A stretch of DNA of 26,916 bases from a virus, in IMG/VR virus record IMGVR_UViG_3300027784_000032, positions 1-26,916 of that record; one strand, written 5' to 3'. A program made the translations under genes and the position numbers. A model generated the notes under the pieces. It did no database searches, was not told where the DNA came from, and was given only the letters and a program-made list of their open reading frames with translations. Of this stretch, positions 1 through 26,916 are shown piece by piece. Each line of letters begins with the position of its first letter. The first letter of the stretch is position 1.

Positions 1-690
1 GAGGTATGCCACCGCTCGGGACTCGGCCTGGGAGCCGTCGATGTAGGCTAGCTTCATCCCAGGGTCAGCGATGAATACTGTCTTGACCCGCTCCGTGATA
101 TTCTGAAGGTTGGAGCCTCGGCCATAGGGGTCCTTCGATGAGGCCCAGCGGCCAGTCTTGGTCCCCGCCACCTTGAATGTAGCGTGGAATCGGTAGTCCT
201 TGATCTTCTTGGCCTGGAGAGCCTGGAGCAGCTTCTCCCGGTCCCGATACTCCAGAATCAACCGAGCCATAAACCCTTCGTGCATGTAAGGATCGAAGGA
301 TTCCAGTGTTTCCCGGTTGGAGGACTGGAGCTTGTGGCCCATGCTGTTAAACGCCTTGATGATTTTCTGCGGGGATGAAATGAGGATTTCTTCTCCCCAC
401 AGAGCCTCTGAGCATTGCCGGAATATCTCCGTCAGCCGTTCCATTTCTTCTTGAATGTGGCGCACCTTCTCCGGAACTAATGTTCCGTCGAGTCTGATCC
501 CCCGGAGGGACATTTCCAGACTCGGTTGTTGGAGAGCGCGCATAAAATTGTAGGTTATCCGGGAGTGCTTGTCAATGTTTTGGTACCGCTTACGGAGAAT
601 TTCAGCGGTGACACAGCAGTCTAACCCGTTGTAGACCTGGAAATTCTGTTCAGCGGAATTCGGCATCCCTTCTCGCGTGTTAATCCACAT
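1..690 (-). CDS. Family A DNA polymerase, polymerase-domain part (partial, runs off left edge)
   Basis: This is the template-directed DNA polymerase part of a PolI-like replicative enzyme. The 230 visible residues start MWINTREG. Residues 20-24 are YNGLD, which fits the Exo III motif (YxxxD) of PolI-type 3'-5' exonucleases. Residues 179-185 are TGRWASS, followed by SNLQNI, which matches the conserved TGRLSS...LQNIP stretch. Residues 215-225 are AYIDGSQAESR, which fits polymerase motif A (DYSQIELR) with D218 as the metal-binding aspartate. Motifs B and C lie beyond the window. I chose the ATG at 690 because AGGAGG sits 10 bases upstream, inside the end of the preceding gene; a second ATG at 666 is possible. 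The start overlaps the helix-turn-helix gene by 11 bases. Exo motifs I and II are in a different gene (1075-2211). The polymerase assignment is firm; the exact start is less so. Confidence 0.9.
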   Translation of the reverse strand, partial: MWINTREGMPNSAEQNFQVYNGLDCCVTAEILRKRYQNIDKHSRITYNFMRALQQPSLEMSLRGIRLDGTLVPEKVRHIQEEMERLTEIFRQCSEALWGEEILISSPQKIIKAFNSMGHKLQSSNRETLESFDPYMHEGFMARLILEYRDREKLLQALQAKKIKDYRFHATFKVAGTKTGRWASSKDPYGRGSNLQNITERVKTVFIADPGMKLAYIDGSQAESRAVAYL

Positions 691-1075
691 TCCAGCCGCG
701 CCTCCTATTCTCGGTATATCGGTGGTCCCCTTCCCTAATTACGTCCTCGATGGGCCAGCCCAGGGCAATTCTTTGCTTGACCGTGTTGTACGGGATTCCG
801 TACTTCTGGGAGATTTCCTTTCTGTTCAGGTACTCGCCGTTGACATCGTATTGGATTACGTCTCGACGGCGGTTAATCGCAGACTTCGGAAAGAGCCCCT
901 TGGCCTCCGGGCATTTCTTGATGAAGCACTTGATGCTTTCATGGCTCACCCCGAGGTGTTCTCCGGTTTCTACGATGGTGTAGCCTTTCTTGGCGTAGCC
1001 TCGGAGAACTTCCAGAGGACCAAGGTGCGGCCAATTGGCTCGGACCAGAATCTCGAAGGTCGTCTCCTTGGGCAT
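680..1075 (-). CDS. Small protein with two helix-turn-helix motifs, lying inside the split polymerase
   Basis: This 131-residue protein is probably DNA-binding. Residues about 31-53 (YTIVETGEHLGVSHESIK...) and 80-112 (YLNRKEISQKYGIPYNTVKQRI...GWPIEDVI) each look like a helix-turn-helix. The second resembles the DNA-recognition modules attached to phage HNH homing endonucleases, but no H-N-H, GIY-YIG or LAGLIDADG nuclease motif is present. The ATG shares one base with the stop of the upstream gene (TAATG), preceded by AAGGAG, so translation is probably coupled. Its end overlaps the polymerase start. The position, between the Exo II and Exo III motifs of one enzyme, suggests it arrived as an inserted gene or is the remnant of a homing endonuclease. 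That is inference; it could also be a polymerase accessory or regulatory factor. Confidence 0.75.
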   Translation of the reverse strand: MPKETTFEILVRANWPHLGPLEVLRGYAKKGYTIVETGEHLGVSHESIKCFIKKCPEAKGLFPKSAINRRRDVIQYDVNGEYLNRKEISQKYGIPYNTVKQRIALGWPIEDVIREGDHRYTENRRRGWNVD

Positions 1076-2211
1076 TACTCCAACTCCTTGTTGGTCTTTC
1101 CTTTCCGCATCAGCTTCCAGGCCGGCTCGTTGGTGAACATACTGCCCAGGGTCCCGAGGTCTGCCGGGAGTTCTGGCTGGAGCGCCCTGGAGAGGATCAG
1201 GGTGTCGTGGATATTCCCTTGGAGAGTGATTCCGAGTTGTTCGTAGAGCCAGAAGATGTCGTAGAGGCCATTCTGGAGGACCTTGGCCACGGCTGCATCC
1301 TGGCACATGACCTTGACCCATTCCCAGGCCCGGATTTCCTCTTCCTCAGACTGCCAGTAGGAGCCATTCTCTTGCCGGGTGTCCGTGAATGGAATGACCA
1401 GAGCATGGTTCTCGTCCGCGGAGAACCCCACGATGGAGATTAGCTGCTGGTCCGGGATCGTCTCGATGTCTACTCCCGAGTAGGTGGCCTGCTTGAAGTA
1501 TGTGTGGTAGAAGTCCTCGATGTCCTCCAGGGTTGGGTCGATGAGAATGTGGCGTTCAGGCCGGGAGATTGTCGGGTCGTCGGCCTGCTCGGCCACCTTC
1601 ATCATGTGCATCAGGCAGATGGGGCGCTCCTCGTAGTTCCGAAGAATAGCCGCCGGGTGGGTCATAGGAATGACCTTGTATCCCGGTGGGAGAGAGGACT
1701 CGGCTACGGTTCCCCGGATTTTGGTGATGCCAGTCTGGCCGAGCACTGCCCAGCAGGCTAGGTTCCCCATCGGGATAATGATATTGGGGTCAGTCTCCCG
1801 GATTTCGTCGGCCAGTTCCGGGAGCCGATAGAGAAACCGGGGCGGGAGGTAGGCCCCGGCGGTGCCGATGTGGGGCCAAGTATACTTGTCTGGCCAAGGA
1901 AACGCTGGGTATTGCTCCCGGAGAGTTTCCTTCCAGTCTTGGTACTGCTGGTCTACCTCCTTCTTCTTGTAGCAGAGGTCGGCCACCTTATTCGTCGGGC
2001 TGCGCCACGGGAGAACATTCGTCACCCGGACATGGTTCCGGGAAAGCCCGGCAATCTCCAGCCAGTCATTGAGTTCCTGGCCAGCCCCGCCGACGAAAGG
2101 AACCATCTTGTCTACCTCGGCCTTGGCCGGAGCCTCCCCGACGATCATAATGTCGGCATTCTTCGGGCCGCTCGGCGGCACCGGGATATTGTTGACTGGT
2201 TCGTGTGCCAT
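1075..2211 (-). CDS. Uracil-DNA-glycosylase-like domain fused to the N-terminal part of a PolI-type 3'-5' exonuclease
   Basis: This 378-residue protein has two domains. Residues 20-205 look like the uracil-DNA glycosylase superfamily: GEAPAKAE (25-32), then PFVGGAGQEL, TNVLPWRSP (64-72), a G...GITKIRG stretch and IPMTHPAAIL (181-190). No CxxC pair of the family 4 iron-sulphur type is visible at the N-terminus. Residues 243-378 are the front of a proofreading exonuclease: Exo I VDIE (D248, E250) and Exo II NGLYD (N314, D318). The protein stops at residue 378, before the Exo III YxxxD motif, which lies in the polymerase gene two genes downstream. From memory, SPO1-like phage polymerases also carry a UDG-like domain at the N-terminus, so the fusion order has precedent; the break does not in my knowledge. 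GGAGGGATA precedes the ATG. Whether the UDG domain is catalytic is unknown. Confidence 0.85.
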   Translation of the reverse strand: MAHEPVNNIPVPPSGPKNADIMIVGEAPAKAEVDKMVPFVGGAGQELNDWLEIAGLSRNHVRVTNVLPWRSPTNKVADLCYKKKEVDQQYQDWKETLREQYPAFPWPDKYTWPHIGTAGAYLPPRFLYRLPELADEIRETDPNIIIPMGNLACWAVLGQTGITKIRGTVAESSLPPGYKVIPMTHPAAILRNYEERPICLMHMMKVAEQADDPTISRPERHILIDPTLEDIEDFYHTYFKQATYSGVDIETIPDQQLISIVGFSADENHALVIPFTDTRQENGSYWQSEEEEIRAWEWVKVMCQDAAVAKVLQNGLYDIFWLYEQLGITLQGNIHDTLILSRALQPELPADLGTLGSMFTNEPAWKLMRKGKTNKELE

Positions 2212-2330
2212 TATCCCTCCACAACAACATGCTGGCAGAGGTGGTACTCTCCGACTACGAACAGGAAAATCCCCAGGAGAACCCCAAAGGCGATTCCAGA
2301 GACGAATGCCCAGATTTGTGCAGTGTTCAT
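2211..2330 (-). CDS. 39-residue single-span membrane protein
   Basis: This is a very small gene: a short polar N-terminus (MNTAQIW), one hydrophobic segment at residues about 8-27 (AFVSGIAFGVLLGIFLFVVG) and a short tail EYHLCQHVVVEG. It is probably a single-span inner-membrane peptide. The start is well supported: GGAGGAGCC directly precedes the ATG. The stop overlaps the UDG-exonuclease start as TAATG, so it is translationally coupled to the polymerase genes. It is the first gene after a terminator hairpin. I do not recognise a family. Single-span phage peptides can be holin-like, superinfection-exclusion or membrane-anchoring factors, but a place inside a replication operon does not favour lysis. 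Confidence 0.6.
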   Translation of the reverse strand: MNTAQIWAFVSGIAFGVLLGIFLFVVGEYHLCQHVVVEG

Positions 2331-2340
2331 GGCTCCTCCA

Positions 2341-2367
2341 AAGAAAGAGGGGGCCGAAGCCCCCTCG
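2341..2367 (-). terminator. Intrinsic terminator after the ssDNA-binding-like gene
   Basis: On the minus strand an 8-bp stem (GAGGGGGC / GCCCCCTC, positions 2367-2348) closes a TTCG tetraloop and is followed by TTTCTTT. It lies just past the stop at 2386 and before the small membrane protein gene, so it should reduce read-through into the polymerase genes. Confidence 0.75.
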
Positions 2368-2385
2368 AAGTGGAGAATGGTGGGT

Positions 2386-2826
2386 TCAGTCGTCCAGCGG
2401 CATGAACTGGTCCACCGGCGGGTTGTAGGTGCCGCCGGAGCCATCGTTCATCACCTGGACCGAGACGTAGCCCTTGATCTGGGCACCTTGGGCTTGGGGG
2501 ATAAGCTCCTTGAGAGACTTGCCGGAGGTGTCCAGGCCGACAGTCTCCAGGAATTGCTTGACCCGGAACAGGGCGGCAGGAGAGAGGTAGAACCGCAGAC
2601 GGAGATTCTTCTCCCGCCAGTTCTGGAACTCCTCCAACTCCTCCGTGTCCACGTCCTCGTCATGGTCCACCGGGACCGCCGAGTATTCGACGTAGGGAGT
2701 CTTCTTCTGGGAGGACTCCCCGAAGGAGTGCTGCCCGATCTGGAGAACATACGTTCCGGCAGGCAGAGCCTTCGGCGGCTCGATGGAGTCAGCGGAGGTT
2801 TCGAGAAGGGAGTCAAGATCAGCCAT
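2386..2826 (-). CDS. Putative ssDNA-binding protein, partner of the Sak4-like ATPase
   Basis: This 146-residue protein reads MADLDSLLET..., with a compact beta-rich middle (GTYVLQIGQHSF...TPYVEYSAVPVDHD) and an acidic end DQFMPLDD. Small proteins of this general layout often sit beside Sak4-type RecA-like recombinases in phages and bind single-stranded DNA. The acidic C-terminal tip resembles the partner-binding tips of SSB proteins. I infer the role from the neighbour and the tail; I see no definite OB-fold signature. AAGGAGG precedes the ATG, and the gene follows the ATPase after 10 bases, so the two are co-transcribed. Alternative: a conserved phage replication protein of another fold. Confidence 0.5.
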   Translation of the reverse strand: MADLDSLLETSADSIEPPKALPAGTYVLQIGQHSFGESSQKKTPYVEYSAVPVDHDEDVDTEELEEFQNWREKNLRLRFYLSPAALFRVKQFLETVGLDTSGKSLKELIPQAQGAQIKGYVSVQVMNDGSGGTYNPPVDQFMPLDD

Positions 2827-2836
2827 GATGGCCTCC

Positions 2837-3661
2837 TTACTTATTGCGAATGGCTTGGAATACCTTGGAGAGTGCAGTCTCCAAGTCCAGTTCGGCTTCC
2901 AGATTCTTGGGAGCCGTATTCTTCAAGCCGACGAATGAATCGGGTACCGTCCGGATTACTCGCCGGGCCTTGGAGCCTGAGCCCTGGATTTTGGACATCA
3001 GGACCGTGTTGAAGAATTTGTTGACTTCCGGCGGGAGGGCCTTCCCAAGTGTCTCTGCGAAGCCACGGGTCGGGGTAGTCTCGTCGTCCTCCCCGACATA
3101 CCGGATGTGAGCAGTGCAGATTACGTTGCACTGGACATCCGCAGAATACAGGGCGTTGAGCAGGCCGTTGACTAGGCGCTGGCCCTCGCCCCAATCCTGA
3201 ATTTGGGGTTGGTCCCCAAGTCTTCCCACGTTGTGTAGGTGGAAGTTCATCGCCGCCTTGGAGGCGAAGGATAGGGAGTCAATCACCAGAACGGTGTCTG
3301 GCCCCCAATCGTACATGCCTCCGAGGTCTTGCTCGTTTCCCTCGTCGTCTTGCTCCTTCCAAGACTTGAGCGCGGAGATTCCCTGCTTCCAGGCTTTGGG
3401 TCGCCCGGAGGGGATCATCTTCCCGGCTTGGTTAGGCTGCCAAGCATCGGTGAAGGTCTTAAACCAGACCCTATTCTGGGCGTCCGGGTCGTCCGACAGC
3501 AGGCTGGCCACAATGTCCAGCCCGTTGTCGAAGTCGAAGATCATCAGGTTGTAGCCGTCCCGAGCCAGACTGGCCAAGGAGGCAGTCTTACCTGTCCCGG
3601 AATCTCCCAGGAGCAGACCCTTGACGGTCTTGGCAGAATGGTGGTTTGACAGTGATGGCAT
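2837..3661 (-). CDS. Sak4-like RecA-family ATPase (phage recombinase)
   Basis: This 274-residue P-loop ATPase has Walker A GDSGTGKT at residues 19-26 and Walker B VLVIDSLS at 124-131. An ICTAHIRYV stretch later fits the beta strand after Walker B that carries a sensor position in RecA-like folds. Small RecA-core proteins of this kind in phages (Sak4 group) promote single-strand annealing or strand exchange together with an SSB, and the next gene downstream is a candidate SSB. Start: AGGAGGCACC immediately before the ATG. It has its own near-consensus promoter at 3686-3714, so it heads the recombination and polymerase transcription unit. The ATPase class is clear; the Sak4 assignment comes from size and context. 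Confidence 0.8.
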   Translation of the reverse strand: MPSLSNHHSAKTVKGLLLGDSGTGKTASLASLARDGYNLMIFDFDNGLDIVASLLSDDPDAQNRVWFKTFTDAWQPNQAGKMIPSGRPKAWKQGISALKSWKEQDDEGNEQDLGGMYDWGPDTVLVIDSLSFASKAAMNFHLHNVGRLGDQPQIQDWGEGQRLVNGLLNALYSADVQCNVICTAHIRYVGEDDETTPTRGFAETLGKALPPEVNKFFNTVLMSKIQGSGSKARRVIRTVPDSFVGLKNTAPKNLEAELDLETALSKVFQAIRNK

Positions 3662-3685
3662 GGTGCCTCCTCTATTGCCCCGACC

Positions 3686-3714
3686 AATATACTATAGTCA
3701 GGCGCAGATGTCAA
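3686..3714 (-). promoter_or_regulatory. Sigma70-like promoter of the recombinase operon
   Basis: On the minus strand TTGACA (3714-3709) is followed after 17 bases by TATATT (3691-3686). The -35 is consensus and the -10 matches 5 of 6. The predicted transcript starts near 3679, about 18 bases before the ATG of the ATPase gene. The -35 overlaps the stop codon of the upstream gene. Confidence 0.8.
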
Positions 3715-4079
3715 TGATCGTTCGCAGAATCCTTCCTCATCGAAGACATTGCCTTCTCCATTTGTTCCGCTGTCTTCTGGATCAGCGTGTGGATATTCTC
3801 CGACTTGGTCAGGTCGTACTGACCCATTTCCCCGAGGGATGCCTCCAGCATGGCATGGAGGATCATGGAGTCGATACCGGAGACTAGGATACCCAGGTCT
3901 TGGTCATAAAGGTGCTGGTTCTCCTGCTTAATGCTCTCCGTGATGATAGACTGAATCTTCGCCACGATTGCGAAGTAAGTCTGGATTGATTCCACCGAGT
4001 CCTGGGGGACGTCTTCCATGAGGCTGTAAGAATCCAGGACCGGAATCTTGATGGCTCCGTCTTGGCCTTTCTCAGTCAT
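3711..4079 (-). CDS. Protein of unknown function (122 residues) between recombinase and nuclease
   Basis: I do not recognise this protein. It is mostly helical by eye, with a polar start (MTEKGQDGAIKIPVLDSYS) and a helical stretch of alternating hydrophobic residues (VESIQTYFAIVAKIQSIITESIK) that may mediate oligomerisation. There is no cysteine and no membrane segment. I chose the internal ATG at 4079 because AGGAGGTAGC precedes it; an ORF extension further upstream overlaps the nuclease gene and has no ribosome binding site. It starts 1 base past the stop of the Cas4-like gene, so the two are probably coupled, and it may serve recombination or replication. Confidence 0.65.
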   Translation of the reverse strand: MTEKGQDGAIKIPVLDSYSLMEDVPQDSVESIQTYFAIVAKIQSIITESIKQENQHLYDQDLGILVSGIDSMILHAMLEASLGEMGQYDLTKSENIHTLIQKTAEQMEKAMSSMRKDSANDH

Positions 4080-4080
4080 G

Positions 4081-5106
4081 CTACCTCCTGTCGAGAGGGT
4101 TCCACTGGAAGTCCGGGAATTGAGCCAAGTATTGTTCCCGGACGGCGGGGTCCTTGGAGCAGATGGACCGGAATGGACAGCCGCCATAAAGGTCGCAAGC
4201 CTTGTCGTTCATCGGCCAGTGGTCCATCTTGGCGTAGAGTTCGGCGTGGAATACCCAGACCTTCAAGTCTTCCAGAAACTCGCTGATCTGGGCCGGAGTC
4301 CGGGGAGCATACCCCCGGCTGAACCGGGTGAACTGCACCGCCTTCTGGATGCCGTCGATAATGACTCCCGCTGCTGGCCGATCCAAGACTAGCTGGCTGG
4401 CCAGGGCATACAGCGACACCTGATTGTCCGGGGAGAACTTGTCAAAGAAGGACTGGTAGAGCTGCTGCTTGGAAGTCTTCCGGTCCATGATCCAGAGTTG
4501 TATGCCATCCGTGACCACCCGGTCGATGTGGCCGGAGAGGAGAATTTCCTCTCCGTCCTGAGTCTCGATCCCGGTGGGGGATGTGAAGGAGAGTTCTACC
4601 GCGGTCTTGCCGTTTGGGAGGACGTAGGTTTCCAGGGGGTCATTCTGGTATTGCTCCGTGTACCAGACGATGGCTCGGGCTAGGGCTTCTGGCGAATGGT
4701 AGGAGTCCAGTTCGTAGAAGCGCCAGACCTCGACCTCGTCATGGCCCAGGCAGTCTTCATCCCGCTGGGTGTAGCACTCCCGGCAGTATTCTTCGTCCGG
4801 GTGGTAGATGTGGCCGCAATGGGTGCATTCCACCCGTTCCTCCCGGTAGCCTAGCTGGAGCAAGCCTTCCCGGAGGGCAATCTTCTGAGCCTCGTCATGT
4901 GACAGGCCCTCGATTCTCCGGGCGTCGTAGACCTCCAGGGCATGATGGATGGCGATGCCGAAGACCAGGGCTTGCTTGGCTCCGGGAGCATCCTTGCCAC
5001 GGATCATCTTGTAGTAGTACAGTGTGGGACAGGTCTTGAGCCAGCCAAGACTGGTGGAATCCCAGACTGTCTGGAGATTGGGGATGTGCCCTGAGAACGG
5101 GGACAT
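4081..5106 (-). CDS. Cas4/RecB-like PD-(D/E)XK nuclease with a zinc-ribbon insertion
   Basis: This 341-residue protein has the hallmarks of a Cas4/AddB-type 5' exonuclease: AIHHALE (residues 52-58), acidic residues ending in GHIDRV (D195), and the core D208-R-K210 in IMDRKTS. One cysteine near the start (C26) and three near the end (C304, C310, C316 in CDLYGGCPFRSIC) fit the iron-sulphur cluster of this family. An extra module at residues 94-111 (CTHCG...CRECY) looks like a zinc ribbon, which is not part of the minimal Cas4 fold. The start at 5106 is preceded by GAGGAGGCACCGCT. In this setting it probably resects DNA ends for the Sak4-like recombinase. There are no Cas genes nearby. Confidence 0.8.
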   Translation of the reverse strand: MSPFSGHIPNLQTVWDSTSLGWLKTCPTLYYYKMIRGKDAPGAKQALVFGIAIHHALEVYDARRIEGLSHDEAQKIALREGLLQLGYREERVECTHCGHIYHPDEEYCRECYTQRDEDCLGHDEVEVWRFYELDSYHSPEALARAIVWYTEQYQNDPLETYVLPNGKTAVELSFTSPTGIETQDGEEILLSGHIDRVVTDGIQLWIMDRKTSKQQLYQSFFDKFSPDNQVSLYALASQLVLDRPAAGVIIDGIQKAVQFTRFSRGYAPRTPAQISEFLEDLKVWVFHAELYAKMDHWPMNDKACDLYGGCPFRSICSKDPAVREQYLAQFPDFQWNPLDRR

Positions 5107-5128
5107 AGCGGTGCCTCCTCTCCGCTGG

Positions 5129-5407
5129 TCAGATTTGGATGTCGTCGAGATCGATGTCGTCGATGCTGGGCTGGGCTCCTCCCTTCTTAGTCTGCCGATG
5201 ATTCTGCTTGGTCCCCTTCTTCTGAGCCTTCTTCTCATTCTGCATCCAGCGTTGGCGGTGCTGTCTCATTTCCCTGACAATGGCCGAGAGTTCCTGATCG
5301 GTCAGGCTCAGAGGGTCCCGAGCAAAGAGTTCTGAAAGGTCCTGGTGGTCAGAGAACTCTGCCAGGGGATTCTCGTCTGCGTTCTGGGAGAAGTCTTGGT
5401 TGTCCAT
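5129..5407 (-). CDS. Small early protein with acidic C-terminal tail IDDIDLDDIQI
   Basis: I do not recognise the family of this 92-residue protein. An acidic N-terminal half (MDNQDFSQNADENPLAEF...) leads into a basic helix (REMRQHRQRWMQNEKKAQKKGTK) and then a strongly acidic, hydrophobic tail PSIDDIDLDDIQI. The same kind of tail closes several other leftward proteins in this window (6020-6487, 6591-7157, 13075-13674). The ribosome binding site is the recurrent TGAGGAGGCACC directly before the ATG. It precedes the nuclease gene by 22 bases. A basic nucleic-acid-binding body plus an acidic protein-docking tail is a reasonable reading, but it is inference. Confidence 0.7.
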   Translation of the reverse strand: MDNQDFSQNADENPLAEFSDHQDLSELFARDPLSLTDQELSAIVREMRQHRQRWMQNEKKAQKKGTKQNHRQTKKGGAQPSIDDIDLDDIQI

Positions 5408-5447
5408 GGTGCCTCCTCAGCCTAGCCATTCAATGGTTTGCCGCTCA

Positions 5448-5675
5448 TTAGTCGTCGGGGTCCAGGTCGTCGAGGAAATTGGGAGTGTTCTCCCGCATGA
5501 TCTCGACTTGGCTCCGGCGGTCGATCCCGGCCTGTCTGTCCAGCATTTCAAGATGCTGGCGGACGAGGTTCCGGATGACCTTCTGGTATCCCACGTCCGT
5601 GTAGTATTCTCCGAGGCGTTCCTTGTCTCCCTCGAAGAGCCGGAGGGTGACTTTTTCAATCTCGGTGCTGCTCAT
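5448..5675 (-). CDS. Small ribbon-helix-helix-like protein, candidate regulator
   Basis: This 75-residue protein starts MSSTEIEKVTLRLFEGDKE, then has two helices (RLGEYYTDVG and QKVIRNLVRQHLEML). The pattern of a short strand with alternating hydrophobic residues followed by two helices resembles Arc/MetJ-type ribbon-helix-helix DNA-binding proteins, which act as dimers. The C-terminus NFLDDLDPDD is acidic. CGGAGGAAGTCT precedes the ATG, and the start overlaps the previous gene by 20 bases. It is one of the few plausible transcription regulators here and a candidate to bind the repeated sites near 11.49, 13.76 and 13.80 kb. That link is speculative. Confidence 0.6.
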   Translation of the reverse strand: MSSTEIEKVTLRLFEGDKERLGEYYTDVGYQKVIRNLVRQHLEMLDRQAGIDRRSQVEIMRENTPNFLDDLDPDD

Positions 5676-5868
5676 AGACTTCCTCCGGGATCAGCCAGAT
5701 TTCATTCTCCCCCATCTGCACCGTCCGGAGGTTCTGCCCGAGGCCGTATTTCTTCCGGACGGTGGACACGCGGGTTCTGGCGCTATGGGGGTTGTTTGTC
5801 CATACTTTAAGGCCCAGGGGTTCTTTGTCCGCCTGGGCCAGCAAGTCTGCGACCTCTTGCTCTTTCAT
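5656..5868 (-). CDS. Small phage protein of unknown function (70 residues)
   Basis: The start MKEQEVADLLAQADKE is helical. The middle (VWTNNPHSARTRVSTVRKKYG) is rich in basic and small polar residues, and the end is ENEIWLIPEEVYEQ. The shape suggests a small winged-helix or other DNA-binding domain, but I cannot place it. I chose the ATG at 5868 because AAAGGAGGGCAGG precedes it; the longer ORF upstream runs through a terminator hairpin and is not credible. It overlaps the ribbon-helix-helix-like gene by 20 bases, which suggests coupled translation. Confidence 0.6.
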   Translation of the reverse strand: MKEQEVADLLAQADKEPLGLKVWTNNPHSARTRVSTVRKKYGLGQNLRTVQMGENEIWLIPEEVYEQHRD

Positions 5869-5898
5869 CCTGCCCTCCTTTGGGGAGGACCCGGTGGT

Positions 5899-5913
5899 TG
5901 AGGAGGCACCGCC
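5899..5913 (+). other. Orphan copy of the phage's stereotyped ribosome-binding leader, in inverted orientation
   Basis: The plus strand reads TGAGGAGGCACCGCC, the leader found before many leftward genes here, but it points rightward and is not followed by a start codon or an open frame of note. It lies in the roughly 110-base gap between the terminator at 5981-6006 and the gene starting at 5868. Confidence 0.4.
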
Positions 5914-5980
5914 GCGCACAGACTGGCCGAGGGGACAGGGCTGCCGTGCGCTATTTGGTGGGACCACCGGGCCCTCTCCG

Positions 5981-6006
5981 AAGAAGGGCGGGGCCGGAGC
6001 CCCGCC
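5981..6006 (-). terminator. Intrinsic terminator after the 155-residue protein
   Basis: On the minus strand an 8-bp GC stem (GGCGGGGC / GCCCCGCC) closes a TCCG loop and is followed by CTTCTT. It lies just beyond the stop at 6020. The T-tract is short, so termination may be partial. Confidence 0.7.
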
Positions 6007-6019
6007 ATTCTGGGCCGTG

Positions 6020-6487
6020 TTAGATGTCCAGGTCCTCGACCAGGGAAGCGCGCTGCTCGACATTCTGGCGAGCCTGCTCCCGGATCTTCGGATTCTTCTG
6101 GAGCACCTGCTTGGCCAGTTCCGTAATCTTCCGGTCCTTGACCTCGGACAGATTGTAGCCCTTGGCCTTGAGTTGGTCCCGGACGATGCCACGGCTGATG
6201 TTCATGGCCTCAGTCTCCACCGGATCGCTCGGACGACCGGCGCTGGACTGGCCGAACTCGAACTCCCGAGCCGCCTGCTCGACAGTCTTCTTAATCTCGT
6301 CCGAGGAAGCCCCGTTCTCGACAAGCTGCTTGATCTTCCCGCCGACGCGACCGCGGACAGCATCCACGAAGTGAGCGTTCAGCGCTTCGGCCTCATGCTC
6401 ATTCAGGGTGTGGCCCTGCTGGTAGAAGATCGGGACCTGCACCTCAGTCTTGTGCATCGTGACGTTCTTGGTTCCGATGGGTTCCAT
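6020..6487 (-). CDS. Early protein of unknown function with acidic tail VEDLDI (155 residues)
   Basis: I do not recognise the family. The sequence is mainly helical: an N-terminal segment (MEPIGTKNVTMHKTEVQVPIFYQQG), a long charged helical core (EHEAEALNAHFVDAVRGRVGGKIKQLV...) and a basic helical region before the end RASLVEDLDI. The tail resembles those of the proteins at 5129-5407 and 6591-7157. CGGAGGTAGAATC precedes the ATG. It has its own promoter (6548-6576), a leader hairpin (6522-6536) and its own terminator (5981-6006), so it is a single-gene transcript, which suggests a product needed in large amounts. Confidence 0.7.
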   Translation of the reverse strand: MEPIGTKNVTMHKTEVQVPIFYQQGHTLNEHEAEALNAHFVDAVRGRVGGKIKQLVENGASSDEIKKTVEQAAREFEFGQSSAGRPSDPVETEAMNISRGIVRDQLKAKGYNLSEVKDRKITELAKQVLQKNPKIREQARQNVEQRASLVEDLDI

Positions 6488-6521
6488 GATTCTACCTCCG
6501 AATCAGTCTTCTAGGTGTAGG

Positions 6522-6536
6522 CGGCGCCTCGCGCCG
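6522..6536 (-). promoter_or_regulatory. GC hairpin at the 5' end of the 6020-6487 transcript
   Basis: A perfect 6-bp stem CGGCGC / GCGCCG with a 3-base loop begins about 6 bases after the predicted start site of the promoter at 6548-6576. It may protect the transcript's 5' end from decay. It lies about 35 bases upstream of the ATG and does not cover the ribosome binding site. Confidence 0.5.
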
Positions 6537-6547
6537 ATTGCACTTGT

Positions 6548-6576
6548 AGGTTAGCAAAGCCAGTTAATAGGGTCAA
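6548..6576 (-). promoter_or_regulatory. Sigma70-like promoter with extended -10
   Basis: On the minus strand TTGACC (6576-6571), a 17-base spacer and TAACCT (6553-6548), preceded by TGC as in extended -10 promoters. The -10 itself is weak. It points at the gene starting at 6487. Confidence 0.5.
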
Positions 6577-6590
6577 GGTTAAGTCTGGAA

Positions 6591-7157
6591 TCAGATGTCG
6601 AGATCGTCGAGGTCGAGGTCTTCCAGACTTGGATCCGATCCTGGCGCTGGCTGCCTCTTGTCGTGGATGGCTGTGCGCTTCTGTGAGAGCCGGTCGATCT
6701 CCTCCCTCTCCCTGGCCAGCCTGATGTAGTCCGCGGCCTGCTGTAGCCTCTCTGCGTGGTCGTGTGCCTCCTTCTTGCACTGCACCAGTTCTGCTTGGTA
6801 CCAGGAGTCCTTGGTGAGCATCCGGGCCAGGACCTCCGGATGTTGGGAAGCCATATTCTGAATCCAGAATACAAGCCCCTCCAGGGTCAGGTAGGCATGA
6901 GCATCCAGCCCCGGCACGGAGACTAGGGCTATCACAGGCTTGTTATTGAGGTATTGCCAGTCTCCCTGATCCCAGAGGTAAGCAGGCTGCTCCACCTTGG
7001 AAGAATCCACCAAGTGGACCCTAAAGGTAGAATGGGCGACATGGCCGATGTGTGTTCCGGGTTCCTCCTGCTTGGGGTCTGGTGGGAACCGGAAGGGCAA
7101 TTCTCCGGCCCGTTTAACTTGGTCTTGCTGCTCTGGCGTGAGGTTCTGGTAGTCCAT
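6591..7157 (-). CDS. Early protein of unknown function with acidic tail LEDLDLDDLDI (188 residues)
   Basis: The N-terminus (MDYQNLTPEQQDQVKRAGELPF) is followed by a mixed domain with aromatic residues (VHLVDSSKVEQPAYLWDQGDWQYL) and a long charged helix (QAELVQCKKEAHDHAERLQQAADYIRLAREREEIDRL) likely to form a coiled coil. It ends in PSLEDLDLDDLDI, the most complete example of the acidic tail shared by several proteins here. I chose the ATG at 7157 because AGGAGGCAGT precedes it. It follows the two-span membrane protein gene by 8 bases and belongs to the helicase transcription unit. Function unknown; the layout suggests an adaptor between a coiled-coil assembly and a partner that reads the tail. 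Confidence 0.7.
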   Translation of the reverse strand: MDYQNLTPEQQDQVKRAGELPFRFPPDPKQEEPGTHIGHVAHSTFRVHLVDSSKVEQPAYLWDQGDWQYLNNKPVIALVSVPGLDAHAYLTLEGLVFWIQNMASQHPEVLARMLTKDSWYQAELVQCKKEAHDHAERLQQAADYIRLAREREEIDRLSQKRTAIHDKRQPAPGSDPSLEDLDLDDLDI

Positions 7158-7165
7158 ACTGCCTC

Positions 7166-7327
7166 CTAGTGTGGGAAGAAGAATGAGCCCAGGACCGGAC
7201 CAATGATTATCAGGCCGACCAGAAGACTGGCGACGACCATGAACATGGTGTAGAGGAGGCGGACAAGACCGCCTCCAAATACACCGAAGAGAATGCAGGC
7301 CGTAAGTAGGACAATGAGTCCGAACAT
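7166..7327 (-). CDS. 53-residue membrane protein with two hydrophobic spans
   Basis: The sequence runs MFGLIVLLTACILFGVFGGG, then a short basic turn (LVRLLYT), then a second span (FMVVASLLVGLIIIGPVLG) and the end SFFFPH. Two membrane spans with a short loop are clear by composition. The ATG shares a base with the helicase stop (TAATG), with GGGGGTTTA as a weak ribosome binding site, so it depends on helicase translation. The cysteine near the N-terminus is not in a convincing lipobox. No family is recognised. A holin-like topology is possible, but the position inside the replication operon makes a membrane-anchoring or exclusion role as likely. Confidence 0.65.
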   Translation of the reverse strand: MFGLIVLLTACILFGVFGGGLVRLLYTMFMVVASLLVGLIIIGPVLGSFFFPH

Positions 7328-8814
7328 TAAACCCCCAGGTAGACAAGATTCTTGAGCGCCCGAGTCTGGGCGACGTATTCAAGGTTGTATTCTTGCTTGA
7401 TCTCCCAGGCTTTCTTTGCCATTGGGTGTGGGATCATGCTGTTGTTGGCCATCTTGGAGTCTGTCTCTGGTGAGAGGAGGTAGACTGTCTGCCACTCCAA
7501 GCCCTTGACCTTGTGGATGGTGGCGAATTCTACCACCTTGCCTTTGCCGTGGGAGAATAGGGAGTCCAGGGTATTCCAGACTTGCTCCGAGGATTCGGAG
7601 CCGGCGACGATGTTGGCTAGGCATTCATACTGGTCCCGGACCTTGGACTCCTTGTTGGTGTTACCTTTCAGTCTGGCCTCCTCAATCTTCTTGGCAGACC
7701 AGTTCTCCAGGTTGGTCTTGAGTCTGTTGATGTTGTCAGACCAATTATCCTTGAGGACTCGCTGGAGATTCTTGTGCAGGTCACGGCCATGGACCACCGA
7801 GGGGTGGCCATGAACCAGTCTTTGCATGGCCAACTGGAAGAGCGGAGCGTTGGTCCGGCATAAGACTACCGAGCGGGGCTCCAACATGCTGGGCTTCCAT
7901 TCTCCAACAGGCAGGTAGGAGACTTCTCCCTGCTCGTTGTCTTCCCGCGCCTCGAAGTCCAGAACATGGCCGTGCTCCGAGACATCCTGGACCACTGCGT
8001 GTGGGCAGCGGAAGGTCTGGGTGATGGGGAAGACTTGCATGTTGAAGTCTTTGATGAATTGCTCCAGGGATTCTGCCAAGGCTCCACGGAACCCATAGAT
8101 GGCCTGATAGAGGTCCCCGGCGGCGATGAGTCGGCAAGACTTGGACATGGACTTGCTGACCATGAGGTGCTGGAGCGGGTTCAAGTCTTGCGCCTCGTCC
8201 ACGACCAGGAGATCGTACTGGCCTCGGGGGAATGGGCCTCGGTAGATGGAGGGCATGTAGATTTGGTCCGCGAAGTCTATGTTCCCTTCCCAGGCAGCCT
8301 GGATACTCTTTAACAAAATGGTCTCGATGACCGGCAGGTGGGCAGAATGCAGGTCCTCGTCGTCTGCCAATTCTTCCAGGGTTTCCCTGGAAGTGAATGG
8401 CTTGGGGCTGCCGGGGGCATTCTGCGGGACGATGCCCATGGACTTGGCAGCCCCGACGACTCGCATGATGTTGCCCATTTGCCTGCGGCATTCTGGGAAG
8501 TCTTCCAAGGCTTCCTTGGTGAGTTCATAGAGCTTGTTCTGGTTGACGACAGGCTTTCTGCCGATCTGCTTGTGCCAGACTGTGTGGCCCAGGCCGTTGA
8601 AAGTCTGGACCTTGCATTTGTTTGGGAGCTTCTTGCGGAGTTCGTCCGCAATAGACTTGTTAAAGGCCAAGGCTAGAACTCTGTCTTCGGAGGCTTGGGA
8701 GACTGCTTCCAAGAGAGTGGCAGTCTTGCCGGTCCCCGCCCTGGCATCCAGGGCGAGGTTATCCCGGCTATTCTTAACCGCGTCTACGAATGCTTGCTGC
8801 TGTTCGGTAAGCAT
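7327..8814 (-). CDS. UvrD/Rep-like superfamily 1 DNA helicase
   Basis: This 495-residue protein starts MLTEQQQAFVDAV. The Q-motif-like start and Walker A ARAGTGKTAT (residues 24-33) are followed by LALAFNKSIADEL (motif Ia), LLVVDEAQD (motif II), AAGDLYQAIYGFRGA (motif III), ATIHKVKGLEW (motif V) and YVAQTRA (motif VI). This is the complete set for an SF1A 3'-5' helicase, in a compact form with short 1B/2B insertions compared with the roughly 700-residue UvrD. It probably unwinds DNA for phage replication or recombination. AGGAGAATACCC precedes the ATG. It follows a small gene by 10 bases and is coupled to the small membrane protein gene downstream. Confidence 0.92.
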   Translation of the reverse strand: MLTEQQQAFVDAVKNSRDNLALDARAGTGKTATLLEAVSQASEDRVLALAFNKSIADELRKKLPNKCKVQTFNGLGHTVWHKQIGRKPVVNQNKLYELTKEALEDFPECRRQMGNIMRVVGAAKSMGIVPQNAPGSPKPFTSRETLEELADDEDLHSAHLPVIETILLKSIQAAWEGNIDFADQIYMPSIYRGPFPRGQYDLLVVDEAQDLNPLQHLMVSKSMSKSCRLIAAGDLYQAIYGFRGALAESLEQFIKDFNMQVFPITQTFRCPHAVVQDVSEHGHVLDFEAREDNEQGEVSYLPVGEWKPSMLEPRSVVLCRTNAPLFQLAMQRLVHGHPSVVHGRDLHKNLQRVLKDNWSDNINRLKTNLENWSAKKIEEARLKGNTNKESKVRDQYECLANIVAGSESSEQVWNTLDSLFSHGKGKVVEFATIHKVKGLEWQTVYLLSPETDSKMANNSMIPHPMAKKAWEIKQEYNLEYVAQTRALKNLVYLGV

Positions 8815-8824
8815 GGGTATTCTC

Positions 8825-9127
8825 CTAGTCGAGGGATGATTCTTCGGCCATCCTTTTCCAGTGTTCTTTGATGTTATATTCGATGTCTTGGATGTCGTCT
8901 TTGTCCAGTCTGCGCTCCATCCACCGGGCAGGGTACCCTTTGCGGTCGCAAAGGGTCCATTCTAGCTGCTCCGGGGTTGGAGGATGGCCGGGGTCGATCA
9001 GGTCGCCAGTCTTCCGGTCATACGTCCCCATGTGGCCGGGGTCCGGCGGGGTGTATGCCTCGATGTAGACCAGCATGGGTATTCCCCGGACCCTGACTGG
9101 AATGCAATCGTTGGGGCAGACTCTCAT
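8825..9127 (-). CDS. Conserved-looking phage protein of unknown function (100 residues)
   Basis: I do not recognise this protein. It begins MRVCPNDCIPVRVRGIPMLVYIEAYTPPDPG, a beta-rich segment with two cysteines, then GTYDRKTGDLIDPGHPPTPEQLEW, and ends in a charged helix with ESSLD. The third cysteine (TLCDRKG) leaves a possible metal site incomplete. GAGGAGGCACAA precedes the ATG. The ATGA overlap with the kinase stop indicates coupled translation, so it is part of the kinase-helicase unit. Confidence 0.65.
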   Translation of the reverse strand: MRVCPNDCIPVRVRGIPMLVYIEAYTPPDPGHMGTYDRKTGDLIDPGHPPTPEQLEWTLCDRKGYPARWMERRLDKDDIQDIEYNIKEHWKRMAEESSLD

Positions 9128-9717
9128 TTGTGCCTCCTCTTTAATTCTTCCTGGAAGAGATACTGCAACTCCGCTCGGAGCAAGTCTTTCCGTTGCGCGG
9201 GGTTGATGATTCTCTTGTAGGGGTAGAACTGCTTGATCTTGCTGAAGTTCCGCTCGGAAGAATGGTCCGAATGGTGCTCGGGGTGGTCTGGACGGTGGAC
9301 TTCAACAAGAGAGAATCCAGCGTCCATGAGCTTCCGGGCTTCTGTCGGATAGCGGCAGTCTGTGACGATCTGGAGAACGGGCTCCCCGGTGAAGAAGTCC
9401 CGGTCTTCTTCTAGTTGCTCGACTAGTAAGTCTACCCAGAATGTGTCACAGATTTGCCGCCCGGCGTCTCCGACTGCTTGGTAGAGGACCCGGAGACTTG
9501 GGAAGCCCGGCAAGTCTGTCAGTTCTTCCTTGGTAAAATCATCTGGGGTGTGGGGAGTGTGGCGAATGAGCAATTCGTGAACCATAGTCTTGATTGGAGC
9601 CGCGAAGGAGTATATCTCCGTGCGGATGATCGGAGTCTCCTGGGTGGCTAACTCAGACATAATGCTGGCAGCGGTATCCTTTCCGCTGCCAGCCGGGCCG
9701 AAGAATGCTATTCGCAT
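9124..9717 (-). CDS. Deoxynucleoside monophosphate kinase
   Basis: This 197-residue P-loop kinase starts MRIAFFGPAGSGKDTAA, with Walker A GPAGSGKDT at residues 7-15. The GK-D-T form and the later DCRYPTEARKLMDAGFSLVEVHRP stretch are typical of the phage dNMP kinase / adenylate kinase-like group (T4 gp1 type). These enzymes phosphorylate dNMPs to dNDPs to feed phage DNA synthesis. The VLYQAVGDAGRQICDTFWVDLL segment also fits that family. AGAGGAGAATCAGCC precedes the ATG. It overlaps the genes on both sides by a few bases. Confidence 0.85.
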   Translation of the reverse strand: MRIAFFGPAGSGKDTAASIMSELATQETPIIRTEIYSFAAPIKTMVHELLIRHTPHTPDDFTKEELTDLPGFPSLRVLYQAVGDAGRQICDTFWVDLLVEQLEEDRDFFTGEPVLQIVTDCRYPTEARKLMDAGFSLVEVHRPDHPEHHSDHSSERNFSKIKQFYPYKRIINPAQRKDLLRAELQYLFQEELKRRHK

Positions 9718-9884
9718 GGCTGATTCTCCTCTCTAATTCTGTTCTCGACGGCAGAGAGTAAGTCTAGAATGGTGTCCTGGGATACATGGGTGGCGGGGAC
9801 GTGGATATACCACGTCCCATCGGCATTCTGGGCCAAGTAGCAGTAAGACTTATGTTCCAGGTCGATGATTCTGGGATCAGGCAT
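9708..9884 (-). CDS. 58-residue protein of unknown function
   Basis: The gene reads MPDPRIIDLEHKSYCYLAQN, then ADGTWYIHVPATHVSQDTIL and a C-terminal helix (DLLSAVENRIREENQPCE). It is probably a small beta-hairpin plus helix. Support comes from AAAGGAGGACCAGTCA before the ATG, an 8-base overlap with the upstream gene's end and a 10-base overlap into the kinase start. I know of no family. The tight packing argues that it is translated. Confidence 0.6.
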   Translation of the reverse strand: MPDPRIIDLEHKSYCYLAQNADGTWYIHVPATHVSQDTILDLLSAVENRIREENQPCE

Positions 9885-10236
9885 TGACTGGTCCTCCTTT
9901 CCAGAGGAAGCGTTCGGTATTGCCGGTCGTGCCGAGCCATTCTGCGTCTGGAGGCATGTGCTCCGTTCTTTGGTCCTCTAGGTAGACTCTACCGTTTTTG
10001 ATGTAGGCTTCGACTCCCAGGGCGCGGAGTCTGGACATGGTGGTCTGGGTAGGCCACCGGCGAACGGTGGCCAGATTTATATCCAGGTCTCCATTCGGGA
10101 GGATTCTGGCCAGGTAGTTTCCATGGAGAAAGACTCTGGCCTCGCCGCCCCGAGTGACTTCTACCTCGGTATTGTCTTTACGCCAGGAGAGTCGGTTTCT
10201 GATGGCATAGAGCATGGATTCTTCGATCTTACGCAT
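9877..10236 (-). CDS. Small phage protein of unknown function (119 residues), beta-rich
   Basis: The start is MRKIEESMLYAIRNRLSWRKDNTEV. The centre (GEARVFLHGNYLARILPNGDLDINLATVRRWPTQTTMSRLRALG) follows a pattern I associate with widespread small phage proteins of unknown role, where a strand-rich core is followed by a W-x-T-x-TT-x-SRL-x-AL helix. GAGGAGACACCGCC precedes the ATG. It starts 12 bases after the gene at 10249 ends and overlaps the next gene. The family resemblance is from memory and no function is implied. Confidence 0.65.
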   Translation of the reverse strand: MRKIEESMLYAIRNRLSWRKDNTEVEVTRGGEARVFLHGNYLARILPNGDLDINLATVRRWPTQTTMSRLRALGVEAYIKNGRVYLEDQRTEHMPPDAEWLGTTGNTERFLWKGGPVNA

Positions 10237-10248
10237 GGCGGTGTCTCC

Positions 10249-10713
10249 TCAGTCGAGGCGGAGAATGTTGTAGCGGCGCCCGGCGAGGGCTGAGCCGCAT
10301 CCTTCGCATGGACGCCAGACGAATTCCGGGCAGTCTGAGCCCGGAACGTCGGAGGGGTCCTCGAACTTCGAGGGATTCTCCTGGAGGTCATACTCTAGAG
10401 GTTGGTGGCCTTCTGGCTTGAGTTCGTCGTCTCCCATGAGTTCAGCCTTCAGCCAGTCGGCGCAATCTTGACATATCTGGAGTTTGTCGCCGCCTTCCCA
10501 GTCTCCTGGGTAGGTCTCGACTCGGTAGCCTTCTTCCATGAAGGCTTCTGCTTCGTCGTTCATTACTTCGTCGAAGGCTGTTCGGTCCAGTTCTTTGAGG
10601 ATTTCGGACGGCCAGAATGACTGACTAGCTACGGTGATTTGGCCGAACTCGTCCAGAAGTTGCTCGGCGCGTTCTTCCAAGTCTTCATGGTAGATTCGCA
10701 GTTGGTCTGCCAT
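10249..10713 (-). CDS. Acidic protein with a C-terminal CxxC zinc-ribbon-like site (154 residues)
   Basis: The first two thirds are acidic and helical (MADQLRIYHEDLEERAEQLLDEF...). Cysteines appear as CQDCADW near residue 82 and as CPEF...CEGCGSAL near the end. The last pair resembles a zinc knuckle and could pair with the earlier CxxC. The C-terminus is GRRYNILRLD. GAGGAGGCCCGCC precedes the ATG. An intergenic region upstream can fold into two competing hairpins (10748-10800). I do not recognise the family; an inhibitor or adaptor role would suit its acidity but is unproven. Confidence 0.6.
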   Translation of the reverse strand: MADQLRIYHEDLEERAEQLLDEFGQITVASQSFWPSEILKELDRTAFDEVMNDEAEAFMEEGYRVETYPGDWEGGDKLQICQDCADWLKAELMGDDELKPEGHQPLEYDLQENPSKFEDPSDVPGSDCPEFVWRPCEGCGSALAGRRYNILRLD

Positions 10714-10747
10714 GGCGGGCCTCCTCAGTATTGGCCGTGTGGGTGGT

Positions 10748-10800
10748 GGAGTCTAGTGACTCCTGGCAGGGCACCAGAATGTGATGCCCTGCGAGGAGTC
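10748..10800 (-). promoter_or_regulatory. Two mutually exclusive hairpins between small early genes
   Basis: A box GACTCC(T) at 10758-10764 can pair with GGAGTC at 10748-10753 (6-bp stem, 4-base loop) or with AGGAGTC at 10794-10800. The second pairing extends the inner 8-bp stem GCAGGGCA / TGCCCTGC (10766-10773, 10785-10792). Both occur in the leftward transcript between the stop at 10803 and the ATG at 10713. There is no T-tract, so it is not a plain terminator. Confidence 0.5.
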
Positions 10801-10802
10801 TC

Positions 10803-10994
10803 CTAGTCTTGGAATCTGGGTTCTGGGTCCGGGATCGTTGGTGCATCCCGGCCGTCTGAAAAGACTGTCACGGTGTCCACTCCATTCGCGGAGTGGATAT
10901 AGAATCTCGTGACCCAGAATGGCCCAGCTTGGCCTTCCATGTAGTCTTGGGTTATCCGTATGTTCTTCGCTTGGTGGATGCTGATGTTTGCCAT
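10803..10994 (-). CDS. 63-residue protein of unknown function
   Basis: The sequence is MANISIHQAKNIRITQDYME, then GQAGPFWVTRFYIHSANGVDTVTVFSDG and a Pro/Asp-rich end. The alternating pattern suggests a small all-beta protein. TGAGGAGGCACCGCA precedes the ATG, the stereotyped leader of this phage, which supports the call. It follows the 123-residue gene by 12 bases. No family recognised. Confidence 0.6.
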   Translation of the reverse strand: MANISIHQAKNIRITQDYMEGQAGPFWVTRFYIHSANGVDTVTVFSDGRDAPTIPDPEPRFQD

Positions 10995-11006
10995 TGCGGT
11001 GCCTCC

Positions 11007-11378
11007 TCAGAGTCTCTCGTCCATGCAGTCTGCCATGTAGTCTTTCCAGTCCTCATACTTGTGGCCGTAGATGAGGAGAAGGTCGCCGGTGATGGGATGG
11101 CGGTCGAAGACCATCCCATTCTGGAGATAGGTGCCCTCCTTCTTCTCCATTAGCTCCCAGGCGACAGTCTCCACATCCTCTGGGTCCAAGTAGGTGTTGT
11201 TTGGGAGGAGAACCGGGAGTGGTTCCTCCCAATTCTCCCGGTTCTTGATCTCCCGGAGAATGCGCTCATCCGCCCAAGAGAGAAAGTCGTTGTCTGGGAT
11301 GTCCAGCAGTCGCGTGGGAAGATACTTGCCGCGGATGTCGGAGTCTCCAATCACGTCAGCGTAGTCTGTGGGTTCCAT
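11007..11378 (-). CDS. Acidic early protein of unknown function (123 residues)
   Basis: The sequence begins MEPTDYADVIGDSDIRGKYLP and is strongly acidic throughout, with aromatic residues spread over the length (WADERILREIKNRENWEEPL, YGHKYEDWKDYMADCMDE). There is no membrane segment and no cysteine cluster. TGAGGAGGCACCACC precedes the ATG. It is the first gene after the consensus promoter at 11452-11479 and a large leader hairpin, so it is probably among the most strongly made early proteins. Small acidic first-made phage proteins often act on host enzymes or mimic DNA, but nothing here proves that. Confidence 0.65.
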   Translation of the reverse strand: MEPTDYADVIGDSDIRGKYLPTRLLDIPDNDFLSWADERILREIKNRENWEEPLPVLLPNNTYLDPEDVETVAWELMEKKEGTYLQNGMVFDRHPITGDLLLIYGHKYEDWKDYMADCMDERL

Positions 11379-11411
11379 GGTGGTGCCTCCTCATTCTTGG
11401 TTGGTGGTAGA

Positions 11412-11442
11412 ATGGCGAGGGCGCGGTGCGCCGCGTCGCCAT
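11412..11442 (-). promoter_or_regulatory. Two-part leader hairpin at the 5' end of the 11378 transcript
   Basis: On the minus strand an outer 7-bp stem ATGGCGA / TCGCCAT encloses an inner 5-bp stem CGCGG / CCGCG with a CGCA loop and a 3-base bulge. It begins about 3-4 bases after the predicted start site of the promoter at 11452-11479 and ends 33 bases before the ATG. Confidence 0.6.
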
Positions 11443-11451
11443 GCATCCCCA

Positions 11452-11479
11452 ATTATAGAGAAGTTGGGTACCTTGTCAA
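11452..11479 (-). promoter_or_regulatory. Consensus sigma70 promoter
   Basis: On the minus strand TTGACA (11479-11474), a 16-base spacer and TATAAT (11457-11452) are perfect at all 12 positions. It drives the run of small early genes from 11378 leftward, possibly as far as the kinase and helicase, because no terminator is visible before 6006. Confidence 0.85.
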
Positions 11480-11485
11480 GGGGAT

Positions 11486-11504
11486 TTGGAGAATTATCGG
11501 GTAT
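11486..11504. promoter_or_regulatory. Candidate operator related to the sites at 13761 and 13801
   Basis: The plus strand reads GGAGAATTATCGGGTATGG, close to the minus-strand GGAGAATTATGGGTATAG overlapping the promoter at 13.76 kb (one inserted base, one substitution). It sits just upstream of the -35 of the consensus promoter at 11452-11479, in opposite orientation. Common core: TAATTCTCC on the other strand. Confidence 0.35.
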
Positions 11505-11509
11505 GGATT

Positions 11510-12169
11510 CTAGAATATCGAGTCTCCGAAGGGTTGTTCGTCCTCCGAGGGAATGGAGGATGGAGAGGAGTCGGGGATGGGAGGCTGAGGATCGGGCAGT
11601 TTGTCCAAGAATGAGTTGACTGCGCGGTGGAAGTCTTCGTCGAAGTGCTGGAAGTTCCGGCCGCGCTTGCGTTGTTCTTGCCGGAACTCAAGCCAGCGCC
11701 ACCACTCCTCGTCGGCACGATTCTCCGCGGAGTGAGTGTAGCCGCCTTCTTCCATGGAGTAGGTCTCGTAGGCTTGCTTGTAGATGTGGCGGCATTCTAT
11801 GAGGTCGCCCATCTTCGCGGAGACTTTGCCGCGCTTCGTGTTGAATTCTACTTCGATGGTGTTGTGGATGTCTTCGTATTCCAGGAGGATTCCTTCTTCA
11901 TGGCGACGGACTACCACCTGGTCCTCTGGGATGGTGGCTCCCTCGGGCCAAACCGGGAGTCTGCCTTGGAGCGCGGCAGTCTGGTTCTCCTGCTCGCGCT
12001 GTTCTTCGATCTCCCGGACCCGGCGCTTTCTCTCCCGGATAAGGTATTGCCGGATACGCTCTTTGATGCGCGGCGTGGATTCTTTGATGAAGCGAGACTC
12101 GCCAGTCTCGGCGCACTCCACCAAGAAGTTGTAGTAAGCGGCCATTTCTGTCTTGGACGAGCTGCTCAT
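11510..12169 (-). CDS. Charged early protein of unknown function with SSB-like acidic end (219 residues)
   Basis: The N-terminal part is helical and very basic (RIKERIRQYLIRERKRRVREIEEQREQ), probably nucleic-acid-binding or coiled coil. The middle (PEDQVVVRRHEEGILLEYEDIHNTIEVEFNTKRGKVSAKMGDL) looks beta-rich. The end is a Pro/Ser-rich linker with SEDEQPFGDSIF. A long disordered linker ending in acidic plus aromatic residues resembles SSB C-terminal tips, though the N-terminal part does not look like an OB fold. AGGAGCCGTCATA precedes the ATG, and a promoter lies at 12227-12256. I do not recognise the family. Confidence 0.65.
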   Translation of the reverse strand: MSSSSKTEMAAYYNFLVECAETGESRFIKESTPRIKERIRQYLIRERKRRVREIEEQREQENQTAALQGRLPVWPEGATIPEDQVVVRRHEEGILLEYEDIHNTIEVEFNTKRGKVSAKMGDLIECRHIYKQAYETYSMEEGGYTHSAENRADEEWWRWLEFRQEQRKRGRNFQHFDEDFHRAVNSFLDKLPDPQPPIPDSSPSSIPSEDEQPFGDSIF

Positions 12170-12226
12170 TATGACGGCTCCTCTTTTGGAGAATAGGTTT
12201 GTGGTTGGGGGTTAGTTTATGGGTAG

Positions 12227-12256
12227 ATTGTAGCATGGTGTACGCCAGTGTGTCGA
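12227..12256 (-). promoter_or_regulatory. Sigma70-like promoter with extended -10
   Basis: On the minus strand TCGACA (12256-12251), an 18-base spacer ending TGC and TACAAT (12232-12227); each hexamer matches 5 of 6. It reads into the gene starting at 12169. The leader is A/C-rich and without a clear hairpin, unlike three of the other early promoters. Confidence 0.65.
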
Positions 12257-12480
12257 GTGTTCAGTCTGAGGTCCGAACTAATCTTTGGATAGTGTGAACA
12301 GTGTGCAGGGTTGGACTGGTTGGGCTGTGTTTGGGGTTCTTTTGGGAACGGTTGTACAGGGTTAAGTCTGGACCCCCGCCGTGCCTGGGGGAGCCTGGCC
12401 CTCGCTTGGGTGGGTTATTCTGGGAGGAGGAGAGCTAGGGTATATAAGAAGTCTTGAATGTAGTCTGTCGCCCTTTAGGT

Positions 12481-12510
12481 GGGGGTAAGTCAGGGGGCAG
12501 GGGTGGGGGG
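12481..12510 (+). other. G-quadruplex motif
   Basis: Four runs of G (5, 5, 4 and 6) are separated by loops of 7, 2 and 1 bases on the plus strand, which fits a four-tract quadruplex motif with short loops. It lies in the gene-free region. Confidence 0.6.
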
Positions 12511-12685
12511 ACTCCCGGACACGCGAGGGGTCCGAAGAATAGCCTGCTCAACTGGTCCCAAAAGACTTCCAAAGGCGCACCAACCAAGCATGGCTTGGAC
12601 ACTATGCACACCAGAATTGATGAGGTCGTGTGGAGCCTGTGCGCCGCTCTCGCGGGAGCCTTCCGGGACCCTGGGCCCAGACACT

Positions 12686-12805
12686 ACGCCAAACAAACGC
12701 CGCCGCATGCTGGCGCTGTGAGACTGCAAGTATGGCGCGAAACAAACGCCCCCGCTTGCCGAGGCGCAATGCACTCCAGGCTAGCGGCATGTGAGCAAGT
12801 ATGGG
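12686..12805. repeat. Imperfect tandem repeats with AAACAAACGCC and CAAGTATGG boxes
   Basis: AAACAAACGCC occurs at 12691 and 12740 (49 bases apart), each followed by a similar CCGC(a/t)tGC stretch. The box GCAAGTATGG occurs near 12727 and 12795, each time preceded by GTGAG. Together they form about two units of 50-75 bases. They could be iterons, a non-coding RNA with repeated domains, or debris of an old duplication. Confidence 0.5.
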
Positions 12806-12848
12806 TGAACTTCCTGGGATAATTAGGCAGGGGTTGGTCAGGACGGGG

Positions 12849-12879
12849 AAAGAGAAAGGGCCCCTAGACAGGGGCCCTT
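12849..12879 (-). terminator. Strong intrinsic terminator
   Basis: On the minus strand a perfect 10-bp stem AAGGGCCCCT / AGGGGCCCTT closes a GTCT loop and is followed by TCTCTTT. It ends the short leftward unit made of the 199- and 46-residue genes, 8 bases past the stop at 12887. Confidence 0.85.
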
Positions 12880-12886
12880 GGCGGGA

Positions 12887-13027
12887 TTACAGGACTCTCA
12901 CGGGCCCGGAGCCTTCCAGTCGCCACACCCTACGGATAGGGCCTGCGACCCATTTCAAGGTCCGAAGACTGTAAGACTCCGGAACTTCCATGGTCATCCC
13001 GTTGCGGAACTCGATCAGGTATTGCAT
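12887..13027 (-). CDS. 46-residue protein of unknown function
   Basis: The gene reads MQYLIEFRNGMTMEVPESYS, then LRTLKWVAGPIRRVWRLEGS and GPVRVL. It looks like a tiny strand-rich basic protein, and IEFRNGMTMEVPES has the look of a beta hairpin. AGGAGGTACCGCC precedes the ATG, the same leader as the gene upstream, and a terminator follows 8 bases after the stop. Those two signals make a real gene likely despite its size. No family recognised. Confidence 0.65.
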   Translation of the reverse strand: MQYLIEFRNGMTMEVPESYSLRTLKWVAGPIRRVWRLEGSGPVRVL

Positions 13028-13047
13028 GGCGGTACCTCCTAGAATGA

Positions 13048-13065
13048 GGCGCCGTCCCTGGCGCC
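13048..13065 (-). promoter_or_regulatory. Intercistronic hairpin
   Basis: Two GGCGCC palindromes separated by 6 bases can form a 6-bp stem between the stop of the 199-residue gene and the 46-residue gene. There is no T-tract, so it may be an RNA processing or stability element. Confidence 0.4.
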
Positions 13066-13074
13066 GTGGTGGGT

Positions 13075-13674
13075 TTAGAGGTCCAGGTCCAGGCTTTCGG
13101 CCTGATTCTGGAGTTGCTGGAGCCTCTCGACTTCCTTTTCTACCTGGCCTTTCAGCTTGTCCCTGAGTTTGGGCGCGCCATCCTTGGCGCGGTGGGTATC
13201 CACCGCCTGGACACTCTGTATGCCATCCTTGGCGCTGATGAATGCCCGTGCGACCTGCTCCCAGCGGCCCTCATTCTTGTCGAGGGTTCCTTTGCTGGCC
13301 TTGTCTGCCACCGCTGCGGAGCATCCGACGCTTTCCAGCGTCGCTCGGATCACGTTGCGGAATGCTTCTTCTTCCACGCTGAGACCGCTTGCGCCGCCGC
13401 CACCCTTGGCAGGCGGCATCCCTTCGAGAATCTCCCTATTAATTCTTGCATCCCTGTTCGCGGCCTTCCTGGCTCGGAAGGATTCTTGGCTTTCGCCTTC
13501 CTCTCTCTGCATGTTCGTTGCTTGGGAGGCGATGCGACTTATGCCGCTGTAGATGATGTGGGCCGCTTGGGCCTCATTCTGTAGACAATCCTTTGCCTTA
13601 ATTTGCCTGCTGGTTCCATCCTGGAACTTGTAGGTCATGATGACCTGATCCGGGTCCAAGTTGACTTGGATCAT
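13075..13674 (-). CDS. First early protein after the switch promoter, unknown function, acidic tail SLDLDL (199 residues)
   Basis: The sequence opens MIQVNLDPDQVIMTYKFQDG and continues into a helical region with many Ala, Arg and Gln residues, a glycine-rich turn (PPAKGGGGASGLSVEEEAF) and a C-terminal coiled-coil-like segment (KLRDKLKGQVEKEVERLQQLQNQ) ending AESLDLDL. The tail resembles those at 5129-5407, 6020-6487 and 6591-7157. GAGGAGGTACCGCC precedes the ATG. It is driven by the promoter at 13755-13783, which carries operator-like repeats, so expression is probably regulated. I do not recognise a family. An early effector or an assembly factor is possible. Confidence 0.7.
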   Translation of the reverse strand: MIQVNLDPDQVIMTYKFQDGTSRQIKAKDCLQNEAQAAHIIYSGISRIASQATNMQREEGESQESFRARKAANRDARINREILEGMPPAKGGGGASGLSVEEEAFRNVIRATLESVGCSAAVADKASKGTLDKNEGRWEQVARAFISAKDGIQSVQAVDTHRAKDGAPKLRDKLKGQVEKEVERLQQLQNQAESLDLDL

Positions 13675-13725
13675 GGCGGTACCTCCTCGCTAGCTTGTGA
13701 AAGAACCCGCCTTCCTGGCCAGTCA

Positions 13726-13747
13726 GTGCGACCTTCCTGCATCGCAC
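13726..13747 (-). promoter_or_regulatory. Hairpin at the 5' end of the 13674 transcript
   Basis: On the minus strand GTGCGA / TCGCAC forms a 6-bp stem with a 10-base loop. Its first base is at or next to the predicted transcription start (about 13748). Confidence 0.55.
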
Positions 13748-13754
13748 GGTTCCT

Positions 13755-13783
13755 ACTATACCCATAATTCTCCTGGCGGTCAA
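13755..13783 (-). promoter_or_regulatory. Strong leftward early promoter with an operator-like spacer
   Basis: On the minus strand TTGACC (13783-13778), a 17-base spacer and TATAGT (13760-13755); each hexamer matches 5 of 6. The whole spacer is one copy of a repeated element (13761-13779). The promoter sits at the border between the leftward and rightward gene sets. Confidence 0.8.
13761..13779. repeat. Operator-like repeat, copy A (inside promoter spacer)
   Basis: CCCATAATTCTCCTGGCGG matches the copy at 13801 in 17 of 19 bases. It fills the interval between the -10 and -35 boxes, so a bound protein would block RNA polymerase. Confidence 0.55.
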
Positions 13784-13800
13784 TGGGTGCGACGACTTTT

Positions 13801-13819
13801 CCCGTAATTCTCCAGGCGG
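13801..13819. repeat. Operator-like repeat, copy B (upstream of -35)
   Basis: CCCGTAATTCTCCAGGCGG lies exactly 40 bases from copy A, about four helical turns, so two bound proteins would lie on the same face of the DNA. Confidence 0.55.
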
Positions 13820-14127
13820 CGGGCCCTGGCCAGAATCCGGAATCCCCCATCCATCGTTATCCCAATCAGGTATGGGTGGGACATGATTCTGGGCGCGGCG
13901 GCGCGCGGCGGGAAGTCTTGTTGCGGTGCGGCAGAGGGTAGTATGGGTGGGTTCGGGAGGGCGGGGACCACCCCAGTTCCGAGGCCGGGGGTACCAGTGG
14001 GGGCGGCACCTCTACAAACTGCTCCAGTGCAGGGAGTATGGCTCTAAGCCAGCTCCCCCATTCCCGGCTGGCCATCCTGCTCTCCGGGGTGCTACCCTGG
14101 CCGAAATCGAAAAGCCTGGAGCCTACC
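13820..14127. other. Gene-free switch region between early and late genes
   Basis: I see no credible gene here. The region holds a GC-only stretch (13890-13912) and two copies of TATGGGTGGG on the plus strand (13871 and 13942, 71 bases apart). No convincing sigma70 promoter points to the right. The best rightward match (TTGTTG, 15 bases, TAGTAT near 13940) is poor. The open frames that cross it have no ribosome binding sites. Confidence 0.5.
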
Positions 14128-14835
14128 ATGAGCGTTCCCGAGGATATGGCCAACCTGCTCCCCAAGGATGAGTTGGTGATGACGAGTCTGGGGCCGGTGA
14201 CTGAGGAGGATGCCCCGGAGATTAAGAACCGGGTCCGGGGGCAGTCGAATGGGTTGCAGAAGGTCCGGGCGGTGCATCACCAAGCGGCCAGGATGCTGGC
14301 GGCGGGGGCGAGGCCGGCTGAGGTGGCCCGGACGACCGGGATGCACCCGAACCGGCTGTATATTCTCCAGGATGACCCGGCGTTCGCCGGGCTGGTGGAG
14401 CATTATGCTGAGCAGGAGCATCAGATTTGGGTGGATGCTCGCCAGCGCGCGGCCATGCTCGGGGTGACGGCGATGGAGGAATTGCAGGATCGGGTCCTGG
14501 AGAATCCCGAGAATCTGACCAATAAACAGCTTCTTGAAATCGCCCAGGCGGCACTGTCCCACGGCGGGTATCCTTCGACCCAGCGGGTGGAGGAGTCGAA
14601 GTCCGTGGACATCTCGGATATTAAGGCCAGGGCCCAGGAGCAGGGGGTGTATGTTGGGGGAAACGTGGAGAGGAAGCCCGTTGAAGGTCGAGTGGTCGAG
14701 TCCTCCGAGGCATCAGGAGAAGCCTATGAGCCGGAAGAAGGCCCAGGGAGTGAGGTACGAGAAGAGAGTTCGGAGGATTCTGGAGGACCAGTCCTTGATG
14801 TTCGGCCCCTGGATGAGGGTTCAGAGCGGGAATAA
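14128..14835 (+). CDS. terS: Terminase small subunit (putative)
   Basis: This 235-residue protein lies two genes upstream of the large terminase. Residues about 40-80 contain a helix-turn-helix (QAARMLAAGARPAEVARTTGMHPNRLYIL) of the kind small terminases use to recognise packaging sites. The middle is helical (HYAEQEHQIWVDARQRAAMLGVTAMEELQDRV), as expected for oligomerisation, and the tail is acidic and probably disordered. I chose ATG 14128 (MSVPEDMANLL), preceded by a weak TGGAG; an in-frame ATG at 14038 would add a hydrophobic 30-residue extension that looks unnatural. The last 110 bases overlap the next gene in another frame. The assignment rests on position and the helix-turn-helix, not on a full family match. 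Confidence 0.7.
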   Translation: MSVPEDMANLLPKDELVMTSLGPVTEEDAPEIKNRVRGQSNGLQKVRAVHHQAARMLAAGARPAEVARTTGMHPNRLYILQDDPAFAGLVEHYAEQEHQIWVDARQRAAMLGVTAMEELQDRVLENPENLTNKQLLEIAQAALSHGGYPSTQRVEESKSVDISDIKARAQEQGVYVGGNVERKPVEGRVVESSEASGEAYEPEEGPGSEVREESSEDSGGPVLDVRPLDEGSERE

Positions 14836-15100
14836 GGTCTTCCATCGCCAGCCTGACGCCGTTTTGGTCGGAGAATCCGAGGGTCTGGTGGCCGAAATCA
14901 AGCACACAGAGGTCCAGAACGCCTGGGATCAGCTCTCCGAGTACGCAGAATTGCTCTCGAAGCTCTACGAAATGCCTTTCAAGCGGCTTCTGATCGCCAA
15001 AATCATTCATTCGGAGCCGGATGGCCGGGGCCCAGAGGATTCTGACCGGATGTTGGCCCTCGATGGGCCTGATGCCCGGCTCTGGCACCTCTTCATATAG
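14726..15100 (+). CDS. Small PD-(D/E)XK-like nuclease (Holliday-junction-resolvase or VRR-NUC type)
   Basis: This 124-residue protein starts MSRKKAQGVRYEKRVRRILE. The core QPDAVLVGESEGLVAEIKHTE gives an aspartate followed by an E-x-K motif, the PD-(D/E)XK signature. The surrounding fold (helix, strand pair, helix with WDQLSEYAELL) fits small resolvase-like nucleases. AGGAGAAGCCT precedes the ATG. It lies between the terminase subunits and starts inside the small-terminase gene. A resolvase trimming branched DNA before packaging is a sensible role; this is inferred from position. Confidence 0.7.
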   Translation: MSRKKAQGVRYEKRVRRILEDQSLMFGPWMRVQSGNKVFHRQPDAVLVGESEGLVAEIKHTEVQNAWDQLSEYAELLSKLYEMPFKRLLIAKIIHSEPDGRGPEDSDRMLALDGPDARLWHLFI

Positions 15101-15114
15101 AGAGGAGAAAGCGC

Positions 15115-16719
15115 GTGGGAGTCTCCGAGGACATCCAACATCTACTGATAGACACTTATCAGGACCCTGTGGCCTTCGCTCGGGCCTTCGTACCCCATTG
15201 GTTCCCTGCCTCACGGCAAGATGGGGAGTGGGGATTATGCCCAATCGCCCCTCTCCACCGGGGAATCCTGGCCATTCTGCTCCGGAAATGCGAGTTCCTA
15301 CTCCGCTACGGGGACCTCGAATGGATCGAGGAGAACTTCACATACTTCGACGAGGAGGGGAATGAGCACAAAATCTTCAATCTGACGGGGGAAGGCGCCC
15401 CGCAGATGTTCGTCTCGAAGTTCACCCTCATAATGATCCCCCGAGGATTCGCCAAGACTACCTGCGCGAACCTCGCCAACCTGCATAATATCGTCTTCCA
15501 AGACCACCGATATATCGCCTATATCTCCGAAACCCAGCCTCACTCGGTCCAGCAGGTGGACACAATCAAGCATGAATTGCAGTCTAATGAGAATTTGAGG
15601 GTGGTTTTCGGGGATTTGATGCCCAAGCAGAGGGAGGGGAAGTGGCAGGATCAGTTCTTTGAGACGCGGAATGGATGTGCGATGGTTGCCCGAGGCGGCG
15701 GTCAGCAGGTCCGAGGGATGCTGTGGAAGCAGCAGCGCCCGACCAAATGGATCATGGACGACATGGAGAGCAAGGATTCGGTCGAGACACCCGACCGCCG
15801 GGAGAAGCGGAGGGAGTGGTACTACGGAGATCTGGAGCCAATTCTGGACGATTTGGACGAGTCAGCCGCCGGTGTGGCCCTCGCAACCCTCCTTCACCCC
15901 GACGCCCTGGCCACCTATCTGGAACGTGACCACCGCTACACGGTGATTAAGTTCGGCGCGGAGGACAAAGCCGGGAACGATCTCTGGTACAAGAAGGGCA
16001 AGGACTTCCTAGAAGACAAGAAAAAGGCGTTCGCCAGGGCCCAGATGCTCCATGTCTTCTATCTGGAGTTCTACAATCAGGTCCGCGCTCCCGAAAACCA
16101 GGCGTTCAAGCCCGAATATATCCAGGTTTTCCCGAGGAAGACGGAGGATTCCGTCCGCCGGGCCATTGCCTGGGACCCCGCAATCTCCCAAGCATCGAAG
16201 TCTGACCATCCATCAATCTCCGTAGCAGGGATGACGGAGCATGGGATTATCCATTTCTACGAAGTAGAGGTGATGGATCGGCAGTCTACCGTCCGGGAGC
16301 AGGTGGACAAGTATTTCGAGTTGGCAAAGCGCTGGGACGTTGACCCCGCGCTCCATGGCATCGAATCGATCTCATTCCAGGCGGTGCTGATCCATCTGGT
16401 CCAGGAAGAAATGTTCCGACAGGCGTGGTTCTTCGAGCCGCAGAAGATCACCCACCAGCATGAGAAGGTTGCCAGAATTAAGGGTGTCTTGCAGCCCAGG
16501 TATCGCTCGGGGTATATCACCCACCAGCGGAGGTTTTCCCTTTATGAGGCCCAACTGTTAGACTTTCCGAACGGGAAGCTAGACGGGCCGGACTCCGCAG
16601 CCATGGCTGTTAGCCTGCTTGATCCGGCTGCTCCCTTGGCTACTCCGGAGAATGAGGACCTTGCAGCGGATCAATATGAGCCGATTGATAAGGTCATTCC
16701 GGGGTATTGGCAATACTAG
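15115..16719 (+). CDS. terL: Terminase large subunit (ATPase and nuclease)
   Basis: This 534-residue DNA-packaging motor starts at GTG, with AGAGGAGAAAGCGC upstream. The ATPase part has a variant Walker A RGFAKTT (residues 110-116), typical of many phage terminases, and Walker B WIMDDME (212-218). The C-terminal nuclease has AIAWDPA with D354, an acidic residue near E416 in GIESISFQ, and LDGPDSAAMA with D490/D493, fitting the RNase H-like metal site. Length is normal for the family. It packages concatemeric phage DNA into the prohead through the portal encoded two genes downstream. Confidence 0.9.
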   Translation: MGVSEDIQHLLIDTYQDPVAFARAFVPHWFPASRQDGEWGLCPIAPLHRGILAILLRKCEFLLRYGDLEWIEENFTYFDEEGNEHKIFNLTGEGAPQMFVSKFTLIMIPRGFAKTTCANLANLHNIVFQDHRYIAYISETQPHSVQQVDTIKHELQSNENLRVVFGDLMPKQREGKWQDQFFETRNGCAMVARGGGQQVRGMLWKQQRPTKWIMDDMESKDSVETPDRREKRREWYYGDLEPILDDLDESAAGVALATLLHPDALATYLERDHRYTVIKFGAEDKAGNDLWYKKGKDFLEDKKKAFARAQMLHVFYLEFYNQVRAPENQAFKPEYIQVFPRKTEDSVRRAIAWDPAISQASKSDHPSISVAGMTEHGIIHFYEVEVMDRQSTVREQVDKYFELAKRWDVDPALHGIESISFQAVLIHLVQEEMFRQAWFFEPQKITHQHEKVARIKGVLQPRYRSGYITHQRRFSLYEAQLLDFPNGKLDGPDSAAMAVSLLDPAAPLATPENEDLAADQYEPIDKVIPGYWQY

Positions 16720-16728
16720 GAGGGAATT

Positions 16729-17328
16729 ATGCCTGGGAATCCGATGGGTCCAGTGAATGCGATGCCCGGTGTGGACGGGCAAGGTGCGCGCGGGAAGACT
16801 CCGCAAGAGGTAGCTGCGGCTGGGAACGTGCCGCCGGGGCCTGCTCCGGGGGAGAATCCGGCGGCTCCGGGGCCGATGGCGGGGGTTCAGAATCCGCAAG
16901 GTGGCCCTGGCGGGGTGAGTGCCCAGCCGCAGATGCCCCAGGGAGCGCCCATCGCGCCGCGTCCGGGGGACATGCAGGGCCAGGTACCACCGCAGTCGGG
17001 CGGTATGCCGCCGCCCCAGGGCGGTCCTGCCGGTCCTCAACCGGGGCCACAGCCCGGTCCCGGAGGCCCGCAGCCGGGTCCAGTGGGGCCTCAGCCGGGG
17101 CCTGGGGGTCCGCAACCCGGACCACAACCCATGCCCGGAGGGCCACAGCCCGGTCCCGCGCCCAATGTCGGCGTCCCAGACTCCGGGACCGCGGCCCAGG
17201 ATGCCGTGTTGGAGAATCCCAGAATCCTCAGCGAAGCTCTCACAAAGGGCAGAGTCAACCCGATCCGGCAGAGAATTCGGAACACTGAGCTGCCGGAGGA
17301 AACTCAGCGGAATCTCAACTCGGGGTAA
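16729..17328 (+). CDS. Pro/Gln/Gly-repeat protein between terminase and portal
   Basis: This 199-residue protein is dominated by low-complexity sequence. Residues 1-100 are rich in Gly, Pro, Ala and Gln, and 102-143 repeat GPQPGP units. Only the last 45 residues look folded (AAQDAVLENPRILSEALTKG, then a basic helix and TELPEETQRNLNSG). The repeats are not strict Gly-x-y triplets, so a collagen helix is unlikely; polyproline-type extended structure is more likely. AGGAGGGAATT precedes the ATG. The location suggests a head or connector protein, or a terminase-portal tether. I do not know the family. Confidence 0.75.
   Translation: MPGNPMGPVNAMPGVDGQGARGKTPQEVAAAGNVPPGPAPGENPAAPGPMAGVQNPQGGPGGVSAQPQMPQGAPIAPRPGDMQGQVPPQSGGMPPPQGGPAGPQPGPQPGPGGPQPGPVGPQPGPGGPQPGPQPMPGGPQPGPAPNVGVPDSGTAAQDAVLENPRILSEALTKGRVNPIRQRIRNTELPEETQRNLNSG
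17032..17157 (+). repeat. GPQPGP-coding repeat
   Basis: In-frame repeats of sequences like GGNCCNCARCCNGGNCC encode about 42 residues of GPQPGP units. The third codon bases vary between units, so the protein repeat is older than any recent DNA duplication, or is kept by selection. Confidence 0.7.
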
Positions 17329-17334
17329 TGAAGA

Positions 17335-19494
17335 ATGGTGGATGAGCAGCTTGGTTTAGAGGACGATCCGGCTTTCGGAGTAGAGGAAGACCAGGATCGA
17401 ATGGAGGGCGAGCCCCAACAGAGGTTGGAGAAGGGGCTTGTCAGAAAGCGGGAAGAATGGGAAGGAAGCCCGGAAGGGGATGATTTCCAGCGGCCGATTG
17501 ACCTTCTGGAGCCGAATTCGGAGCTTCACGAGAAGCTCTTGAAGTACCTCAAGGAGCGGTTGGAGTATTCTGAGCGGCAGATGTCTCAGTTCTACGCTCG
17601 GTGGGAGGTCCAGGAGAAGAAGACCAATGCGTTCATCAACCTCCCGGAGTGGGAGGAAGAGTTGAAGCGGATGAACGAGAAGGGGCAGAAGCCTCAGAAT
17701 GTCTCCATGACCATCCCCTATCAGTTCGCGACTATTTCCACGATCACGACCTACCTGCTGCACACCTTCACTGGCCGGAAGCCGATGTTCCAGGTCGGGT
17801 CGTATAAGGCCGAGACGGCCAAGTCTGCGGAGATGATGGAGGAAGTTCTCCAGTTCAACGCGGACGTGACCCGGCTGATTAAGCACATGCACACCTTCTT
17901 GTACGCGACCCAGCAGTATAATCTGGGCGTGATGAAGGTGCAGTGGGAGAAAAAGAAGAAGATGAGGACCGTTACCCGGCGCCGGGCAGATGGTACTCTG
18001 GAGAAAAGCCGGGAGGAGCGGACGACTTTCGAGGGGAATAACATCGAGACGCTTGATCCCTTCCTTTTCTTCCCCGATCCTCGGGTGCCGATGTCCGAGG
18101 TGAACAAGAAAGGGGAGTATGTGTTCTGGAGGAGCTTCGAGGGTATCCACCACATTAAGCGGCTGGAGGCCGAGGGAATCTACAAGTGGGTGGATGATGC
18201 CAACGAGCAGATTCCGCAGAATCAGGCTACGGAGGGGTCTGGAACCGAGGCTGGCGGTGGCCGGTTGAATTTTGGCTCCTCAGACCCGCTCTACGGTCCC
18301 GGAATGCAGTCCCAGGAACAGCACACGACCAAATTCCGGCAGCTTGACCAGGGGACTGTGGAGATCATTCCCCAGGAGTTGGGCCTCGGAGACGGAGAGG
18401 TCCCGGAGAAGTGGATCTTCACCATCCTGAACAAGAGCCAGATTATCCAGGCAGAGCCGTTTGACGCGGACCATGATATGCACCCGGTCTGCGTTGCGGA
18501 GCCCTACACGGCCTCGCGGACCTTCGGTTCCCCTGGTATCTCGGATATGCTGTCCCCGCTCCAGGACACAATCTCCTGGCTTATCAACTCCCATCAGGAT
18601 AATGTCCGCCGGGTCCTGAATGATATGATTATCGTGGACCCAAGTAAGGTGGAAATGCAGGACTTGGAGCAGCCTGGGCCGGGTGGCGTTATCCGGTTGA
18701 AGCGTCATGCCTGGGGTCAGGACGTGAATCAGGCGATCCAGCAGCTCCAAGTGCAGGATGTGACGGCCCAGCATGTACAGGATGCCGAGCATTTCATGCA
18801 GTTGGGGCAGCAAATCTCCGCTGCGACGGACAACGTGATGGGGATTCAGGACCAGGGTGGTCGGAAGACTGCCTCCGAGGTCCGGATTACCAGCGAGGCG
18901 GCTGCCTCCAGGCTGGCCAGTCAGGCGAGAATCATCTCCGCTCAGGCGCTCGTTGACCTGACGGAAATGATGAGCATGAACTTCCAGCAGTATCTCTCCG
19001 ATGATTTCTACATTCAGATTGTCGGGGAGAAGGGGAGACAGCAGCCGCTCCACATCGGCCCGGAGCATATCTCTGGGGAGTTCTACTACCCTGTCCATGA
19101 TGGGACTCTGCCGATGGATAAGACGGCGCTGTTCCAGATTTGGCAGGAGCTTTTCCAGGTGATTGCCGGGGATGAGGAGCTTCGCCAGCAGTATGACATT
19201 CGCCGGGTGTTCGAGCACATTGCCGAGCTTGGCGGTGTGAAGAATCTGGAGTCCATGCGGATCGACCAAGTGGCCACGGAGGAGCAGATTCAGGGTATGC
19301 AGGCTCAGGGTCAGGTTGCTCCGTTGCAGGAGGCTGCTGGTCAGGCCGGAATGGACCCACAGGAACTCCAGCAAGCTGCCGTGGGAGTGGCCGGTGGAAT
19401 GCCGGAGAATGTCGGTGAAATGCCTAGGGAGGCTGCCCCACCGCAGACCGGCGGGGGCCAGGGCATCGACGCTCTCGTGGACCAGCTTGGTTGA
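17335..19494 (+). CDS. Portal protein
   Basis: This 719-residue protein is in the portal position after the large terminase. It has the long helical body expected of portals: an N-terminal acidic region, a segment naming the clip/stem area (SMTIPYQFATISTITTYLLHTFTGRKP), a middle domain (NNIETLDPFLFFPDPRVPMSEVNKKGEYVF) and a C-terminal helical region with DNVMGIQDQGGRKTASEVRITSEAAASRLASQARI, which is very typical of large podovirus-type portals. The C-terminus is rich in Gln, Gly and Ala. The ATG at 17335 follows the previous stop by 6 bases; the ribosome binding site is weak (GGGGTAATGAAGA), so coupling to the previous gene is likely. Twelve copies should form the DNA entry ring. Confidence 0.85.
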   Translation: MVDEQLGLEDDPAFGVEEDQDRMEGEPQQRLEKGLVRKREEWEGSPEGDDFQRPIDLLEPNSELHEKLLKYLKERLEYSERQMSQFYARWEVQEKKTNAFINLPEWEEELKRMNEKGQKPQNVSMTIPYQFATISTITTYLLHTFTGRKPMFQVGSYKAETAKSAEMMEEVLQFNADVTRLIKHMHTFLYATQQYNLGVMKVQWEKKKKMRTVTRRRADGTLEKSREERTTFEGNNIETLDPFLFFPDPRVPMSEVNKKGEYVFWRSFEGIHHIKRLEAEGIYKWVDDANEQIPQNQATEGSGTEAGGGRLNFGSSDPLYGPGMQSQEQHTTKFRQLDQGTVEIIPQELGLGDGEVPEKWIFTILNKSQIIQAEPFDADHDMHPVCVAEPYTASRTFGSPGISDMLSPLQDTISWLINSHQDNVRRVLNDMIIVDPSKVEMQDLEQPGPGGVIRLKRHAWGQDVNQAIQQLQVQDVTAQHVQDAEHFMQLGQQISAATDNVMGIQDQGGRKTASEVRITSEAAASRLASQARIISAQALVDLTEMMSMNFQQYLSDDFYIQIVGEKGRQQPLHIGPEHISGEFYYPVHDGTLPMDKTALFQIWQELFQVIAGDEELRQQYDIRRVFEHIAELGGVKNLESMRIDQVATEEQIQGMQAQGQVAPLQEAAGQAGMDPQELQQAAVGVAGGMPENVGEMPREAAPPQTGGGQGIDALVDQLG

Positions 19495-19516
19495 CTAAGA
19501 CTCCGTGGAGGGTAAA

Positions 19517-19804
19517 ATGGAAGATGACATCACGGAAAATCCCAATGGCTTCGAGCCAGCTCGGGAAATTCCATTGGAACACCGGAGGGACCTGAACCAT
19601 CTGCTTTACCATCCCGCCTTCAAGGAGGCAATAAGGGTGATTCAGCAGGAGAACCTCCAGAGAATCCTTGGGATGAGGCGGATGGATGTGACCTCCACGG
19701 AGCAAGTGGCTAGATTCTACTACCAGCAGGGCATGACTGACGGGGTAGAATACGTCATTGGTAGGCTGCGTGAACTAACCGTGGAGGAGAATAGCGATGG
19801 ATGA
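19517..19804 (+). CDS. Small virion-assembly protein of unknown function (95 residues)
   Basis: The sequence begins MEDDITENPNGFEPAREIPLEHRRDLNHLLYHPAFKEAIRVIQQE, with a helical middle and GMTDGVEYVIGRLRELTVEE at the end. Short helical proteins between portal and scaffold are common in podovirus-like genomes, and I have no named family. I prefer ATG 19517 over GTG 19505 because GTGGAGGGTAAA forms the ribosome binding site for the ATG. It overlaps the scaffold start by 8 bases, so the two are coupled. Confidence 0.7.
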   Translation: MEDDITENPNGFEPAREIPLEHRRDLNHLLYHPAFKEAIRVIQQENLQRILGMRRMDVTSTEQVARFYYQQGMTDGVEYVIGRLRELTVEENSDG

Positions 19805-20753
19805 GGGTGCCGAGAACGAGTACGGTGTTCCGAGTGATGTAGAGGCTCTTTTCCGCGGGGAAATCCCCGAGGGAGGAGAGGAAGGCTCGTCCGAAGGCGG
19901 GTCGTTCGACGAATCGGCCACACAACCGACTGAGGAAGAGGCCGGTGGGGAGTCTACTGAGGGTCAAGAGGCCCAGGAATCCCAGCCGCAATCTTCCCAG
20001 CAGGCCGGTGAAGCGAAGACGAAGCCCGAGCCGGATGAGCGAGACAGGGAACTGGAGCGTCTAAAGACGCAGCTTGCCCAGATGCAGGGCTACATGCTCA
20101 ATCAGGGCAAGCAGCAGGAATCCGGCCAGCAGCAAGAGCAGGAGGGCCAGCAGCAAGAGGAAGAACTTCCGGGGTACGACTTTAATATCCCGGATGGAAT
20201 CGTCCAGGCAATGCAGTCTGAGGACCCCGCGCAGATGAAGCAGGCGTTGTCTGCTGTTCTCAAGGGGGCTGGGCAGAATATCCACAAGACCCTGCGGGAG
20301 GAATTCCGGCAGGAAATGCGGGAGGCCCAGAAGGCTGCTGTGAAGGCTTCCGTTCAGTTGCAGAATCGCAACATGACGGAGAAGGAGCAACAGCAGCAGC
20401 TCCAGCAGCAGGCTCAGACTGTGTATCAGGATTACTACTCGAATTATCCTGACCACGACGATCCTTTCCTGCGCCCGATTGTCAAGGAGATTGGCCGGGT
20501 TACTGCGGAGCAGATGGGCAAGAGTAATTGGGACCAGGAGCTTCGGGACACCATCGCCAAGCGCGTGGAGCAGTACCGGGCTCGGCTGGCTGCCCAAGGG
20601 AAGAATCCTGGTGGGGCTTCTCAGCGGAGCCAGAGCCAGGGCCGGAGTCAGCCTCCGCATCAGACTTCCCAGAATGCTCGGCCTAGTGGCTCCACCCAGA
20701 CGCATACGGAAGATTCCCTGATCGCTGAAACGCTCATGTCTGGCTTTGATTAA
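19797..20753 (+). CDS. Capsid scaffolding protein (putative)
   Basis: This 318-residue protein lies directly upstream of the major capsid gene. The first 90 residues are very acidic and disordered (GEIPEGGEEGSSEGGSFDES...). Then come helical and coiled-coil segments (ERDRELERLKTQLAQMQGYM) and Gln-rich stretches (QQQEQEGQQQEEE), a helical core (MREAQKAAVKASVQLQNRNM...), and a short conserved-looking end LIAETLMSGFD. Acidic, helical, Gln-rich proteins in this position act as internal scaffolds that guide coat assembly and then leave. No protease signature is seen. The role is inferred from position and composition. Confidence 0.75.
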   Translation: MDEGAENEYGVPSDVEALFRGEIPEGGEEGSSEGGSFDESATQPTEEEAGGESTEGQEAQESQPQSSQQAGEAKTKPEPDERDRELERLKTQLAQMQGYMLNQGKQQESGQQQEQEGQQQEEELPGYDFNIPDGIVQAMQSEDPAQMKQALSAVLKGAGQNIHKTLREEFRQEMREAQKAAVKASVQLQNRNMTEKEQQQQLQQQAQTVYQDYYSNYPDHDDPFLRPIVKEIGRVTAEQMGKSNWDQELRDTIAKRVEQYRARLAAQGKNPGGASQRSQSQGRSQPPHQTSQNARPSGSTQTHTEDSLIAETLMSGFD

Positions 20754-20763
20754 GGAGTAGAAA

Positions 20764-22110
20764 ATGGCAATCCAAGGGCTTCGCCATACCGGCAACTTTG
20801 TTGAAGGCCAGCGCCCGAAGAATTGGCGCGAAGGCATCCTGATGAACTGGCCGAACGGGGAGATGACCCTGACGGGTCTGACTTCCCAGATGCGGACCAG
20901 CAAGACTGACGACCCGGAGTTCTACTGGTGGGAGAAGCAGATGCCCTCTCAGCGGTTCCAGCTTTCCGCTGATCCGGGGACTTCCGGGAATCTGAGCCTG
21001 GATGGCGGTGAGGGTCAGCTTATGGCTGGCCACATCATCCGGATCGAGGAGACTGGCGAGATTTGCCTTGTGACGCAAGATGGCGTTTCGGGGCAAGACC
21101 TCCAGGTCGAGCGCGGGTTCGCGGACACCGGGAGCAAGGCCGCTGCCTTCGATCCCACCGCCAGTGACACGAACCCCTATGTCCTGATCGTCGGTTCGGC
21201 CAATGAGGAAGGCTCCACGGCCCCGACCGGCATCAACTACGATCCGGTGAAGCGGTACAACTACACCCAGATTTTCCGGAATACTCTGGAGATGACCCGG
21301 ACGGCCTCCAAGACCCGGCTCCGTACTCGGGAGCAGGTGAATGAGGCCCGGCGGGAGTGCCTGGAGCTTCACGGGATCGAGATGGAGAAGGCGTTTTGGT
21401 TCGGTCGCCGGTACGAGGGTTTCCGGAACGGCCAGCCGATGCGTCTGACCGGCGGTATCCAGTATTTCATCGAGGAGTTCGGTGAGCAGGCCGCTGGTCA
21501 TGAGCGAGTCTGGGATGTCGAGGGGAATTCCATCACTCTCTGGGACCTCGAAGAGATTATGAAGTACGCCTTCCTCTGGGGTTCCGATGAGAAGATGATG
21601 ATCCTCGGCAATCAGGCCCTCCAGACTATCCAGCGGGCGGTCCGGTATAGCTCCTACATGGAGCTTGATACCAACCAGCGGGAGTACGGGATGAATGTGT
21701 CCCGGCTGTTCTCTCCCTTCGGCACGCTGGTTCTCAAGACCCATCCGCTGTTCAACTACGCTCCGGGCGGTGCCAACTTCCAGGGTCTTAACTCCTGGGG
21801 CTTCGTGCTGGATATGGAGCATATCCGGTACCGGCCTTTCGAGGGTGCTGATACCAAGTATCAGCGGGACCTCCAGGAGAATGACATGGACGGCATGAAG
21901 GCCGGGTACCTCACTGAGGCTGGTATCGAGGTGAACCATCCGGAGAATCACATGCTCATCAAGGGCCTGACCTCGGCTGCTAAGGAGGATGTGACGGAGA
22001 AGCCGCCGGAGCTGGAGTCTGGCTACAGCGACGAGACTGATCCGATGTTCCGGACTGGTACCACCCTCTTTGACGAGGTTAACGAGGACTACGAGGGTCC
22101 GACTAGTTAA
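20764..22110 (+). CDS. Major capsid protein
   Basis: This 448-residue protein starts MAIQGLRHTGNFVEGQRPKNW. The N-terminal stretch NWPNGEMTLTGLTSQMRTSKTDDPEFYWWEKQMP resembles, from memory, the SU10-type major capsid family, an HK97-fold group. The rest is a well-mixed alpha/beta sequence (GHIIRIEETGEICLVTQDG, EMTRTASKTRLRTREQVNEARRECLELHGIEMEKAFWFGRR) fitting a coat protein. AAGGAGTAGAAA precedes the ATG. It follows the scaffold by 10 bases and is followed by a strong terminator, as expected for the most abundant product. The codons fit the neighbours. Confidence 0.85.
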   Translation: MAIQGLRHTGNFVEGQRPKNWREGILMNWPNGEMTLTGLTSQMRTSKTDDPEFYWWEKQMPSQRFQLSADPGTSGNLSLDGGEGQLMAGHIIRIEETGEICLVTQDGVSGQDLQVERGFADTGSKAAAFDPTASDTNPYVLIVGSANEEGSTAPTGINYDPVKRYNYTQIFRNTLEMTRTASKTRLRTREQVNEARRECLELHGIEMEKAFWFGRRYEGFRNGQPMRLTGGIQYFIEEFGEQAAGHERVWDVEGNSITLWDLEEIMKYAFLWGSDEKMMILGNQALQTIQRAVRYSSYMELDTNQREYGMNVSRLFSPFGTLVLKTHPLFNYAPGGANFQGLNSWGFVLDMEHIRYRPFEGADTKYQRDLQENDMDGMKAGYLTEAGIEVNHPENHMLIKGLTSAAKEDVTEKPPELESGYSDETDPMFRTGTTLFDEVNEDYEGPTS

Positions 22111-22115
22111 GGCCG

Positions 22116-22147
22116 GAAGGGAGGGGAGAATCCCCTCCCTTCTTTTT
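22116..22147 (+). terminator. Strong intrinsic terminator after the major capsid gene
   Basis: An 11-bp stem GAAGGGAGGGG / CCCCTCCCTTC closes an AGAAT loop and is followed by TTTTT. It lies 5 bases past the capsid stop. No clear promoter follows, so downstream virion genes depend on partial read-through or on antitermination. Confidence 0.9.
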
Positions 22148-22173
22148 AACCTCGGAGAAATTTGGAGGTTAGT

Positions 22174-22752
22174 ATGCCGACTCCTGATAGCTGGGGCCGT
22201 GGAGGTACTTCCAGAAAGGGAGGGACTGAACGGGCCCATATTGATAGGACGAGCGGAAACAATCAGGAATTGGAATTTGCTGGGGCCAACGTCCAAGAAC
22301 GGCAAGCCAGAGGCAGGGCCTTCCAGGGTGGAACAAGAAGCCCCGGTGGCAGTCTGAGAGGTACCGGGGACAAGGTCACGGACGATCAGGCTGCGCTTAT
22401 CATGGAGACGATGGAAATGACGCCTGGGCAGCAGGCGTTTAATCAGATTGCGGCCTCCCCGGATAAGCCTGACCCTGTTAGTGCGGAAGATTTGGGGTTT
22501 CCGCAAGGCGGTGAGGGTGAGATTCAGCCTCGTCGGCCTAATCCTGCTGCCAAGCAGGTAATGGAGAGAATTCCGGCACCTACTGGCCAACAGCGGGATC
22601 GTTGGGACGAGGAGAAGCGTCGCCTGGACGTTGCTCGGAACTACCCTGGTCTTCCTCCGGATGTGGCTATGGCGATGTTACAGTTGGGCCACCTGCAAGC
22701 GCCGGATATTCCGGAGCGGTATCAGCTTGAAGAAGAAGGGGAAGGAGAATAG
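22174..22752 (+). CDS. Virion-region protein of unknown function (192 residues)
   Basis: The N-terminal part is Gly/Ser/Arg-rich and looks disordered (MPTPDSWGRGGTSRKGG...), followed by a polar middle with GDKVTDDQAALIMETMEMTPGQQAFNQI and a helical region (PPDVAMAMLQLGHLQAPDIPERYQLEEE). It has no membrane segment. I prefer the ATG at 22174 because GGAGGTTAGT precedes it. It is the first gene after the capsid terminator. It may be a minor virion or head-completion protein; I see no signature. Confidence 0.7.
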   Translation: MPTPDSWGRGGTSRKGGTERAHIDRTSGNNQELEFAGANVQERQARGRAFQGGTRSPGGSLRGTGDKVTDDQAALIMETMEMTPGQQAFNQIAASPDKPDPVSAEDLGFPQGGEGEIQPRRPNPAAKQVMERIPAPTGQQRDRWDEEKRRLDVARNYPGLPPDVAMAMLQLGHLQAPDIPERYQLEEEGEGE

Positions 22753-22754
22753 CC

Positions 22755-23570
22755 ATGGCACAGAATAGGGCGCAGCAGCAGGGATTCCAGCAGCCCCGGC
22801 AGTCTCCGGAGGAGCTTTACTCTAATGATCCGGTAGAGGCTACTGGCGGGTTCATGCCGCAAAGCGGAATTGCGGATCTGAACCGGGAGCAGTTGGTAGA
22901 CCTTACCCAGAGGCGGCAGGCTGACGAGCCTCAGCGGTTTCTGGATAAGGAGATTATGCTTCAAGGGCTGGATTCTGGGTGGCAGACTCCAGAGGCCGAG
23001 CGTCAGCGCCAAGAACTGGCCAGGGCGTATGCCGACGAAGTCAATATGTTCAGGCAGGATGAACTGGAAGGGACGGAAGGAGGCGTTTTCGGCCTTGGTG
23101 GTGAACCGGCAATGTCGGAGGAGCAGCGGCAGCAGGCCTGGGATGCGTTTACTAATGTCCCCATGGATGACCGGAAGACGGCCATGGAGAATATGGGGTA
23201 TGAGGTTCCCAGGCAGCCGGAAGGTGTGACTCCGGAGTTGAAGCGGTTGGCTCAGCAAGAATTGGCTCGCCAGCGTGTGCTTCCGGATGATTTTGGGCCG
23301 CATAAGGTGGCTATGCCGGATCGGGAGATCGGCGCGGTCACAGGGATGGGGGAAGAGACTCGCCCGGAGATGGATGGTCAGCAGCTTACTCCGATTGATC
23401 CGTCGAACATCCACCGGATGCACCAGGGCGATCTCCACACGCTGGCCAGGGAGAGCTACCTGCCTCTGGAGAGGGAACTTGCGAAGCAAGAATTGGCCCG
23501 TCGCGAGCAGGAGATTAACCGTGCTGGTCGCCAGTATGGCGAGCCGGGTGGCACGGCCTTTGGAGGGTAG
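22755..23570 (+). CDS. Gln/Arg-rich virion-region protein of unknown function (271 residues)
   Basis: The protein is polar, rich in Gln, Arg, Glu and Pro, and mostly helical by composition. MAQNRAQQQGFQQPRQSPEELYS opens it. Repeated phrases LTQRRQADEPQRFLDKE, RLAQQELARQRVLPDD and LAKQELARREQEI share an x-LA(R/K)QE-LARx pattern, possibly internal repeats. AAGGAGAATAGCC precedes the ATG, 2 bases after the previous stop. Podovirus ejection proteins are often Gln-rich and helical, but this one is short for that role. Unknown function. Confidence 0.65.
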   Translation: MAQNRAQQQGFQQPRQSPEELYSNDPVEATGGFMPQSGIADLNREQLVDLTQRRQADEPQRFLDKEIMLQGLDSGWQTPEAERQRQELARAYADEVNMFRQDELEGTEGGVFGLGGEPAMSEEQRQQAWDAFTNVPMDDRKTAMENMGYEVPRQPEGVTPELKRLAQQELARQRVLPDDFGPHKVAMPDREIGAVTGMGEETRPEMDGQQLTPIDPSNIHRMHQGDLHTLARESYLPLERELAKQELARREQEINRAGRQYGEPGGTAFGG

Positions 23571-23579
23571 GGGGTAGTC

Positions 23580-23930
23580 ATGCCTAGAAGTGACGTAACA
23601 ATCGAAAACCAGCCGGACATCCATAAGGGCCGAGGCCACGAACAGCACAGGAGTTCCATGTGGGACGCCTTTATTGAAGGGCTAGGCGGCGGTGCTGCCG
23701 TTGGTGGTCTCACCGGGAGTAAAGGTGCCATTCCTTGGACGGCTATGATTGGTGGCCTTGGGAATATGGCTTGGACCTGGTATGAAGGCTCTCCGACTGA
23801 TGCCCAGGCCAAGTACGACATTGATTCTGCCCGTGCGCGGGAGCGCGAGATGCAGCTCAAGGAGGACGACCTTCGGGCCCAGGATCGGTTCGACGGGGCT
23901 GATGATCGTGGAGGCGGCCTCTTTAGTTAG
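23580..23930 (+). CDS. Small protein with a Gly-rich hydrophobic segment, possible membrane-active virion protein (116 residues)
   Basis: A polar start is followed by residues about 27-68 (MWDAFIEGLGGGAAVGGLTG... and IPWTAMIGGLGNMAWTWYEG), a long Gly/Ala-rich apolar region, then a charged helix (DIDSARAREREMQLKEDDL). The Gly-rich part resembles glycine-zipper segments that insert into membranes, as in some phage DNA-ejection proteins. It could also be a buried structural segment. GGAGGGTAGGGGGTAGTC upstream gives a distant ribosome binding site. No family recognised. Confidence 0.6.
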   Translation: MPRSDVTIENQPDIHKGRGHEQHRSSMWDAFIEGLGGGAAVGGLTGSKGAIPWTAMIGGLGNMAWTWYEGSPTDAQAKYDIDSARAREREMQLKEDDLRAQDRFDGADDRGGGLFS

Positions 23931-23939
23931 GAGGTTTAG

Positions 23940-24140
23940 ATGGACGACAGTATGGCAAAAAACCGGAGAAGCCGGTACGGCGATCCGGATGAGCTAACCT
24001 GGAGGGACCGGGTTCTGAACGCCATCGCTGATGGTCTGGGGTTCGGTCCCAGCGCCTACGTCGATGACGAGACGGGAGAAGTCAAGGAGACGGACAAAAG
24101 GTTTTCCACGGGTCATACCCGAATTAAGCGGGACGACTAG
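23940..24140 (+). CDS. 66-residue basic/acidic small protein of unknown function
   Basis: The sequence is MDDSMAKNRRSRYGDPDELT, WRDRVLNAIADGLGFGPSAYVDDE and a charged tail ending RIKRDD. TAGGAGGTTTAG precedes the ATG, and 9 bases separate it from the previous stop, so it is a well-packed gene in the virion operon. An internal ATG (MAKNRR) 4 codons in is an alternative start. I do not recognise it. Confidence 0.65.
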   Translation: MDDSMAKNRRSRYGDPDELTWRDRVLNAIADGLGFGPSAYVDDETGEVKETDKRFSTGHTRIKRDD

Positions 24141-24142
24141 CT

Positions 24143-24817
24143 ATGCTGTACGGAGAATTCAGGGAGCTGGTCAAGGATACCCTGGCAAGGGGCGACGAAC
24201 CGGAGACTCCTCTGTACGAGGAGAATAGCGGTTCTACCACGACTGTTCTGGATCGGATGATTCGGATGGCGCTCCACCAGATTGAGCGCCAGTGGGATTG
24301 GAAGTACATGGAGCGGCTTGCTGAATTCTCCGTTGAGGAGGGTCAGCAGCGCATTGGGCTCCCGGCCAACCTCAAGAGGATAGAGTGGATTCGGCTGACG
24401 GAGAATGAGCAGTTCTACTATCTTCGGCAGATGTATGGGCGGGACTTCCCGAAACCCTACAAAGGGGTCCCGCAAGAATACTGGCTGGAAGGTCGGGCTC
24501 AACTCCATCTGGATGTCAAGGCTGATCGGGATTACGAGGGGCAGCTTCTCTATACTCGGTACTCGGACATGTCCTTCGATCCCGAGAGCACAAATTGGGT
24601 TATCGAGTATGCCCCGGACGTTCTGCTGGCCCGGACGATGATGAATTTTGCTGGCTGGGTCAGAGAGGATACGCAGATAATCTACGAACACTGGAACGCC
24701 ATGTTCCAGCGGAATCTTGAGGAAATGTTCAACGAGGATAGCAGGTACAGTGAGGCTAATCCGACGACCCAGATAGGTTTCGCTGATGCGCGTTCGGAGT
24801 ACCAAAAGGGATACTGA
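24143..24817 (+). CDS. Head-tail adaptor / tail accessory protein (putative)
   Basis: This 224-residue protein reads MLYGEFRELVKDTLARGDEP..., with a helical start (VLDRMIRMALHQIERQWDWKYME) and a beta-rich middle (FSVEEGQQRIGLPANLKRIEWIRLT, LHLDVKADRDYEGQLLYTRYSD). The layout, an N-terminal helix bundle with an RxW-x-W stretch and then a small beta domain, matches the P22 gp4-like adaptor group that sits below the portal. Position after the capsid and portal genes fits. It overlaps the next gene by 32 bases. The ribosome binding site is weak, which suggests coupling to the preceding small gene. Confidence 0.65.
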   Translation: MLYGEFRELVKDTLARGDEPETPLYEENSGSTTTVLDRMIRMALHQIERQWDWKYMERLAEFSVEEGQQRIGLPANLKRIEWIRLTENEQFYYLRQMYGRDFPKPYKGVPQEYWLEGRAQLHLDVKADRDYEGQLLYTRYSDMSFDPESTNWVIEYAPDVLLARTMMNFAGWVREDTQIIYEHWNAMFQRNLEEMFNEDSRYSEANPTTQIGFADARSEYQKGY

Positions 24818-26045
24818 TTTCGAGGAGCATGATGCTGAGGAGCAGGAGTTCGGAGAATCCGAGCAGGCAGAGGTTTCTGTCTCGGAGTCCGAGGCTCCTG
24901 CTCAATTCTTCGACGATTCCAAAACGGTTGATACTGACTTCGATCTGAGGCCGAAGAGCACCGGCATGGATCGCCGGGTTTTCTCTGATGTAGCCTCCTT
25001 TACCTACCTTCCCGATTCTTTCTGGAGAATGCCTGTCCTCCGGGCCGGGGTGTTGCTTGCTGGGTTTGGCAACTATACCTTCGGTGAGAAGGGGTTTGGA
25101 TTCTCCGTCCCGCGCAGCGGTGCGATCCCCAACACAGTCCATCCAGAGGAAATCCCCAGGGTTGTTTACTCTGAGAAGGGGAACCTTGTGGATTCCGTGC
25201 AACTCTCGTTGGAATATGTGAACCTTCGGAGGGCCCGAGGGTTCAGTGAGGTTGCTCCTTTTTCTGAGATTTTGCATGGAGTCAAGGCTTCCCTTGAGCG
25301 AGGGTCTTTTGACGGGGAGCTTCATCTGGATTCTTGGGCAAGTAAATTCTCAGAGCGCGGGGAGGAGAAGGACTCCACGCTAGCTGAGGATCTACATTCT
25401 TCGCAACCGAGGGTTCCCAAGGAAGATGAGGCTTTGGTCAAAGAGACCGATACCTCCAAAGAAGGTACAAACCGAGCCTATAATGAGGTGGAGGTTGGGT
25501 CATGGTTTGACAAGTATGTCGAGCGGGACGAGTACGAGGATTCTGCGCTCCTTGGTGATTCTCCGTGGGTCCAGCCGACCATTCCTCTGGAAAAAGGAGA
25601 GGTGGCCGTCTCTGGACCAGACTCCATCGACCGGAAGACAGGGACGGTCAACAGATCGGCGGGAGGATTCGGCCTTTACGGATTCGGCACCCGGTACTTC
25701 GGGCATCATACTAACAATCCGGACGGAAGACTTGCGGTAGAATACTGGTTTACCAAGGGTGTCGAGCGTGGAGAGTTCTCCGATTCTGCAATCCTAGAAG
25801 ATTACCTTGGAGTTCAGCCTTCCATTCCTGCAAGCGGCAAGGTGGAAGTAGCATCAGAGGTTTCCTTCCAACGGGAGGTGACTGTTCCGGCGACTGGAGA
25901 GGTTGTTCTGGACGATGTAACTAGCTCCCAGGCGACAGTTCCAGGCGACGGAGAAGTAAGTGTGGGAGACTTGCTGGACCGGGGCTTCGGGGAGTTTCGG
26001 TTTGGGCAGTCTCGTTTTGGTTTAATGTGCGGAAAATTGGAGTGA
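24786..26045 (+). CDS. Repeat-rich structural protein with FG boxes (419 residues)
   Basis: The protein carries two kinds of internal repeat. FG boxes of the form GFGx(Y/F)xFGxxxFG occur at residues about 93-105, 294-306 and 400-412. A roughly 40-residue unit (W-x-x-K-x-VERxE-x-x-DSA-x-LxD...QPxIPxxG-x-VxV) occurs near 183-220, 240-277 and 320-357, with shorter copies of the x(V/I)PxxGxVxV half at 366-377 and 383-394. This looks like a beta-solenoid or repeated beta-hairpin virion protein, perhaps tail or decoration. The start at 24786 overlaps the adaptor gene; no other start with a ribosome binding site is in frame. The exact role is unknown. Confidence 0.7.
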   Translation: MRVRSTKRDTDFEEHDAEEQEFGESEQAEVSVSESEAPAQFFDDSKTVDTDFDLRPKSTGMDRRVFSDVASFTYLPDSFWRMPVLRAGVLLAGFGNYTFGEKGFGFSVPRSGAIPNTVHPEEIPRVVYSEKGNLVDSVQLSLEYVNLRRARGFSEVAPFSEILHGVKASLERGSFDGELHLDSWASKFSERGEEKDSTLAEDLHSSQPRVPKEDEALVKETDTSKEGTNRAYNEVEVGSWFDKYVERDEYEDSALLGDSPWVQPTIPLEKGEVAVSGPDSIDRKTGTVNRSAGGFGLYGFGTRYFGHHTNNPDGRLAVEYWFTKGVERGEFSDSAILEDYLGVQPSIPASGKVEVASEVSFQREVTVPATGEVVLDDVTSSQATVPGDGEVSVGDLLDRGFGEFRFGQSRFGLMCGKLE

Positions 26046-26048
26046 GAA

Positions 26049-26540
26049 ATGGGTGAGAAGGCAACCATCAGCATGAAGGGCTTTGTTCGCGTGAAGCTGG
26101 TCGATAAGAACGGCAACGTGAAGAAGGAGGTCGAGAAGGACAATCTGGTGACGGATGTGGGTCGGGCGAATCTGGCGTCTCTGTTCAATGATGATGGGGA
26201 TAAGCCGGCTCCGGTCTGCATTGCGGTTGGGACGTCCGGTAATGACCCGGAACTAGGGCAGACTGATCTCCAGGGTACGGAGTTGGCTCGCCGGGGCTTC
26301 ACTCAGAAGGACCGGACGAACGACGAAATCACTTGGCAGTGCCTCTTCGAGGAAGACTGGACAGGCACCGTCGAGGAGGCCGGAATCTTCAACCAGAATC
26401 AGACGAGTGATGAGGACCCGGAAACTGACCCGGATAATCGCGGGGATATGTCCGCCCGGTTTCTGACGGGAACTTTCGAGAAGTTCAGTCAGGATAGTCT
26501 TCTTCTGGTCTGGGGCATGAAGATTGAGGAGAAGCAGTAA
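26049..26540 (+). CDS. Tail or tail-fibre-associated structural protein (163 residues)
   Basis: The start MGEKATISMKGFVRVKLVDKNGNVKKEVEKDNLVTDVGRANLASLF, then CIAVGTSGNDPELGQTDLQGTEL, is a pattern seen in many phage tail proteins: a short beta domain followed by VGT...T-x-L-x-GE/T-L-x-R. The rest holds WTGTVEEAGIFN and RFLTGTFEKFSQDSLLLVWGMKI, again beta-rich. GAGTGAGAA gives a modest ribosome binding site, 3 bases after the previous stop. It is coupled to the fibre gene through a TAATG overlap. A tail-tip or baseplate role is inferred. Confidence 0.65.
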   Translation: MGEKATISMKGFVRVKLVDKNGNVKKEVEKDNLVTDVGRANLASLFNDDGDKPAPVCIAVGTSGNDPELGQTDLQGTELARRGFTQKDRTNDEITWQCLFEEDWTGTVEEAGIFNQNQTSDEDPETDPDNRGDMSARFLTGTFEKFSQDSLLLVWGMKIEEKQ

Positions 26541-26916
26541 TGGCAGAGGAGCCGGAGAAGCTGGAATATGAGGACATCCCAAGAGGAGAGACTAATTGGG
26601 ATGTCCCGGTGAATGAGCGGTTCTCCTGGATTAAAGAGGAATGGAATAAGCTCGTCGAGAAGCTAGGGAGTGCGTACACCCGCGATGTAGGCACAGAGCC
26701 CGATGAAGTGCCGACGAATGGGGATCTAGGCACGGCGTCGCAAGCCGACACCGGCACCGGGGATAATGACGTACCGACGAATAGTGATCTGGGGACTGCG
26801 GCGGAGCGGGATATCGGCACAGAGCCCGATGAGGTGCCGACGAATGCCCAAATCGCTCCAGTAGCAGATGACGACACCGCGAGTGGCTACCGGCTCGTGT
26901 TCGTCGACGGCTACCT
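26540..26916 (+). CDS. Tail fibre/spike-like protein with VGT-type repeats (partial, runs off right edge)
   Basis: The N-terminus is MAEEPEKLEYEDIPRGETNW, then a helical segment (WIKEEWNKLVEKLGSAY), then repeats of the form (D-V/I/T)GTEPDEVPTNxDLGTA(x-x-)D at residues about 52-100, ending at YRLVFVDGYL. The shorter VGT...VPTN...LGTA unit is common in phage tail fibres and probably packs in a trimeric shaft. The ATG overlaps the previous stop as TAATG. Receptor binding would be by the missing C-terminal part. Confidence 0.75.
   Translation, partial: MAEEPEKLEYEDIPRGETNWDVPVNERFSWIKEEWNKLVEKLGSAYTRDVGTEPDEVPTNGDLGTASQADTGTGDNDVPTNSDLGTAAERDIGTEPDEVPTNAQIAPVADDDTASGYRLVFVDGY
26690..26720 (+). 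repeat. Direct repeat copy 1 in the fibre gene
   Basis: A 31-base stretch beginning GGCACAGAGCCCGATGAAG matches 26816-26846 with one difference and encodes GTEPDEVPTN. The third codon bases are almost unchanged, so the duplication is recent or was homogenised. Confidence 0.75.
26816..26846 (+). repeat. Direct repeat copy 2 in the fibre gene
   Basis: This copy is 126 bases (42 codons) after copy 1, with one A/G difference. A diverged unit lies between them (DNDVPTNSDLGTA). Confidence 0.75.

Follow-up and report, generated by a model that had tools for sequence, protein, structure and literature searches.

The break and the parts of the locus

At one end of the window (the whole 26,916-nt stretch of IMG/VR record IMGVR_UViG_3300027784_000032 that was analysed), the gene for a family A DNA polymerase is interrupted between the exonuclease motifs Exo II and Exo III, and a helix-turn-helix (HTH) gene lies in the break. 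Is proofreading destroyed by such a break, are the halves rejoined as RNA or protein, or do two separate products work together? We put the probability at roughly 80% that an ancestral gene fission has become a stable two-subunit proofreading polymerase, the subunits of which would assemble and proofread in trans.

The uracil-DNA glycosylase-exonuclease (UDG-exo) gene, the HTH gene and the polymerase (pol) gene follow one another on the minus strand, with all three open reading frames (ORFs) overlapping: the HTH start codon shares a TAATG (1077-1073) with the UDG-exo stop codon, and the HTH gene stops 11 nt inside the pol gene. Because the UDG-exo half matches positions 478-788 of the DNA polymerase profile phrog_17 and the pol half matches positions 805-1024, the two proteins correspond to adjoining stretches of a single known protein. 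The complete set of exonuclease motifs (Exo I DxE, Exo II NxxxD and Exo III YxxxD) is present in the window, distributed over the two proteins at exactly the residues named in an earlier, sequence-only reading (Table 1); its claim that the proofreading site is encoded on two polypeptides is borne out by motifs placed on either side of the break. The Exo I-II region matches PF01612 just below the cut-off of that model (E 1.5e-4). The pol half, about 490 aa at full length in relatives, leaves the window past motif A, so that motifs B and C of this copy are out of view.

Absent from the sequence-only reading was the glycosylase domain of the first gene, for which PF03167 scores 74.5 bits against a curated cut-off of 24.3. 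Its GEAP, PFVGxAG and HP motifs make it family-4-like, with a predicted glycosylase activity; one relative, L024, matches the T. maritima UDG TM0511 (1vk2) at 3e-16. The motif residues are mostly retained among the split relatives described below (Glu of motif A in 99 of 106, His of the HP motif in 102 of 106).

The same virus record encodes a Sak4-like protein, a Cas4/RecB-like exonuclease, a UvrD-type helicase and a dNMP kinase, together with terminase, portal and capsid proteins. One ORF of the window (3711-4187, minus strand) shares ~100 nt with the 3' end of the gene for the Cas4/RecB-like exonuclease (4081-5238, minus strand), and its true start is probably further downstream. DNA-level comparison of the window with phage records gave no matches, near or distant.

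Table 1 Coordinates of the split polymerase genes and their motifs in the window
Feature	Position	Strand	Support
UDG-exo half, 378 aa	1075..2211	-	PF03167 1.2e-20, phrog_17 2.7e-26
Uracil-DNA glycosylase domain (predicted), residues 12-195	1627..2178	-	PF03167 1.2e-20
Exo I motif D248-I-E250	1462..1470	-	D and E in 106/106 split and 25/25 fused rows
Exo II motif N314-GLY-D318	1258..1272	-	Aligns with Klenow QNLKYD
HTH gene in the break, 131 aa	680..1075	-	Sigma70_r4 1.5e-8, phrog_3377 3.4e-7
AAGGAG ribosome-binding site of HTH gene	1084..1089	-	8 nt before HTH ATG
AGGAGG ribosome-binding site of pol half	701..706	-	10 nt before pol ATG
Pol half, 230 aa, cut by window edge	1..690	-	PF00476 5.4e-13, phrog_17 1.3e-24
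Exo III motif Y20-NGL-D24 (YNGLD)	619..633	-	Aligns with Klenow YAAED
Polymerase motif A aspartate D218	37..39	-	Invariant in alignment A2 and in 106/106 split rows

The same split across a large phage clade

A first fetch from IMG/VR with the pol half returned 74 loci, and every locus that had both halves was split at the window's junction. As a single query against IMG/VR, the UDG-exo half returned no matches; the pol half and the UDG-exo alignment (A1) returned many, and the census was widened by a fetch with A1 and by another from bacterial genomes. Before dereplication it comprised 146 split loci and not one fused locus in the window's clade. The four fused loci that it contained, three in annotated phage records and one on a bacterial MAG contig, were all distant, and further fused relatives were then fetched deliberately for the tree. 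In the tree, built from 131 dereplicated sequences, 104 of the 106 split relatives form one clade without a fused member and are cut at the same junction, with a 100% branch separating them from the fused sequences. The clade is 30-43% identical to the window, and the UDG-exo half taken by itself is 32-43% identical to 53 relatives. The proposed search for intact relatives and for the joint yielded a fused and a split clade and a single junction, between Exo II and Exo III; close relatives that are all intact, the finding that was expected to speak against a genuine break, were absent, every relative in the clade being split. The tree shows what would be one fission, in the ancestor of a large phage clade, but the split may have arisen more than once near the base because the fused neighbours are only moderately close.

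A sequencing or assembly artefact, as a single metagenomic contig with the window edge nearby might suggest, is refuted: 104 dereplicated loci, drawn from many metagenomes, have the same break, and so does a sequenced isolate, Caulobacter phage Kuura, which falls inside the split clade. Kuura is a complete plaque-forming isolate (PMC9959647), and no other PolA, PolB or Pol III was detected in its genome; its split form shows viability and says nothing on proofreading. The split is real, and a local accident, an intron and a sequencing error are ruled out as accounts of it.

Catalytic residues retained on both pieces

Alignment with Klenow places Exo I and Exo II on one side of the break and Exo III on the other, so neither half is able to form the exonuclease site alone. 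The Asp and Glu of Exo I, the Asn of Exo II and the Tyr and Asp of Exo III are present in 106/106 split rows, and the Asp of Exo II in 105/106, where it changed once, to Glu; for comparison, the commonest residue of the median column occurs in 63% of rows (0.63). The motif A and C aspartates of the polymerase are likewise found in all 106 split relatives. Among close pairs, the UDG, Exo I-II and pol segments all have dN/dS values of 0.05-0.18; by this measure, purifying selection is shown to act on the glycosylase, Exo I-II and pol parts.

The sequence-only reading had left two outcomes side by side, assembly in trans or loss of proofreading, and conservation across the 106 split relatives favours the first. 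If proofreading had been lost, subunit 2 would be an exonuclease-free polymerase and the exonuclease of subunit 1 a relic that travels with the glycosylase. The sheet with Exo I-II and the helix with Exo III do lie on separate proteins, neither of which has a complete site by itself, and inactivated exonuclease domains occur in some phage PolAs, as in the variant divPolA1 (PMC11348598). Yet a relic would decay, as it has in divPolA1, where the exonuclease aspartates are lost, whereas the window's clade keeps all of them: none of the six motif residues is missing from more than one of the 106 split rows, and dN/dS in the Exo I-II segment is as low as given above. We therefore consider the loss of proofreading unlikely. 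Because the two pieces between them retain every key residue of the site, they very probably fit together as one working enzyme, and the same preservation on both sides makes trans assembly directly testable. With somewhat less confidence than in the main reading, we think it probable that this lineage has had an obligate two-subunit proofreading polymerase since its ancestor, with the exonuclease site formed solely at the interface between the glycosylase-exonuclease and polymerase proteins.

A structural model was obtained for the L024 chain, read through its single stop codon and folded with 77 relatives (mean pLDDT 94.7, pTM 0.91). Its sole weak internal stretch, 328-335, lies at the break (residue 337). 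The model superposes on Bacillus Pol I over 178-810, spanning the break (VIA-align Z 34.0, 535 residues, rmsd 3.2), and its top Foldseek match is E. coli Pol I (9.8e-28). In the model, the joined chain is a continuous Pol I fold over the exonuclease and polymerase domains, and the weak stretch at the break together with the Pol I superposition puts the cut in a surface loop of one continuous fold, although folding as a single chain with fused relatives in the alignment favours a closed fold. The loop at the joint has about 17 residues in fused enzymes and about 35 (about 13 + 22) in split ones, in which the ends recur as a ...TIKR(E/D)(D/E) tail and an M(K/R)II head.

These short ends also bear on a split intein, which would join the two proteins by protein trans-splicing and would resemble the fractured genes of Dassa 2009 (cited in PMC10448857), which have an endonuclease in the break; the layout, host gene halves on either side of a nuclease gene, is the same in some loci. 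The UDG-exo proteins end 11-17 residues (median 13) past a conserved WK, and the median distance from the start of the pol proteins to Exo III is 22 residues; ends so short leave no room for an N-intein together with a C-intein of about 35 residues. The pol N-termini lack a His-Asn end followed by Cys, Ser or Thr, and no intein signature is present in the sequences, which leaves a split intein with a practically negligible probability.

A gap with changing contents

In 20 of the 104 clade loci the two halves abut or overlap without a gene between them, while 84 have a gap of >100 nt with ORFs of its own and differing contents; the tree calls for at least 14 switches between having and lacking an insert. 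Where the halves abut, stop and start codons mostly overlap (TAATG, TGATG or ATGA) and the relative frames are mixed, the pattern of coupled genes whose products are translated separately. Together with the AGGAGG ahead of the window's pol gene, these stop/start overlaps uphold the earlier argument for separate translation of the halves. Ribosome-binding sites are modestly enriched before the pol genes of relatives (48% vs 31% in shuffles), an enrichment too weak to serve as proof and dropped as such.

The two halves of L024 and L047 lie in one frame with a single TAA codon between them (L024:3938-3940, L047:3935-3937), where readthrough would yield a full-length fused enzyme. Programmed frameshifting or stop readthrough might in this way make some fused protein besides the two pieces, the more so as stop/start overlaps are common in the clade. 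However, the relative frames vary among the abutting loci, no slippery site is conserved, and the 84 loci with a gap have more than 100 nt and other ORFs to cross, all of which makes such a product very unlikely.

Most of the 125 insert proteins scanned are of no known kind. The commonest kinds are DUF7768 (15), DUF1937 (7) and KTSC (7); 21 of the 125 match the nucleoside 2-deoxyribosyltransferase family phrog_355, and nucleases are a minority, with six HNH_3 proteins (PF13392). Small 2-deoxyribosyltransferase-like proteins (DUF7768, DUF1937, DUF4406) recur in the gaps, for example in L002, L011, L018, L034, L056 and L135, hinting at a nucleotide-metabolism link with the UDG-polymerase.

The HTH protein of the window has two HTH units. 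Sigma70_r4 scores over its cut-off (Table 1) and NUMOD1 under it (0.0022), and the second HTH matches the C-terminal part (92-145) of phrog_3377, an HNH family. The match is confined to that part, with no HNH nuclease motif in the HTH gene. The gene is possibly the DNA-recognition remnant of an HNH endonuclease, judging by a match that generic HTH models equal or better. Searches of phage records and IMG/VR found no relatives of the gene, and comparison with the other insert proteins (phmmer, BLAST) gave no significant match. The HTH gene was considered as the cause of the break and rejected, given its lack of relatives in those collections and the 20 loci that are split without an insert. Contrary to the idea that it broke the polymerase, the same break is ancestral to 104 loci; with 20 of these lacking a gap gene and at least 14 insert changes on the tree, the HTH gene is not the maker of the split and is best seen as one more passenger in the gap.

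How the split may have begun

L179 and L163, both on the fused side of the tree, are two further, independent splits at the same junction. In L179, an insert of 437 nt that is filled by an HNH endonuclease ORF (L179:4024-4460) divides the polymerase at the precise point between residues 341 and 342 of L174 and L176, its fused and intact sisters (61-75% identical). This ORF runs at its 3' end into the pol frame, and no obvious ATG start for the pol half lies near the joint. The third independent split, L163 (MAG contig JAGWIG010000144.1), lies on a distant branch and has a 60-aa ORF of no known kind in the break. A homing endonuclease gene is present in the breaks of L179, L003, L008 and L069 and not in that of the window; in L179 and L008, the match of the HNH protein to phrog_3377 covers the nuclease part (6-96). 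L179 makes a likely cause visible, an HNH gene inserted at the same point, and offers a before-and-after view of how such a split can start. By analogy with this one independent case, an HNH insertion is also the most likely start of the ancestral split. Insertion followed by loss of the nuclease fits as an origin, but the short HTH match (3e-7, against 1.5e-8 for a generic HTH model) is weak evidence that the window's gene is such a remnant.

A seamless joint, as L179 would have, is also what a group I or II intron would leave, the halves being joined by RNA splicing, and group I introns are known in the polymerase genes of phages SPO1 and Bastille, according to works cited in PMC10580990. 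The 20 loci without an insert nevertheless have a stop and a start between the halves. The window insert is taken up entirely by a 393-nt ORF, as the sequence-only reading had argued, and Rfam searches of the window and 14 other loci yielded no hit at the gathering score. When the breaks of the window and L179 were searched permissively, L179 gave nothing and the window only weak, unrelated matches (E 0.6 or worse). Since divergent introns can escape Rfam, the case against an intron is strong for the clade and weaker for L179 alone; overall, we regard splicing as extremely unlikely.

Under the preferred reading, a functional fission, the locus would encode a two-subunit replicative DNA polymerase of family A (Pol I type). 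Subunit 1 would combine the uracil-DNA glycosylase domain with the larger part of the 3'-5' exonuclease fold, Exo I and II included; subunit 2 would consist of the last part of that fold with Exo III, followed by the polymerase domain. Both would be made separately from one operon, and the metal-binding proofreading residues would meet across the subunit interface on assembly. The fission would have happened once, in the clade ancestor, most likely through insertion of a free-standing HNH homing endonuclease gene; it would then have been fixed, with both new ends lengthened (from about 17 to about 13 + 22 residues), and the gap would have become a slot for small genes that come and go, the window's HTH gene being one such passenger. 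The local account, in which an HTH insertion broke the gene, is replaced by that of a clade-wide two-subunit polymerase, which we infer to be functional.

Comparison with known split enzymes

The closest fused relatives, exemplified by the UDG-exo-PolA polymerases (PHROG 17) of Microcystis phage Mel-JY34 and Desulfofustis phage LS06-2018-MD01, share the domain order and the motifs. They are encoded by one gene, whereas the window has two, divided between Exo II and Exo III and longer by ~18 residues at the joint. Kuura (Kuura_029, Kuura_026) has the same split as the window, with two other small genes in the gap in place of the HTH gene; its exonuclease half is annotated only as hypothetical, and no split is mentioned (PMC9959647). 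The nearest family A precedent is provided by the OM43 phages MEP401 and MEP402, in which PolA is also encoded by two ORFs with a small unknown ORF between them, an arrangement that occurs in most group I genomes (PMC10580990). There, however, the cut is inside the polymerase domain, which leaves the exonuclease whole in one piece, whereas the window's cut passes through the proofreading site.

Two other phage systems support the trans-assembly step. In the T4-like Aeromonas phage 25, the pieces of a split DNA polymerase (gene 43A/43B), with a homing endonuclease gene nearby, co-purify and polymerise (reviewed in PMC2988022); this polymerase belongs to family B, not family A, is cut at a different place and occurs in few phages. 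In Aeh1, the HNH gene mobE splits nrdA, which encodes an essential ribonucleotide reductase, and the halves reassemble into an active NrdA (reviewed in PMC2988022). A stop/start overlap marks the joint of nrdA as in the window's clade, but the enzyme is a different one and its nuclease is still in the break, whereas the window's gene has no HNH match. The hallmark of the Aeh1 type, intact homologues together with a copy split at one precise point, is found in the window's family.

So far, split polymerases have figured as oddities of individual phages or of small groups of them. In the present clade, which is deep (30-40% identity), a single cut through a catalytic site has been retained throughout, and no earlier report of such a clade-wide cut was found in the part of the open-access literature that was searched. 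Within it, a search for split PolA and UDG-PolA fusions yielded only the OM43 and jumbo-phage papers as relevant. If the reading is correct, proofreading could depend on the subunit ratio and be gained or lost by association, the seam would offer phages a protected place to swap small genes of nucleotide metabolism, and the natural two-component proofreading polymerase might find use as a tool. The locus also carries a warning for annotation: with its exonuclease half labelled 'hypothetical', Kuura would be scored as a phage without proofreading.

Other interruptions in the family

Fused-side loci are interrupted at other places as well, among them L212 (Vibrio phage vB_VspS_VS-ABTNL-3). In L196, L200, L201, L202 and L207 the gene is interrupted near polymerase motif A, and breaks on this side recur at about position 210-212 of alignment A2, just before that motif. 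L199 and L205 are interrupted between the UDG and exo parts. Four of these loci (L196, L201, L205 and L207) were checked and gave no Rfam intron match. Within the split clade, the UDG-exo half of L022 (L022:1822-3432) is itself broken inside the glycosylase domain, into two frames ~430 nt apart.
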